A DNA stretch of 64,000 nucleotides, taken from the NCBI GenBank assembly GCA_030537895.1, contig JAUNVA010000006.1:1-64000 (forward strand), in the 5' to 3' direction. A program made the translations under genes and the position numbers. Shown here piece by piece: positions 1-64,000 of this stretch. This DNA is from Bowdeniella nasicola (lineage in GTDB: Bacteria > Actinomycetota > Actinomycetes > Actinomycetales > Actinomycetaceae). The notes under the pieces are model-generated. The model searched no databases, had not been told where the DNA came from, and saw only the letters and a program-made list of their open reading frames with translations. Every line of letters begins with the position of its first letter. Within the stretch, counting starts at the first letter, position 1.

Positions 1-439
1 CCCCCGGGCCCGATCCCCGCCCCCCCGGCGGGCCCCGCGGCCGCGGGCGCCGCGCGCACCAGTTCGCCGTCCCCCCTACCGGTTGTCCCCGCCAAATAGG
101 GGGGGGCACAACGTTTCTTAGCGGCGCCCCGCGCTGAGCCCCAGCCCCGTCCTCGTTCGAGGCCTGGGCGCCGAAACATGCCACCGCGCACCAACGTTCA
201 TTCATCTTGTCGGCTTTCCGATTCCTTCAGCGCTCACCGCCCCCATCGCTCATCCCCGGTCACGCCGCTCTCGAGACCGAAAGCGGCACGGGCGGCCCTG
301 GGAGGTGGTGCATCCGCCTGTGGTCCGCGCGCCACCGATGTGACGCCGATAACTATAACGTTTAATTTCAATATGAGTTATATTTAATAGGTGGCCGTGC
401 CCCGCGGCCGCTTGTCGGCTGATTGATCGAGGAGGATCC
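1..439. other. 5' edge region without a gene
   Basis: I see no credible gene here. Bases 1-60 are almost pure G+C with C runs, and an 8-G run lies near 102-109. The last 100 bases contain a sharp AT-rich patch (about 345-390) that stands out against the GC-rich surroundings and probably holds the promoter of the gene starting at 440. The reading frames over this stretch look like GC-rich shadow frames. Confidence 0.6.
345..390 (+). promoter_or_regulatory. AT-rich promoter/operator patch before the cytochrome-molybdoenzyme fusion
   Basis: This is an AT-rich island in a GC-rich region. It carries an inverted repeat, ATAACT at 349-354 and AGTTAT at 376-381, and the direct repeat TTTAAT at 361-366 and 383-388. 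TATATT at 379-384 could be a -10 element, but no good -35 is visible. The spaced inverted repeat could be an operator; the regulator is unknown. Confidence 0.35.
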
Positions 440-1957
440 ATGAATCCCGACTTCCCGTTGTGGCTTCGCGCTACGCACCTCATCAACTTCGTGCTGATCG
501 GGATGCTGCTTCGATCGGGATGGGAGATGTTGTCATCATTGCCGCGCCTGTGGTGGGCAAACGACTGCGCACCCGGCAAGGAATGGTTGAAGTTCACGAA
601 GCGTGAACTCCCGAAGGAGGAGGGCGTGTACACGTCCCTGATGGACGAGAAATCCCTCTCCCCCGTGATCGCGCTGCCGGGCCGGGAGAATATTGGGCTG
701 GGGCGGCACTGGCACGGCGCCTCGGTCATGCTGTGGGTACTCAACGGCCTCGTGTACGTGACGCTCCTCTTCGCGACCGGGCTGTGGCGCCGTCTCATCC
801 CCACCTCCTGGGATATCGTCCCGGAGGCCTTCGAGACGCTGAAGACCTACCTGAGCTTCTCGGTTCCATCAATCGAACATTTCCAGCCCTACGATGCGCT
901 GCAAATGCTCGGCTATTCATTCGTGATCTTCATCCTCGCGCCGTTCATGATGCTCACCGGCATCGCTATGTCACCGGCGATTCGCGCGCGGTTCCCCTGG
1001 TATGTGCGCATGTGGGGTGGCCATCAGGGTGCGCGCTCGCTGCACTTCATCGGCATGGTCCTCATGTCGGGCTTCATCGTGATGCACGTCGGGCTCGTGT
1101 TCCTCGTGCATCCGCGCTACAACCTGGTCCACATGGTCTTTGGAGACGTCAACCCCGCCCGTTTCGCGCAGGCGTTCGTCATCGTGATCGCGACGATCGT
1201 CGCCGTCCTCGTCTTCTGGGTCGCCCTCAGCTACTGGACGCTCGCCGACCGCGCCCGAGCTCACGCAATCCTCGTGCCGTTCACGGAGATCGGGCGAAAG
1301 CTCTTCCTCAACTGGATGCGCCCGAGCGCCGATGCGCGCGATTCCGTCGGGGAGGGCGACATCTCCGAGTTCCACTGGACGAATGGCCTTCCACCCACCG
1401 AGGAGGAATCTGAGGAATGGGTCGCCATGCGTGAACGCGGTTTCAAGGACTACGAGATCACCATTGGCGACGACATCAACGGGGTTCAGACCACGGTCAA
1501 CATGGATGACATCCGGGCCCTGCCACGCGCCTCCTACATCGCCACCCACACGTGCATGCAGGGCTGGTCAGCCACCTCCCGGTGGACGGGCGCCCGGCTC
1601 ACGGACGTGCTCGATCTCATCGGTCCGCGCCCCAAGGGAGCGAACTACATTCTGATCGACTCCTACGGCCTCGCCCAAAAGATGTACGACAACCGCCCGC
1701 GCGAGCCCTTCTACGCGGTCATCGACCTGGAGACAGCCAATGAGGACGGCACGATCCTCGCCTATGAACGCAACGGCCACCCGCTCGACATCCACCTCGG
1801 CGCGCCGGCGCGGCTGCGGGCAGAATCAAACCACGGCTACAAGATGGTGAAGTGGGTGCGCTCCATCCGGTGGATCGCGGATTACCGCGACTACGGTGAT
1901 GGCCGCGGCGGCACCCGAGAGGACTCCGCCTTGCAGGCCTTTAACGGACGAATCTGA
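440..1957 (+). CDS. Cytochrome b561-like membrane domain fused to a sulfite-oxidase-fold molybdopterin domain
   Basis: This 505-residue protein has two parts. Residues 1 to about 275 carry about five membrane segments (near 12-28, 95-115, 155-178, 200-225 and 240-265) with histidines in or beside them (H13, the RHWH cluster, and the SLHF and VMHV segments), as in di-haem cytochrome b561/thiosulfate-reductase subunits. Residues about 330-490 are a sulfite-oxidase/MsrP-like molybdopterin domain with the likely Mo-ligand C372 in THTCMQGW. Fusing the quinone-side cytochrome to the catalytic domain suggests membrane electron transfer to or from an oxyanion or sulfoxide substrate; the substrate cannot be read from sequence. 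A strong GAGGAGG ribosome site precedes the ATG. It overlaps the next gene by one base. No Tat or Sec signal is seen, so the side of the membrane is uncertain. Confidence 0.85.
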   Translation: MNPDFPLWLRATHLINFVLIGMLLRSGWEMLSSLPRLWWANDCAPGKEWLKFTKRELPKEEGVYTSLMDEKSLSPVIALPGRENIGLGRHWHGASVMLWVLNGLVYVTLLFATGLWRRLIPTSWDIVPEAFETLKTYLSFSVPSIEHFQPYDALQMLGYSFVIFILAPFMMLTGIAMSPAIRARFPWYVRMWGGHQGARSLHFIGMVLMSGFIVMHVGLVFLVHPRYNLVHMVFGDVNPARFAQAFVIVIATIVAVLVFWVALSYWTLADRARAHAILVPFTEIGRKLFLNWMRPSADARDSVGEGDISEFHWTNGLPPTEEESEEWVAMRERGFKDYEITIGDDINGVQTTVNMDDIRALPRASYIATHTCMQGWSATSRWTGARLTDVLDLIGPRPKGANYILIDSYGLAQKMYDNRPREPFYAVIDLETANEDGTILAYERNGHPLDIHLGAPARLRAESNHGYKMVKWVRSIRWIADYRDYGDGRGGTREDSALQAFNGRI

Positions 1958-2217
1958 TGGGCCGTCGAATCGTCTCGACCGCGCTGCGCGTGGTCGGCGT
2001 GCGGACGGAGGATGACGTGCGGGCCTGCTTGCAGGCGCTCTACGACATCTTCGCGTCCATCGGGCTCGGCCAGGCCACCTTTGAGGTGAACGAGCACGGC
2101 ACCGATCTGTTCGTGAAGCACGACGCCGAGATCGAGCCAAACCTGCCGGCTATCGACGCCGCCCTCCGGTCTGCCGGCCCCTACCACCTCGACCTGGCGG
2201 AAGAAGACCAGCCCTAA
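1957..2217 (+). CDS. Small protein coupled to the molybdoenzyme fusion; HMA-like fold without the CxxC pair
   Basis: This 86-residue protein starts inside the TGATG junction with the upstream gene, so the two are translationally coupled. I recognise no named family with certainty. The pattern (a GV turn after strand 1, helix, LGQATFEV strand, LFVKH strand, helix, AGPY) resembles a ferredoxin-like heavy-metal-associated domain. Where such domains have CxxC it has RTEDD and no cysteine at all, so it should not bind metal that way. It may be an assembly or docking partner of the membrane enzyme. Function is inferred from coupling only. Confidence 0.7.
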   Translation: MGRRIVSTALRVVGVRTEDDVRACLQALYDIFASIGLGQATFEVNEHGTDLFVKHDAEIEPNLPAIDAALRSAGPYHLDLAEEDQP

Positions 2218-2251
2218 CGGGTCTGGGGCACGATGCGCGGCACGCCGTGGC

Positions 2252-2289
2252 AGTGCCGGGATTAGGGAGCTGCCCCCAATCCCGGCACT
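2252..2289. terminator. Bidirectional hairpin between two convergent genes
   Basis: A perfect 12-bp stem, AGTGCCGGGATT with AATCCCGGCACT, encloses a 14-nt loop that itself holds GGG and CCC runs. It lies between the stops of the plus gene (2217) and the minus gene (2296), so it can serve both. No U-tract is present, as is common in high-GC actinobacteria. Confidence 0.7.
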
Positions 2290-2295
2290 CACGCA

Positions 2296-2739
2296 TTAGC
2301 GCTCGGCCTCGAAACGAGAGATCTCCTCCACCTTCGGCCCGTAGGAGCTCGACGGATCGTGGCGGCAATCCAGCCAGATATCAAGGAGCGCGCAGGCCGC
2401 CGGTGCCGCGATAACGTTTTGCCCCATGCACAGAATCTGCGCGTCATAGTTCTCCACGGCCCCGCGCACCGTGACAACGTCGTGTGCGGTGGCCGCGCGG
2501 ACGCCGTCCACCTTGCTGGCGGCGATGGCGGTGCCCACGCCAGTCCCGCAGATCAACACGGCGCGGTCCACGCTTCCGCTGACCACGCTGCGGCCCGCCG
2601 CGAAGGACAAGGCCGGGTAGGTGATGTCCGGTTCGGACAGGTCAATCACCTTGCTCACGCGTGAATCCGCACGCAGGTAGTCCGCGAGCGCATCCTTCAA
2701 GACGAGTCCGTTGCTGGGTGCTCCGATTGCGATCTTCAT
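2296..2739 (-). CDS. RpiB/LacAB-family sugar-phosphate isomerase
   Basis: This is 147 residues, the family's usual length. The family interconverts aldose and ketose phosphates (ribose 5-phosphate/ribulose 5-phosphate in RpiB). The catalytic-cysteine segment LICGTGVG is present near residues 63-70, followed by IAASK and the RAATAHD segment. The N-terminal motif normally DHAG is here APSNG, so a substrate-contacting Asp-His pair is missing. This resembles divergent members acting on other sugar phosphates, such as D-erythrulose 4-phosphate isomerases, so plain RpiB activity should not be assumed. A GGGGGAGA ribosome site precedes the ATG. Confidence 0.8.
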   Translation of the reverse strand: MKIAIGAPSNGLVLKDALADYLRADSRVSKVIDLSEPDITYPALSFAAGRSVVSGSVDRAVLICGTGVGTAIAASKVDGVRAATAHDVVTVRGAVENYDAQILCMGQNVIAAPAACALLDIWLDCRHDPSSSYGPKVEEISRFEAER

Positions 2740-2790
2740 GTCTCCCCCTGTGTGAGCGCGCCGGCAGTGCGGCTCGCGATGGTGTGGTCG

Positions 2791-3780
2791 TTAGTACAGT
2801 GCCGAGGCGAGCTGACGGCGGAAGTCTGCCACCATCGGTTCCCCAGTCCCGAGCAAGTCGAAGAAGTCGACCATGCGGGCGCGGGCGGCCTCTCGGTCCT
2901 CACCTGCGCTGGTGCGCACAGCCGTCAGCAGCCGGGTAAGGGCCTCGCGGGCCTGTCCGCCGGCGAACTCCAGGTCAGCGGCCCGCAACTGCACCTCAAT
3001 ATCCCCTTCGGGGGCGGTGGCGCTGCCGGCGGCGCGCAGAGCCGCGGCGGGATCCTTGATGGCCTCCGTGCGCTGGAGCAGCTCGACCTGCGTCAAGGCA
3101 AGTTTCGCTTCCGCGTCGGCCGGGGCCTGCTTGATCGCCTTCGTGAACGCCTCGTGGGCGGCCTGCAGATCTCCACGCTCGATCGCCTCCATGCCCTCGC
3201 GGTGCAGCGGCGGCAATTCGGGTTCCGCCGCGGGGCTCTCCCCCTCGCCGGACATACGACCGGTGACACCCTGCTGAGCAGCAATCTGCAGCATCTGGTC
3301 GAAGAGTTGACGCAGCTGAGATTCAGGGTGGGCGCCCTGGAATAGCTGGAAGGGCTGTCCCCCGATAAGCACGTAGACCGTCGGCACCGACTGCACCTGG
3401 AACGCCTGCGTCACCTGGGGGTTCGCGTCGATATCGATTTTTGCGAGCTGGAATGCCCCCTCGTAGGCCGCGGCGAGCTTTTCCAAAATGGGCGTCAGCT
3501 GGCGGCACGGTTGGCACCAGCTGGCCCACAGGTCGACGACGATCGGCACCTGGGCCGAGCGCTCCGCAAGTTGGGCAAAGTCCGCGTCTCCCGCGTCAAT
3601 GACGTAGGGGCCAGGTACCGTGGCGCCCGGAGCAGCCGGTGTCGCGGAAGCCTCAGTGGAGCCTGACGGGTCCCCGGTCGAGGGCGCGCCGGCCGGCGCC
3701 GTCCCTTCCTGCCCTGCGGGGGTTGCGCCAAATTGACCAAGGTCGATCGCGCCGTGCGCGTTGTAGCTCGGATTTGTCAC
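2791..3780 (-). CDS. Thioredoxin-TPR co-chaperone-like protein (CnoX/YbbN type)
   Basis: This is 329 residues. After a low-complexity Gly/Ala/Pro/Thr N-terminus (about 15-60) comes a thioredoxin domain with the active site WCQPCRQ near residue 87. The C-terminal half (about 200-329) has helix-rich TPR-like repeats, the layout of CnoX/YbbN, which hands oxidised clients to chaperones. Unlike the SxxC site of E. coli CnoX, both cysteines are present, so it may also act as a redox enzyme. The start is a GTG after AGGAG. It is the last gene of a three-gene operon, 14 nt after a lipoprotein gene, and has no signal peptide, so it is probably cytoplasmic. Confidence 0.85.
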   Translation of the reverse strand: MTNPSYNAHGAIDLGQFGATPAGQEGTAPAGAPSTGDPSGSTEASATPAAPGATVPGPYVIDAGDADFAQLAERSAQVPIVVDLWASWCQPCRQLTPILEKLAAAYEGAFQLAKIDIDANPQVTQAFQVQSVPTVYVLIGGQPFQLFQGAHPESQLRQLFDQMLQIAAQQGVTGRMSGEGESPAAEPELPPLHREGMEAIERGDLQAAHEAFTKAIKQAPADAEAKLALTQVELLQRTEAIKDPAAALRAAGSATAPEGDIEVQLRAADLEFAGGQAREALTRLLTAVRTSAGEDREAARARMVDFFDLLGTGEPMVADFRRQLASALY

Positions 3781-3794
3781 GTCGTCTCCTGTCG

Positions 3795-4790
3795 TTACTC
3801 GTCCCGGGTGGCCTTCAGCAGCACCTGCTCGCCGCCGAGCGGTGCGATGCTCTCGTCCGAATCCTTCGCGGGCACATACAGTGCCACCATGATCTGATAG
3901 CTCGCCTTCAGAGTGTTCGCCACCGGCTCATCACCCGCGAGCGTGGCGAGGTCGTCAGAAATCTGCAGCTTCGCGCGGCGCACCGTCTTCTTCAACTCCA
4001 GGGTCGTGGGTACGGTGCCCAGCACGACCGCGCCGCCGTCCGCGGTCCGAAGCGCAATGATGTCCTCGCCTGGGGGGCCCGCCGTCCACGAGGCCTCCCC
4101 CACCTCGGCAAGCGAGTCGGTTAGCGCCTTCACGGTCTCCTGGATCGAGGTCCGCAGCGGGTCGGCACCGAGCGCCTTCGCGGTATCGCCCGCCGGCTCG
4201 TTAATGGCCGCCTGATAGGAGGCGAGTGCGTCGGCTGGCGTGGTTTTAAGGGAAGTGTCGTCGATGGCGAGGCTCGTGACGCCCTCCTGCGTGGAGGGCA
4301 TCTGCGGGAAAGTCACGCCTGGGAAAAGCCGTGCCCAGTGATCCACGTGGTAGGGCGTGCGGGCTTGCTCCTGGACAAGAGAGACGAGTACCGGACTGTT
4401 GTGGCCCTCAGGCACGCTCGACACAAAAGCCGCGTGACGCGGGAAGTCCGCGAGCGCGGGCACCATGAGGAGCTGGGGGGCGAACGAGAGTGCCGTCGGC
4501 TTCCTGTCCCCTTCGCTCTTCGTCGCCAGTGTGTACTGTGCGCTGCGGGCTGCCAGTGCCGCCCCCGTCATGCGGAGCTTCAACTGTTCGGGGTCCTGGG
4601 CGGCGTCGGCAGCCACCACCTCCTCCCCAATCGCGTTGATGACCTCGGCGAGCCGATCGTCCGTGATCGCGGGTCCCTGATAGGAGGCAGCGGAACTCGG
4701 CTCGGGCAGGGGGCTGTCGGCGCAACCCGCGAGCGAAGCGGCCAGCAGGCCGGCGCAGGCGCCCGCCAGAGCGCGGCGGATCGGGCTCAT
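3795..4790 (-). CDS. Putative lipoprotein, family not recognised
   Basis: This is 331 residues. A lipoprotein signal peptide is clear: a basic start, hydrophobic AGACAGLLAASLAG and the lipobox LAGC with the cysteine near residue 23, followed by a Ser/Pro-rich spacer. The mature part is soluble-looking, with alternating strands and helices, and no motif I know. Its ATG overlaps the stop of the upstream membrane-protein gene (ATGA), and the thioredoxin-TPR gene follows closely. It is therefore part of an envelope operon and expected outside the membrane. Function unknown. Confidence 0.85.
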   Translation of the reverse strand: MSPIRRALAGACAGLLAASLAGCADSPLPEPSSAASYQGPAITDDRLAEVINAIGEEVVAADAAQDPEQLKLRMTGAALAARSAQYTLATKSEGDRKPTALSFAPQLLMVPALADFPRHAAFVSSVPEGHNSPVLVSLVQEQARTPYHVDHWARLFPGVTFPQMPSTQEGVTSLAIDDTSLKTTPADALASYQAAINEPAGDTAKALGADPLRTSIQETVKALTDSLAEVGEASWTAGPPGEDIIALRTADGGAVVLGTVPTTLELKKTVRRAKLQISDDLATLAGDEPVANTLKASYQIMVALYVPAKDSDESIAPLGGEQVLLKATRDE

Positions 4791-6286
4791 CGGTCCTCTC
4801 CTTCCTGCGGACGCTCGGCCGGGAAGTCCCAGGCCTCGCGCCAGTCTTCGGCGGGTTCACCATCACTTTCGGGCCACAGTTGCACGTCGGTGTTCACCAC
4901 CGCGTCCCGCGGTTCGGTCCCGGGATGCGGCTCGGGGCCGTCCGCGTCACCGTCCGCAGGGCCTGCCGGCTCGGGTGAGTCCGTGTCGGGCCAATACTCC
5001 TCACTGGGCGCCGCGAGGCTCGGCGCACCGCCCGAGAACCTCTGCTCGTCTTCGTCCGGACCCGCACTGACGTCGGGTTGGTCGCCATCGGGCTCGCTCG
5101 CGGGGCTTTCCCCCGCGGCCGCGGGGGCGGCCCCATCGCTCGCCTCGGTCCCGGGGGCAAAGGCGCCGTCCCGCTCCGGGCTCGGCGCCGGGTCCTCGGC
5201 CCCAGTCGCAGCCTCCTCGTCGGACTCCTCCTGCCGGGCGGACGTCTCCGGCGCGTCGGCGTCGGACGCGCTGTCCGGGTCGTGCCCACCGTCGCGCGCC
5301 TCGGGTTCCGAGGCCGCCTGCGTCGGGCCCTGGGGGGCCCACTTCTCGCTCGCGTCCGTGCTCCGCTCGTCCTCAAGCGGGGCACCACGCAGCCGCTCGG
5401 CGTTCGGGGAAAACGGCAGGACGAGGGCGCCGGCGAGCATCGCGGTCTCGATCAGCCGCTCGGGGTTCTGCTGAGCGATCGGATCGGTGATGACGGGGAT
5501 CGTCGCGGAAGTCGCCACGGTGACGTTCCGCTTGCCCTCGCGCCGCGCGGCCTCCAACGCGGCGCGTTCGCGTTCCCGCTCGCGTTCACGGATCTCGCGC
5601 CGTGTGAGCCCCTCAGCCTCCTGGGGCGAAAGCGCCGGTACGTAGATGACCTGAGTCTCCTCGTCGTGTGGACGTACCACTCGACGCCGGTGCGGCCACC
5701 ACCATACGAGGGCCGCTGCCACGAGACACACGAGGCCGGCGGTGAGAAGCGGCCACAGGAGTGTCGGAGCGGGTTTCCGCGACCAGCTGAGAGTGAGGCT
5801 CGGGGCGGGGGCCGTACCGTCGGTTACCGCAAGCAGCGCCATCTGATGGTCGGGATCCGTGATGGACCACTCCACCGACTCCGGCGCGGTGCGCACCTCG
5901 AGGAAGAGCTCCGCGAGCTGCGGGTTCGGCAGCGGAGCCGGTTGCCCCTCCGCGACCTGCCGAGTGGTCACCGAGAGAGTGGACCAGTCCGAGAGCCCGT
6001 CCACTTCCTCGACGCTCGACTCCTCCCCGAGCCACGCGTCGATCTCCTCAAGAGGTGCGATCGCAAGGTAGATGAGGTCGGCGTCGGCTTGCGCCGTGAC
6101 CGTGACCGTTGAATCGAGAAGTGTGAGCGCGCCGGCGTCCACCACCATCGCGGGGGCACTCGGCTCGGTCGGCAGACTCGCGGTGACCCGATCGCTCTCC
6201 TTGAACACCGTCGCGGATAAGCCCGCACTCACGATGAGGATCGCGCCGAGCGCCGCGAGGATGATCGAGACTAGGCGTCGGTTCAC
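4787..6286 (-). CDS. Two-pass membrane protein with a long acidic cytoplasmic tail
   Basis: This is 499 residues from a GTG at 6286; the frame is open further upstream, but residues from there do not look coding. A first membrane segment is at about residues 4-24 and a second at about 185-207 (WPLLTAGLVCLVAAALVWWW, followed by HRRR). About 160 residues between them would be outside the cell. After the second segment comes a charged helix with LTRREIRERERERERAAL, then about 180 residues very rich in Glu, Asp, Ala and Pro, probably disordered. It heads the operon with the lipoprotein and thioredoxin-TPR genes. Family unknown; the layout suggests an envelope scaffold or sensor. Confidence 0.75.
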   Translation of the reverse strand: MNRRLVSIILAALGAILIVSAGLSATVFKESDRVTASLPTEPSAPAMVVDAGALTLLDSTVTVTAQADADLIYLAIAPLEEIDAWLGEESSVEEVDGLSDWSTLSVTTRQVAEGQPAPLPNPQLAELFLEVRTAPESVEWSITDPDHQMALLAVTDGTAPAPSLTLSWSRKPAPTLLWPLLTAGLVCLVAAALVWWWPHRRRVVRPHDEETQVIYVPALSPQEAEGLTRREIRERERERERAALEAARREGKRNVTVATSATIPVITDPIAQQNPERLIETAMLAGALVLPFSPNAERLRGAPLEDERSTDASEKWAPQGPTQAASEPEARDGGHDPDSASDADAPETSARQEESDEEAATGAEDPAPSPERDGAFAPGTEASDGAAPAAAGESPASEPDGDQPDVSAGPDEDEQRFSGGAPSLAAPSEEYWPDTDSPEPAGPADGDADGPEPHPGTEPRDAVVNTDVQLWPESDGEPAEDWREAWDFPAERPQEGEDR

Positions 6287-6317
6287 GAGGATAAGGTCCT
6301 TAGGGTCGAGATGGGCG

Positions 6318-6331
6318 CTAGCCCAGGCTAG
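6318..6331. promoter_or_regulatory. Palindrome in the divergent intergenic region
   Basis: CTAGCCCAGGCTAG is a near-perfect 14-bp palindrome (CTAGCC/GGCTAG around CA). It lies 32 bases before the GTG of the membrane-protein operon and opposite the DivIVA-like gene. It could be a regulator site or a small hairpin in the 5' leader. No regulator can be named. Confidence 0.25.
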
Positions 6332-6454
6332 TTCATATTGTGGCGCACTGTCGCGTGAGTTGCGTGATAACCGCCGTGCGCGCCGTGCCCATGCACGGGC
6401 CCACCGTTGCGTAGAGTGGGAAACGGCAGGCTCCATACATGAAAGGGAGAGGGA

Positions 6455-7684
6455 TTGACCGTGAGCTATCAGGATGCCCCGCCAAAATTTCCCGTCGTGA
6501 GGAAAGGTTACGACCGGGCCCCCGTCGATCAGTTTCTCGCGGACCTCTCCCACCAGATCAGCGAGGCACGCCGCGAGGTGGCCGAACTCGACCGTCGCAA
6601 TATGACTCTGGCAGGCGAACTCGCGGCCGCCCAGCGCGAACTCGCTGAACGAAAAAAACCCACCTATGCGGGCCTCGGCACGCGCGTCGCGCGGTTGCTA
6701 GCCGAAGCCGAAACGCAGTCCGAGGAGCTCGTGAACTCAGCCTCCGAGGCGGCCGATGCGCGCCTGCAGAGGGCTGAAGCCGAGGCACGCGCCCTCACCG
6801 AACGCGCCGAAGCCGAGGCGGGTTCTGCCCTGCGAGCCGCCCGCGAGGAGGCGGCCGATCGGATCGCTGCAGCCCGCGATCGCGCCAGCGCGACCCTCAC
6901 CGACGCGGCGAATGAGGCCGAAACGCGGCGCGCAGCGACCGAGCGCGAGCTCGCCCAGCAGCGCTCCGATACGCAGAGTGAACTCTCCGCTCAGCGGGCC
7001 GAAACGGAAGCGGAACTGGCCGAGGCGCGCCAGCGAGCCGAAGCCGAGCTCGCCGAGGCCCGCGCCGCCCTCGACAAGGAGCTCACCACAAAGCGTTCCG
7101 CGTTCGAAACCGAGCTCGCTGAGGCCCGCGCCGCACTCGAGACCGAACTTGCCGAGCGTCGCCATACGCTCGAAACGCAGATCGCCGAACGTTCCCAGCG
7201 GGCCGAGGCGGAGCACAGTGAGCGCCTGGAGGCTCTGCGCCGGAGTGAGGAGGAGGCGCGCACCGAGGCCGAGGCCCTCCGCCAGGATGCCGAGCGGCGA
7301 GTGAAGGAGGCCCTCACTCAAGCCGCGTCGATACTCTCCGAGGCGACCGAGACCGCGGAACAGCGCCGTCTCGAGGCCCGCGACGCGGCAGCGGAGCTCA
7401 TCGCGGGCGCGGAAGCCGAAGCCGCCCGCCTGCGCGAGGACGGCCGCCTACGTGGGGAGGAGGACCTCGCGCGAGCGCGCGCTGAGATCGGAGAGCTTAC
7501 CCGCCGACGGGCGGAAGTCGCCGACTACCTCAACGAGATCCGCACCGTCCTCACTCCCGTCACCGCAGCCAGCACACCGGGCCCCACGGAGGGCGCGAGT
7601 GGCGAGACCGACGCGTCCAGCGACGACGAGGCCACTGAGGCGAGGGGCGCATCCGAGGAGGGCGCGGACAGCGAGCAGGAATGA
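6455..7684 (+). CDS. DivIVA-like long coiled-coil protein
   Basis: This is about 409 residues. The N-terminus, with [17 protein letters not shown], matches the DivIVA/GpsB membrane-curvature-binding segment. From about residue 35 to 365 it is almost continuous heptad-like coiled coil rich in Glu, Ala and Arg, with near-repeats such as AELAEARA and TELAEAR. The tail is acidic and Ser/Glu-rich. Actinobacterial relatives of this type organise polar growth or septum sites. Two starts are possible: TTG at 6455 or GTG at 6461; the latter is 7 nt after GGGAGAGGG and may be the better one. The stop overlaps an ATG just before glpK. Confidence 0.8.
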
Positions 7685-7704
7685 CGGGCACGGATGGGGA
7701 CCTC

Positions 7705-9225
7705 ATGAGCGAACAGCGCTACGTTCTTGCCATCGATCAAGGCACCACGTCGAGCCGCGCAATCCTCTTTGATCACGACGGCGCCATCGTGTCCATCGGG
7801 CAGCACGAGCACCGCCAAATCTTCCCGCGTGCCGGCTGGGTGGAGCATGACCCGAAGGAAATCTGGGATAACGTCCGTGAGGCCATCGGGCAGGCGCTCT
7901 CGCGTGCCAACACGAACCGCCGGCACATCGTGGCGGTCGGGATCACGAACCAGCGCGAAACGACGATCGTGTGGGACCGTCACACCGGGGAGCCGATCTA
8001 CCCCGCAATCGTGTGGCAGGACACCCGCACCGATCGGATCGTGCGGCGCCTCGCCGCCGAGGGAGGCACCCACCGCTACCGAGAGACGTGTGGACTTCCT
8101 CTCGCGACCTACTTTGCGGGCCCGAAGATCGCGTGGATCCTCGAGAATGTGGCGGGCGCCCGGGAGCGTGCCGAGGCGGGCGACCTACTCTTCGGTACGA
8201 CGGACACCTGGACGCTGTGGAATCTTACGGGTGGAACGCGCGGTGGAATTCACGCCACCGATGTCACCAACGCCTCTCGCACCATGATGATGGACCTGTC
8301 CACCCTCGCCTGGGACCCGTCCATCGCCTCAGACATGGGGGTCCCGTTGGCGATGCTGCCCGAGATCCGCAGTTCGAGTGAGGTCTACGGGCACGGCAGC
8401 GCGGACGGGCTGCTCGCGGGGGTGCCGATCTGCGGGATCCTCGGCGATCAGCAGGCCGCCACCTTCGGTCAGGCGTGCTTCGCGCCGGGAGACGCGAAAA
8501 ACACCTACGGCACCGGCAATTTTCTCCTCATGAACACGGGGACCGAACCGGTCTTCTCCTCGGCCGGACTGCTCACCACGGTTGCTTACCAGCTCGGCGA
8601 GCAGGCACCCGTCTACGCGCTGGAGGGCTCTATCGCGGTGACGGGATCGCTCGTGCAGTGGCTGCGGGACAACCTCGCGTTGATCGAGAGCGCGGAGCAG
8701 ATCGAAGAACTCGCCGCGAGCGTAGCGGACAACGGCGGCGCCTACATCGTGCCGGCGTTCTCGGGCCTGTTCGCCCCCCACTGGCGCCCCGACGCACGCG
8801 GGGCGTTGGTTGGGCTCACCCGGTTCGTGACGAAGGCTCACCTCGCCCGGGCCGTCCTCGAGGCGACGGCCTTTCAGAGCCGCGAAGTCCAAGAGGCCAT
8901 GGAGGCTGACTCGGCGGTCCCTCTCACCGAGCTTCGGGTCGACGGTGGCATGGTCGGTAATGACCTGCTCATGCAGTTCCAGGCGGACGTGAGTGGCGTC
9001 GACGTCGTCGTCCCTACAATCACCGAGACGACGGCGCTGGGGGCAGCCTATGCGGCCGGTATTGCCGCGGGTTTTTGGGATGGTCCCGAGGACGTGGCGG
9101 CCGCCTGGCGCGAGCAACGGCGGTTCACGCCCCAGATGCCGACGGAGGAGCGCGAGCGCACGTACCGGTTGTGGAAGAAGGCCGTGACGAAGACGCTGGA
9201 CTGGGTCGACGACGACGTGCTCTAG
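7705..9225 (+). CDS. glpK: Glycerol kinase
   Basis: This is 506 residues from the ATG at 7705, which fits the conserved start (residues [16 protein letters not shown]) and follows GGGGA; an in-frame ATG at 7681 has AGGA with no spacing and is less likely. FGGY-kinase features are all visible: DQGTTS phosphate loop near residue 10, QDTRT, the [10 protein letters not shown] segment, [11 protein letters not shown], and the C-terminal DGGM. It phosphorylates glycerol to glycerol 3-phosphate in the cytosol. No glycerol facilitator or glpD lies nearby. Its TAG overlaps the TAG of the convergent kinase gene (CTAG). Confidence 0.95.
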
Positions 9226-10262
9226 CCCGGATTCGTGCCGTTCGCGAGGTCGGAATGCGCGGCGATAGTCGCCTCCGCCCGGCGCACCTGAGCGCAGCAG
9301 TCCACGGGGATCAGATCCTCAAGAAAGGCGTATCGTTCCCGGTTCTCCTTCGCGCCACCCCGCGTGGTGCCGGTCCACCAGTCCGCGATATCCCCCCATC
9401 CCGGCGCCGCCAAGGATCCCCCGAACTGGCGGACGGCGAGTGAGGAACACAGGGTCGCAAACGCGAGCTGATCGGCCAGCTCGAGGCCCGATAATTCGGC
9501 CGCGATCAACCCCGAGATGAACACATCACCCGCGCCCGTCGGATCGATCGCGTTCGCCGTGAGCGCCGGCACCCGAGACATGGTGCCGTTCTTCACCGCG
9601 AGCGCCCCCTTCTCCCCACGCGTGACGACGGCGAGTGGCACTCGTTCCCCGAGGGCTGCGAGAGCCTCGTCCACCGAGGCGGTGCGGGTGTAGGCGAGTG
9701 CCTCAAGTTCATTGGGCGCGAAGGCGTAGCAGTGCTCCAGTGGATCCAGCAGGGCGGGATCCCAGGTCTCGGCAGGGTCGTAGCCGATGTCGGCGAAGAC
9801 CTTGGCGCCGCGATTGGCCGCCGTGCGCCACCACTGTTCACCTGCCCGCGCGGCAGTCAGGTCCATCGCGACGGCTCGGGCTCTGGGCAGCTGAGTCAGC
9901 AGTTCGTCGGCGCTCACCGGGAGGGGATGCCCATGCGTGATCATCGTGCGGTCCCCCGCATGGGCGTAGGAAACAGTCACGTTCGTGTGGATGTCGGTCT
10001 CGCGGCTCGGCGTCAGGTCGATGCCTTCGTCGGCGAGGACTTCGGCGCACCACGTGCCATAGGCATCCCGGCCGAAAACGGTCGCGAGTTGCGTGCGCAG
10101 CCCGAGGCGGGCGGTGGAAACCGCAAGATTCGCGATGCCACCGGGCAGCGTGCCCATTCCGTCGGCCCAGACCTCGATCCCCGGCCGAGGCGACGTCGGC
10201 AAGCCCGTGAATACGATGTCGAGGAAGAGCGGGCCGGTCATCAGCACGTCAACGTCTCTCAC
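9222..10262 (-). CDS. PfkB-family carbohydrate kinase
   Basis: This is 346 residues from a GTG at 10262, chosen because a -10-like TACCCT ends exactly 6 nt before it and no ribosome site is seen; an ATG at 10241 is the alternative. The N-terminal GG motif ([16 protein letters not shown]) and the C-terminal PfkB signature [12 protein letters not shown] with the anion-hole GAGD are intact. The substrate is not readable; relatives phosphorylate ribose, fructose, nucleosides or keto-deoxy sugars. The gene is divergent from a GH4 6-phospho-glycosidase with only 41 bp between them, which suggests linked sugar catabolism. Confidence 0.85.
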
Positions 10263-10268
10263 GCTTTG

Positions 10269-10274
10269 AGGGTA
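10269..10274 (-). promoter_or_regulatory. -10-like TACCCT for a probable leaderless pfkB-family mRNA
   Basis: Read on the minus strand, TACCCT is followed by six bases (CAAAGC) and then the GTG. In actinobacteria TANNNT six to seven bases before a start codon typically marks a leaderless transcript. The opposite gene's -10 lies 17 bp away, at this promoter's -35 position. Confidence 0.5.
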
Positions 10275-10291
10275 CCCGCACACGGGCTCGC

Positions 10292-10297
10292 TACCAT
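10292..10297 (+). promoter_or_regulatory. -10-like TACCAT for a probable leaderless GH4 mRNA
   Basis: TACCAT is followed by six bases (GGCGAT) and then the ATG at 10304, and there is no ribosome site. Transcription would therefore start on the A of the ATG. The -35 position of this promoter coincides with the -10 of the divergent gene. Confidence 0.5.
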
Positions 10298-10303
10298 GGC
10301 GAT

Positions 10304-11683
10304 ATGACGAGTTTGGCCATCATCGGCGGGGGTGGATTCCGAGTTCCCCTGATCGTGCACGCACTCGCAACGAGCCCCCTGCGCCTGCAGCGCCTCACCC
10401 TCATGGACGAGGACCCCGACCGCCTGCACACCATGCGCGAGGTGGTCTCGCGCCAGCTCCACGAGGCGGACCTACACCTCGACCTGCGGGTCACGGCGGA
10501 CCTCGCGGAGGCGGTACGCGGCGCTGACGTCATCTTCGTCGCGGTCCGCGTGAGCGGCACGCAGGGGCGAGTGAGTGACGAGCTCCTCGCACTCGAGCAC
10601 GGCCTACTCGGGCAGGAAACCGTGGGCGTCGGCGGAATGGCCTATGCACTGCGCACCATCCCCGTGGCGCGGCGTATCGCGGCCACCATCGCGCAGGAGA
10701 ATCCCGGGGCGTGGACGATTAACTTCACGAACCCCGCCGGCGTCATCACGCAGGCGATGCGTGAGTCGCTCGGCCGGCGGGTCGTCGGGATCTGCGATAC
10801 GCCGATCGGGCTGTTGCGCCGCGCCCGTCGCGCGCTCGGGGTGCACCCGGGCGAAGACGTCGACTTTGATTATCTCGGATTGAACCACCTGGGTTGGCTG
10901 CGTTCCCTCAGCGTGGCCGGTACGGATCTCCTGCCTGATCTCCTCGCCGACGAGCAGCGCCTGGCCGGGCTGGAGGAAGCGGAGCTGATGGGGACGCGCT
11001 GGATCCAGCGCCTCGGAGCACTGCCCAATGAATACCTGTACTACTACTACCGCCATCGTGAGGCGCGTGCGGCGATCACGGCTCGGCAGACTCGCGGGCA
11101 GTTCCTGCACGCCCAACAGGCGGACTTCTACCGCACCGCCGCGACGAGCACCGACCCCTACACGTTGTGGGACCGTACCCGCGCCGAACGTGACGCTTCC
11201 TACATGGCGGAGGCCCGCGCCGAGGATGACCGCTTCGGGCGCGACGCCGAAGAGATTGCCCAAGGCGGGTACCAGGACGTGGCACTCGCGGCCATGTATG
11301 CGCTCCTCCACGACGCGCCAGCGCGCATGATCCTGAACGTCGGGAACACCGATACCCCGGACGGCTCACCCGTGATCGCCGGCCTCAGTGAGGACGCCGT
11401 CATCGAGGTGGGCTGTACCGTGGACGCGGACGGCGCCCACCCCTGGCCGATCGCACCCGCGCGCGGGGACATGCTCGGGCTCATGGCCCAGATCAAGGAG
11501 TGCGACACCCTGCTCTTGGCGGCGACGCAGCGACGGGACGTGGATCTCGCCGTGCGGGCCTTTGCGCTCCACCCACTCGTCGACTCGGTCGACGCGGCGG
11601 AGGCACTACTTACCGCCTACTGCGCAGCGAGCGAACAGATTGCTGCGGCCGTCGGCGTGAGCCGCGCGGCCAGCTCCCCTTAG
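10304..11683 (+). CDS. GH4-family 6-phospho-glycosidase (6-phospho-beta-glucosidase-like)
   Basis: This is 459 residues. Family 4 glycosidases use NAD and a divalent metal to cleave phosphorylated disaccharides. The N-terminal nucleotide-binding IIGGGGFRVP, the DADVIF-like segment GADVIFVAVRVSG, the NFTNPAG motif, GICDTP with the metal-ligand cysteine, and GLNHLGW with its histidine are all present. The GLLGQETVGVGG segment is also typical of 6-phospho-beta-glucosidases (LicH/CelF-like). A phosphotransferase system would normally supply the substrate, but none is in the window. Convergent with the next gene; the stops overlap. Confidence 0.9.
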   Translation: MTSLAIIGGGGFRVPLIVHALATSPLRLQRLTLMDEDPDRLHTMREVVSRQLHEADLHLDLRVTADLAEAVRGADVIFVAVRVSGTQGRVSDELLALEHGLLGQETVGVGGMAYALRTIPVARRIAATIAQENPGAWTINFTNPAGVITQAMRESLGRRVVGICDTPIGLLRRARRALGVHPGEDVDFDYLGLNHLGWLRSLSVAGTDLLPDLLADEQRLAGLEEAELMGTRWIQRLGALPNEYLYYYYRHREARAAITARQTRGQFLHAQQADFYRTAATSTDPYTLWDRTRAERDASYMAEARAEDDRFGRDAEEIAQGGYQDVALAAMYALLHDAPARMILNVGNTDTPDGSPVIAGLSEDAVIEVGCTVDADGAHPWPIAPARGDMLGLMAQIKECDTLLLAATQRRDVDLAVRAFALHPLVDSVDAAEALLTAYCAASEQIAAAVGVSRAASSP

Positions 11684-12483
11684 GACTCCTCCTGGACGCG
11701 GTCCATGAGGCCCGCGATAATGCGGGCGACCTCGGCAGGGGCCTCCAGCGGAGCGAGATGCCCCACGCCGTTGACGGTCTCTACCGCGCATCCGAGGGCC
11801 TCCGCCATGGCCTCGTGGTCGGCCGCGCTCGAGAGCTTATCCTCGGCTCCCCGAATCACGACGGCGGGGACGTCCAGGCCGCGCAGCACCTCGGTGCGAT
11901 CCGGACGTTCGGCTATGGCGAGCTGCGCCCAGGCGATGCCCTCCAGGGGCGCCTGGCCGATCCAATGGACGAGTTCAGTGCGCACCTCGCGATGCTCGGC
12001 GAGGGTCGTATCCCCGAGCATCATCGTGGGCATGGTGCGCATCGAGGTGGCGACCCCGCGGCCCACCTCCTCGGCCATGATGCGCCGGTTCTCGGCGGCC
12101 TCGTCGCCATCGGCCCGAGACTTGGTGTCGATGAGGGCCAGACCCGCGATGAGATCCGGGTGCCGCTCGGCGACCGCCATCGCTACGTAACCGCCCATCG
12201 AGACCCCGGCGAGGACGATTCGATCCAGGCGTGCCTCCGCGCTGGCTGCCGCGATGGCGTCCGCGTAGCACTCGAGACCGAACGGCGAGGAGTCGACGGA
12301 GTCCGCAACCCGGCGTGGCGAGGCGGAGTCCCCAAATCCCGGAGCGTCCGGGGCGATCACCCACCGCTCTCCCAGCTCATTGATCATCGGGTTAAACATC
12401 CGGTGGTCTAGCGGGAAGGCGTGCAACGCTACCAGGGGGATCCCGTCGCGGTTACCGCTCTCGTGATAGCCAAGTTCCGTCAT
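11680..12483 (-). CDS. Alpha/beta-hydrolase fold protein
   Basis: This is 267 residues from the ATG at 12483; the frame is open upstream, but conserved sequence begins here. The nucleophile elbow GVSMGG is near residue 98, the oxyanion-hole segment LHAFPLDHRMF near residue 20, the acid in RGAEDKL and the histidine in NGVGHLAPLEAP. All parts of the Ser-Asp-His triad are therefore in place. The family includes esterases, lipases, lactonases and C-C hydrolases, and the substrate cannot be told. The stop codon shares bases with that of the convergent GH4 gene. Confidence 0.85.
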   Translation of the reverse strand: MTELGYHESGNRDGIPLVALHAFPLDHRMFNPMINELGERWVIAPDAPGFGDSASPRRVADSVDSSPFGLECYADAIAAASAEARLDRIVLAGVSMGGYVAMAVAERHPDLIAGLALIDTKSRADGDEAAENRRIMAEEVGRGVATSMRTMPTMMLGDTTLAEHREVRTELVHWIGQAPLEGIAWAQLAIAERPDRTEVLRGLDVPAVVIRGAEDKLSSAADHEAMAEALGCAVETVNGVGHLAPLEAPAEVARIIAGLMDRVQEES

Positions 12484-12583
12484 CGAGCCTAGGATCTCCT
12501 TTGCGTTGAGAGGCGCGTGTCGCGCAGGTGCGGTCTCTATTATTGCCCGCCGGCCCAAACCTCGCAGGTGAGCCGCGCCTGCC

Positions 12584-12883
12584 TCACCAGGCGGGACGCC
12601 GCCCGAAGCGAGCTTTCCAACACCCGGTGTGCCAGTGCCGCCGCTCGTCGGGCCCTCGGCCGAGGAGGCCCTCTTCCGGCCAGGCCACCACGTGCCACGC
12701 GCCGTCGCTCACCTGTCCACCGCAGCCCGGGCACGTATAGGCCTTTCGAGCACGCACCTCTTGAACGTGATATGCGCCACCGGGGCCCGGCTCCACGCGC
12801 GGGACCGAGCGCAGGCGATCCATGTTCAGGGGGATATGCCCCTGTCCATAGGGGCGCTTGCGTCCCCTCCTCGATCTCGCCAT
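12584..12883 (-). CDS. Small zinc-ribbon-like protein conserved in actinobacteria
   Basis: This is 99 residues. It has a basic N-terminus (ARSRRGRKRPYG), a CPGCGG knuckle near residue 51, then HVVAW and HWHTGCW, which can supply further metal ligands. I recall proteins of this build in many actinobacteria, sometimes labelled ATP/GTP-binding without good reason. The start overlaps the stop of the upstream gene (TGATG), so it is the last cistron of the nagA operon. Role unknown. Confidence 0.75.
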   Translation of the reverse strand: MARSRRGRKRPYGQGHIPLNMDRLRSVPRVEPGPGGAYHVQEVRARKAYTCPGCGGQVSDGAWHVVAWPEEGLLGRGPDERRHWHTGCWKARFGRRPAW

Positions 12884-14127
12884 CAGCGTCTCCGCAGCAG
12901 GCGCCGCAGGCTGCGTCGGCGGTCCTTCGTCTCCGCAGGGCGACGCTGTGCGGGGTCGGCAGCACGGCGTTCGCGCTGATTCGCGAGGAGGTCTCGGAAC
13001 CAGAAGCCTGCCTCGGTCAGCCGAACCTCGCTGCCATCGACCGAAGCGAGCGAGCCGTCACACAGCGAATCAAGAATGCAGGCGACCACCTGGGCGCCAT
13101 CGGCGACGGCAGCGTGCAGTTCGCTCAAGTGTTCGCGCAGATCCACGAGGCGCTCGTGTGGCGCGTCCTCGGCCGAGGGCGCCAGACGCGCGGGCGCACA
13201 GACGACGGAGAGGTCACTCCCCTCGTAGGCGGTGTCGAGGGCCGTCACGATGTCGTAGAGTCCGCGCGCCGAAAGCGCGCGATCATCCGCCGCGGGCGCG
13301 CCCAACTCGAGGCCCTCACATCCCGGCCAGCCCGCGGGGGCCGGTGCGTCCGGGACCGCGCGCACGGTACGCGGCGGGTGGTAGCTGACGCCGAGCTCGT
13401 CGACACGCACGCGGGCGGTGTGCAAATCTCCCGCGTGCACGAACGACCAGTCGGTCAGGTGGCGGGTCCCCTCGATCAGCTCGATCGGATAGGTGGCATC
13501 GAGCAGCGGTCCCAGCACGATTTTGTTGGCAACCAGTTGTGCGCGCTCAGCCGCCAGGTGATCCGCAGAACTGGTTTCGTCGGCCGGGTCGAGCACGGCG
13601 AGGTCGAGCGAGAACCCGACGCGAGCCTCATCGGAGACCTCCGCGCGGATCGCACGGGCGGCCATCCCGTGGGCCAGATTTACGTGGTGCGCGGCACGCA
13701 GCGTCGCGGCCGCCTCCGGACGGCGCGCAAGGGCGACGGGTTCGGGCAGCACAATCCAGCGTTCGACAAGGTCCGCGAGCCCGCGCGCGAGCCCTGCCGC
13801 ATAGTCGGCGTAGCGCTCCGCGCTCGAGCGCTCCGTCCAGCCGCCGGCCTCAGCGAGCGATGCCGGCAGGTCGTGACCCGGCAGGGCCAGCTCGATCGCG
13901 AGGCCCCGCTCGCGCAGCGCCGCGAGCTCGGATCGCACCGTAGCGAGTGGACGTCGCGGGTCCTCGCCCGCGAGATCCGACCAGCGCAGCGCAAAGCGCA
14001 CCGTATCGAGGCCGAGATCGGCGGCCAATGCTGCACACGGTCCGGTCCCCGCGGTGAGTGTGGCTCCCCACCGGAAGGGCGCGGGAAGCGCGACGTGCAA
14101 ATCTCTGATGGTGTCCTTGGTGCTCAT
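12883..14127 (-). CDS. Degenerate GH1-like (pseudo-glycosidase) protein
   Basis: This is 414 residues. The order of landmarks follows family-1 beta-glucosidases: RFALRWSDL near 44, HDLP near 85-88 and GGW near 95-97. Then comes YADYA, a LPEP segment at about 127-130 in place of TxNEP (the acid/base Glu is kept, Asn is lost), and GVSYH in place of GVNYY. The region where the ITENG nucleophile should sit reads SVVCAPARL, so the nucleophile glutamate is absent. The helical C-terminal region (REHLSELHAAVADG) still matches. It is therefore probably not a hydrolase; binding or a structural role is possible. The ATG overlaps the nagA stop by 4 bases. The tail is very basic. Confidence 0.7.
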   Translation of the reverse strand: MSTKDTIRDLHVALPAPFRWGATLTAGTGPCAALAADLGLDTVRFALRWSDLAGEDPRRPLATVRSELAALRERGLAIELALPGHDLPASLAEAGGWTERSSAERYADYAAGLARGLADLVERWIVLPEPVALARRPEAAATLRAAHHVNLAHGMAARAIRAEVSDEARVGFSLDLAVLDPADETSSADHLAAERAQLVANKIVLGPLLDATYPIELIEGTRHLTDWSFVHAGDLHTARVRVDELGVSYHPPRTVRAVPDAPAPAGWPGCEGLELGAPAADDRALSARGLYDIVTALDTAYEGSDLSVVCAPARLAPSAEDAPHERLVDLREHLSELHAAVADGAQVVACILDSLCDGSLASVDGSEVRLTEAGFWFRDLLANQRERRAADPAQRRPAETKDRRRSLRRLLRRR

Positions 14128-15320
14128 CGCACTCCCGCCACATTGGCTCCGCCGTGCAGAACCGTGATGGGCTGCAGGTTCTCATCGGTGATGAGCACGT
14201 CAGCCCGGGCCCCGGACGTGAGGGTCCCGATGTCGGTGCGACCGAGAAGCCGAGCGGGCCCGACTGTACAGACGTAGACGGCATCCAGGAGTGCGACTCC
14301 CGCCCCCACCATGGTGCGGATCTGATCGAGCAGGTGGGAGGTGCCGCCCGCGATCGAGTCACCGTTGGTAAGGCGAGCGGTGCCGTCGCGCACGGTGACG
14401 TCCATCGACCCGAGGCGATAGGTGCCATCGGCCATACCGGTCGCGGCCATCGCATCAGTGACGAAGACGACGGCGTCGCGCCCGAGGAGCTCGAGCGTGT
14501 GTCGCACGAGCGAGGGAGCGACGTGGGCGCCGTCGGCGATCAGTTCGACGACCAGCTCGCCACGCTGGGCTGCCGCAAGTAGGGCCGGGATCGGGCCCGG
14601 ATCCCGGTGGTGCAACGCGCGCATCCCGTTAAACAGATGCGTCACGCTCGCGCGCGCCGAGGGCGCACCGCCCGCTGCCGATAGCTGCGTGGCTGCCGCC
14701 GCGACCGCCGTTTCGGTCTCCTCCGGACCGGCGTCGGTGTGGCCGAAGGAGGGGAGCGCCCCCGCCTCAATCAGCACGTCAACGACGCCGGTGACGCCCT
14801 CCTTTTCTGGGGCGAGTGTCATCGCGAAAGCGTAGGGGCCGGCCACCTCACACAGGCGTCGTGTGAGATCGGCATCGGGCGCGACAATGAGGTTTGGGTC
14901 CTGGGCTCCACAACGTTCACAGGAGATGAATGGGCCCTCCCAGTGGATTCCCACGAGGTCTCCCGACTCACACGCCCGACGCAGTAACGCGGTACGTTCG
15001 AGCAGGGTGTCACCATCCGCCGTCACGGTCGAGGCTACGAGCGAGGTGGTGCCGTGCCGGCGGTGTTCGGCCACCGCCGTTCGCACATCCTCGAGACTCG
15101 TGGCGTCGGGGAAGGAAGCCCCTCCCCCACCATGACAGTGCACGTCGATGAGGCCCGGCATGAGATAGCCGTGCACCTCGCGAGCACCGTCGGCGCTCGG
15201 GGCGTCCGGCCCGTCCGTGGGACCGGCATAGGCGATGGTCTCACCGTCTACGGCGAGCAGCGCGTCGTCGATCAGCCGGTCGGCGGTGATGAGGGGGCCG
15301 CGAAACAGCGTGGAGGTCAT
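14124..15320 (-). CDS. nagA: N-acetylglucosamine-6-phosphate deacetylase
   Basis: This is 398 residues, standard for the family. It deacetylates GlcNAc-6-P to glucosamine-6-P in amino-sugar and cell-wall recycling. Landmarks are DVHCHGGGG (metal histidines), HWEGPFIS with the metal glutamate, GHTDAG, HLFNGM, ADGAHV and the catalytic aspartate in VTDAMAATGM. A CATAAT element ends six bases before the ATG, suggesting a leaderless mRNA. It is the first gene of an operon with the GH1-like and zinc-ribbon genes. nagB is not in the window. Confidence 0.95.
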   Translation of the reverse strand: MTSTLFRGPLITADRLIDDALLAVDGETIAYAGPTDGPDAPSADGAREVHGYLMPGLIDVHCHGGGGASFPDATSLEDVRTAVAEHRRHGTTSLVASTVTADGDTLLERTALLRRACESGDLVGIHWEGPFISCERCGAQDPNLIVAPDADLTRRLCEVAGPYAFAMTLAPEKEGVTGVVDVLIEAGALPSFGHTDAGPEETETAVAAAATQLSAAGGAPSARASVTHLFNGMRALHHRDPGPIPALLAAAQRGELVVELIADGAHVAPSLVRHTLELLGRDAVVFVTDAMAATGMADGTYRLGSMDVTVRDGTARLTNGDSIAGGTSHLLDQIRTMVGAGVALLDAVYVCTVGPARLLGRTDIGTLTSGARADVLITDENLQPITVLHGGANVAGVR

Positions 15321-15326
15321 GGCCCC

Positions 15327-15332
15327 ATTATG
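15327..15332 (-). promoter_or_regulatory. -10-like CATAAT before nagA
   Basis: On the minus strand CATAAT is followed by GGGGCC and then the nagA ATG. Spacing fits a leaderless transcript; the GGGG is too close to the ATG (2 nt) to work well as a ribosome site. Confidence 0.4.
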
Positions 15333-15343
15333 GCGCGCCTGGC

Positions 15344-16039
15344 CTAGAAGAGTCTGGCCTCGGGGTCGTCTAGGCCACGCATCTCGTCGTAGTCCAGCGT
15401 GAGGCAGGAGATTCCACGATCCTGTGCAAGCACGCGGGCCTGCGGCTTAATCTCCTGGGCGGCGAAGACGCCGCGCACCGGGGCGAGCAGCGGGTCGCGG
15501 TTCAAGAGCTCGAGGTAGCGGGTCAGCTGCTCGACGCCGTCGATCTCGCCGCGTCGCTTAATCTCGATCGCCACGGCATGGCCCTCAGCGTCGCGCGCCA
15601 GGATGTCCACCGGGCCAATCGCCGTCGGGTATTCGCGCCGCACCAGGCGGTAGCCCGCACCCACCCGATAGATCTGGTCGGCCAAGAGTTCCTGGAGGTG
15701 AGCCTCGACCCCGTCCTTCGTGAGGCCCGGGTCAATCCCGAGGTCATGAGTGAGGTCGGCGTGGATGCTCGCCACAGAAATCACGAGCCGGTCCGAGGTC
15801 TTCTCATGAGTCACCGTCCACACCTCGGTGATGCCTGCCTCCCGCTCGGCCTCATCTGCCTTTCGGGTGTGCAGAACGCACGGCGTCGTCATCCAATTCA
15901 GGGGCTTGTAGGAACCACCGTCGGAGTGGATGAGAACGGAACCGTCGGCCTTCATCATGATGACGCGCGTGGCCAGAGGCAGGTGGGAGGTCAGGCGCCC
16001 GGTGTAGTCCACCGAACACTCACAGATCACGAGACGCAC
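15344..16039 (-). CDS. nucS: Endonuclease NucS (non-canonical mismatch repair)
   Basis: This is 231 residues from a GTG at 16039, matching the family N-terminus [16 protein letters not shown]. NucS/EndoMS cuts both strands at mismatches and replaces MutS-MutL in most actinobacteria. The N-terminal DNA-binding half includes [20 protein letters not shown]. The C-terminal PD-(D/E)XK nuclease core shows GPVDILARD and AIEIKRR with the catalytic Asp, Glu and Lys. No ribosome site is seen; a good TATACT lies 7 nt before the GTG. It stands alone after the atp operon terminator. Confidence 0.95.
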
Positions 16040-16046
16040 GCCTAGC

Positions 16047-16052
16047 AGTATA
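16047..16052 (-). promoter_or_regulatory. -10 TATACT before nucS, probable leaderless start
   Basis: On the minus strand TATACT is followed by seven bases (GCTAGGC) and then the GTG of nucS. It lies between the atp terminator hairpin and nucS, so nucS has its own promoter. Confidence 0.5.
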
Positions 16053-16065
16053 GGCACGCACGCGA

Positions 16066-16097
16066 AGCGCCGCGGGTCGGGCGGGACCCGCGGCGCT
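16066..16097 (-). terminator. Terminator of the ATP synthase operon
   Basis: A 13-bp perfect GC stem, AGCGCCGCGGGTC with GACCCGCGGCGCT, has a 6-nt loop (GGGCGG). It begins 16 bases after the atpC stop on the minus strand. No T-run follows. Confidence 0.75.
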
Positions 16098-16112
16098 CAC
16101 GCTGGTAGTGCT

Positions 16113-16370
16113 CTAGTTGGTCGAGCTCACCGTGTTATCCACGACCACCTGCACGTGATCGTCGTCGACGGACAGAAAGCCCGCCTCCACTCGGTGGGAT
16201 TCCTGCTGCCCGCCCGGCAACGTGATGCGCACGGTGCCCGGGCGCAATACGGCAAGAACAGGCTGACGGCCCGGCAGGACACCGAGGTCGCCGTCGATCG
16301 CCGGGGCGACCACGGCCTCGGCCTCCCCCTGGAATAGGAGTTCGTCGGTCGTGACGATTTCGACGTGCAT
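16113..16370 (-). CDS. atpC: ATP synthase F1 epsilon subunit
   Basis: This is 85 residues and consists of the N-terminal beta-sandwich only; the C-terminal helical hairpin that inhibits ATP hydrolysis in many bacteria is missing, as is common in short actinobacterial epsilons. Landmarks are VEIVTTDELLF, GDLGVLPG and EAGFLSVDDDHV. The ATG at 16370 follows AGGGGG; a GTG one codon earlier is also possible. Last gene of the atp operon, next to the terminator. Confidence 0.93.
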   Translation of the reverse strand: MHVEIVTTDELLFQGEAEAVVAPAIDGDLGVLPGRQPVLAVLRPGTVRITLPGGQQESHRVEAGFLSVDDDHVQVVVDNTVSSTN

Positions 16371-16378
16371 CACGCCCC

Positions 16379-18776
<2,398 letters not shown>

Positions 18777-18778
18777 CG

Positions 18779-20419
18779 TTAGCTCCGCTTACCGCGCACG
18801 ATCTGCTCTTGCGTGTGCTCGGCTTCGTCTTCTTCGTCGTCGCCACCGACGTCGGCCGGCAGCGTTGTGCCCTCGCTCGTCACGAATCCGGTGCGGAAGG
18901 AGCGCACGGTGGAACGCAGCTCCTCGACGGTGTCATCGTCGAGCACACCGCTGTCGCGAATCGTCTCGAGCACCGAAGAATTGCGGCCCACGTAGTCGAG
19001 CAGTTCCTTCTCGAAGCGGAGCACATCGGAGACCTCGACGTCGTCAAGGTAGCCGTTCGTGCCCGTCCAGATCGACACCACCTGATCTTCGACCGGGTAG
19101 GGCGTGTACTGGGGCTGCTTCAAAAGCTCCATGAGGCGCTCGCCTCGGGTGAGCTGCTGGCGCGAAGCCGGGTCCAGGTCGGAGGCGAACATCGCGAATG
19201 CCGCCATCGAACGGTACTGCGCGAGCGTGATCTTCAGCGTGCCCGACACCTGCTTCATCGCCTTCACCTGGGCGTCGCCTCCCACGCGGGAGACCGAAAT
19301 ACCGACGTCGACCGCCGGACGCTGGTCGGCGTTAAAAAGATCGGACTGCAAGAAGATCTGGCCATCGGTAATCGAAATGACGTTGGTCGGAATGTAGGCC
19401 GACACGTCATTCGCCTTCGTTTCGATGACGGGCAAGCCCGTCATCGAGCCGCCACCCAACTCATCGGAGAGCTTGGCACAGCGCTCAAGGAGACGTGAGT
19501 GCAGGTAGAAGACATCACCCGGGTAGGCTTCGCGGCCTGGCGGGCGGCGCAGCAGCAGGGAGACCGCACGGTAGGCCTCGGCCTGCTTGGACAGATCATC
19601 AAAGACCACCAACACGTGCTTGCCCTGGTACATCCAGTGCTGGCCGATGGCCGACCCGGTGTAGGGGGCCAGGTACTTAAAGCCCGCCGGATCGGAGGCC
19701 GGGGAGGCGACAATCGTCGTGTATTCGAGGGCACCGGCCTCTTCGAGTGCGCCGCGCACAGACGCGATGGTGGACCCCTTCTGTCCAATCGCCACGTAGA
19801 TGCACCGCACCTGCTTGTTCGGGTCACCCGACTCCCAGTTGGCCTTCTGGTTCAAGATGGTGTCCAAGATGATGGCCGTCTTGCCGGTTTGGCGATCGCC
19901 AATGATCAGCTGGCGCTGGCCGCGACCGATCGGAATCATCGAGTCGATTGCCTTCAGGCCCGTCTGCAGGGGCTCGTGCACCGACTTGCGCATCATCACA
20001 CCGGGAGCCTGCAGCTCGAGAGCGCGGCGGTCGTCAAGGTCGGTGATCTCGCCGAGGCCATCGATGGGGTGGCCAAGCGGGTCCACGACCCGCCCGAGAT
20101 AGCCGTCGCCCACGGGCACGGAAAGGACCTCCCCGGTACGACGCACCTCCTGGCCCTCTTCGATTCCTGTGAACTCACCGAGAACGACGACGCCGATCTC
20201 GCGTACGTCGAGGTTCATCGCGAGCCCGAGGGTCCCGTCTTCGAAACGCAACAGCTCATTGGCCATCGTGCCCGGCAGGCCTTCGACCTGCGCGATCCCG
20301 TCGGCGGTGAGCGTCACGCGCCCCACTTCCTCCGACGCGGCCTTCGATGGCTCATAGGAGTTCACGAAGCTGTCGAGTGCAGCCCGGATCTCTTCGGGCC
20401 GGATCGTCAGATCAGACAT
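18779..20419 (-). CDS. atpA: ATP synthase F1 alpha subunit
   Basis: This is 546 residues, a little longer than usual because of an acidic C-terminal extension ([15 protein letters not shown]) seen in actinobacteria. It has the Walker A motif [10 protein letters not shown], the ALEYTTIV segment, [13 protein letters not shown] and SRVGGDAQ. It forms the non-catalytic nucleotide sites. The gene follows atpH after 60 bases, which hold no other gene. Confidence 0.97.
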
Positions 20420-20479
20420 TCTTTCCTCACGTAACTCTTCAGGCGACCGGGGCTCCGGTCAGCTCTCGTTTGGGCCGGA

Positions 20480-21295
20480 TCAACCGCTGATCGCGCGCCC
20501 GGCCTCTTCGAGGCGCGCCCGGATAGTTGAATCGACGACGTCGCTGCCCATATGCACTCGCATGCCGCCGAGCACGGCGGGATCGACGTCGATATTGATG
20601 TGCACCTCCTGACCGGCCTGCGCGGAGAGGATCTCCGAGAGGCGGGCCATCTGCTCACGCGTGGGTGGCACGGCGGTGGTGACGGTGGCGACGACGCGGT
20701 CGCGGCGGGCCGCGGCGAGGCGCCCCACCTCGGTAAGCGCCTGCGGGACGGTCCGTCCGCGCAGGGTCCCCGCAAAGCGGCGCACCAGCTGGTAGGTTTC
20801 GGGACTCACCGTGTCCTTGACAAGCGCGTCAACGAGCGCGATGCGGCGTTCCGCCGGCAGTTCGCGGTCCGCCAGCGCCATCCGCAGTTCGCGCTGACCC
20901 ACGAGCATGCGGTCGAGCTGGAAGACTTCGTTTTCCACGGTCACGAGCCGGTCGTGCGCGGCCGCACACGACAGCACGGAGCTGATCGCGAGCTGGGCGA
21001 GCGCATCAGCGAGGTCCACAGTGGCCGACCATCGCGAGCGCACCATGCCGGCGATGAGGTCCGAGACCTCGCCGGAGACCGTGCCAGAGAACACCGTGCT
21101 GGCCAATTCGGCTTTGTCCTGCCCGGTGCGGGCGGGATCGGTGAGGGCGCGAGCAAGGGAGGGTGTCTCGTCGAGCGTGTCGACGACCCCGAACAGTTCG
21201 GCACCAAAGGTGTCCCCTCGCGCGCCATCGGCCTGCAGCACGGCTTCCCACCGCTCGGCGGCGGCGCTCAACGCTGCTTCACTCGCGGCTCGCAT
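20480..21295 (-). CDS. atpH: ATP synthase F1 delta subunit
   Basis: This is 271 residues, standard for the actinobacterial delta, which is longer than the E. coli one. It links F1 to the peripheral stalk. Helical throughout; the C-terminal VDPAVLGGMRVHMGSDVVDSS-like end is the family signature. The ATG overlaps the atpF stop by one base (TAATG). Confidence 0.92.
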   Translation of the reverse strand: MRAASEAALSAAAERWEAVLQADGARGDTFGAELFGVVDTLDETPSLARALTDPARTGQDKAELASTVFSGTVSGEVSDLIAGMVRSRWSATVDLADALAQLAISSVLSCAAAHDRLVTVENEVFQLDRMLVGQRELRMALADRELPAERRIALVDALVKDTVSPETYQLVRRFAGTLRGRTVPQALTEVGRLAAARRDRVVATVTTAVPPTREQMARLSEILSAQAGQEVHINIDVDPAVLGGMRVHMGSDVVDSTIRARLEEAGRAISG

Positions 21296-21840
21296 TAGCG
21301 CTCCTTCGCGACTTCGCTCGGCTGGTTCGCTTCCAGATCATCAAGGAAGCGGTCGATGACGCGCAGCTGGAGGTCGTTGTCGCTCAGCGACTCACCGACG
21401 ATTTTGTTCGCCAGCTCAGTGGCGAGCATGCCCACGTCAGTGCGCAACGAAATCTGTGCGGACTGGCGTTCGGCCTCGATCTGACGAGCGGCCGTATCAA
21501 GGATGCGGTCGGCTTCCTCGTGTGCTTCCGCACGAGCCTGAGCCACGATATCGCGCCCCTCCTCGGTGGCGCGCGCCCGGATCTGGGCGGCCTCCTTGCG
21601 GGCCTCATCCAATTCGGCCTCGAGCGTAGCGCGCAGCGCGTCGGCTTCCGCCTGGACGTTCTCCGCGTGCTTCAGTCCGCCTTCGATCTTCTCGGCGCGC
21701 TCGTCCAACATCGCGTAGATCTTGGGCAGCACCTTCGAGAAGGCGAAAGCGATGATCGCCAGGAAGAACGCAGACCAGAAGACGTCGTACAAGGGCGGAA
21801 TGAGGACGTTGCCCTCACTCCCGGCGGCGTAGATCTGCAC
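21295..21840 (-). CDS. atpF: ATP synthase Fo b subunit
   Basis: This is 181 residues. One membrane helix near residues 15-35 (LYDVFWSAFFLAIIAFAF) is followed by a long charged coiled coil (about 45-165) that forms the peripheral stalk. The position between atpE and atpH and the length are typical. Confidence 0.95.
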   Translation of the reverse strand: MQIYAAGSEGNVLIPPLYDVFWSAFFLAIIAFAFSKVLPKIYAMLDERAEKIEGGLKHAENVQAEADALRATLEAELDEARKEAAQIRARATEEGRDIVAQARAEAHEEADRILDTAARQIEAERQSAQISLRTDVGMLATELANKIVGESLSDNDLQLRVIDRFLDDLEANQPSEVAKER

Positions 21841-21858
21841 TGGTGGTGATCCTTTGAC

Positions 21859-23035
<1,177 letters not shown>

Positions 23036-23141
23036 CCGCGTTCCACGAACCTGGGACCACTCGAAGCGTATCCCATATGAATCGTTTGACACTAACGTAT
23101 GCCGCCCGACGGCCCATCTTCCATGGGACTTTTGGCCTATT

Positions 23142-23651
23142 TCACGTCCGTGTGACGCGCCCCACCTTCGGGTTGACGTAGGGGATGCGGGCGGTGGCGA
23201 TCCCACCGATCTCAATTGCGGCGCTCACGACGACGACGAGACCGAGCGTGATAAGGAAGGTTGCGCCGTCGTAAAAGTCCCGGTCACGCACCGCCAACAG
23301 CACGATGAGGACGATCACCATCTTCACAAGCCAGCTGCCCACCGCGGCGGCCGACGCGAGGTAAACGTGCCGGTCCGCCGTCGCGCGCATGACGAGCACG
23401 GTGGTGACGATGAACAGCGCCCCGAGCCCAAGCGCGAGCGCGGCACCGTACAGGCCCGTGCTCCCCCGCCAGGCGTAGCCGGCGCCAAGAGAGATGACCG
23501 CGAGCGCCGCGAGCGCGATGAGAAGGCGACGCAGGATCGTAGAAAAGAGCCGGCGCATCGCCACGCTCATCTCATCGGTGGCATCGCCGTCCTGCGCTGG
23601 ATCGGGGGGCAAGCCGGATTCGGGTGCGGGTATGGGTCCTGAACTAGTCAT
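23142..23651 (-). CDS. AtpI-like small membrane protein
   Basis: This is 169 residues. An acidic Pro-rich N-terminus is followed by four membrane helices. Position directly upstream of atpB matches the ATP synthase protein I slot (assembly of the c ring or Mg uptake), but sequence similarity to known AtpI is not clear by eye. The ATG overlaps the end of the upstream transferase gene by 8 bases and has GAAGGA before it. Confidence 0.75.
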   Translation of the reverse strand: MTSSGPIPAPESGLPPDPAQDGDATDEMSVAMRRLFSTILRRLLIALAALAVISLGAGYAWRGSTGLYGAALALGLGALFIVTTVLVMRATADRHVYLASAAAVGSWLVKMVIVLIVLLAVRDRDFYDGATFLITLGLVVVVSAAIEIGGIATARIPYVNPKVGRVTRT

Positions 23652-24744
23652 GGCTGTCCTTCGGAGCCGAGAGATAGGTCTTTGTCAGGGCTGCGCCGAT
23701 CACGACCGCGAAGGTCGTGCCAGCGAGCACCCAGGGTGTCGGAACCACGATGAGGGACGCGGCCGAAAAGGCCGTGATCGTCGTCCACAGGTACATGATG
23801 AGGACCGCGCGTCGGTGGGAGTGGCCAAGGTCCAGCAGCCGATGGTGCAGGTGCATGCGGTCGGCGTGGAACGGGCTTTGGCCCGCTTTCACGCGCCGGG
23901 CGACAGCGAAGACCATATCGATGAGGGGCAGCAGGATGGTGGCCACCGGCAGGAGGAGCGGCACGAACACGGGCGCGGCCTGCGTGGCGGGCACACGCAG
24001 GGGGTCGATGGTCCCCGTCACGATGATTGTGGAGGCCGCTACCATGAGGCCGAGCACCATAGACCCCGCGTCCCCCATGAAGATCGAGGCGGGGTGGAAG
24101 TTGTAGGGCAGGAACCCGACACACACGCCGACGAGCACCGCGACGACAGCAGTCGCGAGCGACGAGTAGTTCTCCGGTGAGACGGCGCGCGTCAGCATGT
24201 AGCAATAGCCGAAGAACGCGAGCGCCCCGATACCGACCATTCCGGCGGCGAGGCCGTCGAGGCCGTCGACGAAGTTCACGGCATTCATGGCCACCACCAC
24301 CACGACGACGGTGGTGAGCAGCGAGAGCCGCGAGGACCCGATGGTAAGACCCGCGATGGGGAAGGTCACGAGTTGGACACCCGACCAGGCCAGTACTCCG
24401 CCGGCAAGGATCTGCCCCGCGAGTTTTGTCATCCAATCGAGGTCCCACACGTCGTCGATCATCCCGACAAGACACACGATCCAGGAGGCTGCGAGCACCC
24501 CCTCGAGGCGTAGGCCATCGCCGAGGGCACGGGCGAGGAAGGACATGCGGGTGCCAATGAGCAGAGCGACCGTGAGGCCCAGGCACATGGCGAGGCCTCC
24601 CATCCGCGGAACTGGCACGGTATGGACATCGCGCTCACGCACGGGGGTGAACGCGTGCACGCTCATCGCCACGCGCCGCGCGAGCGGCGTCGTCAGGTAG
24701 GTGACGGCGGCGGCGAGCGCCATGAGCAGCAGGTAGCCCTTCAC
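23644..24744 (-). CDS. WecA/MraY-like undecaprenyl-phosphate sugar-1-phosphate transferase
   Basis: This is 366 residues with about ten membrane helices. It transfers a sugar 1-phosphate (GlcNAc-1-P in WecA/TagO) from UDP-sugar to the lipid carrier, the first step of wall-linked polymer synthesis. Catalytic landmarks are NFVDGLDGLAAG, NFHPASIFMGDAGS and the C-terminal HADRMHLHHRLLDLGHSH histidine cluster. The start is a GTG overlapping the tsaC stop (GTGA). Confidence 0.9.
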   Translation of the reverse strand: MKGYLLLMALAAAVTYLTTPLARRVAMSVHAFTPVRERDVHTVPVPRMGGLAMCLGLTVALLIGTRMSFLARALGDGLRLEGVLAASWIVCLVGMIDDVWDLDWMTKLAGQILAGGVLAWSGVQLVTFPIAGLTIGSSRLSLLTTVVVVVVAMNAVNFVDGLDGLAAGMVGIGALAFFGYCYMLTRAVSPENYSSLATAVVAVLVGVCVGFLPYNFHPASIFMGDAGSMVLGLMVAASTIIVTGTIDPLRVPATQAAPVFVPLLLPVATILLPLIDMVFAVARRVKAGQSPFHADRMHLHHRLLDLGHSHRRAVLIMYLWTTITAFSAASLIVVPTPWVLAGTTFAVVIGAALTKTYLSAPKDSHD

Positions 24745-25391
24745 GGCGCGGCCGGACCGTCCTCAATGTCGGGGACGACCTCGCGCAGTCTCTCCAGTGG
24801 CACGGCACCGGACCGCACGACGGTGAGTGGGGCGACGCAGGCATCCACGATGGTGGATGGCTCGAGCGTGGTACGCGATCCGCCGTCGAGGTAGACGGGC
24901 ACGGCGAAGCCGAAATACTCCTCGGCCTCCATCGCGCTCACCGCGGGCGGCAGGCCGGACCGGTTGGCGGACGACACAGCCAGCGGGCCAGTGCGACGCA
25001 GCAGGTCGCGGCTAAGTTCGTCGTCAGGCACCCGCAGCGCGACGGTCCCGCGAGTCTCGCCCAGATCCCAGGTGAGCTGCGGCTGCGCGGGAAGGATCAG
25101 TGTCAGGGGGCCGGGCCAGAAGGCCTCGGCGAGGGCCCGCGCCGGCTCCGAGATTTCGGTGGCGAGCGCGTCCATCACCGCACTCTCGGCGATGAGGACG
25201 GGCGGGGGCATCTGTCGCCCGCGCCCCTTCGTGGTCAACAGGCGAGCGACGGCGTGCGGGTCGAAGGCGTCGGCGCCGATACCGTAGACCGTGTCGGTGG
25301 GCAGAACGACGACGCCGCCGCGCTTCAGCGAGTAGAGGGCCGCGTCGAGCGCGGCCTCCCGCACGTCGGCGTCCTGGCAGTCGTAAATCAC
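24741..25391 (-). CDS. tsaC: Threonylcarbamoyl-AMP synthase (Sua5/YrdC family)
   Basis: This is 216 residues from a GTG at 25391, preceded by GGGAGGA; upstream frame is not coding. It makes threonylcarbamoyl-AMP for the t6A modification of ANN-decoding tRNAs. Landmarks are GGVVVLPTDTVYGIGADA, KGRGR, WPGPLTLIL, TVALRVPD and SANRSGLPP. The start overlaps the prmC stop by four bases. Confidence 0.92.
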   Translation of the reverse strand: MIYDCQDADVREAALDAALYSLKRGGVVVLPTDTVYGIGADAFDPHAVARLLTTKGRGRQMPPPVLIAESAVMDALATEISEPARALAEAFWPGPLTLILPAQPQLTWDLGETRGTVALRVPDDELSRDLLRRTGPLAVSSANRSGLPPAVSAMEAEEYFGFAVPVYLDGGSRTTLEPSTIVDACVAPLTVVRSGAVPLERLREVVPDIEDGPAAP

Positions 25392-26317
25392 GCTGGAATC
25401 CTCCCACGTTTGGGTCCCATTTGACACTCTGTAGGCCTGCGCGCCCACAGGTAGCGATCCCGCCCGGTGAGGTCACGGCCGGTATGCGCCTGCTCGTAGC
25501 CCTGTGCGCTGGCGGCCGCGCGCAGGGCACGCCCCTGCGCGTCGTGATGTTCAAGAACGAGGACGCCGCCGGGCGCGAGGGCACGCCAACCGGCGCTGAG
25601 CACGGCGAATGGCAGGTCGAGGCCGTCGGCCCCGCCGCCACGCAGCGCGAGGTCCGGGTCGTGGGCAACCTCGGCAGGCACCCGCTCGTCGGCCGGCAGG
25701 TAGGGCGGGTTGGAAACGAGAACGTCCACCACCGGCTCGGGAGTGTAGGAGCGCAGGTCGGCGTGCACGAACGCGACGCGGGCACCCGGGGCGAAATCCG
25801 CCCGGCAACGCTCGGCGTTCACGTGCGCGAGGGAGAGGGCCTCCGCACTCAGATCGACGCCAATGACCACGGCGCCCGGGACTTCGGTGGCGATAGCGAG
25901 GGCGATCGCTCCCGAGCCGGTGCCGAGATCGAGGACGCGAGGCGCGGAGCCAGCCCGGAGCGCCGCGTCGATCGCGACGCCGGCGACGAGTTCCGTTTCG
26001 GGCCGCACGATGAGGGCGCGCTCATCGCTCACGAGCGTGAGGCTGCGAAAGGCCATCTCGCCGAGTATGTGTTGCAGGGGCCGTCCCGTGAGCCGTGCGG
26101 CGACAAGCTCCCGGCCTGCCGCGATGTCCCGAGGGCTCAGCTCCTGGACAAGCAGCGGTTCGTCCCCAAGCACGTGGCGCGCGATCTGTCGGGCCTCAGC
26201 GCGCGGTGAGTTGAGGCCCGCGGCCGCGAGTCGGCGGCCGAGCTCCGCCTCGAGCTGGCGACCGGTGCGCGGCGTGTTCGGCCCGCTAGATGCCCTGAGA
26301 GAGTCGGTGCGCTTCAT
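25388..26317 (-). CDS. prmC: Release-factor glutamine N5-methyltransferase
   Basis: This is 309 residues from the ATG at 26317; it overlaps the prfA 3' end by about 30 bases. It methylates the GGQ glutamine of RF1/RF2. The helical N-terminal domain is followed by the Rossmann methyltransferase with [13 protein letters not shown] (SAM site) and the catalytic NPPYLPADE. It sits directly after prfA, its substrate gene, as in most bacteria. The start is the least certain part, since no good ribosome site is seen. Confidence 0.93.
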
Positions 26318-27446
26318 CGAGGCTGATCGCGGACGCAATCACGGCATCGAGATCGCCGTCGAGCACCGTATCGAGGTTGTAGGCCTTGAAGCCGGTGCGG
26401 TGATCCGCGATGCGATTTTCCGGGAAGTTGTAGGTGCGGATCCGCTCGGAGCGGTCCACGGTGCGCACCTGAGAGCGGCGGGCCTCGGCCGCGGCGGCGT
26501 CGGCCTCGTCCTGACGCAGCTGCGCGAGGCGGGCCTTGAGCACTCGCATCGCGGCCTCGCGGTTTTGGATCTGCGACTTCTCGTTTTGCATGGACACGAC
26601 GACGCCGGTGGGGACGTGGGTGATCCGCACCGCTGAGTCGGTCGTATTCACGGACTGCCCGCCGGGGCCGGAGGAGCGGTAGACGTCGATTCGCAGATCG
26701 TTGTCGTCGATCTCGATTTCGCCCTCGTCTTCGAGTTCGGGAAGCACAAGCACTCCAGCTGCGGAGGTGTGGATGCGGCCCTGAGACTCGGTCACCGGAA
26801 CCCGCTGGACACGGTGCACACCTCCCTCGTACTTGAGGTGCGCCCACACGCCTTCTTCTGGAGGGACCGCACCCGGTGTGCGGATCGCGATCGTCACGTC
26901 CTTGTAGCCGTCTAGGTCGGACCACGTCTCGTTCATGATTTCCGACTTCCAGCCCTTGCGCTCGGCATAGCGCAGGTACATGCGGGCGAGGTCGGCGGCG
27001 AACAGTGCCGACTCCTGGCCACCTTCACCAGCCTTGATCTCCATGATGACGTCGTTGCCATCGTCCGGATCGCGGGGCAGCAGGACCTCTCGCAGAACCT
27101 CGGTCGCCGCGTCCGCCTCCTCTTTGAGAGCCTCGATCTCGGATTCGAACTCGGGATCGGTCTCGGCCAGGTCACGCCCGGCCTGCAGGTCGGCGACGGC
27201 GGCGATGAACCGTCGGTAGGCCGCGGTCACCCGACCGAGTTCCGCATAGCGCCGACCGAACTTTCGAGCCTTCTTCTGGTCGGAGATGACCTCCGGATCC
27301 GACATCTTGGTCTCGAGGTCCGAGTGTTCTGCGAGCAGCGGAGCCGCGGAGGATGTCAGGGCTCTTTCCTCCTCACCCAGACGCTCCCACACGTCGTCGT
27401 CGAGGTCGATCCCCTCGGGTTTGGTGGGATGATTCGACGATGCCAT
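26286..27446 (-). CDS. prfA: Peptide chain release factor 1
   Basis: This is 386 residues from the ATG at 27446, behind AGGAAAGGA. RF1 reads UAA and UAG. The codon-recognition element (PxT-like, [13 protein letters not shown]) and the peptidyl-hydrolysis motif GGQ in [15 protein letters not shown] are intact. An N-terminal extension of about 25 residues is longer than in E. coli. First gene of prfA-prmC-tsaC-wecA-like-atpI-atp. Confidence 0.96.
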
Positions 27447-27477
27447 GGGATTCCTTTCCTCGGGTGAACCTATGCCA

Positions 27478-27504
27478 AGGCGCCGACCCCTGGGGCCGGC
27501 GCCT
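27478..27504 (-). terminator. Hairpin after rpmE
   Basis: AGGCGCCG and CGGCGCCT form an 8-bp stem around CCCC/GGGG, which extends it. It begins 11 bases after the rpmE stop on the minus strand and before prfA. Confidence 0.65.
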
Positions 27505-27515
27505 GGTTGCATACG

Positions 27516-27725
27516 CTACTTGGAGCGCTTGCCGTAACGCCTCTCGAAGCGGGCCACACGACCGCCGGTGTCCAGGATCTTCTGCTTCCCAGTGTAGAAG
27601 GGGTGGCAGGCGGAGCAGACGTCGGCGCGGATCGTCTCACCCGCGGTGGAGCGAGTCGTGAACTCGTTGCCGCAGGTGCAGGTGACCGTCGTCTCGGTGT
27701 AGGTGGGGTGGATACCCTGCTTCAT
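27516..27725 (-). CDS. rpmE: Ribosomal protein bL31 (zinc-binding type)
   Basis: This is 69 residues. The four-cysteine C+ form has TCTCGNEF and [14 protein letters not shown]. Such copies bind zinc and are usually replaced by a cysteine-free paralogue in zinc starvation; no paralogue is in the window. The ATG is preceded by AAGGAGA. Confidence 0.97.
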
Positions 27726-27759
27726 GGTTGTCTCCTTAAGGAATTCGAGGATGCCGGGT

Positions 27760-27776
27760 CCCGCCCGACGGGCGGG
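27760..27776. repeat. Small GC hairpin upstream of rpmE
   Basis: CCCGCCC-GAC-GGGCGGG, a perfect 7-bp stem with a 3-nt loop, lies 35 bases before the rpmE start. It could form a structure in the rpmE 5' leader (L31 leader-like) or be a second rho terminator. Confidence 0.35.
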
Positions 27777-27829
27777 TGAACCGGAACCGAGGACCTATCT
27801 TTCCACGCGGCTTGCGTGCGGTAAAGCCA

Positions 27830-27868
27830 GCGCGGTGCCGTCCGGCTGTGAGATGCCCGGCACCGCGC
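27830..27868 (-). terminator. Terminator of rho
   Basis: GCGCGGTGCCG and CGGCACCGCGC make an 11-bp stem with a 17-nt loop. It begins 4 bases after the rho stop. Confidence 0.7.
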
Positions 27869-27872
27869 GGCC

Positions 27873-29681
27873 CTAATTCACTTCGCCGCTCGAGTTTTCG
27901 TCGCGGCCGGCGGGCGTCGTCTTCAGGATCGACATGAGGAACTCCGCATTGGACTGCGTGTCGCGCAGCTTGTTGAGCATGAGTTCGAGTGCCTGCTCCT
28001 TTTCGAGACCGGCGATCAGGCGGCGCAGCCGCCACATGACCTTGAGTGCGTCGGACTGCACGAGCAGTTCCTCGCGGCGGGTACCCGAAGCGTTCACGTC
28101 CACGGCCGGGAACATGCGCTTGTCCGCGAGGAAGCGAGAGAGGCGCAGCTCGGAGTTCCCCGTTCCCTTGAACTCCTCGAAAATCACCTCGTCCATCTTC
28201 GAGCCCGTCTCCACGAGCGCGGAGGCGAGGATCGTGAGCGAGCCCCCGTCCTCGATATTGCGTGCCGCACCGAAGAAGCGCTTCGGTGGGTAGAGCGCCG
28301 AGGCGTCCACGCCGCCGGACAGGATTCGGCCCGAGGCCGGAGCGGCGAGGTTGTAGGCGCGCGAGAGGCGGGTCAGGGAGTCGAGCAGCACGACGACATC
28401 CTTGCCAAGCTCTACGAGCCGCTTCGCGCGTTCGACGGCGAGCTCCGCGACAATCGTGTGGTCTGACGCAGGCCGATCGAAGGTCGAAGCGATCACCTCG
28501 CCCTTCACCATGCGCTGCATGTCGGTGACCTCTTCGGGGCGCTCGTCGACGAGCACCACCATGAGGTGGACCTCGGGGTTGTTCACGGCGATCGCATTCG
28601 CGATCTGCTGCATCACGATGGTCTTGCCGGCCTTGGGAGGCGCGACGATGAGGCCGCGCTGGCCCTTGCCAATCGGGGCGACCAGATCGATCATCCGGGC
28701 CGTGATCGCGCGCGGCGTCGTCTCCAGGCGCAGGTGCTCCTTCGGGTAGAGCGGGGTGAGCTTGCCGAACTGGGGACGATCTCGCATCTCGTCCACGGGA
28801 CGTCCGTTGATCGTGTCGATCGCGACTAACGGATTGTACTTCTGGCGGTTACCACGCCGGTCATCCGGCCGGGGTTGGCGGACCTTGCCAGTGACGGCGT
28901 CGCCGCGGCGCATCCCGTACTTGCGGACCTGCCCGAGCGTCACGTACACGTCGTTTTCTCCGGGCAGGTAGCCGGTCGTACGCACGAACGCGTAGTTGTC
29001 GAGCACGTCCAAAATGCCTGCCATGGGCATGAGGACGTCGTCCTCGCGGATCTCGGGACCCTGCGAATCATCGCGCCGGTCGCGCCGGTCGCGCTTGTGA
29101 CGACCGCGGCCACGATCGCGGTTGCGACGCCGGTTATTGCGTCCACCCCGCTGGTCATCACGGTCCGAGTCGCGACCTCGTCCGCCCCGCTGGTCGTCCC
29201 GCTCAGAACGGTCGCGGCGGCGGTCGCGCCGCTCCTCACCCTCCGTGTTCTCGGAGCGCCGCTCGCGCTTGCGGGCAGCGGCCTCCTCAAGTTCCTTCAA
29301 ACTGGGCGTGGCGTTGCCATCACCGTCGTCGCGGCCCTCACGCGCGCTTCCCTTCGAGCCGCGCCCGTCCTGGCGGGCGGGTGTCTCGGAGGAGGCGTCA
29401 GCTCCGCTCGATTTCTCGTCGCGCCCGGCGTCGGCACGCCCGGTGGACTTCGTCTCGGCCGACGTGTCTGCCGGCTTCTTGCCGGCCCGCTCGGAACGCT
29501 TTGCGGGACGGGAGGAGCCGCGGGCCTCGCGAATCTCGCTCATGAGATCCTGACGCCGCTTCTTGGCGATATCAATGCCCATTGACTGGGCGAGTTCTTG
29601 CAGTTCCGATAACCGCATGGCGGACAGTGCGCGCGGCTTCGATGACGCGGCTGATGCGGCGGAGTCGGGGTTCTTGCTCAC
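27873..29681 (-). CDS. rho: Transcription termination factor Rho
   Basis: This is 602 residues from a GTG at 29681, behind GAAGGA. The N-terminal part (about 20-55) is the Rho-N helix domain (MRLSELQELAQSMGI). Then comes a 150-residue actinobacterial insertion of repeated Arg, Asp, Glu and Ser (RRDR-, RGGR-type), then the S1-like RNA-binding domain (GILDVLDNYAFVRT, YVTLGQVRKYGMRRGD). The ATPase core has Walker A APPKAGKT and LLDSLTRLSRAYN. The insertion widens RNA binding in this phylum. Located upstream of rpmE. Confidence 0.96.
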   Translation of the reverse strand: MSKNPDSAASAASSKPRALSAMRLSELQELAQSMGIDIAKKRRQDLMSEIREARGSSRPAKRSERAGKKPADTSAETKSTGRADAGRDEKSSGADASSETPARQDGRGSKGSAREGRDDGDGNATPSLKELEEAAARKRERRSENTEGEERRDRRRDRSERDDQRGGRGRDSDRDDQRGGRNNRRRNRDRGRGRHKRDRRDRRDDSQGPEIREDDVLMPMAGILDVLDNYAFVRTTGYLPGENDVYVTLGQVRKYGMRRGDAVTGKVRQPRPDDRRGNRQKYNPLVAIDTINGRPVDEMRDRPQFGKLTPLYPKEHLRLETTPRAITARMIDLVAPIGKGQRGLIVAPPKAGKTIVMQQIANAIAVNNPEVHLMVVLVDERPEEVTDMQRMVKGEVIASTFDRPASDHTIVAELAVERAKRLVELGKDVVVLLDSLTRLSRAYNLAAPASGRILSGGVDASALYPPKRFFGAARNIEDGGSLTILASALVETGSKMDEVIFEEFKGTGNSELRLSRFLADKRMFPAVDVNASGTRREELLVQSDALKVMWRLRRLIAGLEKEQALELMLNKLRDTQSNAEFLMSILKTTPAGRDENSSGEVN

Positions 29682-29857
29682 GTGGGTCCTTCCCCCGGCA
29701 GAGCAGATGTAATGACCGGGTATTTCAACACAGAAGTGGGGCCGCATCGGGGCGGCCGCCCGCCTGGGGCTCGTCGCGACACAGATGAGCGCGGCGCTTC
29801 AGGCAGGGGATGCGTGGCCGGTGAGTCGATCACGCTACCGCCCTACCCTACCACCCC

Positions 29858-30769
29858 TCAGGCGTGGCCGTGCAACGTCGTGGGCCGCGCGTTGGCACCG
29901 TGTGTCGCGATGTCGAGGCCCCACACGCGCCAGCGTTGAGCGCGCAGCGCCGCGGTGGTGACCTGATCGATCTCACCGAACACGAGGACGGTGGGCCCGG
30001 CCCCCGAGATCACGGCGGGCAGGCCCCGCGAGCGCAGGGTCTCTAGCACGGCCATGGACTCGCCAAGCACCTCGCTGCGGTAGGGCTGGTGCAGGCGGTC
30101 CTCAGTGGCGGTCAAGAGCAGCTCCGGGTGCAGGAGCGCCTGGGTAAACATCGCAACGCGCGCCACATTATGGACGGCGTCTTCGTAGGGCACGCTCTCC
30201 GGCAGGAGGTGACGGGCGCGCGATGTCGACAGTTCACTCGCCGGCACGACGACGGTCGCGCGCAGGTTCGGCATCGCCGGCAGCGGGAGGCAGTGGGCGG
30301 CGCCGTCCTGCATCCAGGCGACGCGCACACCACCAAAGATGGCGGGCGCCGCGTTGTCGGGATGCCCCTCCATCTCCGTTGCGAGGTGCAGCACCGAGCT
30401 GAGGGACAGGGCGTCGTCGTTGTCCACGAGGGCTCGGGCGGCCATGAGTCCGGCGACGACTGCCGCCGCTGAGGAGCCCAGCCCCCGTCCGTGGGGGATG
30501 GCGTTACGGCAGGTGAGTTGGACCCCCACCTGCGGTGCGCCCGCGAATTCCAGCCCAATGCGCAACGCGCGGACGACGAGGTGGTCCTCACCGGTCGGCA
30601 CGGTGCCGGCGCCCTCCCCCGTCACGCGCACCTCGGTCGTGCCCGTCGTGGCACGGACCCGCACGAGGTCTCGCAACTCGAGAGCTAGGCCGAGACAATC
30701 GAACCCCGGTCCCAGATTCGCGGAGGTGGCCGGGACGCTCACCTCGACGTCGTCGTAGCGCAGCTGCAT
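29858..30769 (-). CDS. thrB: Homoserine kinase
   Basis: This is 303 residues from the ATG at 30769, behind AGGGGA. A GHMP kinase that phosphorylates homoserine to O-phosphohomoserine. The start (VSVPATSANLGPGFDCLG) and the ATP loop GRGLGSSAAAVVAGL are canonical; GAGPTVLVF at about residue 265 is motif 3. It follows thrC by eight bases. Confidence 0.95.
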   Translation of the reverse strand: MQLRYDDVEVSVPATSANLGPGFDCLGLALELRDLVRVRATTGTTEVRVTGEGAGTVPTGEDHLVVRALRIGLEFAGAPQVGVQLTCRNAIPHGRGLGSSAAAVVAGLMAARALVDNDDALSLSSVLHLATEMEGHPDNAAPAIFGGVRVAWMQDGAAHCLPLPAMPNLRATVVVPASELSTSRARHLLPESVPYEDAVHNVARVAMFTQALLHPELLLTATEDRLHQPYRSEVLGESMAVLETLRSRGLPAVISGAGPTVLVFGEIDQVTTAALRAQRWRVWGLDIATHGANARPTTLHGHA

Positions 30770-30777
30770 GGCGTCCC

Positions 30778-31881
30778 CTAGGCGAGGCCCAGCAGCGCGG
30801 CCGCGGGCTCCAGTTCGGCGGGCACGGTCGTGGGATCGAGTTCGCGTTCCCCGAGCGCGGTAGCGGTGTCTTTCAGTCCGTTCCCGGTGACCGTACACAC
30901 GATGAGTGCCCCCGAGGGGACCTGTCCGGCCCGCGCCTTCTTCAGCACTCCTGCGACGGACGCCGCCGAGGCCGGTTCCACAAACACGCCCACCTCGCTG
31001 GCCAGCAGAGCCTGCGCGTCAAGGATGTCGGCATCGCTCACGGCATCGATGAGGCCGCCGGAATCGTCGCGAGCGGCGGTCGCATAGGCCCACGAGGCGG
31101 GGTTCCCGATCCGGATCGCGGTCGCGATCGTTTCGGGATTCTCAACGACGGCGTCCTTCACGAACGGCGCTGCCCCCTCGGCCTGGAATCCCCACATCCG
31201 CGGCCGCGTGGAGACCACTGCGCCGCGTCGCGCGCTCGGGTGGTCGAGCGAGGCCGCCGTGGTCATGCCCGCGTATTCGCTGTAGCCCATCCAATAGGCC
31301 GAGATGTTGCCGGCGTTGCCAACCGGCAGCGCGTGGATGTCGGGCGCACACCCCAGGGCGTCCACGATCTCGAAAGCCGCGGTTTTTTGCCCCTGGAGGC
31401 GGTAGGGGTTCACCGAGTTCACGAGCGAGACGGGGTAGGCGTGTGCAAGCGCGCGAGCCAGGCGCAGGCAGTCGTCGAAGTTGCCGTCCACCTGCACGAG
31501 TTCTGCGCCGTGCACGATCGCCTGGGCCAGCTTACCGGCCGCGATCTTGCCGACGGGCAGCGCCACGATGCACCGCAGGCCCGCCCGGGCGGCGTAGGCG
31601 GCTGCCGATGCGGACGTGTTCCCCGTGGAGGCACACACGACGGCTTGGGAGCCGTTCGAGACGACCTTCGAGATCGCCGTCGTCATACCGCGGTCCTTGA
31701 ACGAGCCGGTCGGGTTCGCACCCTCGACCTTCACGTAGACCTCGGCACCCGTAGCCTCGCTGAGGGCGGGGGCTTCGATGAGGGGGGTTCCCCCCTCCAG
31801 GAGGGTGATCGCGTGCTCCTCGGGTTCGAAGGGGAGTCGATCGGCGTATTCGGCGATGACGCCGCGCCAGGGTGCAGCCAT
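30778..31881 (-). CDS. thrC: Threonine synthase
   Basis: This is 367 residues, the short class. It converts O-phosphohomoserine to threonine with PLP. The Schiff-base lysine is in [12 protein letters not shown] near residue 62; the phosphate loop PVGNAGN is in the middle. AAGGATAGG precedes the ATG, 4 bases after hom. Confidence 0.96.
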
Positions 31882-31885
31882 AGTC

Positions 31886-33172
31886 CTATCCTTCCACGGG
31901 CATGACGCGCGGCACAGACTTCACCTTGGGGTGGTCCGCGAGCGCCGCGACGACGTCGTCCAAGGCCGCGCGCGTGGTCTCGTGCACGACAATCCGAACC
32001 CGAGCGCTGCCCTCCCCTGTGGAATCGTCCTGGTGCACGGAGCGGATCGAGACCCCGTGCTCGGCGAAGGCGCCTGCGACAGCGGACAGGACGCCCGATT
32101 CATCGCTCGCGTGCAAGGCCACGGAGAAGACGCCGCGCTCGCGGTCGGTACCGAGCACCGGAAGGGAGGCGTAGCGCAGCTCGCGCGGTGCGAGCCCACC
32201 GACGACGCGGTGGGCGGCCGCAGCGACGACGTCGGAGAGGACCGCGGACGCGGTCGGAGCGCCGCCGGCGCCCTGTCCGTAAAACATCAGGCGGCCAGCG
32301 GCCTCGGATTCGGTGACGACCGCGTTGTAGGCGCCGCCCACGGAGGCGAGCGGGTGGCTGTCGGCTACGAGGGTCGGGGCGACACGCAGCGAAATCCCCT
32401 CCGTACCGAGCCGGCGGGCGGTCGCAAGCAGTTTGATGGTATGTCCGCTCTCGCGGGCCTCGGCGATGTCTTCGGCCGTGATGTGGCTGATGCCCTGGAC
32501 GGGGACGTCGTCAAGGGCGACGCGCGAGTGGAACGCGAGGGCGGCCATGATGGCGAGCTTCGCCGCGGCATCGTGGCCCTCGACGTCCGCGGTCGGGTCC
32601 GCCTCCGCATAACCAAGCTCCTGGGCGGCGGCGAGCGCTTCCTCGTAGCCCACTCCGGCCTGGGTCATGTTGTCCAGGATGTAATTGGTGGTTCCGTTAA
32701 CGATGCCCATCACGGTCTCGACGTGGTCACCCGCCAGGGATTCACGGAGCGTGTAGACGATGGGGATGGCGCCGGCGACAGCGGCCTCGTAGTAGAGGTC
32801 AACGTCGGCTTCCGCCGTCGCCTCGTGCAGTTCGGGACCGTGTGCGGCCAGCAGTGCCTTGTTGCCGGTCACGACGGAGGCCCCCGACGCGAGCGCGGCG
32901 AGAATCAGCGAGCGGGCCGGCTCGATGCCGCCGATCAACTCGATCACAAGATCGGCGCGCCGCACGAGAGCCTCGGCGTCGGTAGTGAGGAGCTCGGTCG
33001 GAACGTGGGCGGGCCGCTCCGCGCTCAGGTCGCGCACGGCGATTCCTACGAGGTTGAGATTCGCGCCGCAGCGGGCGGCGAAATCGTCGCGACGCTCCGC
33101 GAGGAGGCGCACGACCTCCGAACCGACGGTGCCGCAGCCGAGCAGCGCTACTGAAAGGTCACGTGGTGCCAT
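31886..33172 (-). CDS. hom: Homoserine dehydrogenase
   Basis: This is 428 residues. It reduces aspartate semialdehyde to homoserine. The NAD(P) loop [11 protein letters not shown] opens the protein; [20 protein letters not shown] and the catalytic-lysine stretch are present. The C-terminal 85 residues form an ACT domain, consistent with threonine feedback control. First gene of hom-thrC-thrB; TAGGGT six bases before the ATG suggests its own leaderless promoter. Confidence 0.96.
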
Positions 33173-33178
33173 GCTTTG

Positions 33179-33184
33179 ACCCTA
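33179..33184 (-). promoter_or_regulatory. -10-like TAGGGT before hom
   Basis: On the minus strand TAGGGT is followed by CAAAGC and then the hom ATG. The same six-base spacer CAAAGC occurs before the PfkB-kinase start at 10262. No ribosome site precedes the ATG. Confidence 0.45.
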
Positions 33185-33215
33185 ACGGAGGGGGGACGGG
33201 GTACCGAGCAGCGTC

Positions 33216-34616
33216 TCACAGCCCGGCGTCGAGCGACAGGACGTCGTCGACGGTTTCGGGACGCAGCCACCAGTGGGCCGCTTCGCCGTCAAGGGCGAGC
33301 ACGCCGGGACGCGCCGCCATGTTGTAGTTAGAAGCCATCGAGCGCCCGTAGGCACCGGTGACCGGGATGGCGAGTTCATCACCGGGTCCCACATCCGCGG
33401 GCAGGAGAGCTTCGCGCACGAGGATGTCCCCCGATTCGCAGTGCTTACCCACCACCCGTGAGGAGATGAGGTCACCGGAGGGCGCGCGGTTTGCGAGCGC
33501 CACCGCGTAGGCGGCGTCGTAGAGCACCGGACGGATGTTGTCCGACATGCCCCCATCGACCGCCACGTAGCGGCGTGTGGTGCCCTCCTGTGTGACGACG
33601 TCCTTTGTCGCCATGACCCGATAGAGGGTGAGGACGGCGGGGGCGATCACCGAGCGGCCCGGTTCAATCGAGATGCGGGGGATGTCGGTCGCTAGCTCGG
33701 TACAGACCTCGCGCACCGTCTCGGCCAGGAAGTCGGCCACCTGTTTTTGGGTGGGCGCCACCGCATCGGCGCCAGTGTAGGCGACGCCGTAGCCACCACC
33801 AAGATCAACCTCTGGCACCTCGATTCCCTTCCTGAGGAGCTCTGCCCGCAGGCCAAGCACGGCGCGGGCGGCGGCACCGAAACCGGCGAGGTCCATGATC
33901 TGTGAGCCAATGTGGGAGTGCAATCCGACGAGAGCCACGCCCTCGGTCGCGGCGATCCGCTCCGCGGCCTCGCGAGCGGCGCCCGTGGCGAGGGAGAGTC
34001 CAAACTTCTGGTCCTCGTGGGCTGTCGCGATGAAGGAGTGCCCACCCGCGTGCACGCCCGTCGTCACGCGCACCATGAGCGGCGCGCACACGCCGAGCTC
34101 TCGGGCCCGCGCTGCGATGCGCTCGATCTCAGGGATGGAGTCGATGATGAGGCGCCCGATACCCGAACGCAACGCGAGATCGATCTCCGCGTCGGTCTTC
34201 GCATTACCGTGCAGCCCCACGAGCGCGGGATCAGCCCCGGCACGCAGCGCGAGGGTCAGCTCACCGAGGGAAGCGGTATCGATCCCGAGGCCCACCGACG
34301 TGAGGTCGCGCACAAGTTCGGCAGCGAGGAATGCCTTGCCCGCGTAGTAGACCTGAGCTCCGGCCATGCCGTAGCCCGACCAGAATGCTTCCGCCATCGC
34401 GGATTGCCAGACCTCGGCCCGTCCGCGGATGCTCGCGCGGTCGGCCACGATCACGGGGCCGGCGGCCAGGGGGGCTCCGAGGGCGTCGCCGAGCGCCTCG
34501 TGCGTGAGACGGATCGGCCCAATTGCGAGGGCGCCATCGGTCCCTCGGGTGGCGCCGCCCGGCCAGATGTCCGGACGGTCGCTCGGTTCGGGGCAGGCAG
34601 CGGGCGCGTCAGTCAT
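33216..34616 (-). CDS. lysA: Diaminopimelate decarboxylase
   Basis: This is 466 residues from the ATG at 34616, 5 bases after the argS stop. It makes lysine from meso-diaminopimelate with PLP. The PLP lysine is in VYYAGKAFLA, the phosphate loop in GGGYGVAY, and the second active-site segment in CESGDILV. It pairs with argS as in many actinobacteria (argS-lysA-hom). No clear ribosome site is seen; coupling with argS is likely. Confidence 0.95.
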   Translation of the reverse strand: MTDAPAACPEPSDRPDIWPGGATRGTDGALAIGPIRLTHEALGDALGAPLAAGPVIVADRASIRGRAEVWQSAMAEAFWSGYGMAGAQVYYAGKAFLAAELVRDLTSVGLGIDTASLGELTLALRAGADPALVGLHGNAKTDAEIDLALRSGIGRLIIDSIPEIERIAARARELGVCAPLMVRVTTGVHAGGHSFIATAHEDQKFGLSLATGAAREAAERIAATEGVALVGLHSHIGSQIMDLAGFGAAARAVLGLRAELLRKGIEVPEVDLGGGYGVAYTGADAVAPTQKQVADFLAETVREVCTELATDIPRISIEPGRSVIAPAVLTLYRVMATKDVVTQEGTTRRYVAVDGGMSDNIRPVLYDAAYAVALANRAPSGDLISSRVVGKHCESGDILVREALLPADVGPGDELAIPVTGAYGRSMASNYNMAARPGVLALDGEAAHWWLRPETVDDVLSLDAGL

Positions 34617-34621
34617 CGGCG

Positions 34622-36277
34622 TTACATCTGTTCCGGTGCGGAGACACCGAGGATATCCAGGCCGTTGCGCAACACCTGCGCGGTGGCATCGTTCAGCCAC
34701 AGCCGGGTGCGGTGCGTGTCATCGACCGGTTCCTCCCCGCGCGGGGTGACGCGGCAGCGACCGTACCAGGTGTGGTACGCCGAGGAGAGTTCCTCGAGAT
34801 AGCGAGCAATCCGGTGGACCTCGCGCTTCTCGGCCGAGAGTCCGACGACGCGGGGGTATTCCGCGAGTTTGCCGAGCAGCTCGGACTCCGCCGGATCCGT
34901 GAGCAGCGACGCGTCGAAGGCGTCCTCGCGCCGCACCCCGTGTTCGGCGGCATTGCGGGCCACGTTACGAGTGCGGGCGTGTGCATACTGCACATAGAAG
35001 ACCGGGTTGTCGTTGTTTTGCTTCTTTAGATCCTCGGCCTTCAAATCGAGGGTCGTGTCGGTGGGGTAGCGGGCGAGCGTGTAGCGCAGCGCGTCCGCCC
35101 CGATCCACTCGATCAGATCGTGCAGGTTCACGACGTTCCCGAGGCGCTTGCCCATGCGGGCGCCCGAGATGTTGATGAACTGCCCGATGAGGATTTCGAT
35201 GTTCGTCTTCGGGTCGTCACCGGCGCACGCACAGATGGCTTTCATACGCCCCACGTAGCCATGATGGTCGGCACCGAACAGGTAGATCTTGTAGGGGAAG
35301 CCGCGGTCCTTCTTGTCGAGGTAGTAGGCGGCGTCGGCAGCGAAGTAGGTGGCATTGCCGTCGGCCTTGATGAGGACGCGGTCCTTATCGTCACCGAACG
35401 TGGTGGTGCGCAGCCAGAGGGCACCGCCTTCCTCGTAGACGTGCCCCTGCTCGCGCAGACGGTCGATAGCCGCCGTGATCGCCCCCGTATCGTGCAGGTT
35501 GTCCTTCTCGGAGAACCACACGTCGAAGTGGACGTTGAAGTCGGTGAGCGTGTCCTTGATGTGCTGCAGCTGCGCCTGATAGCCGAGCTGGCGGGCCACC
35601 GCGATGGCGTCGTCCTCGGGCAGGTCCACGAGGTCGGGGCGTTCGGCGAGCACCTCGGCCGCGAGGTCATCGACGTACTCGCCAGGGTAGCCGTCCTCCG
35701 GAATCTCCTCGCCCTTGGCACGTGCGAGGATGGAGGCGCCAAAACGATCCATCTGCACCCCGGCGTCGTTGATGTAGTACTCGGGGGCGACCTCGGCACC
35801 GGCGGCACGCAGCACACGAACGAGGGCGTCGCCGACGGCAGCCCACCGGGTGTGGCCGATGTGCAGGGGGCCGGTCGGGTTGGCGGAAATGTATTCGAGG
35901 TTGATCCGCTGACCGGCCAGGGTGTCGATGGTGCCGTAGTCGGTGCCCGACTGCACGATCGTGCGAGCAAGTTCACCCGCGGCATCGGCGTTCAGGCGAA
36001 TATTCAAAAAGCCCGGCCCCGCGACCTCTACCGAGGCGATGTCCTCGACATCTGCCAGGCGCTCCGCAAGCACGGCCGCCATGTCGCGCGGGGCGCACCC
36101 GGCTTTTTTGGCCAGGCGCATGGCGATGTTGGAGGCCCAGTCGCCGTGTTCACGTTGGCGGGGCCGCTCGACCGTGACTTCGGCGGGGATGTCCGCCTCA
36201 TCTAGGGTGATCTCGCCGGCGGATACCGCCGCGGCCAGCGTGTCGCGGATAAGCTCAGACAGTTCGTGGGGATTCAC
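34622..36277 (-). CDS. argS: Arginyl-tRNA synthetase
   Basis: This is 551 residues from a GTG at 36277. An ATG three codons earlier (36286) is usually preferred by gene finders, but TACAAT lies exactly 7 bases before the GTG and would overlap that ATG, and MNPHELSEL fits the family start. Class I signature HIGHTRWA is present; the second signature is a KMSKS-less form, ARMGKRLGNVV, as is usual for ArgRS. The C-terminal anticodon-binding domain ends at the conserved PEQM. First gene of the lysA-hom-thr run. Confidence 0.95.
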   Translation of the reverse strand: MNPHELSELIRDTLAAAVSAGEITLDEADIPAEVTVERPRQREHGDWASNIAMRLAKKAGCAPRDMAAVLAERLADVEDIASVEVAGPGFLNIRLNADAAGELARTIVQSGTDYGTIDTLAGQRINLEYISANPTGPLHIGHTRWAAVGDALVRVLRAAGAEVAPEYYINDAGVQMDRFGASILARAKGEEIPEDGYPGEYVDDLAAEVLAERPDLVDLPEDDAIAVARQLGYQAQLQHIKDTLTDFNVHFDVWFSEKDNLHDTGAITAAIDRLREQGHVYEEGGALWLRTTTFGDDKDRVLIKADGNATYFAADAAYYLDKKDRGFPYKIYLFGADHHGYVGRMKAICACAGDDPKTNIEILIGQFINISGARMGKRLGNVVNLHDLIEWIGADALRYTLARYPTDTTLDLKAEDLKKQNNDNPVFYVQYAHARTRNVARNAAEHGVRREDAFDASLLTDPAESELLGKLAEYPRVVGLSAEKREVHRIARYLEELSSAYHTWYGRCRVTPRGEEPVDDTHRTRLWLNDATAQVLRNGLDILGVSAPEQM

Positions 36278-36284
36278 ATCACCC

Positions 36285-36290
36285 ATTGTA
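36285..36290 (-). promoter_or_regulatory. -10 TACAAT of argS, probable leaderless promoter
   Basis: On the minus strand TACAAT is followed by seven bases (GGGTGAT) and the GTG at 36277. CTGGAG stands 17 bases upstream as a weak -35. No ribosome site is present. Confidence 0.5.
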
Positions 36291-36547
36291 GCGACGCAGC
36301 GCCACGCCTCCAGGTGAGGCCTGCCATATGATCAGCCCACCCTACGCCTGCCGCGACTGGGCGCGGGCTTCACTGGGTGAGACCGCAGCGAGTGATGGCG
36401 TCCTCGAGTGGCGAATCGAGATTCTCGGTGGGCGAGGCTGGATCGTCGGCCATTCTCTGGGCAGTGCTCAATTCGGAGGGTGCGTGGCTACAGTAATGGC
36501 TACAGTGAGGCGATATGTCCGTTTCCCGCCTCCGCCCCGAAACGCAG
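36291..36547. other. Non-coding stretch beside tRNA-Arg with a tandem repeat
   Basis: I find no convincing gene. At 36485-36508 there is a 12-bp tandem repeat, TGGCTACAGTAA then TGGCTACAGTGA. A minus-strand reading frame (36370-36564) ends here and might be a remnant of something once inserted at the tRNA, but it has no recognisable motif. Confidence 0.4.
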
Positions 36548-36573
36548 GAAACCCGCATAATCATGCGGGTTTC
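36548..36573 (-). terminator. Terminator of tRNA-Arg
   Basis: A perfect 11-bp stem, GAAACCCGCAT with ATGCGGGTTTC, has a 4-nt loop and ends in TTTC. It begins 6 bases after the tRNA 3' end on the minus strand. Confidence 0.8.
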
Positions 36574-36579
36574 TGGCTG

Positions 36580-36652
36580 CGCCCCGAACAGGACTCGAAC
36601 CTGCGACCTTCTGCTCCGGAGGCAGACGCTCTATCCGCTGAGCTATCGGGGC
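36580..36652 (-). tRNA. tRNA-Arg (anticodon CCG)
   Basis: This is a 73-nt cloverleaf on the minus strand. Acceptor GCCCCGA pairs with TCGGGGC with discriminator G. The D arm is AGCTCAGCGGATAGAGC, the anticodon stem TCTGC/GCAGA with loop CTCCGGA, and the T loop GGTTCGAGTCC. CCA is not encoded. It reads CGG. Confidence 0.97.
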
Positions 36653-36676
36653 CGGCACCGTGAGCGGCGCCCTCTT

Positions 36677-36705
36677 ATCTTAGCCGGGTGCGTGCCGAGA
36701 GTGAA
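36677..36705 (-). promoter_or_regulatory. Promoter of tRNA-Arg
   Basis: On the minus strand TTCACT (-35, 36700-36705) and TAAGAT (-10, 36677-36682) are 17 bp apart. Transcription would begin about 18 bases before the mature tRNA 5' end. Confidence 0.5.
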
Positions 36706-36717
36706 AACGGGACGCTC

Positions 36718-37956
36718 TTAGCGGCCCAGCTCGTCGTCCACCCAGCCCTTCGAACAGGCGAACACTCCGGACACGGCGAGCGCGAGGGCTCCCACCATGA
36801 GGCCCATCAGGGGGACCCTCCAGCCGCCGCTGATGTGAACGAGCACCCCGATGACGAGCGGACCGAGTCCGGCAGCGAAGTAGCCCACCGACTGGGAGAA
36901 TCCCGACACAGCGGCGGTCACCTCCACGTCACGAGTGCGCACGGAGATGAGCATGATCGCGAGGGGAAAACAGAACCCGGAGATGCCAAGCGCACTCGCC
37001 CAGAGCCAAGGAAGCGTGGTCGGCCACCACAGCAGGCCCCCGTACCCAAGCACGAGGAGCCCCGACAGGACGAGCACGAGACCCGTGAGGCGGGCCAGGC
37101 GTGTCACGAGTATCGGGACGACAATGCCCGCGACGATCCCCCACGCCGTGAGGATTGTGAGCATCCAGCCGGCGTCGGCAGCCGAGAGACCCGCCGCCCG
37201 GTAGATGGTGGGGACCCAACCGAATTGAATGTAGGCGTTCATCGATTGAAGTCCAAAGAAGGCCGCGATCCACAGCGCCTTCGGGCTGCGCGCAACCGAG
37301 CGAAGCGAGGCCGAGGCGCCGTGCGTAACGCGCGGTGCACCAGGATCGTTGCGCAGTGCGACGACGACCAGCACCAAGGCTGCGGCAGCAGCGGGGAGCG
37401 CCCAGGCGGCCAGGGCCGCGCGCCAGCCGGTCGAAAGCCTCGCTGCCAGGGGCTGAGTGAGCGCGGTTGGCAGGCTCGCCCCCACCGCGAGCATCGTCGT
37501 ATAGAGGGCCATCACGGGCCCGATGCGGTGCGGGAAGTGTCGCTTCACAAAGACGGGCGCGAGCACGTTGCCCAGCGCCATGCCGGCAAGTGCCGCGACC
37601 GTTGCGGCGAAGAAGAGGGGGCGGGGCACGAAGGGCCGGGCACCGAGCCCGAGGGTGATCAGCAGGCCCACCACGACGAGGGTTGGATGCAGCCCGATCC
37701 GGCCCGCGAGCCACGCGGCGGACAGCCCCGCCAGCGCGAAGACAAAGCCCGGTAGGGCGGTGAGCACTCCCGCACCCGTGTCAGACAGTGGCAGGTTGCG
37801 CTGAATCTCGGTGAGCACCGGACCGATGGAGGTCGCTCCCGCCCGCAGGTTCACGGCGAGCAGCGCGACAGCGAGCAGTACGAGCCACGCGTAGCCACCG
37901 CGGGCTCGAGCCGGGAAACCCGGTCTCGATTCGGCTAGCACCCGGCGCCGCCCCAC
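36718..37956 (-). CDS. MFS transporter, CynX/NimT-like
   Basis: This is 412 residues with 12 predicted membrane helices. The N-terminal NLRAGATSIGPVL segment and the ARLSTGWRAALAAWALP loop are typical of the cyanate/nitroimidazole (CynX) branch of the major facilitator family, which exports or imports small organics; the substrate is unknown. The start is a GTG overlapping the upstream phosphodiesterase gene by about 20 bases; a GTG five codons later is possible. It is followed by the tRNA region. Confidence 0.85.
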   Translation of the reverse strand: MGRRRVLAESRPGFPARARGGYAWLVLLAVALLAVNLRAGATSIGPVLTEIQRNLPLSDTGAGVLTALPGFVFALAGLSAAWLAGRIGLHPTLVVVGLLITLGLGARPFVPRPLFFAATVAALAGMALGNVLAPVFVKRHFPHRIGPVMALYTTMLAVGASLPTALTQPLAARLSTGWRAALAAWALPAAAAALVLVVVALRNDPGAPRVTHGASASLRSVARSPKALWIAAFFGLQSMNAYIQFGWVPTIYRAAGLSAADAGWMLTILTAWGIVAGIVVPILVTRLARLTGLVLVLSGLLVLGYGGLLWWPTTLPWLWASALGISGFCFPLAIMLISVRTRDVEVTAAVSGFSQSVGYFAAGLGPLVIGVLVHISGGWRVPLMGLMVGALALAVSGVFACSKGWVDDELGR

Positions 37957-38714
37957 TCGTCGAGGACGGCGAGCGCTCGGCTGGGCTCGTCGGTGACGAG
38001 GGCATCGACCCCGCGCGCCAGGAGGGTACGCATCTCGTCGATCTCATCGACGGTCCAGACGTGGACCTGCATGTTCAGCGCGTGGGCGAGGTCTACGAAG
38101 CGCGCGGTCACCACCGGAATTCCCCGGAACCTCGCCGGTACCTGCGCGGCCACGGCGTCCCGCAGGGCGGGCACCCGGGTCGCAAGCCGCAGCGCCCGGG
38201 AGGGTTCGAGTCGGGAGAGCATCACGAGGGCGGCGGTCGCGGCCTGCCCCGTGGAGGACGCTTCGCGAGGTGCGATGGCGCGCATCCGCGCGAGACGACG
38301 GTCGGAGAATGAGGCGAGGAGGATCCGCCCCGGGTGCGCCCGTGCGAGATGAGCGAGCGGCTCAGCGACGGCGTCGCACTTGGCGTCCACGTTGAAGCGA
38401 AGCGTAGGAAAATCGGTGAGGGCCTCGTCCAGGCGCATCGGAGCACGCCCGTCGGGATCCTTCAGCTCGACCAGTTCCCGCCAGGGGAAATGGGCGATCT
38501 TACCGCGCGCATTCAGAGTGCGGTCGACGGCGTCGTCGTGACTGAGGACGACGACGCCGTCCTCACTCACATGCGCGTCGGTCTCGACGTGGGTGAGACC
38601 GAGATCGGCAGCGTGCTCGAATGCGCGCCTGGTATTTTCCGGCGCCTCAGCAGCACCACCTCGGTGCGCCAGGATGAACGGGGGCTTCCCGAGGAAGGGA
38701 TGGCGGGCTTGCAC
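37935..38714 (-). CDS. Glycerophosphodiester phosphodiesterase
   Basis: This is 259 residues from a GTG at 38714 (a GTG at 38741 has a better AAGG but gives an odd N-terminus). It hydrolyses glycerophosphodiesters to glycerol 3-phosphate and alcohol. The family opening ILAHRGGAAEAPENT carries the catalytic histidine and metal ligands; VETDAHVSEDGVVVLSHDD and the FNVDAKC segment supply the acidic ligands and second histidine. No signal peptide, so cytosolic. Sits between an M23 peptidase and an MFS gene. Confidence 0.88.
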   Translation of the reverse strand: MQARHPFLGKPPFILAHRGGAAEAPENTRRAFEHAADLGLTHVETDAHVSEDGVVVLSHDDAVDRTLNARGKIAHFPWRELVELKDPDGRAPMRLDEALTDFPTLRFNVDAKCDAVAEPLAHLARAHPGRILLASFSDRRLARMRAIAPREASSTGQAATAALVMLSRLEPSRALRLATRVPALRDAVAAQVPARFRGIPVVTARFVDLAHALNMQVHVWTVDEIDEMRTLLARGVDALVTDEPSRALAVLDEWGGAGC

Positions 38715-38715
38715 G

Positions 38716-39699
38716 TCAGCAGGAACCCGGGGAGATCGCACCGACCTTCGTGAGCCAAGGCAGCGGGTCGATGGTGTGCATGTTCGGTCCGACGTGCACC
38801 TCGAAATGCAGGTGGGGGCCCGTCGAGTTCCCAAAATTGCCGACCGCGCCAATGACCTCGCCGGCCGTCACCTTCTGGCCTTCGGAGACGAACACGCCAT
38901 CGCGGAACATGTGCACGTACCAGGTCTGCACCTTCTCGCCATCGATCTCGTGTTCGATGATGACGAGCATTGAGGAGCGCCCCTGGATGCCGTTACCCGC
39001 GTGCACGACCGTGCCGTCGGCGACGGCGTGGATGGGGGTGCCGACCGGGGCGGCCATGTCGGTGCCCTCGTGCTTGATCGTCGACCCAAAGATCGGGTGC
39101 ACCCGCACCCCGTAGGGCGAGGTGTGCCGGTAGGTGCCCTTCGCCAGCGGATAGACGATCGGTGCCTCGCTATCGTCCTGCAATGCGGCGCGCAATCCGG
39201 AGGCACCCTGGACGGCATCCCCGCATTGGACCTGGGCTCGCTCGAGGGTGCGCGATGCCGTGATTTGGGTGGCGCGAGTGGCGGCCAGCGGGTCGGCCCG
39301 CAGGCTCTCGGGCGTAGCGGGCAGGCCTTCGGTCTGCCGGTTGAGCGCGGCGTCGGCATAGGCGTGGACGGCCGGCTCAGCCCCCGCCTGAATGGGCGCG
39401 GCCTGCGCGGGAGTCGTGTCCTGGTGCAGGACCCCCATCATGGGGGCGGCAATCGTGAGGGCTCCGAGCGAGGCGGCGATGGCGACTCGCGGAAGCGTGT
39501 GGGAGGCGCGCCGCTGCCGAGCAGCCTCCAATTCTCGCAGTTGCCGCCGCGTGAGGGCGGGAAGCTGCGTAGTGGTCACGGAATCCTCGGCGGTTGCGCC
39601 GGAGATCCGCGCGAGCGTAGCACGTTCGCGTTCGCGGATCTGGCGCCGTGTCAGTGGCCGGGGGCCAACGTCGTGCGCACAGGTGTTCATCGTGTCCAT
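38716..39699 (-). CDS. M23 peptidase (LytM-type) with an N-terminal membrane anchor
   Basis: This is 327 residues. About 70 cytoplasmic residues carry the motif LTRRQIRERERA and a second copy LTRRQLRELEAA. A membrane segment follows near 70-92, and the M23 domain lies at about 190-325. Zinc ligands are in KHEGTDMAAP and the HLHFEVH pair, all intact, so it should cut peptidoglycan crosslinks outside the cell. The ATG at 39699 follows AAGGA. Confidence 0.9.
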   Translation of the reverse strand: MDTMNTCAHDVGPRPLTRRQIRERERATLARISGATAEDSVTTTQLPALTRRQLRELEAARQRRASHTLPRVAIAASLGALTIAAPMMGVLHQDTTPAQAAPIQAGAEPAVHAYADAALNRQTEGLPATPESLRADPLAATRATQITASRTLERAQVQCGDAVQGASGLRAALQDDSEAPIVYPLAKGTYRHTSPYGVRVHPIFGSTIKHEGTDMAAPVGTPIHAVADGTVVHAGNGIQGRSSMLVIIEHEIDGEKVQTWYVHMFRDGVFVSEGQKVTAGEVIGAVGNFGNSTGPHLHFEVHVGPNMHTIDPLPWLTKVGAISPGSC

Positions 39700-39853
39700 G
39701 GATCCTTAGGAGGGATAAGGCGAGGTGGCCGGACGGGGCCGCTCACCACTGACCGTAACGTATCGAGAGGCGTGGGTCTATGCCCTCGTCTCGCTGTGGG
39801 GACACTCACCTGAGTCAGGTAGCCCAGGTGTGGACGCTGCCACCGCGTCCCGC

Positions 39854-40912
39854 TCACCTGGAAAAACCCCGCTGGGGTTCACGCTGCATCATGTCGCGTA
39901 CCTCCCCCACGAGCTCCTCCAAGATGTCCTCGAGGAAGACAATCCCGAGGGTCGCGCCCGCGTCGTCCGTCACGCGCGCGAGGTGGGAGCCGGTGACCTG
40001 CATGGTACGCAGGGCGTCTTCCACCTGATCGTGGGGCTGCACCTGTGCCATGCCTCGCAGCCGCCAGGTCGCGACCGGCTCGCGGCGCTCTTCTTGGTCC
40101 GCGTACAGGACGTCCTTCAGGTGCAGGTAGCCGACGAGGTCGCCGACGCCGTCGGTGACGGGGAACCGCGAAAACCCGGTCTTCGCGACCTCCGCTTCGA
40201 GATCGGCGGGGGTGGCACCGAGCGGAAGGGTCACGACGTCGGTGAGTGGGACCATCACCTCGGAGGCATCTTCCTCGGAAAACTCGATCGCCCCCGACAG
40301 GAGGCCGAGGTCATCGCTCAGCATCCCTTCGGCCTGGCTCCGTTCGACGATGGAGGCGACCTCTTCGGCCGTGAATGCCGAGGAAACCTCCGATTTCGGT
40401 TCGATCCCGAACATGCGCAGCACGAGGTTCGCGATCCCGTTCAGAGCGACAAGGATCGGATGGATGGGCTTCGAGATCCACACGAGCGGCGGCCCGAACA
40501 CGAGTGCCGCCTTCTCGGGCGAGGCGATCGCGATATTCTTCGGCACCATCTCACCGACGACCACGTGCAGGTAGATCACGATGGTAAGCGCGACGACGAA
40601 ACCGACGACATGGCTGGCTTCGGCGGGCAGACCCACGGCAACGAGGGGGTCCTCGACGGCATGCGCGATGGCCGGTTCAGCGACCGCCCCGATCCCCGTC
40701 GAACAGACCGTAATGCCGAGTTGCGCAGTGGCGAGCATGTCGGTCACGTGTTCGAGGGCCCACATGACGGTCTTGGCACCCGGTCGACCGGCGTCGACGA
40801 GGGGCTCGATGGAGCTTCGCCGCACCGACATGATGGCGAACTCGGCGCCGACGAAAAACGCGTTCAACGCAAGCAGGAGTGCCCCGAGCAGGAGGGCTGT
40901 CGACGCGCTCAT
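39854..40912 (-). CDS. CNNM/CorC-type membrane protein with CBS domains (second copy)
   Basis: This is 352 residues. The DUF21/CNNM membrane domain (about 1-180, opening with ALLLGALLLALNAFFVGAEFAIMSVRRS) is followed by two CBS domains (about 200-330, ending in VRDMMQ). Such proteins are linked to Mg/Co efflux or acid resistance; the old name hemolysin is historical. The C-terminal CorC/HlyC transporter-associated domain is missing here, though present in its neighbour. Its ATG overlaps the stop of the first copy (ATGA). Confidence 0.88.
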   Translation of the reverse strand: MSASTALLLGALLLALNAFFVGAEFAIMSVRRSSIEPLVDAGRPGAKTVMWALEHVTDMLATAQLGITVCSTGIGAVAEPAIAHAVEDPLVAVGLPAEASHVVGFVVALTIVIYLHVVVGEMVPKNIAIASPEKAALVFGPPLVWISKPIHPILVALNGIANLVLRMFGIEPKSEVSSAFTAEEVASIVERSQAEGMLSDDLGLLSGAIEFSEEDASEVMVPLTDVVTLPLGATPADLEAEVAKTGFSRFPVTDGVGDLVGYLHLKDVLYADQEERREPVATWRLRGMAQVQPHDQVEDALRTMQVTGSHLARVTDDAGATLGIVFLEDILEELVGEVRDMMQREPQRGFSR

Positions 40913-42258
40913 CGGGTCCCTCCTTCGGACAGCATCGCCGAGGGACCGGCGTTCAGCTCAGGGCTGGTCGACCACACGCGAATGCGCTCGACGCGCCGAC
41001 CGTCCATGCGCTCGACGGCCAGGTGCACGTCGCCAACCTGGATCTCATCGCCGGCCTCGGGGATCTTTGAGAGGCGGTCCATGATGAGGCCGCCGAGTGT
41101 TTCGTAGGGGCCATCATCGGGAACCTGCAGGCCCGCCTGCTCGGCGAGCTCGTCGGGGCGCAGGACACCCGGAACCATCCACACGCCGCCCTTCAACGAG
41201 CGGGCGCCCTGGCGTCGTCGGTCGTGTTCGTCGGCGACGTCACCGACGATTTCTTCGACCACATCCTCCAGGGTGACGATCCCCGAGGTCCCACCGTATT
41301 CGTCAACAACCACAGCCATTTGCAGGCCCTCGGAACGCAGCTCGACGAGCAGGGGGGCCAGCGGCATCGTTTCGGGCACACGCGGCGCCTCAGCCATGAG
41401 CGAGGAGGCGACGACGGGCACGTCTGCTCTCCGTTCAAAAGGCACGGCGATGGCGCGGCGCAAGTGAACGAAACCGAGGACATCGTCCATGTTCCCGTCG
41501 ACGACGGGAAAACGCGAGTGACCGGTTTCGCGGGCGAGCGCAACGACATCGGCGGCGGAGTCCTCGCGCTGCAGGGTGTGCACGCGGCCGCGGTCGGTCA
41601 TCACGTCAATTGCCTGCAGTGCGCCGATCCCAATCGAGCGAGTGAGCAGGGTCGCCGTCCCCACGTCGAGGGTGCCCTCCTCCGCAGAATGGCGCACGAG
41701 AGCGGCGAGTTCGGAGGAGGAGCGGGCGCCAGAGAGCTCTTCGCTCGGCTCGATGTTGAACCAGCCGAGGATGGTGTTCGCCGAGGTGTTGAGCGCCGCG
41801 ATGATGGGGCGAAACGCCGTCGTAAAGACCTTTTGAAAGGTGACGACGAGCCCGGCCGCGCGCAGGGGGTCGGCCAGGGCGATGTTCTTCGGGATGAGTT
41901 CGCCAAACAGCATCGAGAACGCGTTTACCAGCACGAAGGCGACGGTGACGGCAAGGCCTGTCGCCGTGGTCTCGCCGACGAGGTCGCCGAGCAGGGGACG
42001 AAGAATGCGAGCGAGGGCGACCTGCGTGGTGTAGCCGAGGAGGACGGTCGTGAGCGTGATCCCGACCTGCGCCCCCGACAGGTGCGTAGAAAGATGGTGC
42101 AGCGCGTTCGCAACGGAGGTGGCACGGGTGTCACCGGCGCTGGCGCGCCGTTCCACGGTGGAGGGGTCGAGGGCGACGAAGGAGAACTCCGCGGAAACGA
42201 AGATCGCGGTCCCGACGGTGAGCAGGACCCCGAGGGCAACGAAAACCCAGTCCATCAT
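40909..42258 (-). CDS. CNNM/CorC-type membrane protein with CBS and CorC domains (first copy)
   Basis: This is 449 residues. DUF21 membrane domain (about 1-195, starting MDWVFVALGVLLTVGTAIF and VSAEFSFVALD), two CBS domains (about 210-330), and a C-terminal CorC-HlyC domain (about 350-430, LGGLIMDRLSKIPEAGDEI). Together with its shorter neighbour it forms a tandem pair that may work as a heterodimer, a frequent arrangement in actinobacteria. Confidence 0.9.
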   Translation of the reverse strand: MMDWVFVALGVLLTVGTAIFVSAEFSFVALDPSTVERRASAGDTRATSVANALHHLSTHLSGAQVGITLTTVLLGYTTQVALARILRPLLGDLVGETTATGLAVTVAFVLVNAFSMLFGELIPKNIALADPLRAAGLVVTFQKVFTTAFRPIIAALNTSANTILGWFNIEPSEELSGARSSSELAALVRHSAEEGTLDVGTATLLTRSIGIGALQAIDVMTDRGRVHTLQREDSAADVVALARETGHSRFPVVDGNMDDVLGFVHLRRAIAVPFERRADVPVVASSLMAEAPRVPETMPLAPLLVELRSEGLQMAVVVDEYGGTSGIVTLEDVVEEIVGDVADEHDRRRQGARSLKGGVWMVPGVLRPDELAEQAGLQVPDDGPYETLGGLIMDRLSKIPEAGDEIQVGDVHLAVERMDGRRVERIRVWSTSPELNAGPSAMLSEGGTR

Positions 42259-42668
42259 CGCGTAAGCCTCCCCGCGTGCGATGGACCGGGGCAGGGACTT
42301 CGAGGGGGTTCAGATTCGATCATGATGAGCCCCAGTGTACGGATCCGCGCGCGCGAGCGCATGGCCCGGCCCGCGCCGCGATGGGGCCAGACCCGCGAGG
42401 CGCGGCACTCGGCGCTTCCGCGTGAGGTGCGGCGCCCTCGGTGTTGCTCCTTCCCACCTTTCTTAGCCCGGGGCGATATGACGGTTCCCGGACAATCAAT
42501 TGACCCCCGGCGCCCCCGAGCTTGGGCCGCACTTTACCGCGCGTTCTCGCGCCTCATATCGCGCCCGGCAAAGGTGCCATTCCGCGGGGTAAGCCGCGCC
42601 CGCGCGGGCATCGATCCCCTATGGTTGAAGGGCGAAGTCCACACATTGTGAAAGAGGGCGAATTCCTA
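42259..42668. other. Intergenic region between divergent CNNM and kgd genes
   Basis: About 410 bases without a credible gene. A few GC-skewed frames run through it but none looks coding. Candidate elements include ATTGACC near 42500 and TATGGT near 42619, which could be the kgd -10. Nothing is strong. Confidence 0.5.
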
Positions 42669-45600
42669 GTGTCCACCGATGAACACAGCGCCGACCCCAC
42701 CGTCGACTTTGGGGCTAACGAATGGCTGATCGACGAGCTGTATGACAGCTACCGTCGCGATCCCTCCTCAGTCCAAGAGTCCTGGCGCACCTTCTTTGCC
42801 GAGCGCGAACGCGCCGAGCGAGGCGAGGATCGCCCGGCTGTCCAGGCCCCACCCAGCGATACGCCCTCCGACAAGGACACAGGCTCGAAGGCCTCAGCCG
42901 CGCGCGCCACATCGGCGCGGGAGGACGCCACGCCACAGCCGAAGGCCCCCACTCCCGAGAGCCCGGCGGCCGCCTCGAGTACGAACGGTGCTGCGCCGGA
43001 GGTGATCTCCCACATCGATCCGCGCTCGCAGGCCCCGGACTTCGCAGCCTTCCGCGACGGTACCCTGCCCGAGGTGGCATCGGAGCCGGCCACCAGCCCG
43101 TACGCCCAGGCGCAGGCCCGGCGCACCACCCGACAGGAAGAATCCGGTGAGGACGCGATCACGAAGCTGCGAGGCCCGGCCGCGCGAGTCGTCACCAACA
43201 TGGAGACCTCCCTCGAGATTCCGACCGCGACGTCGGTGCGTTCGATTCCCGCCAAGCTCCTCATTGAGAACCGGATGCTCATCAACTCGCACCTGTCCCG
43301 CACCCGCGGCGGCAAGGTCTCCTTCACGCATCTGATCGGCTTCGCCCTCGTCGAGGCACTCGCCGAGGTGCCGGACCTGAACTCCTCCTACGAGGAAATC
43401 GACGGAAAGCCGGGTGTGAAGCATCCCGCCCACGTGAACTTTGGCCTTGCGATCGACATGCCAAAACCCGATGGCACCCGCCAGCTGCTCGTCCCCTCTG
43501 TGAAGAGCGCCGACACGATGGACTTCGCGCAGTTCTGGTCGGCCTACGACGAGATCGTGCGTAAGGCACGCACGTCGACACTCACCGTCGACGATTTCAT
43601 GGGCACGACGATCACGCTCACGAACCCCGGTACGATCGGCACCCAGTTCTCCGTGGCACGTCTCATGAAGGGGCAGGGCGCAATCATCGGCGTCGGCGCG
43701 ATGAACTATCCGCCCGAGTACCAGGGCGCCTCTCCCGAGACGATCGCACGGCTCGGGGTCTCCAAGATCCTCTCCCTGTCGTCCACCTACGATCACCGTG
43801 TGATCCAGGGTGCCGCCTCAGGTGAGCTCCTCAAGGTCATGCACACGAAGCTCACCGGGGAAGACGGCTTCTACGACCGCGTCTTTACCTCGCTGCGGAT
43901 GCCGTACGCACCGGTGCGCTGGCAGCGCGACGTCGAATTCGACGAAACCCGCGAGCTCACGAAATCGGCCCGGATCGCCGAGATGATCCACGCCTTCCGC
44001 TCGCGCGGCCATCTGCAGGCGGACACCGACCCGATCGCGTGGCGGCAGCGCCGCTATGAGGACCTCGATTTCACGAACCACGGCCTCACCCTGTGGGACC
44101 TGGATCGCTCCTTCCCAACCGGCGGTTTCGCGGGTACGTCCGCGCTGACGCTGCGGGAGATCGTCCAGCAGCTACGGGATGCGTACTGCCGGTCCGTCGG
44201 CGTCGAGTACATGCACCTACAGGACCCCGCCCAGCGGGCCTGGTTCCAGGAGCGGTTGGAGCAGCCTTACTCGAAGCCGTCCAACGAAGAGCAACTTCAG
44301 ATCCTCTACAAGCTGAACGAGGCCGAGGCCTTCGAGACGTTCTTGCAGACGAAGTTCGTCGGCCAAAAGCGCTTCTCTCTGGAAGGCGGCGAGTCGCTCA
44401 TCCCCGCGCTCGACACGATCCTTACCTGCGCGTCACGCGAGGGCCTCGACGAGGTTGCCATCGGGATGCCGCACCGCGGGCGTTTGAACGTGCTCGCCAA
44501 CATCGCCGGTAAGTCCTACGGGCAGATCTTCTCCGAGTTCGAAGGCAGCCTCGATGCTCGAATCGGCGAGGGGTCGGGCGATGTCAAGTACCACCTCGGC
44601 ACCGAGGGTACGTTCACCTCTCCCACGGGCGAAGAGACACGCGTCTATCTCGCGGCCAACCCCTCCCACCTCGAGGCCGTGAACGGTGTCCTCGAGGGCA
44701 TCGTGCGCGCGAAGCAGGACCGGATTGACCTCGGGTCCAAGGGGTTCTCGGTCCTCCCGATCCTCATCCATGGGGACGCCGCCTTCGCCGGCCAGGGGGT
44801 CGTCCAAGAAACCCTGAACCTGTCTCAACTCCGTGGCTACCGCACCGGCGGCACGCTGCACATCCTCGTGAACAACCAGATCGGGTTCACGACGGGCCCG
44901 ACGTCCTCGCGCTCCTCGCAGTACCCGACGGACCTCGTCAAGGGCCTACAGATCCCGGTCTTCCACGTCAACGGCGATGACCCCGAGGCCGTGACCCGCA
45001 TGGCGAAGATCGCCTACGACTACCGCCAAGAGTTCAACAAGGACGTCGTCCTCGACATCGTGTGCTACCGCCGGCGTGGTCACAACGAGGGCGATGACCC
45101 GTCGATGACCCAGCCCGTCATGTACTCCCTCATCGACTCGAAATCCTCGGTGCGCCAGCTCTACCAGGAGGCCCTCATCGGCCGCGGCGACATCACGACC
45201 GAACAGGCCAGCGAGGCCCTTGCAGACTTCAAGCAGCGCCTGGAGACGATCTTCGAAGAGACCAAGTCCACGGCCGGCAAGCACGCGGCCGACCACTCGC
45301 AGGAGGCGGACAGTGCTGCGACCGTCGCCGGTCTCGAGGTGCCGAGCTCTCAGCTCGAAGACGCGGGGGTCATGGTGGGCTGGTCTACCGCCGTGCCGCG
45401 CGCCATGATCGAGCGAATTGGTCAGGCGCACCTGCGTGCCCCGGAGGGCTTCTCGGTGCATCCCAAGTTGAAGAAGCTCCTCGAGCGGCGCGAGGCCATG
45501 ACCCGCGAGGGTGGAATCGACTGGGGCATGGGCGAGCTACTCGCCTTCGGGTCTCTGCTCATCGAGGGAGTCCCCGTGCGATTGACGGGCCAGGATTCGC

Positions 45601-46529
45601 GCCGCGGCACGTTTACGCAGCGGCAGGCGACCCTGCACGACCACGTGAACGGTGCGGAGTGGACGCCGCTGCAATACCTCACCGAGGATCAGGCCAAATT
45701 CTGGATTTATGATTCCTCACTGTCCGAATATGCCGTCATGGCCTACGAGTACGGCTACAGCGTGGAGCGTCCCGACGCCCTCGTCTTGTGGGAAGCTCAG
45801 TTCGGAGACTTCGCGAACGGTGCCCAGACCGTCGTCGATGAGTTCATCTCATCCTCCGAACAGAAGTGGGGCCAGCGCTCCTCCGTCGTGCTGCTCCTGC
45901 CGCACGGCTATGAGGGCCAGGGCCCAGACCACTCTTCGGGCCGCATCGAGCGCTACCTTCAGCTGTGTGCGGAGGACAACATGGTGGTGGCTCAGCCCTC
46001 GACCCCCGCCTCCCACTTCCACCTCCTGCGGCGCCAGGCCTACGCCCGGCCCCGTAAGCCCCTCATCCTGTTCTCCCCCAAGCAGCTGCTGCGCCTGAAG
46101 GCCGCTGCGAGCCCGGTGGAGGACTTCATCGAGGGCTCCTTCGAGCCGGTCATCAAGGAGAGCGCAGAGCTGTCTTCAGTGAACCGCGTGCTGCTGTGCT
46201 CGGGCCGCGTCTACTACGACCTGGCGGCTGAACGCAGCGCACGGGGGGACACCTCTACCGCGATCGTGCGTCTGGAGCAGCTCTACCCGCTGCCGGTGGA
46301 GGAGCTGGAGCGGGCACTCGCCCCCTACGGCGATGCCGAGCTCGTCTGGGTACAGGACGAACCGGAAAATCAGGGACCATGGTGGCACATCGCCATGAAC
46401 CTGGCCCCGGCACTCGATCGGAAGATCCGGGTCGTCTCGCGGCCGACGGCAGCCTCGCCGTCGGTGGGCACGATGCTCCAGCACAAGGCGCAGCACGCCC
46501 GCCTGATGGATGCGGCTTTCCAGCGCTAA
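42669..46529 (+). CDS. kgd: Multifunctional 2-oxoglutarate decarboxylase/dehydrogenase (Kgd, E2-E1 fusion)
   Basis: This is 1286 residues from a GTG at 42669 (GAGGG 10 nt before); the in-frame ATG at 42621 is unlikely. The N-terminal FGANEWLIDELYDSYRRDPSSV helix is characteristic. Then a disordered Ala/Pro/Thr linker (about 60-120), an E2 acyltransferase domain (about 150-370, catalytic STYDHRVIQGA), and the E1 domain with EAIGMPHRGRLNVLANI-type sequence and the TPP loop GDAAFAGQGVV. No lipoyl domain is in the protein, as in other actinobacterial Kgd; the lipoyl comes from elsewhere. It feeds the TCA cycle from 2-oxoglutarate. Confidence 0.95.
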   Translation: MSTDEHSADPTVDFGANEWLIDELYDSYRRDPSSVQESWRTFFAERERAERGEDRPAVQAPPSDTPSDKDTGSKASAARATSAREDATPQPKAPTPESPAAASSTNGAAPEVISHIDPRSQAPDFAAFRDGTLPEVASEPATSPYAQAQARRTTRQEESGEDAITKLRGPAARVVTNMETSLEIPTATSVRSIPAKLLIENRMLINSHLSRTRGGKVSFTHLIGFALVEALAEVPDLNSSYEEIDGKPGVKHPAHVNFGLAIDMPKPDGTRQLLVPSVKSADTMDFAQFWSAYDEIVRKARTSTLTVDDFMGTTITLTNPGTIGTQFSVARLMKGQGAIIGVGAMNYPPEYQGASPETIARLGVSKILSLSSTYDHRVIQGAASGELLKVMHTKLTGEDGFYDRVFTSLRMPYAPVRWQRDVEFDETRELTKSARIAEMIHAFRSRGHLQADTDPIAWRQRRYEDLDFTNHGLTLWDLDRSFPTGGFAGTSALTLREIVQQLRDAYCRSVGVEYMHLQDPAQRAWFQERLEQPYSKPSNEEQLQILYKLNEAEAFETFLQTKFVGQKRFSLEGGESLIPALDTILTCASREGLDEVAIGMPHRGRLNVLANIAGKSYGQIFSEFEGSLDARIGEGSGDVKYHLGTEGTFTSPTGEETRVYLAANPSHLEAVNGVLEGIVRAKQDRIDLGSKGFSVLPILIHGDAAFAGQGVVQETLNLSQLRGYRTGGTLHILVNNQIGFTTGPTSSRSSQYPTDLVKGLQIPVFHVNGDDPEAVTRMAKIAYDYRQEFNKDVVLDIVCYRRRGHNEGDDPSMTQPVMYSLIDSKSSVRQLYQEALIGRGDITTEQASEALADFKQRLETIFEETKSTAGKHAADHSQEADSAATVAGLEVPSSQLEDAGVMVGWSTAVPRAMIERIGQAHLRAPEGFSVHPKLKKLLERREAMTREGGIDWGMGELLAFGSLLIEGVPVRLTGQDSRRGTFTQRQATLHDHVNGAEWTPLQYLTEDQAKFWIYDSSLSEYAVMAYEYGYSVERPDALVLWEAQFGDFANGAQTVVDEFISSSEQKWGQRSSVVLLLPHGYEGQGPDHSSGRIERYLQLCAEDNMVVAQPSTPASHFHLLRRQAYARPRKPLILFSPKQLLRLKAAASPVEDFIEGSFEPVIKESAELSSVNRVLLCSGRVYYDLAAERSARGDTSTAIVRLEQLYPLPVEELERALAPYGDAELVWVQDEPENQGPWWHIAMNLAPALDRKIRVVSRPTAASPSVGTMLQHKAQHARLMDAAFQR

Positions 46530-46535
46530 GCATCA

Positions 46536-46580
46536 CACCGCCCGGAGGGTCGGCCCGCGGGTCGGTCCTCTGGGCGGTGT
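46536..46580 (+). terminator. Terminator of kgd
   Basis: ACACCGCCC and GGGCGGTGT form a 9-bp stem, extended inside by GAGG/CCTC. It starts 7 bases after the kgd stop. Confidence 0.75.
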
Positions 46581-46618
46581 ACTTCGAGAGATGATGGGAG
46601 CGAGGTAGAGGAGGACAC

Positions 46619-47185
46619 ATGCGCATCGTCGTCATCGGAGATGAGCTGGCCGCGGGCCTCGGCGACCGCCGCTACTTGGGGTGGGTGGGGCGCGTACTCG
46701 CCCGTTCAGAGCTCACCGAACCGGCCTACCTCGCCTCTCTGACCATGCCCCAAGAGGACACGACGGCCCTCGCCCACCGCTGGCGAACCGAATGCGAGGG
46801 CCGGATCTCCCATCAGGAGGAAACCCGCCTGCTGGTGGGCCTCGGTGTCGGGGACCTCCACTCGGGTCTCTCGCTCGCCCGCTCCAGGTTGAACCTCGCG
46901 AACATTCTCGACGGAGCGAACGACGCCCGGCTCCCCAGTTTCGTCGTCGGTCCCCCGCCGCTGCGCGCGCCGGGCAACATTGAAGCTCTGTCGGACGCGT
47001 TCGCGGACGTGTGTGAACGCCGCTCGGTTCCGTTCGTACACACCTACGGTCCGCTGTCCGGCCACGAACAGTGGCACGCCGACGTCGCGGCCTTTGATGG
47101 TGTGCACCCGGGCCAGATCGGTTACGGCCTGCTTGCCTGGTTGGTCCTCAACCAGGGCTTTTCCTCCTGGATTGCGCACAGCTGA
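46619..47185 (+). CDS. SGNH/GDSL-like protein with an altered nucleophile block
   Basis: This is 188 residues. Block I of SGNH hydrolases should read GDS; here it is GDELAAGLGD, with Glu in the nucleophile position. Block V with the catalytic Asp-His, FDGVHPGQIGY, is intact, and LASL and NDARLP occupy the other blocks. The protein may be inactive or use another residue. A strong GAGGAGGACAC ribosome site precedes the ATG. No signal peptide. Sits alone between kgd and the next gene. Confidence 0.75.
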   Translation: MRIVVIGDELAAGLGDRRYLGWVGRVLARSELTEPAYLASLTMPQEDTTALAHRWRTECEGRISHQEETRLLVGLGVGDLHSGLSLARSRLNLANILDGANDARLPSFVVGPPPLRAPGNIEALSDAFADVCERRSVPFVHTYGPLSGHEQWHADVAAFDGVHPGQIGYGLLAWLVLNQGFSSWIAHS

Positions 47186-47263
47186 GCCCGTAGGCCTTCG
47201 GTCCCGATTCCTGCAACGTGAGTGGCGTCACGATGGAGAGAGCCACGAGGGAGGGGGATCGTC

Positions 47264-47821
47264 ATGAATGTCAGCGCGGCCGTGCCCGTGACGGGTTGCC
47301 AGGCTCCGCACTTTTCCGCATTCGCGCACATCCTCATCGCGCCCCCATCGGCGGACCAACTCTGGGTGCTGCGCAACCCTGAATACACCGCCCACCTCTC
47401 CGGTACCAACCCCGAGACGCGCCGTGCACTCGCCCTCCTCGTGGAGTCCGCCGTCGCCCGGGAACAGGTCGCCAAGCTCACGGAGGACTTCCACCGGACC
47501 CTGAATCCGCACGTCGCGCGCGACGCGCCCCTCGCGCGGCACCACCTGGCCGTGGATGTCTCGCAGCTGCGCTCAGATCTCGCCGCACTGACCCCGGAGG
47601 GACGCGAGGTCGAGAACCTGCCGAGGGACCATCTCGGCGTGCTCCTGTACGCGGTCGGTCAGGCCTGGCAAGACAACAAAATCGAGCGCGCACGTGAGGC
47701 CGTCGAGACGCTCGTGCGCCCCTGGGCGGGTGCTGCCTTCGCCACACTCGCACTGCGGTCGGCGTCTCTCTTCTATCAGGGGGTCCACACGCTTGGCGCC
47801 CAGGTGTTCACTCAGCGCTAG
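47264..47821 (+). CDS. Helical protein, possibly TorD/NarJ-like chaperone
   Basis: This is 185 residues from the ATG at 47264 (AGGGGGATC before it). It is largely helical. The segment LPRDHLGVLLYAVGQAW, followed after about 15 residues by RPWAGAAFATLALRSASLFYQG, resembles the C-terminal half of molybdoenzyme maturation chaperones (TorD), which have a P-DHL and an FY segment in that order. The N-terminal half is not convincing. Not certain; it is otherwise an unrecognised protein. Confidence 0.6.
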   Translation: MNVSAAVPVTGCQAPHFSAFAHILIAPPSADQLWVLRNPEYTAHLSGTNPETRRALALLVESAVAREQVAKLTEDFHRTLNPHVARDAPLARHHLAVDVSQLRSDLAALTPEGREVENLPRDHLGVLLYAVGQAWQDNKIERAREAVETLVRPWAGAAFATLALRSASLFYQGVHTLGAQVFTQR

Positions 47822-47895
47822 CCCGGTAAGGTTGGGGCGGGGTCGGCACGCGCCGACCACCATTGTCATTGCCTGATTTCCTAGGAGCCATCCCC

Positions 47896-50262
47896 ATGAC
47901 GCGCCTCACCGAGAGTCTTGGAGCGCAAGTCCGGTCCGTTGCCGGCCGCCGCCCCCAGTCCTCCACCGACGTGGAGTTCTGGCAGGGCCTCAGCCAGTCG
48001 ATCATCGAGAAGATCGCCGACCGCTGGGAGGCCACCGCTCGCGCCTACGAAGGCACCCGGCAGCAGCACTACCTCTCCGCTGAGTTTCTCATGGGCCGAG
48101 CCCTGCTCAACAACCTCACGAACCTCACCATGGTCGAGGAGGCCGAGGCCTCCGTTGCCGCGTTCGGGAAAAACCTCACCGACATTCTCGAGGCCGAGCC
48201 GGATGCCGCGCTTGGTAATGGCGGCCTGGGCCGACTCGCGGCGTGCTTCCTCGACTCCTGCGCCACCCAGGACTTGCCCGTCACCGGCTACGGCATCCTT
48301 TACCGCTACGGCCTCTTCAAGCAGGTGTTCGAGGACGGCTTCCAGCAGGAACGCCCCGATGCCTGGATGGAAGAGGGCTACCCGTTCGTATTGCGCCACG
48401 AAGAAGAGCAGCGCATCGTGGCCTTCGATGACCTGACCGTGCGCGCTATCCCCTACGACATGCCAATCACCGGATACGGCACCGACAACGTAGGGACGCT
48501 CCGCCTGTGGAAGGCCGAGCCGATGGAAGAGTTTGACTACGACGCCTTCAACTCCCAGCGGTTCACCGATGCCATCGTGGAACGCGAACGCGTCAATGAC
48601 CTCTCGCGGGTGCTCTACCCGAACGACTCGACCTACGAGGGCAAGGTGCTGCGCGTCCGCCAGCAGTACTTCTTCGTGTCGGCCTCACTGCAGACGATGG
48701 TGGATAACTACATCGCCCAGCACGGCGATGACCTCACCGGCTTCGCCGACTACAACTGTATCCAGCTGAACGACACCCACCCGGTACTCGCCATCCCCGA
48801 GCTCATGCGTATCCTGCTCGACGAGCATTCGCTCAGCTGGGAGGACGCCTGGGCGGTCGTGCAGCGGACGTTCGCCTACACGAACCACACCGTGCTCGCG
48901 GAGGCGCTGGAGACCTGGCAGTACTCGATCTTCGAGCGTCTCTTTGGCCGAATCCTCGAGATTATTCGCGAGATTGACCGCCGCTTCCGTCTGGAACTCG
49001 CGGAGGCGGGCTACGACCAGGGCAAGATCGACTACATGGCCCCCATCCAGCACGGCTCCATCCACATGGCGTGGATCGCGTGCTACGCGGCGTACTCCAT
49101 CAACGGCGTCGCTGCCCTGCACACCGAGATCATCAAGTCTGAAACCCTGCATGACTGGTATGAGATCTGGCCGGAAAAGTTCAACAACAAAACGAACGGC
49201 GTGACGCCGCGCCGTTGGCTGCGCCAGTGCAACCCGCGCCTGTCCGCGCTCCTCACCCGCCTGCTCGGTTCGGATGCCTGGGTGACGGACCTCGACAGGC
49301 TCAAGGAGCTCGAGTCCTACGCCGAAGACGACGCCGTCATGCGCGAACTGATCGACATCAAGCGTGCCAACAAGGAAGACTTCGCGGCGTGGATCTCGAA
49401 GCGCGAGGGGCAAACCATATCCCCCGAGGCGATTTTCGACGTGCAGATCAAGCGCCTGCACGAGTACAAGCGCCAGCTCATGAACGCGCTCTATCTGCTG
49501 GACCTCTATTTCCGCATCAAGGATGACCCCAGCTGGGATGTGCCGGCACGCGTCGCGATCTTCGGCGCGAAGGCGGCGCCAGGCTACGTTCGCGCGAAGG
49601 CCATCATCAAGCTCATCAACGAAATCGGCACGCTCGTGAACAACGACCCGGAGGTCGGCGACAAGCTCAAGGTGGTGTTCGTGGAGAACTACAACGTCTC
49701 CCCCGCCGAACACATCATTCCGGCCGCCGACGTCTCCGAGCAGATTTCAACCGCCGGCAAGGAAGCCTCCGGGACCGGCAACATGAAGTTCATGATGAAC
49801 GGCGCCCTCACCCTCGGCACCCTCGACGGGGCGAACGTCGAGATCGTGGAAGCCGTGGGCGAGGACAACGCCTACATCTTTGGCGCCAAGGTGGAAGAGC
49901 TCGATGAGCTGCGGGCTACCTACGACCCGCGCTCCGTCTACGAGACCGTGCCCGGATTGAAGCGCGTCATCGATGCCCTCGTCGATGGCACGCTCGACGA
50001 CGGCGGCACGGGCATGTTCCACGATCTGCAGCGCTCGCTGCTCGAATCACCGGGATATGAACCTGCGGACGTCTACTACGTCCTCGGAGACTTTGCCGCC
50101 TACCGCGAGGCGCGTGACCGTATGGCGGAGGACTACCGCGACGAGCTCGCGTGGGCCCGCATGTGCTGGATCAACATCACAAACTCCGGCCGTTTCTCCT
50201 CCGACCGGACCATCGCCGATTACTCGCGCGATGTCTGGCGCCTGGAGCCGAAGTCCATCTAG
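47896..50262 (+). CDS. glgP: Glycogen (alpha-glucan) phosphorylase
   Basis: This is 788 residues from the ATG at 47896, with AGGAG 8 nt before. It cuts alpha-1,4-glucan with phosphate to glucose 1-phosphate. The family start QHYLSAEFLMGRALLNN, the GNGGLGRLA segment, the KRLHEYKRQLMN motif and the PLP-lysine signature EASGTGNMKFMMNG are all present. The protein is the short bacterial form. Convergent with bL37. Confidence 0.97.
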   Translation: MTRLTESLGAQVRSVAGRRPQSSTDVEFWQGLSQSIIEKIADRWEATARAYEGTRQQHYLSAEFLMGRALLNNLTNLTMVEEAEASVAAFGKNLTDILEAEPDAALGNGGLGRLAACFLDSCATQDLPVTGYGILYRYGLFKQVFEDGFQQERPDAWMEEGYPFVLRHEEEQRIVAFDDLTVRAIPYDMPITGYGTDNVGTLRLWKAEPMEEFDYDAFNSQRFTDAIVERERVNDLSRVLYPNDSTYEGKVLRVRQQYFFVSASLQTMVDNYIAQHGDDLTGFADYNCIQLNDTHPVLAIPELMRILLDEHSLSWEDAWAVVQRTFAYTNHTVLAEALETWQYSIFERLFGRILEIIREIDRRFRLELAEAGYDQGKIDYMAPIQHGSIHMAWIACYAAYSINGVAALHTEIIKSETLHDWYEIWPEKFNNKTNGVTPRRWLRQCNPRLSALLTRLLGSDAWVTDLDRLKELESYAEDDAVMRELIDIKRANKEDFAAWISKREGQTISPEAIFDVQIKRLHEYKRQLMNALYLLDLYFRIKDDPSWDVPARVAIFGAKAAPGYVRAKAIIKLINEIGTLVNNDPEVGDKLKVVFVENYNVSPAEHIIPAADVSEQISTAGKEASGTGNMKFMMNGALTLGTLDGANVEIVEAVGEDNAYIFGAKVEELDELRATYDPRSVYETVPGLKRVIDALVDGTLDDGGTGMFHDLQRSLLESPGYEPADVYYVLGDFAAYREARDRMAEDYRDELAWARMCWINITNSGRFSSDRTIADYSRDVWRLEPKSI

Positions 50263-50275
50263 GGGATCAACGATA

Positions 50276-50312
50276 AGAGCCGGCCGCCACACACAGTGTG
50301 GCGGCCGGCTCT
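50276..50312. terminator. Bidirectional terminator between glgP and bL37
   Basis: A perfect 17-bp inverted repeat, AGAGCCGGCCGCCACAC with GTGTGGCGGCCGGCTCT, has only three bases (ACA) in the loop. It lies between two convergent stops (50262 and 50329) and can act on both transcripts. Confidence 0.85.
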
Positions 50313-50328
50313 CTATCTCTCACAGAGA

Positions 50329-50403
50329 CTAGGAGTTGGGGCGCTTGCCGTGATTGGCCTTCTTCTTGCGCCGGTCCTTACGCTTTCGTCCACGCTTGCT
50401 CAC
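50329..50403 (-). CDS. Ribosomal protein bL37, 24 residues
   Basis: This gene is too short for standard ORF cut-offs. The reading frame GTG...TAG encodes MSKRGRKRKDRRKKKANHG and ends KRPNS, which I recognise as the actinobacterial 50S protein bL37 (mycobacterial forms end in KANHGKRPN). A perfect AAGGAGGT ribosome site precedes the GTG by a few bases. It is almost all basic, as expected for a protein buried in rRNA. Confidence 0.9.
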   Translation of the reverse strand: MSKRGRKRKDRRKKKANHGKRPNS

Positions 50404-50465
50404 GGTGACCTCCTTCAGTTGGCTTGGGTGCCCATGGTCCCATAGGTGTGGGAGTGGGCGCGAAC

Positions 50466-50714
50466 TTACCCATAATACGTGGTGCGCTGCACCGTGATCT
50501 TCAATACTCGCTGCCGCAGGGTCGCCGGTGCCCGCTCCGGGCAGACGCGGCGCAGCACCTGACGGATATGGTCCTCCACGTCGGCGATCTCGTGGCAGTG
50601 CGGACAGCGTTCGACGTGTTCGGCCAACCGCCGGTTCACGGATTCGTCGAGGTCGGACTCAAGCAGCTCGGTCAGGAGCCGAGAGACGCGCTCACACTCG
50701 TCGTCATACGTCAC
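50466..50714 (-). CDS. rsrA: Zinc-binding anti-sigma factor, RsrA type
   Basis: This is 82 residues. The ZAS motif H-x3-C-x2-C is HVERCPHC near residues 33-40, with an earlier DDE-C and a later C in RRVCPE. In the reduced state it holds SigR; disulfide stress releases it. The ATG overlaps the sigR stop (ATGA), the usual sigR-rsrA arrangement. Confidence 0.9.
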
Positions 50715-51337
50715 GGTTTCTCACCACCCTTGTCCACGGAAATGCCGTATTCGCGTGCCGTATCCGCTAGCGACTCCCGCAGCTGGGCACGCCCCCGGTG
50801 GAGACGAGACATCACGGTGCCGAGTGGAGTGTCCATGATCTCGGCGATCTCGCGGTAAGAAAACCCCTCCACGTCGGCCAGGTAGATGGCGAGGCGACGA
50901 TCCTCCGGTAGGGCCATGAGAGCTTCCTGGACGCGCTGATCGGGGATTCGTTTCAGCGCCTCGGTCTCCGCGGAGCGCAGCCCGACGGGATGGTGGGAGG
51001 AGGCCCGGTGCAGTTGCCAGTCCTCGACTCCGTCGCCATCGGCGACCTTTGGGGCGCGCTGAGCCTTGCGGTAGGAGGTAATGTACAGGTTTGTCATAAT
51101 CCGGTACATCCACGCCTTGAGGTTCGTCCCAGCGCGGTACTGATGGAACTTCTGGTAGGCGCGTGCGAAGGTGTCCTGCACGAGGTCCTCGGCATCGGCT
51201 GGATTGCGCGTCATTCCGAGCGCCGCGCCGTAGAGGTTGTCGAGCAGAGGCAACGCGTCGCGTTCGAAACGCGCGTGACGTTCTTCGGCGCTCTCGGCTG
51301 GCGCGCGGCTCTGCGTGGAAGACGGGGGTGCATTCAT
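50711..51337 (-). CDS. sigR: ECF sigma factor, SigR/SigH type
   Basis: This is 208 residues. Region 2 reads [24 protein letters not shown] and continues with [13 protein letters not shown]; region 4 has [28 protein letters not shown]. With rsrA it controls thiol-oxidative stress genes (thioredoxins, Clp proteases). A start at 51337 has AGAGGG close by. A GGAAT at 51378-51382 might be an autoregulatory -35, but no matching -10 is convincing. Confidence 0.93.
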
Positions 51338-51471
51338 TACCCTCTAGCCTACGCGGTGCCACGCGACGGCTCGCTTCATTCCTCCCCATACCCACTCCAA
51401 CGCGAAGACGGCAGGCAGTATTCCGTCCCAGCGCGGACGCGCGACCTTGACCCGCGTGGCAGACTGGATGC

Positions 51472-51972
51472 ATGATCATCAAGCTGCTCGCCCGCCCCCT
51501 GCTCGCCTCCCCCTTCATCGCCGAAGGGCTCGACGCCGTGCGTCACCCGAAGAAGCACGCGGAGAAGTTCGCGACCTTGGAGCCCACGCTCGCCAAGCTC
51601 GGCGTCCCTCCCGTGCTCGCTTCCGACGCCGAACTGCTCTCCCGCGTACTCGGCGGAATCTCGCTCGTCTCAGGCCTGTGCCTCGCGACGGGACGCAAAC
51701 CGCGTGCCGCCGCCCTCACGCTCGCGGCGATCAACCTGCCCACCGTCATTACCTCAAACCCGATCTGGCAGGCGAAGGATCCCAAGGAGCGTGACCGCTT
51801 CCTCGATGCGCTCCTGCGCGGGGGCGCCCTCGCGGGCGGCCTCCTCTACGCAGCCCAGGACCGCGGTGGTAAGCCCTCCCTCGGCTGGCGCATGTCGAAC
51901 TGGCGCGAGCATCGCGCCGACATGCGGGAAGCAAAGGCCGAACTGAAGGCCCGCTACCGCGACAACGACTAA
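51472..51972 (+). CDS. DoxX-family membrane protein
   Basis: This is 166 residues. The opening KLLARPLLASPFIAEGLDAVRHP and the VPPVLASDAELLSRVLGGISLVSGL segment are DoxX-like, with four hydrophobic stretches. Family members take part in oxidative or detoxification membrane chemistry (for example quinone-linked or thiosulfate systems). Function here unknown. Divergent from sigR and coupled to rsgA, whose ATG follows the stop by two bases. Confidence 0.85.
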   Translation: MIIKLLARPLLASPFIAEGLDAVRHPKKHAEKFATLEPTLAKLGVPPVLASDAELLSRVLGGISLVSGLCLATGRKPRAAALTLAAINLPTVITSNPIWQAKDPKERDRFLDALLRGGALAGGLLYAAQDRGGKPSLGWRMSNWREHRADMREAKAELKARYRDND

Positions 51973-51974
51973 CC

Positions 51975-52973
51975 ATGGCGCGACGCCGCGACATCGGTAC
52001 CGATGACCCCCGCGTCCGGGTTCGCCCGGGGCGGGGGTCTCGCCCGCGCACGAAACGGCGCCCCGACTACTCGGCGGCGCCACGCGGTCGCGTCTGGTCC
52101 GTGGATCGGGGCCGCTACGGCGTCATCCTGTCCGACGGTACCGAGGTGACGGCCATCAAGGCCCGCGAGATCCCGCGCGGGGGAATCGTCGTCGGCGATC
52201 AGGTCGCCCTGACGGGAGACCTCAGCGGACGCAAGGACACGCTCGCGCGAATCGTCGAAGTGGACGAGCGTAGCACCGTGTTGCGCCGCAGTTCCGAAGA
52301 CGGGGAGACGAGCGGCCAGGAACGGGTCATGGTGGCCAATGCCGACCAACTCATGATCGTGACCGCCCTCGCCGACCCACCGCCCCGGCCCGGCATGATC
52401 GACCGCTGTCTCGTGGCGGCCTACGACGCCACCATGCGGGCAATCCTGCTGCTGACCAAGGCCGACTTGGCCTCCGACCGAGAACTGCGCGAGCTCTACG
52501 AACCGCTCGACCTCACCATCATCACGACGGCGCTCAATTCCGGCACGCAACGCGGACTCGAACAGGCGCGCGACGCGCTTCGTGGTCACCACACGGTCCT
52601 CGTGGGGCACTCGGGGGTCGGGAAATCGACGCTCGTGAACGCGCTCGTACCCGACGCGGACCGGAGGATCGGTGGCGTCAACGCCGTGACGGGACGGGGC
52701 CGGCACACCTCGACTTCCCAAGTAGCGTTCACGCTCCCGGGGGGCGGCACGATCATCGACACGCCAGGGGTGCGCTCCTTCGGACTCGCTCACGTTTCGA
52801 ACGAGGACGTGTTGCGTGCTTTCGACGACCTTGCCCACGCGGCCACCGCCTGCCCGCGTGCCTGTGAGCATCGGGACTCCTCCCCGCAGTGCGCGCTCGA
52901 CGCCTGGGTCACCGATCCGCGCTCCCGCGCGCGGCTCGCCAGCTACCGCCGCCTTGTGGCGGCCCGCGATTAG
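51975..52973 (+). CDS. rsgA: Ribosome small-subunit GTPase A
   Basis: This is 332 residues. The circularly permuted GTPase order is visible: OB-fold (about 45-110), G4 LTKADL, G1 GHSGVGKST, G2 T in GRHTSTS, G3 DTPGVRSFG, then the zinc domain with CPRACEHRD and PQCAL. It helps 30S maturation. No ribosome site is seen; translation is likely coupled to the DoxX gene, whose stop is two bases upstream. Confidence 0.95.
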   Translation: MARRRDIGTDDPRVRVRPGRGSRPRTKRRPDYSAAPRGRVWSVDRGRYGVILSDGTEVTAIKAREIPRGGIVVGDQVALTGDLSGRKDTLARIVEVDERSTVLRRSSEDGETSGQERVMVANADQLMIVTALADPPPRPGMIDRCLVAAYDATMRAILLLTKADLASDRELRELYEPLDLTIITTALNSGTQRGLEQARDALRGHHTVLVGHSGVGKSTLVNALVPDADRRIGGVNAVTGRGRHTSTSQVAFTLPGGGTIIDTPGVRSFGLAHVSNEDVLRAFDDLAHAATACPRACEHRDSSPQCALDAWVTDPRSRARLASYRRLVAARD

Positions 52974-52988
52974 GTCGGGGGTGGGCGG

Positions 52989-52994
52989 TACTCT
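52989..52994 (+). promoter_or_regulatory. -10-like TACTCT before hisN
   Basis: TACTCT is followed by six bases (TCAGAT) and then the ATG at 53001. There is no ribosome site, so a leaderless mRNA is likely. Confidence 0.45.
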
Positions 52995-53000
52995 TCAGAT

Positions 53001-53801
53001 ATGGCCACCAGCTACGTCGATGACCTCCGCCTTGCCCACTACCTCGCTGCGCAGGTCGACCAGTACACCTCCGCCCAATTCTCCTCCCAGGATTTCACGG
53101 TCGAATCAAAACCCGACCTCACCCTCGTCACCAACGCGGATAGGCGAGCGGAGGAGCTTATCCGCGAGCAGCTACGTCGCGTCCGCCCGGGGGACAGCGT
53201 CCTCGGTGAGGAGTACGGGACCGAAGGCGCCGCGGCGCGCCAGTGGATCATCGACCCAATCGACGGCACCCACAACTTTGTGCGAGGTGTTCCCGTGTGG
53301 GCCACCCTCATCGCATTGGCGGTCGAGGGTGAGGTCGTCGTGGGCGTCGTCTCGGCACCGCAGCTCTCCCGCCGCTGGTGGGCGGCCCGCGGACACGGCG
53401 CGTACACGGGGCGCTCCCAGTCGCAGGCGCGGGCGCTTCGCGTCTCCACGGTCTCCCGCCTCGAGGACGCCTCGCTGTCCTACTCCTCTCTGCACGGCTG
53501 GGCGGAGCAGGGCCGGTTGCGCTCCTTCTTGCGCCTGTCTGAGTCCTGCTGGCGGACACGCGCCTACGGGGATTTTTGGAGCTATATGCTCCTCGCCGAG
53601 GGCGCCGTAGATATCGCGGCAGAGCCCGATCTCGAGGTCTACGACATGGCGGCCCTCGTTCCGATTGTCACGGAGGCCGGCGGCACCTTCACATCCCTGG
53701 ATGGCACGCCCGGCCCGTTCGGCGCCAACGCCGTGGCCACCAACGGAGCGCTGCATGAGGAGGTCCGCTCAATTCTGAGCGAGGTGAGCGATCCGCAATG
53801 A
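53001..53801 (+). CDS. hisN: Inositol-monophosphatase-family phosphatase (HisN-like)
   Basis: This is 266 residues. The metal-binding motifs are in VLGEEYG, WIIDPIDGTHNFVRG and EPDLEVYDMAALVPIV. Actinobacterial members at this position are histidinol-phosphatases (HisN), the penultimate histidine enzyme; an inositol or fructose bisphosphatase function cannot be excluded. It overlaps sbcD by 4 bases. Confidence 0.85.
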   Translation: MATSYVDDLRLAHYLAAQVDQYTSAQFSSQDFTVESKPDLTLVTNADRRAEELIREQLRRVRPGDSVLGEEYGTEGAAARQWIIDPIDGTHNFVRGVPVWATLIALAVEGEVVVGVVSAPQLSRRWWAARGHGAYTGRSQSQARALRVSTVSRLEDASLSYSSLHGWAEQGRLRSFLRLSESCWRTRAYGDFWSYMLLAEGAVDIAAEPDLEVYDMAALVPIVTEAGGTFTSLDGTPGPFGANAVATNGALHEEVRSILSEVSDPQ

Positions 53802-54958
53802 GGATCCTGCACACCGCGGATTGGCACCTCGGGCGTACGCTCCACCAGGCAGACCTCAGCGAGGACCATCGTGAGGTGCTGGATTTCCTCGTGGATCTGG
53901 TCGCTGAGCGCGAGATCGACTGCGTGCTCGTCTCCGGTGACGTCTACGATCGGGCCCTTCCCTCGGTACGAGCCGTACGTCAACTGCACGACGTCCTCAG
54001 CCGCCTAACCGAGCACGCTGACGTCATTCTCACGGCCGGCAACCACGACTCCGCGACGCGGCTCGGCTTCCTCGAGGGCCTCACGTCCGAGCGGTTGCAC
54101 CTGCGCACCCACCCCCATTCGGGGCGCGACCCCATCCACCTGATCTCGGGAGCAAATGAGGTCTGGGTGTTCGCGCTGCCCTATCTCGACGTTGACGAGG
54201 CCCGGCGGGCTTTCCCAGATGCGGATGGCCAATTGCCGGAACGCTCCCACGAAGCCGTACTACGGGCCGCCCTTGCCGACCTCGCGCCGCAGATCCGCAC
54301 GGTGCGCGAACACCACCCGCAGGCCGCCATCGTGATCGCCGCCCACGCCTTCGTCGCCGGCGGATCCCCCGCGGATTCCGAGCGGGATATCCGGGTGGGT
54401 GGTGTCGATCGGGTTCCCGTGGACGTCTTCACCGAAGTGGAACCCGATTATGTGGCGCTTGGGCATCTGCATCGGCCCCAACAGGTCACCCCGACCGTGC
54501 GCTACTCGGGTTCCCCACTCGCGTTCTCTTTCTCCGAAGTCAACGACACGAAATCCGTGACACTCCTCGAGTTCACTGGCAGGGAGGTCACCTTCGAGAC
54601 GATCGAAACCCCGGTTGTCCACCCGCTTGTTGAGCGGCGCGGCCTCCTCGAGGACATCCTGCACTCCGAGGACGTGCCCGCTCATGCGTTCGTCAAGGTG
54701 ATCCTCACCGATACCTACCGGCCGCGTGACTACTACCTGCGGGTGAAGGAACGTTTCGCGAACCTGCTCTCGCTCACTCATGAGCCGGAGGTGGCCCCCG
54801 AGCGGGTCGACGGCGTGCGGGCGGCACAACTGCACGCGCCGCTCGATGTCGTCACATCCTTCCTCACCCAGGTGACTGGCGCGCCGCCGAGCGAGACGCA
54901 GCGCGCGCTCGTGCGCGCCAGTGTGGAGGAGCTTCTCGCCGAGGAACGCCGTTCATGA
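53798..54958 (+). CDS. sbcD: SbcD nuclease subunit
   Basis: This is 386 residues. The Mre11-type phosphoesterase motifs are in order: TADWHLGR, SGDVYDR, GNHDS, AAHAF and GHLHRPQ. With SbcC it trims DNA hairpins and double-strand ends. The ATG overlaps the hisN stop (ATGA), and its stop overlaps the sbcC start. Confidence 0.96.
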   Translation: MRILHTADWHLGRTLHQADLSEDHREVLDFLVDLVAEREIDCVLVSGDVYDRALPSVRAVRQLHDVLSRLTEHADVILTAGNHDSATRLGFLEGLTSERLHLRTHPHSGRDPIHLISGANEVWVFALPYLDVDEARRAFPDADGQLPERSHEAVLRAALADLAPQIRTVREHHPQAAIVIAAHAFVAGGSPADSERDIRVGGVDRVPVDVFTEVEPDYVALGHLHRPQQVTPTVRYSGSPLAFSFSEVNDTKSVTLLEFTGREVTFETIETPVVHPLVERRGLLEDILHSEDVPAHAFVKVILTDTYRPRDYYLRVKERFANLLSLTHEPEVAPERVDGVRAAQLHAPLDVVTSFLTQVTGAPPSETQRALVRASVEELLAEERRS

Positions 54959-57900
54959 GACTCCACCACCTCACCTTCGAAGCCATCGGCCCGTTCCCGG
55001 GCCGCCACGTAATCGATCTCGATGAGCTCGCCTCCTCGGGGCTCTACCTCTTGACGGGGCCGACGGGCTCGGGCAAGTCCACCATCATCGATGCGATCGT
55101 CTTCGCGCTCTATGGCACGCCCACTGCGAGTGCCGTGGATGGCGCGACGAAGGACCGCCTGCACTGCAGCGCGGCCCCGGAGTCCACGCCGCGCGTCGAG
55201 CTCGTGTTCTCCACCGATGCCGGAGTCTACCGCGTGGCGCGTACGCCCGAGCACACGGCTCCCAAGCGCCGGGGCACGGGATTCACCACGCGCCACGCCA
55301 CATGTACCCTCATCCGGCTTGCCGGTTCAGAGGATGCAGCCAACGAGGACGCCGGGGAAGTGATCGCCTCGAGCGTGCAGGAGGCCGCCACCGAAATCAC
55401 CCGCATCATTGGGTTGAACCGTGCCGAGTTCACGCAAACAATGGTGCTCCCGCAGGGGCAGTTCGCCCAGTTTTTGAATGCCAAACCTGAGGAACGCACG
55501 AGCATCTTGCGTGGCCTTTTCGGTACCGCCGTATACGAGCGGCTCCAGGCGCGCCTGCTCGAACGTTCACGCGCCGCCCGCGCCGCGGTGGACAGAGCCC
55601 ATAACCGCGCCCGCCAGGACCTTTCGACCCTGGCAGCCACGCTGGGACGCGCTCCAAGCGAGGCCGGAATCGAGGAGGAGGGCGAGGCCTGGCACACCCA
55701 GGTCGCGGCCCTTAGCGCACTGCTCGATGGTGATGCGGACCCTCTCGAGGCCGCCGAACTCACCGACATCCTGGATGCGGCCCTGCAGGCACTGGAGTCC
55801 CTCCACGACCGCGCACTCGACGCCCACGACGCCGCCCGTGCTCACGCGGACACGGCCGAGGCGGCGGCGCGCGCCGCTCGGGATCTCGCCGCGCAACAGG
55901 AGGCCTACCGGGCCGCCCTGACGACCCTCGAGGAACTCGCCGGACGTGAAGAAGAAATCGCCGGCCACACGGCGGCCCTGCGGGCCGATGACCTCGCCCG
56001 GCCGGCACGCCGCGCCGGCACCGCCCTGCGCGAACGGCTACGTACCCTTGCCGAGCGGCTCACGGAGCTGCAGGCCAGCACCGACCTTCCGGACGGGGCC
56101 GAAATCCCCGAGGATGTCGATACCGCCGCCGCCTGGATGCGCTCCACCCCCCTGGTCGAGAACCTCACCGCCGCACGCGAGCACCTCGGTGCTGAGCGCG
56201 ACCGTCTACAGGCGGAGCGCGGGGCGATTGCGGGCCTCCGGCGGCTGGAAGAACGTCGGAGACATCTCACGGACTCGCTCGCACACCTCGCCACGAGGAT
56301 CCGCGAGGCGGAAGAGCGCGACGAAGTCCTCGCCGCCATACTCGAGGCCGCACCCGCGCGCCTGCAGTCCGCACGTGCACGAGTAGATGCCTGTGAACGG
56401 GCGGCACGTGACCTGCCCACCCGAGAACGCGACCTCGCGCAGGCGGTGCAACGAGCCGAGGCCGCGCACGCGGCAACGGAGGTCGCCGCCACACTCGAGC
56501 GGGACGGGGCTGAGCTCGAACGCGTGAGCACGGCTTATCACGAGGCCTCGCTCGCGAGCGCGGAGCTGCACCGCCGGTGGGCACGCCACGCGGCGGGCTC
56601 ACTCGCGAGCGACCTCACCGACGGCGAACCATGCCCTGTATGTGGCGCTCGGGAGCATCCGGCACCCGCGAGCTCACGTGAGGCCGTCGCAGAGGATGAG
56701 CTCACCGCGGCGCGCTCGCGCACCAGCGCTCTCGACCGTCAGCAGGCGGCTCTCGTGACACGGATCGAGGCACATCGTGACCGCGTCAAGGAACTGACCG
56801 AGACGGCCGGTCATGCCGATCCTACGCAAGCACGCGATGCCGAAGCTCAGGCGCGCGAACGTTACGAGGCCACTCGCGAGCTTGCCGCCCACGTGGGCCA
56901 AGCCCGCGAGACCCTCGCGGAGGTGGAGCGTGAGCGCGTGGAAGCTGAGGCCGAGCGCAGCCGCCTCGCGGACCAGACGGCAGAGGACGAGCGCACACAC
57001 GCAGCCGGGATGCGTGAGCGTGATGAGATTCTGGTTCAGCTACGCGCGGGCCTTGGTGAGTACGAGAGCGCTGACGCACGCGATACCGCACTCACGGCGC
57101 ATCTGACGGCAGCCACGACCGCTCTCACCGCCGCCGAATCCGCCCACGAAGCCCTCACCGGCGCACGCAACGATGCTCGCGATCTCGAGTGCGCCCTGCA
57201 CGAGGCCCAGCTCGCCACTTTTGCCGACGCGAACGCCGCGCACCTGTCCGGCTCCGCGCGTGAAAAACTCACCGCGACAATCGAGGCGTATCGCGAAGCC
57301 CGGGCGGGCGCGCAGTCCGTCGTGAACGATCCGGACAACCGTGCCGCTGCCAAGAAACCCGCGGCGGACGTGGCCGGGGCTGAGCATGCCGAGCGGACGG
57401 CCCGCCTCGCCCTCGAAGAGGCCACGGCACGAAAAGCGAGCCGGCACACCTGGCTCGAGACCGGCCGCTCCGCACGCGCGGATCTGACCGCGAGCCATCA
57501 CGCCTACCGCACGATTGCGGAAGACAAGGCCGAAGAATGCGCACTGGGAGCCATCGTCGATGGCCAAAATGAGCGGGCACTCACGCTCATCACCTACGTC
57601 CTGCTGGACATGTTCGAGTCGGTATTGGCCGCAACGAACGCACGACTCGAGGAGGTCTCCTCGGGCCGTTACACCCTGCACCGCAGTGCCGAACGCGAGC
57701 GCGGCCGTGGACGCGGACGCCGAGTCGGCCTGGCCCTCGAGATTATGGATCACGCCGTGGGGCGGACCCGCCCACTCGCAACGCTCTCCGGCGGGGAGTC
57801 CTTCTACACGGCGCTATGTCTCGCGCTCGGTCTCGCTGATACCGTGCGAGCCACGCACGGCGGAATCGAGATGAACACCCTCTTCATTGACGAGGGGTTC

Positions 57901-58080
57901 GGTTCACTCGACCCCGCCACGCTCGACCAGGTGATGACGGTGCTCCACTCCCTGCACGATTCGGGGCGCGCCGTCGGCGTCGTCTCCCACGTGGAAGAAA
58001 TGAAGGCCCAGATCGCCGACCGGATCGAGGTCACGCGCCGCAGCGATGACACCTCCACGGTGCGCGTGGTCTGCTCCTAA
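54955..58080 (+). CDS. sbcC: SbcC ATPase subunit
   Basis: This is 1041 residues, an SMC-like Rad50 homologue. Walker A GPTGSGKST is near 33-41; two long coiled coils meet at the zinc hook CPVC near residue 560. The C-terminal ABC signature is TLSGGESFYTALCLALGLADT, followed by Walker B FIDEGFGSLD and the HVEEMK switch. The start overlaps the sbcD stop. It partners with SbcD. Confidence 0.96.
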   Translation: MRLHHLTFEAIGPFPGRHVIDLDELASSGLYLLTGPTGSGKSTIIDAIVFALYGTPTASAVDGATKDRLHCSAAPESTPRVELVFSTDAGVYRVARTPEHTAPKRRGTGFTTRHATCTLIRLAGSEDAANEDAGEVIASSVQEAATEITRIIGLNRAEFTQTMVLPQGQFAQFLNAKPEERTSILRGLFGTAVYERLQARLLERSRAARAAVDRAHNRARQDLSTLAATLGRAPSEAGIEEEGEAWHTQVAALSALLDGDADPLEAAELTDILDAALQALESLHDRALDAHDAARAHADTAEAAARAARDLAAQQEAYRAALTTLEELAGREEEIAGHTAALRADDLARPARRAGTALRERLRTLAERLTELQASTDLPDGAEIPEDVDTAAAWMRSTPLVENLTAAREHLGAERDRLQAERGAIAGLRRLEERRRHLTDSLAHLATRIREAEERDEVLAAILEAAPARLQSARARVDACERAARDLPTRERDLAQAVQRAEAAHAATEVAATLERDGAELERVSTAYHEASLASAELHRRWARHAAGSLASDLTDGEPCPVCGAREHPAPASSREAVAEDELTAARSRTSALDRQQAALVTRIEAHRDRVKELTETAGHADPTQARDAEAQARERYEATRELAAHVGQARETLAEVERERVEAEAERSRLADQTAEDERTHAAGMRERDEILVQLRAGLGEYESADARDTALTAHLTAATTALTAAESAHEALTGARNDARDLECALHEAQLATFADANAAHLSGSAREKLTATIEAYREARAGAQSVVNDPDNRAAAKKPAADVAGAEHAERTARLALEEATARKASRHTWLETGRSARADLTASHHAYRTIAEDKAEECALGAIVDGQNERALTLITYVLLDMFESVLAATNARLEEVSSGRYTLHRSAERERGRGRGRRVGLALEIMDHAVGRTRPLATLSGGESFYTALCLALGLADTVRATHGGIEMNTLFIDEGFGSLDPATLDQVMTVLHSLHDSGRAVGVVSHVEEMKAQIADRIEVTRRSDDTSTVRVVCS

Positions 58081-58511
58081 CGCGCGAGGTGGGCTCGCTC
58101 CGCGATGTCGTACCACAGCAGGTCGTAGTCCTCGAGCGCGTCGAGCGCCGCCTGGTCCCTCGAGGCTCGTCGTACCGTGTCCTCGGCCGCGGCTTCATCG
58201 ATGAGAAGGGCCACGACATCGTGCCAGCCGATCGCCTCACTCAAGACAACCTCACAGACGAGGTCCGCCTTGGCGGGCTCCACGCCGGTGGTATCGGCTG
58301 CGGCGACGACTCGACGCGGGACCTCATCCGCCTGGAGCGCAGAGACGTCCCCGGCAGCGAGACAGGCCACAAACTCGCGTTCTTCCTGATCGGCCTCGGG
58401 GTAGACGGCACGGAGGGCGGCAGTATCCGCAAATGCGCGAGCACCGGCATGGAAAGCGGCGGGTGCGTCGGCGGAGAGGTCTGCCCAGCGGAGGGGAATG
58501 AAACAGCGCAT
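58077..58511 (-). CDS. DUF6912-like acidic protein
   Basis: This is 144 residues, acidic and helical. The opening CFIPLRWADL and the end EDYDLLWYDIAERAHLA match a small family of actinobacterial proteins I recall as DUF6912; function unknown. Its TAG overlaps the sbcC stop (CTAA), and it follows the CpaE-like gene by 12 bases on the same strand. Confidence 0.8.
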   Translation of the reverse strand: MRCFIPLRWADLSADAPAAFHAGARAFADTAALRAVYPEADQEEREFVACLAAGDVSALQADEVPRRVVAAADTTGVEPAKADLVCEVVLSEAIGWHDVVALLIDEAAAEDTVRRASRDQAALDALEDYDLLWYDIAERAHLAR

Positions 58512-58523
58512 AGGGCCAGTGTC

Positions 58524-59990
58524 TCACCGTTGGGCGCGTTCCCGCCTCGATGCGGTCTGCCCAACGAGATCATAGGCAAGGTCCCACAGGGCTCGGCTCG
58601 CCGGAGATGCCGGTTGGTGCAGGGTGAGGGGGCTCCCAGCGAGCAGTGCGGCGTCGACTGAGCGTCGGTCCTCGGGAATGAGGATGACGCTGCTCGCATG
58701 AGAAAAGCGTGCGAGCGCCTCCAGGATCGCCGCCCGAGGTCGGCTCCCGGTCGCGGAGGCCCGCACGCGGGTCACAACGAGGAGGTCGCGGTGCTCCAAC
58801 GGATGCTCTTCTACGTGGATCATGAGGCGGTGGATGGAATCGGTGTCTGTACTCGCGATGTGGAGCCGCAGATCCGCGGCTTTGAGGAGCTCGCTGCGGG
58901 CCTGCCCCGGCTGGTGGCCGAAGGTGCCGTCCGTGTCCTCCGGCCACGGCACGGAGTCCAGGTCAAGGACGACGTAGGTGTAGTGGCGGCGTGCCGTCTC
59001 GAGGATCGGCGCCACCGCTGCGGGAGAGAGTTCGCGCCACCGGGTAGCGGATCCGAGTCCGGTGATGACATCGAAGGAATGGCTCGAGACCGTGGCGGAG
59101 GTGAGAGCCGTGTGATCGAGACGCCCCTGGTTGGCACGGCGGCTGAGCGTCGCGAGGCCCGAGACGTCGTCGAGGATGGCCAGGCGGATAGCGAGGCTTG
59201 GGGCGACAACGTCCGCGTCGATCAGGAGGGTTGGGCCACACGTGCCGAAGGCCTGAGCGAGAGCCACCGCGACTGTAGAGCGGCCGTGGGATCCGGGTGG
59301 CCCCCAAAGCGCCACGACACCGCCACCCGCCAACGGTGCCGGCGTGGGGGCCGGGCTGGCGTGGCGACGCTCTCGCCGCGTCCGCGGTGGGGGCGGCGGA
59401 GGAGGTCCCGCCAGGGCCGCCGCGTCGGGTCCCTCCCCCTCGGTGCCTCCCACCCGAGCTTCCGCACCGGCCTCGGCTCGACCGCGTGGGTTGCGCGGGC
59501 GTGGGGGCACCCGTCTCGACGCATCGTCATTGCCCACAGTCCCAACGTTCCTGGACGCCCCGTCGCGCGCGCCGTCGTCGCCACAGATGGTGGGCGCCTG
59601 AGGCGGGGAGGCTCCCCCATCAGGCATGCCCTGCGAGAGTGGCACAGTCGCGAGATCTGCGATCCGCTTGGCGATGATTGTGGGATCGTCATCGATGCGA
59701 AGGACCGCGTCAGCACCCAGGGTGCTGATGCGGGAGACGTCGTCGGGGTGGGCCAACAGGAGAACTCGAATACCGGAAGAGCGTAGTGACCGCACCGTGC
59801 TGGCATCAGCGTCGCCGGGTGTGGTGTCAAGAACGGCGATCGCGCCAAGTCCTGCGGCCGCGGCGGCGAGCAGTTCGGTAGCGTCCCCACATCGGCGCTG
59901 AACGCTCACTATGGCACGGTGGGGATGCAGGGCCCGCATGAGAGGGGCATCGAGTACACCCCCGACGGCGAGCAGGACGCCAACGCTCAC
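58524..59990 (-). CDS. CpaE-like MinD/ParA-family ATPase
   Basis: This is 488 residues. The N-terminal receiver-like domain (about 1-125) has no clear phosphoacceptor Asp, then comes a Pro-rich basic linker containing PPPPPPP. The C-terminal P-loop domain begins near residue 225 with GPPGSHGRST, where the usual Walker A lysine is Arg, and continues with LLIDADVVAPSLA (switch I) and VVLDLDSVP (Walker B). It is coupled to the SAF gene by an ATGA overlap, as in Tad pilus loci, but no CpaF or TadB gene is in the window. Confidence 0.85.
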   Translation of the reverse strand: MSVGVLLAVGGVLDAPLMRALHPHRAIVSVQRRCGDATELLAAAAAGLGAIAVLDTTPGDADASTVRSLRSSGIRVLLLAHPDDVSRISTLGADAVLRIDDDPTIIAKRIADLATVPLSQGMPDGGASPPQAPTICGDDGARDGASRNVGTVGNDDASRRVPPRPRNPRGRAEAGAEARVGGTEGEGPDAAALAGPPPPPPPRTRRERRHASPAPTPAPLAGGGVVALWGPPGSHGRSTVAVALAQAFGTCGPTLLIDADVVAPSLAIRLAILDDVSGLATLSRRANQGRLDHTALTSATVSSHSFDVITGLGSATRWRELSPAAVAPILETARRHYTYVVLDLDSVPWPEDTDGTFGHQPGQARSELLKAADLRLHIASTDTDSIHRLMIHVEEHPLEHRDLLVVTRVRASATGSRPRAAILEALARFSHASSVILIPEDRRSVDAALLAGSPLTLHQPASPASRALWDLAYDLVGQTASRRERAQR

Positions 59991-60652
59991 GGTCCGGCAC
60001 CGGCCGGCACGACGGCGATGAGTCCCTTGGCTGCGAGTGCTGCCAAGACAGCCGGAACCTCACCTTCGGGCACGGAGACTTCCACAGTTCCGAAGGCGCG
60101 CACGCCGATCCCCTCGGGCTCATGGCGGTGTTCGATGAGGGCCCCGGGTGCGACGATGCGCGGTTCGGGGGCGTCCTTTCCTGGGATGGCCTGTGGTAGG
60201 AACCAGACGTCCACGACGGTGCCACGCTCGGCGTGTTCAGGCAGGGCAGTTCCGAGCGGGAGCACGATGGATCGCGTGGCGTGCTCGGCGCTGTCACGAG
60301 TAACGGCGCTGCGAGAGATCAGCTCTCCCGCCCCCACGGTTCGGGTCACCGAACCACTCGAGTCGGAGGCGGCGGGCAGATAGAGCGCAGCGAGGTCCGC
60401 ATGAACTTTCGCCGTAGTGACGTTGCCGGCAAGGTCGGTCCCCGGAGTGAGGGTGGTGCGGGCGGCCCACACTTCGACCCGGTGGTCCATTGCACGCATC
60501 ACGGAGGTGGCGACGACGACGGAGAGCACAATCAGGATCAGCCCGATTGCGATGCGGGGGTCACGCCAGCGTTCTCGCGCACGCACGACGAAAGCCGACC
60601 GAAGGAACGGAGCGCGCATCTGAGGGGCCCGTGTGGGGCGGCGGCGTGTCAT
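59987..60652 (-). CDS. SAF-domain protein, CpaB-like
   Basis: This is 221 residues from the ATG at 60652. A basic N-terminus, a membrane segment near 38-58 (IAIGLILIVLSVVVATSVM) and a SAF domain (about 65-220), the build of CpaB/RcpC pilus-assembly proteins. The first gene of a three-gene unit with the CpaE-like and DUF6912-like genes. A good TTGCTT/GATAGT promoter lies directly before the ATG. The outside face is probable. Confidence 0.82.
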   Translation of the reverse strand: MTRRRPTRAPQMRAPFLRSAFVVRARERWRDPRIAIGLILIVLSVVVATSVMRAMDHRVEVWAARTTLTPGTDLAGNVTTAKVHADLAALYLPAASDSSGSVTRTVGAGELISRSAVTRDSAEHATRSIVLPLGTALPEHAERGTVVDVWFLPQAIPGKDAPEPRIVAPGALIEHRHEPEGIGVRAFGTVEVSVPEGEVPAVLAALAAKGLIAVVPAGAGP

Positions 60653-60659
60653 GCGTGCC

Positions 60660-60688
60660 ACTATCGCGCACGACCAGCAAGAAAGCAA
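60660..60688 (-). promoter_or_regulatory. Promoter of the SAF/CpaE unit, leaderless
   Basis: On the minus strand TTGCTT (60683-60688) and GATAGT (60660-60665) are separated by 17 bp, and the ATG follows after 7 bases (GGCACGC). This is the most complete leaderless promoter in the window. Confidence 0.55.
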
Positions 60689-60737
60689 GGCTCTAGACTC
60701 GTTGAGGACAGCCAAAGCGAGCGGAGTGGTGTCCTGG

Positions 60738-60743
60738 CATACT
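60738..60743 (+). promoter_or_regulatory. -10-like CATACT before the small HTH gene
   Basis: CATACT is followed by GAGGTT and then the ATG at 60750, so the mRNA could be leaderless. GAGG is only two bases from the ATG, too close for a normal ribosome site. Confidence 0.35.
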
Positions 60744-60749
60744 GAGGTT

Positions 60750-60968
60750 ATGGCCGCACGTTTCTTGACTCTCGCGGATTTGGCAGAGCAGCTTGCGATC
60801 TCTATGGCGCAGGCGCGTGCACTCGTGCGCTCCGGTGAGCTGCCCGCCATCCAGGTGGGCGGTCGGGGCCAGTGGCGAATCGAAGCCGCGGTCCTTGAGG
60901 ACTACATCGAGCAGAAGTACCGCGAAAACGCGGAGCGGATCGAGCATCTCAGGATGACCACACCGTAA
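60750..60968 (+). CDS. Small helix-turn-helix (excisionase/BldC-like) DNA-binding protein
   Basis: This is 72 residues from the ATG at 60750. The winged HTH signature is clear: FLTLADLAEQLAISMAQARALVRSGELPAIQVGGRGQWRIEAAVLEDYI, shown here only in part by the elements LADLAEQL, ALVRSGELPAIQVG and WRIE. It resembles MerR/BldC and phage excisionase folds. The single-gene setting between a divergent SAF gene and a convergent unknown gene suggests a local or developmental regulator. Confidence 0.85.
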   Translation: MAARFLTLADLAEQLAISMAQARALVRSGELPAIQVGGRGQWRIEAAVLEDYIEQKYRENAERIEHLRMTTP

Positions 60969-61473
60969 GGACGTGAAGCTGCGGCGCGACGATGGTGCCC
61001 ACCACGCCGTCGTCACCAACGATGTCCGCCTGATCCTTCCCGACTCCAACGACGCGTCCCGAGACTTCGAGCGTCCCCAGTCGGGCGATGACGCGGCTCC
61101 CCGCGGCACCGCACCGCCGCAGGATGTACCCCCAGCCGCGCTGAAGATCGACGATCCGCGGGGTGTGGGTGACCCTCCCCAACCCGGTCACCGCACACAG
61201 ATGTGATATCGACACGACGTCGGTGCGCCCCGACTCCCCGGCAACCTCCACCCAGGTAGCGGACACATCGAGGATCTGCCCCATAACATCGTGCGCATCG
61301 GTGCGCAGCCGCATCGGCTGACCGATGGCAGAAGCCAGGCGCCCCGCAAGCCCGATTGACGCGCGTTCGGCGGCGACCAACTCCGGGTCCGCTTGGGCGG
61401 TCTCAAGAACTGACATGCGCTCGGACAGGTCCGCGATAAGCCGAGCAAGGCGCGGGTCCACCTGATGGTCCAT
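60949..61473 (-). CDS. Unrecognised protein with beta-rich C-terminus
   Basis: This is 174 residues. A helical N-terminus (LARLIADLSERMSVLETA) precedes repeated small beta-like stretches: GQILDVSATWVEV, VVSISHLCAVTGLGR, ILRRCGAAGSRVIARLG. These could be repeated SH3-like units. No family named. It overlaps the convergent HTH gene by 20 bases at the 3' ends. It is likely real, given its codon bias and position conserved near secA in relatives I recall. Confidence 0.65.
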   Translation of the reverse strand: MDHQVDPRLARLIADLSERMSVLETAQADPELVAAERASIGLAGRLASAIGQPMRLRTDAHDVMGQILDVSATWVEVAGESGRTDVVSISHLCAVTGLGRVTHTPRIVDLQRGWGYILRRCGAAGSRVIARLGTLEVSGRVVGVGKDQADIVGDDGVVGTIVAPQLHVLTVWSS

Positions 61474-61552
61474 ACCCCTTACCGTAGCCGCTCGGCACTT
61501 CTCACATCGCCCCGGTCACGGGTGGGCGCGCACCATTATCTGCCCACAACCC

Positions 61553-61581
61553 TTGACTCACGTATGAGAGAGTTTCACAAT
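61553..61581 (+). promoter_or_regulatory. Promoter of the LysM membrane protein gene
   Basis: TTGACT (61553-61558) and CACAAT (61576-61581) are 17 bp apart. The surroundings are unusually AT-rich. Transcription would start about 35 bases before the ATG at 61624. Confidence 0.5.
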
Positions 61582-61623
61582 GAGATCAAACACCATCAAA
61601 CAGCACTATCGAACGGCAAAGAG

Positions 61624-62511
61624 ATGAAGAAGCGATCGTTGACACCGGTGCTGGTCAGTCTCCTGAGCCTGACCCTCACGTGGATTTTCGCGCAGTACGC
61701 GAGCGGGGAGATCACCCTCGCGGCGCGCCTGCCCCGGCAGAGCGAAACCTTCGTCACGGCCGTACTGACGGCTACACTTTCCGCAGTCGCGGCGGCGGTG
61801 AGTGTTTGGTACGCACTCAGTGGGATCGCGATCATGGCTGTTGAGGCCGGGCGGCTCGAGTCGCGTATGGTCGTGGCCTGGCTCGCGCCGGTCACCCGCA
61901 GGCTCCTCACCCGTTCGGCGATGACGGGAGCCGCGCTCGCGCTCGGATCGCTACCGGCGATCGCCGCGCCCGCGGATCAGCCGGATCTGTCACCCGGTGC
62001 CGACGACGACGCCACGGCGGCGCTCGTCGATTCCACTGACCTCTTTCCGCCAGTGACGGACACTCCCCCGCGTGCGGGTGACGACCCACTCATGGCGCTG
62101 CCCGCTGCGCCCGGCGGTATCGCATCGCCGAGCAATCCGTCGCGCGGGCGGGACTCACACGGCCGGCACGATCCCGCTCAGGCAACGGAGCCCCAGCCGC
62201 CGGCTTCCCTGACAGGAAAAGAACTCGCCGAGCCCGCGAAACGGCCTTCGCAGGCCGAGCCGAGGCCTGCACGGGGGGCCGGACTTGCCCCGCGCAGTGC
62301 CGCGGCGGCGCCCGTCAATCACACCGATGGGTCCTACATCGTCCACTCGGGTGATTGCCTGTGGGACATCGTCACGCGTCTCTACCGTCCCGCACACGCC
62401 GCCGACACGGCAGCGCTGGTCGCCGAGATAGTACGCCTCAACCCCACGATCACGAATCCGGATCTCATCTACCCCGACACCACGCTGACACTCCCCAAGG
62501 AGACGCCATGA
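61624..62511 (+). CDS. Membrane protein with a C-terminal LysM domain
   Basis: This is 295 residues from the ATG at 61624; upstream in-frame sequence is not conserved. Two membrane segments (about 7-27 and 45-70) are followed by a third hydrophobic stretch, a long disordered Pro/Ala/Ser region (110-230), and a LysM domain (about 235-290: YIVHSGDCLWDIVTRLY, YPDTTLTLP) that binds peptidoglycan. The gene lies next to secA with the DUF6459-like gene, a pairing common in actinobacteria. Its stop overlaps the next start. Confidence 0.85.
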   Translation: MKKRSLTPVLVSLLSLTLTWIFAQYASGEITLAARLPRQSETFVTAVLTATLSAVAAAVSVWYALSGIAIMAVEAGRLESRMVVAWLAPVTRRLLTRSAMTGAALALGSLPAIAAPADQPDLSPGADDDATAALVDSTDLFPPVTDTPPRAGDDPLMALPAAPGGIASPSNPSRGRDSHGRHDPAQATEPQPPASLTGKELAEPAKRPSQAEPRPARGAGLAPRSAAAAPVNHTDGSYIVHSGDCLWDIVTRLYRPAHAADTAALVAEIVRLNPTITNPDLIYPDTTLTLPKETP

Positions 62512-62987
62512 CCGCCACCGCCCCCATCGCTGCCGAGGTCCCCGACGAGGCTCGCCCGTGGGATCCCCTCCTCGTCCAGTTAACGAGCGCTCACGACTAC
62601 GTGCCTGACGCACGCGATCGCTGGGAGGCCCATCGGTCTGAATACGGCGGTTCCGATCAGCTCCCGCATCCTCGCGCGTGGGCTCACGCCGTCTTGCGCG
62701 CCACCCTGGAGGTGCTCACGGGCTACCGACCAGTGACGCACCTGCAACGCTGGGTTAGTCCCATGGTGTACTCCGCCCTGTGTCGTCGGGCGGCCCTGGC
62801 ACTGCGCGTCCATCCGCCGACGCCTCGCCAGCGCCCACAGGTGCGCTCTGTGCAGGTGTCATCGGTCGCCCGTGGTCGAGTCGACGTGATCGCGACAATC
62901 CGCGACGGCGAACGTACCCGTGCGGTGGCGCTCGAGTTGATGGCTCGGCGCAAGCGTTGGGTGGTTTCGGAGATTGTGGTGGGTTAG
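62508..62987 (+). CDS. DUF6459-like protein next to secA
   Basis: This is 159 residues from the ATG at 62508, which overlaps the LysM gene stop (ATGA). It is cytosolic, with the sequence HLQRWVSPMVYSALCRRA and a beta-rich C-terminus (VSSVARGRVDVIATI, WVVSEIVVG). I recall such proteins as DUF6459, usually beside secA. Function unknown. Its stop overlaps that of secA (TTAG). Confidence 0.75.
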   Translation: MTATAPIAAEVPDEARPWDPLLVQLTSAHDYVPDARDRWEAHRSEYGGSDQLPHPRAWAHAVLRATLEVLTGYRPVTHLQRWVSPMVYSALCRRAALALRVHPPTPRQRPQVRSVQVSSVARGRVDVIATIRDGERTRAVALELMARRKRWVVSEIVVG

Positions 62988-64000
62988 CGTCCGCGCTTGC
63001 GCGCGCGCCGCTTTGCCGCCCGGCGTTGATCACGGTTCATGCCGGTGGTTGCCGCGTTTTGCGCGGCGGCACCACTGCCGGCTGCAGGGGCGCCGAGCGC
63101 AGAGGCCGCCCCCGTCCTCCCTGCCCGAGAAGACGCGGAGTAGGTCAGGGCCGTCGGCTTCGCGGGGGATTTCAGCGCCAGCGGGCTGGCCTTCGCGGCC
63201 TTGCGCTTCTTCTTGGACCCCGAAGCCTTCGTGCCAGAGGCGGTGGCGTCGTCAGTCGTTGCCTGCTCGCTCTCCTCCTCAGAGGTGACCTGGAGGAAGA
63301 AGAGGTAGCGCACCACATCTTCCTTGATGGCCTCCTCCATGGACTGGAAGAGGTCGTAGCCCTCCTTGCGATACTCAACGAGCGGATCGCGCTGCGCCAT
63401 CGCACGCAGGCCAATGCCTTCCTTCAGGTAGTCCATCTCATAGAGGTGCTCGCGCCATTTCTGGTCGACCACGGTCAGGACCACGCGCCGTTCCAGATCG
63501 CGCAGTCGCTCGGCCCCGACCTCCTCTTCCCGCTCGGCGTAGGCCACGTCGATGTCGCTTTGCAACTCACGGATCAGCATGTCGCGGCTCACGCGAGCGC
63601 GCGCTCCGGCGGCCTCCACGATGTCGTCTACCGTAATCGTGACGTGGTAAATCCGGTTCAGCGTCTCGAACATTTCCTCGAGATCCCAGGTCTCGGGGTT
63701 GCCGAACTCCGTGTAAGCCCGCACGACCGAGGAGACGACGTCATGTCTGAACTGGTCGACCAGTTCAGACACGTCCTCCCCCATAATCAGCTTATGGCGG
63801 CGGTCATAGACGATCTGGCGCTGCTGGTTCATGATGTCGTCATACTTGAGGACATTCTTACGAGTTTCGGCGTTTTGTGCCTCCACCTGACGCTGCGCGG
63901 AGGCGATTGAACGCGTCACCATCTTCGATTCGAGCGGCATATCCTCGGGGAACGCATCCGTCGACATGATCCGCTGCGCCATCCCGGAAGCAAAGCGCCG
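62984..64000 (-). CDS. secA: Preprotein translocase SecA, C-terminal part (gene continues past the window)
   Basis: Only the C-terminal 338 residues are here. The helical scaffold/wing (LESKMVTRSIASAQRQVEAQN, KYDDIMNQQRQIVYDRR, VVLTVVDQKWREHLYEMDYL, GIGLRAMAQRDPLVEYRKEGYDLF) is unmistakable, given only in fragments. The tail is Ala/Gly/Ser/Lys-rich and ends with a basic KKRARKRGR-like run; it lacks the CxCxnC(H/C) zinc motif that binds SecB in other bacteria. SecA is the ATPase of the Sec export route. Confidence 0.95.
   Translation of the reverse strand, partial: RRFASGMAQRIMSTDAFPEDMPLESKMVTRSIASAQRQVEAQNAETRKNVLKYDDIMNQQRQIVYDRRHKLIMGEDVSELVDQFRHDVVSSVVRAYTEFGNPETWDLEEMFETLNRIYHVTITVDDIVEAAGARARVSRDMLIRELQSDIDVAYAEREEEVGAERLRDLERRVVLTVVDQKWREHLYEMDYLKEGIGLRAMAQRDPLVEYRKEGYDLFQSMEEAIKEDVVRYLFFLQVTSEEESEQATTDDATASGTKASGSKKKRKAAKASPLALKSPAKPTALTYSASSRAGRTGAASALGAPAAGSGAAAQNAATTGMNRDQRRAAKRRARKRGR

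Follow-up and report, generated by a model that had tools for sequence, protein, structure and literature searches.

A catalytically dead GH1 homologue in Bowdeniella nasicola: recurrent loss of catalysis at one bacterial locus and possible retention for protein contact

Introduction

Bowdeniella nasicola possesses a GH1 homologue of 414 amino acids that has lost its sugar site and lies in a gene block shared with fully active orthologues. Copies at this locus have lost catalysis independently in several related genera, the lost parts were removed in frame, and one outer side of the barrel has stayed constrained as protein after the loss. The explanation that we favor, at somewhat better than an even chance, is that the gene encodes a bacterial GH1 pseudoenzyme retained for protein contact on its outer face. 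The gene was found in a stretch of 64,000 nucleotides (contig JAUNVA010000006.1, positions 1 to 64,000; hereafter the window), and its features and neighbors are listed in Table 1.

GH1 pseudoenzymes are already known in animals; what is new here is that they recur at a single bacterial locus, where intermediates can be seen and an outer face is protected. We found no report of a bacterial GH1 pseudoenzyme in the open-access literature, which is weak evidence of absence, as most subscription papers lie outside such a search.

Table 1. Features of the window around the GH1 homologue
Feature	Position	Strand	Evidence or remark
Pseudo-GH1, catalytically dead GH1 homologue, 414 aa	12883..14127	(-)	ORF, PF00232, site table, AF2 barrel model
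Glu129, GH1 acid/base column, in LPEPV	13741..13743	(-)	Kept in the window copy, not in all dead orthologues
Cys310, nucleophile column, Glu in active orthologues	13198..13200	(-)	Site table
Arg-rich C-terminal tail (...KDRRRSLRRLLRRR)	12886..12930	(-)	Common to active orthologues of the genus
Protected segment, residues 144-250: helix 4, strand 5, helix 5, connector to strand 6, strand 6	13378..13698	(-)	
nagA-like gene (N-acetylglucosamine-6-phosphate deacetylase)	14124..15320	(-)	TIGR00221, E 8e-60, just under its cut-off
99-aa gene, CxxC...HxxC pattern, zinc-ribbon-like	12584..12883	(-)	ATG overlaps the GH1 stop (TGATG)
Alpha/beta hydrolase (abh), fourth gene of the conserved block	11680..12558	(-)	
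NucS-like gene upstream of nagA	15344..16057	(-)	Presumed NucS-like from its N-terminal sequence

Results

The window protein matched Pfam PF00232 with an E-value of 5e-27 and a score of 94.8 bits, passing the cut-off of 22.6, and its best solved relative was 1gnx, a Streptomyces beta-glucosidase (E 3e-43); on these matches its homology to GH1 is certain. When 13 GH1 relatives were included in the alignment, AF2 predicted a full (beta/alpha)8 barrel like that of solved GH1 proteins (pLDDT 82, pTM 0.85), a model that is guided by active relatives. The best solved match of this model was again 1gnx (Z 41.8, 366 residues aligned, 34% identity), and beta-Klotho (5vaq) matched as well (Z 38.8). Since AF2 without an alignment gave a poor model from the single sequence (pLDDT 39), the fold claim rests on homology. 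The original prediction of a GH1 fold without its nucleophile, to be checked by structure prediction against GH1, was borne out, the loss of the nucleophile being seen by alignment.

Nine of the ten canonical positions of the sugar site are lost, and the only one kept is Glu129. As had been predicted, the Asn of NEP (now PEP, Pro128) and the nucleophile Glu of ENG (now CAP, Cys310) are gone. The loss extends beyond these positions: the Gln of QIEG is deleted, the Asn and Tyr of NYY are replaced by Ser248 and His250, the Trp of LWS is Asp353, and both the Glu and the Trp of FEW are deleted. Of the landmarks that were thought to be retained, GGW, YADYA and the acid/base Glu stand, whereas HDLP is not a true catalytic landmark, because active orthologues read HWDLP and the His column is here occupied by Gly84, the H of the window motif sitting in the Trp column. 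Among the marks of a retaining beta-glycosidase, the acid/base Glu after strand 4 is therefore present, the nucleophile Glu in [IV]TENG after strand 7 is absent, and the other sugar-binding residues are all replaced or deleted. Judged from these residues, the protein is almost certainly not a glycosidase. That some GH1 activity remains, with a different Glu or Asp acting as the nucleophile, is extremely improbable: E319 and D320 do lie in the loop after strand 7, but the nucleophile column is 9-10 residues before them, they adjoin a low-confidence stretch of the model and they are not conserved in the other dead copies, while the residues that would hold the sugar are gone. By alignment, no carboxylate substitute for the nucleophile was found in the window protein.

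Compared with the closest active orthologues, the window copy has undergone 13-15 gap events, all of them in frame and within a single open frame, which argues that the losses are more than chance; the gene is apparently under selection even now. A second GH1 gene, in which every catalytic motif is intact, is present elsewhere in the genome (contig C17, L134 4028-5692), so that the loss of the linked GH1 need not cost the cell its beta-glucosidase. Inspection of the single 414-aa ORF by eye revealed no obvious N-terminal signal or hydrophobic segment. Basic tails like that of the window protein occur in genus g15, in both dead and active copies, and in G015 and G148. Within the DNA of this Arg-rich tail stands GGAGA, which may serve the 99-aa gene as its ribosome site, and because of this overlap we gave the tail little weight. 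On the plus strand, a 586-aa open frame (12517-14277) lies opposite GH1 and a portion of nagA; such frames are typical of GC-rich coding DNA, and it was not taken as a gene.

The locus is common to dead and active copies. In G002 and G003, the two other genomes of the genus with nagA, the block likewise runs from nagA through GH1 and the 99-aa gene to abh, and the Arg-rich tail is shared; unlike the 414-aa window protein, their GH1 proteins (515 and 506 aa, respectively) have every catalytic motif intact. A fourth genome of the genus, which is 76% complete, showed neither nagA nor GH1. The predicted overlap of the GH1 start with nagA was confirmed, the ATG at 14125-14127 sharing four bases with the nagA ORF. 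As a specific clue, however, the coupling to nagA did not hold up: the same ATGA overlap is found in fully active orthologues, and nagA is absent upstream of the dead genes of G017 and G151, so the link to nagA is not specific to dead copies. Read across the orthologues, the overlap is ancestral. A GH4-family gene (10304-11683, plus strand) lies beside the block in the window, and its counterpart in G003 (L092 209-1598, 72% identity) is found at the opposite side of the block, so this gene has moved relative to nagA within the genus.

We searched 213 genomes of the family for nagA, the 99-aa gene and GH1, and counted linkage from coordinates and fetched loci. In 28 genomes, which belong to ten genera, GH1 adjoins the 99-aa gene. 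Many other genomes have nagA directly against the 99-aa gene and no GH1 at the locus; for most of the family's genera, the 99-aa gene is still found there while GH1 is missing. The 99-aa gene is the most constant neighbor of the linked GH1, and it was retained beside all six dead GH1 genes. In G151 the place of nagA is occupied by what we take, from its sequence, to be a NucS-like gene, and in G017 by a presumably branching-enzyme-like gene, the NucS-like gene lying further upstream; in both, the dead GH1 is still beside the 99-aa gene. Outside the family, 60 loci of the 99-aa gene were fetched, and GH1 lay directly upstream in 42, all 42 being intact. Since the pair thus recurs outside the family and in two dead lineages without nagA, the GH1/99-aa link is order-wide, wider than the nagA link and probably older. 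The 99-aa CxxC...HxxC protein is itself present almost throughout the order (277 of 347 sampled genomes at E <= 1e-6), and none of the libraries searched assigned it a function.

The 28 linked GH1 genes comprise 21 that are intact where readable, six that are dead and one that is half-dead. The dead copies fall in five genera: the window gene (G000), G216 and G017 of genus g15, G016, G005 and G151. In the half-dead copy of G215, NEP has become DEP and ENG has become VGG, while the long loops are still present; read from its motifs, this copy is an intermediate that lost the nucleophile and the NEP Asn and kept its loops. Genus g15 contains a stepwise series, from active G217 (L090) through half-dead G215 (L089) to pruned G216 (L086) and G017 (L082). 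The most pruned copy is that of G151 (L079), which at about 301 aa still reads NHVVLGPLLDGSYPV...DWDHVRPGDLVAIRRRLDVL.

A tree was built from 28 GH1 rows, of which 27 are linked genes from the family and one is an outgroup. In it, the window gene joined G002 and G003 (99/100), and G216 and G017 fell within genus g15, alongside the active copy of G217 and the half-dead copy of G215 (97/98). The dead state requires four changes on this tree, at least three of them on well-supported branches; the placement of G005, G016 and G151 is weakened by their long branches. A single origin of all dead copies was rejected, as the best tree with them as one clade had a p-AU of 0.0056. A broken-frame pseudogene was likewise rejected, because none of the six dead copies has an internal stop or frameshift, the stops of G005 and G151 being gene ends, and a sequencing artefact is unlikely, the dead copies of G005 and G016 lying in complete one-contig genomes. 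No dead copy was found outside the family, either among the 42 GH1 genes that adjoin the 99-aa gene at the 60 sampled loci or among the best order-wide matches of a dead-copy profile.

Much the same loops have been lost repeatedly: that of strand 1 with QIEG, those following NEP and NYY, that of the nucleophile and that with FEW/KRFG. Each dead copy shows 12-17 gap events relative to active references, all of them in frame. The substitutions themselves are not shared. A search for orthologues keeping the same substitutions, as proposed with the original prediction, yielded none; the losses are independent, the nucleophile column holds C, L, S, A, P or a gap, and the acid/base Glu is gone in four of the five other dead orthologues. 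This variability bears on the idea of a new enzyme with a different active site on the same barrel, since the dead proteins share no new residue on the catalytic face. TIM barrels are often re-used, Cys310 stands at the former nucleophile place and one loop of the catalytic face, that between strand 5 and helix 5, is well kept (0.77 of its conserved residues); even so, we regard a new enzyme as quite improbable.

The residues that survive are not evenly distributed. With a residue counted as conserved where the nearest active references are in agreement, the window copy kept 72% of such residues within 144-250 and 43% in the rest. Five dead copies kept 72-80% in this segment versus 43-47% elsewhere (Fisher p 5e-6 to 7e-8), and G151 kept 59% versus 42% (p 0.008). 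Active controls compared with the same references showed no significant contrast in eight of nine comparisons, the remaining one giving p 0.02. The boundaries of the segment were picked after the alignment had been viewed; it is the recurrence of the contrast in each dead lineage that carries the point. The contrast also persisted when the comparison was confined to helices, strands and far-face loops taken together (p 1.6e-10 to 8e-4).

With structural elements taken from the AF2 model, the kept fraction in dead copies was 0.74 for helix 4, 0.83 for helix 5, 0.84 for the connector between helix 5 and strand 6, and 0.72 for helix 6. It was 0.43-0.45 for strands 5 and 6, 0.38-0.45 for most other strands and 0.81 for strand 4, which offers few positions, and it was mostly 0.06-0.40 for the pocket loops. 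In a (beta/alpha)8 barrel, the helices lie outside and the connector between helix 5 and strand 6 lies on the face opposite the active site. By this topology, the protected part is an outer side rather than the pocket or the interior strands; as the AF2 model leans on active relatives, this placement rests on GH1 topology.

Substitution rates showed the same contrast. On the window branch, dN reckoned from pairwise values was about 0.2 in the protected core versus about 0.65-0.72 in the flanks, whereas in the active pair G002-G003 it was 0.175 in the core versus 0.117-0.157 outside, so that the core is not slower there; dS is high, which makes dN/dS values rough. Identity between the window and G002 was 63% in the core, comparable to that of the neighboring genes (nagA 66%, abh 60% and the 99-aa gene 67%). 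Synonymous sites within the core have diverged, which indicates that the constraint acts on the protein and not on DNA or RNA and rules out an overlapping DNA or RNA element in the segment.

These patterns bear directly on two other explanations. One, the main rival to our reading, is that the gene is decaying and its product useless, the frame being held open by translational coupling to the 99-aa gene and abh on the way to full loss; frameshifts or stops would uncouple downstream translation, and in-frame deletions alone would survive. Overlaps of the ATGA/TGATG type at both GH1 ends in most dead and active copies, gaps that are exclusively in frame, and the frequency in the family of the GH1-less end state, in which nagA abuts the 99-aa gene, all accord with it. 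Coupling, however, constrains the frame and not the residues. A coupled relic would have no residue constraint beyond the open frame, whereas the same outer segment is protected in each separately dead lineage, against about 45% kept in the rest, and it evolves at the pace of the neighboring working genes. We consider such a relic unlikely, although it retains an appreciable probability.

The other explanation is a sensor of sugar or wall fragments that binds a glycan uncut and regulates amino-sugar use, close to the original suggestion that wall or amino-sugar fragments are bound without cleavage. GH1 ancestry, the adjoining nagA and the acid/base Glu of the window protein would suit such a sensor. 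It is nonetheless very improbable, given that nearly the whole sugar site is lost, the pocket loops are deleted, few parts are as poorly conserved as the loops of the catalytic face (which keep mostly 6-40% of conserved residues), the acid/base Glu is missing from most other dead orthologues and two dead copies have no nagA beside them. Glycan binding is thus unsupported. The protein may still regulate the pathway, as was also suggested, but by way of an outer protein surface and not of the sugar site.

Discussion

Retention for protein contact, which we prefer, would imply the following course. The ancestor would have been an ordinary beta-glucosidase within the conserved block of nagA, GH1, the 99-aa gene and abh. 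Catalytic residues would have been lost first and active-site loops next, always in frame, separately in the species of the window and in several related genera, with the barrel and one outer side kept. The contact surface would be made up of helices 4, 5 and 6 together with the loop that follows strand 5 and the long connector that follows helix 5. We infer from the conservation pattern that this surface binds a protein; the likeliest candidate partners are the 99-aa zinc-ribbon-like protein, which the same block encodes, or a further molecule of GH1 itself. The contact function would predate the catalytic loss, and active orthologues may share it. It is not essential in general, as most genera of the family lack GH1 at the locus while the 99-aa gene persists.

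Among known systems, the Streptomyces protein 1gnx and related actinobacterial GH1 proteins are alike to the window protein in fold and family, but 1gnx is of the active type, whereas the window protein keeps the acid/base Glu alone of the ten site positions. The linked GH1 proteins of G002 and G003 share its locus and neighbors and differ from it in their catalytic motifs and length, as described above. A further parallel is found in alpha- and beta-Klotho, animal GH1 pseudoenzymes that act as FGF co-receptors and in which one of the two glutamates is replaced in each domain (PMC10229096). Klotho and the window protein both have a GH1 barrel with a catalytic Glu lost, and Klotho serves as a protein receptor (PMC10229096). 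Unlike the membrane-bound, tandem-domain Klotho, the window protein has one domain and no obvious signal peptide; it is encoded in a bacterial gene block, its pocket is pruned and its kind has several independent origins. The conservation pattern points towards a possible Klotho-like binding of a protein ligand. A broader proposal, which we put forward tentatively and at somewhat less than an even chance, is that the order-wide GH1/99-aa pair has a hidden non-catalytic role on the outer helices, in active enzymes too, and that this role is exposed where catalysis was repeatedly dropped, which would be a bacterial parallel to Klotho whose repeated steps can still be seen in genus g15.

Most work on pseudoenzymes has dealt with single events that follow a gene duplication. 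In the present case, a syntenic gene has lost catalysis at least three times in one bacterial family, and active, half-dead and dead states are found in related species. GH1 annotations in this family can be wrong and call for caution. The residues that survive mark a candidate second function, so that the role of the widespread and unexplained GH1/99-aa pair becomes directly testable.
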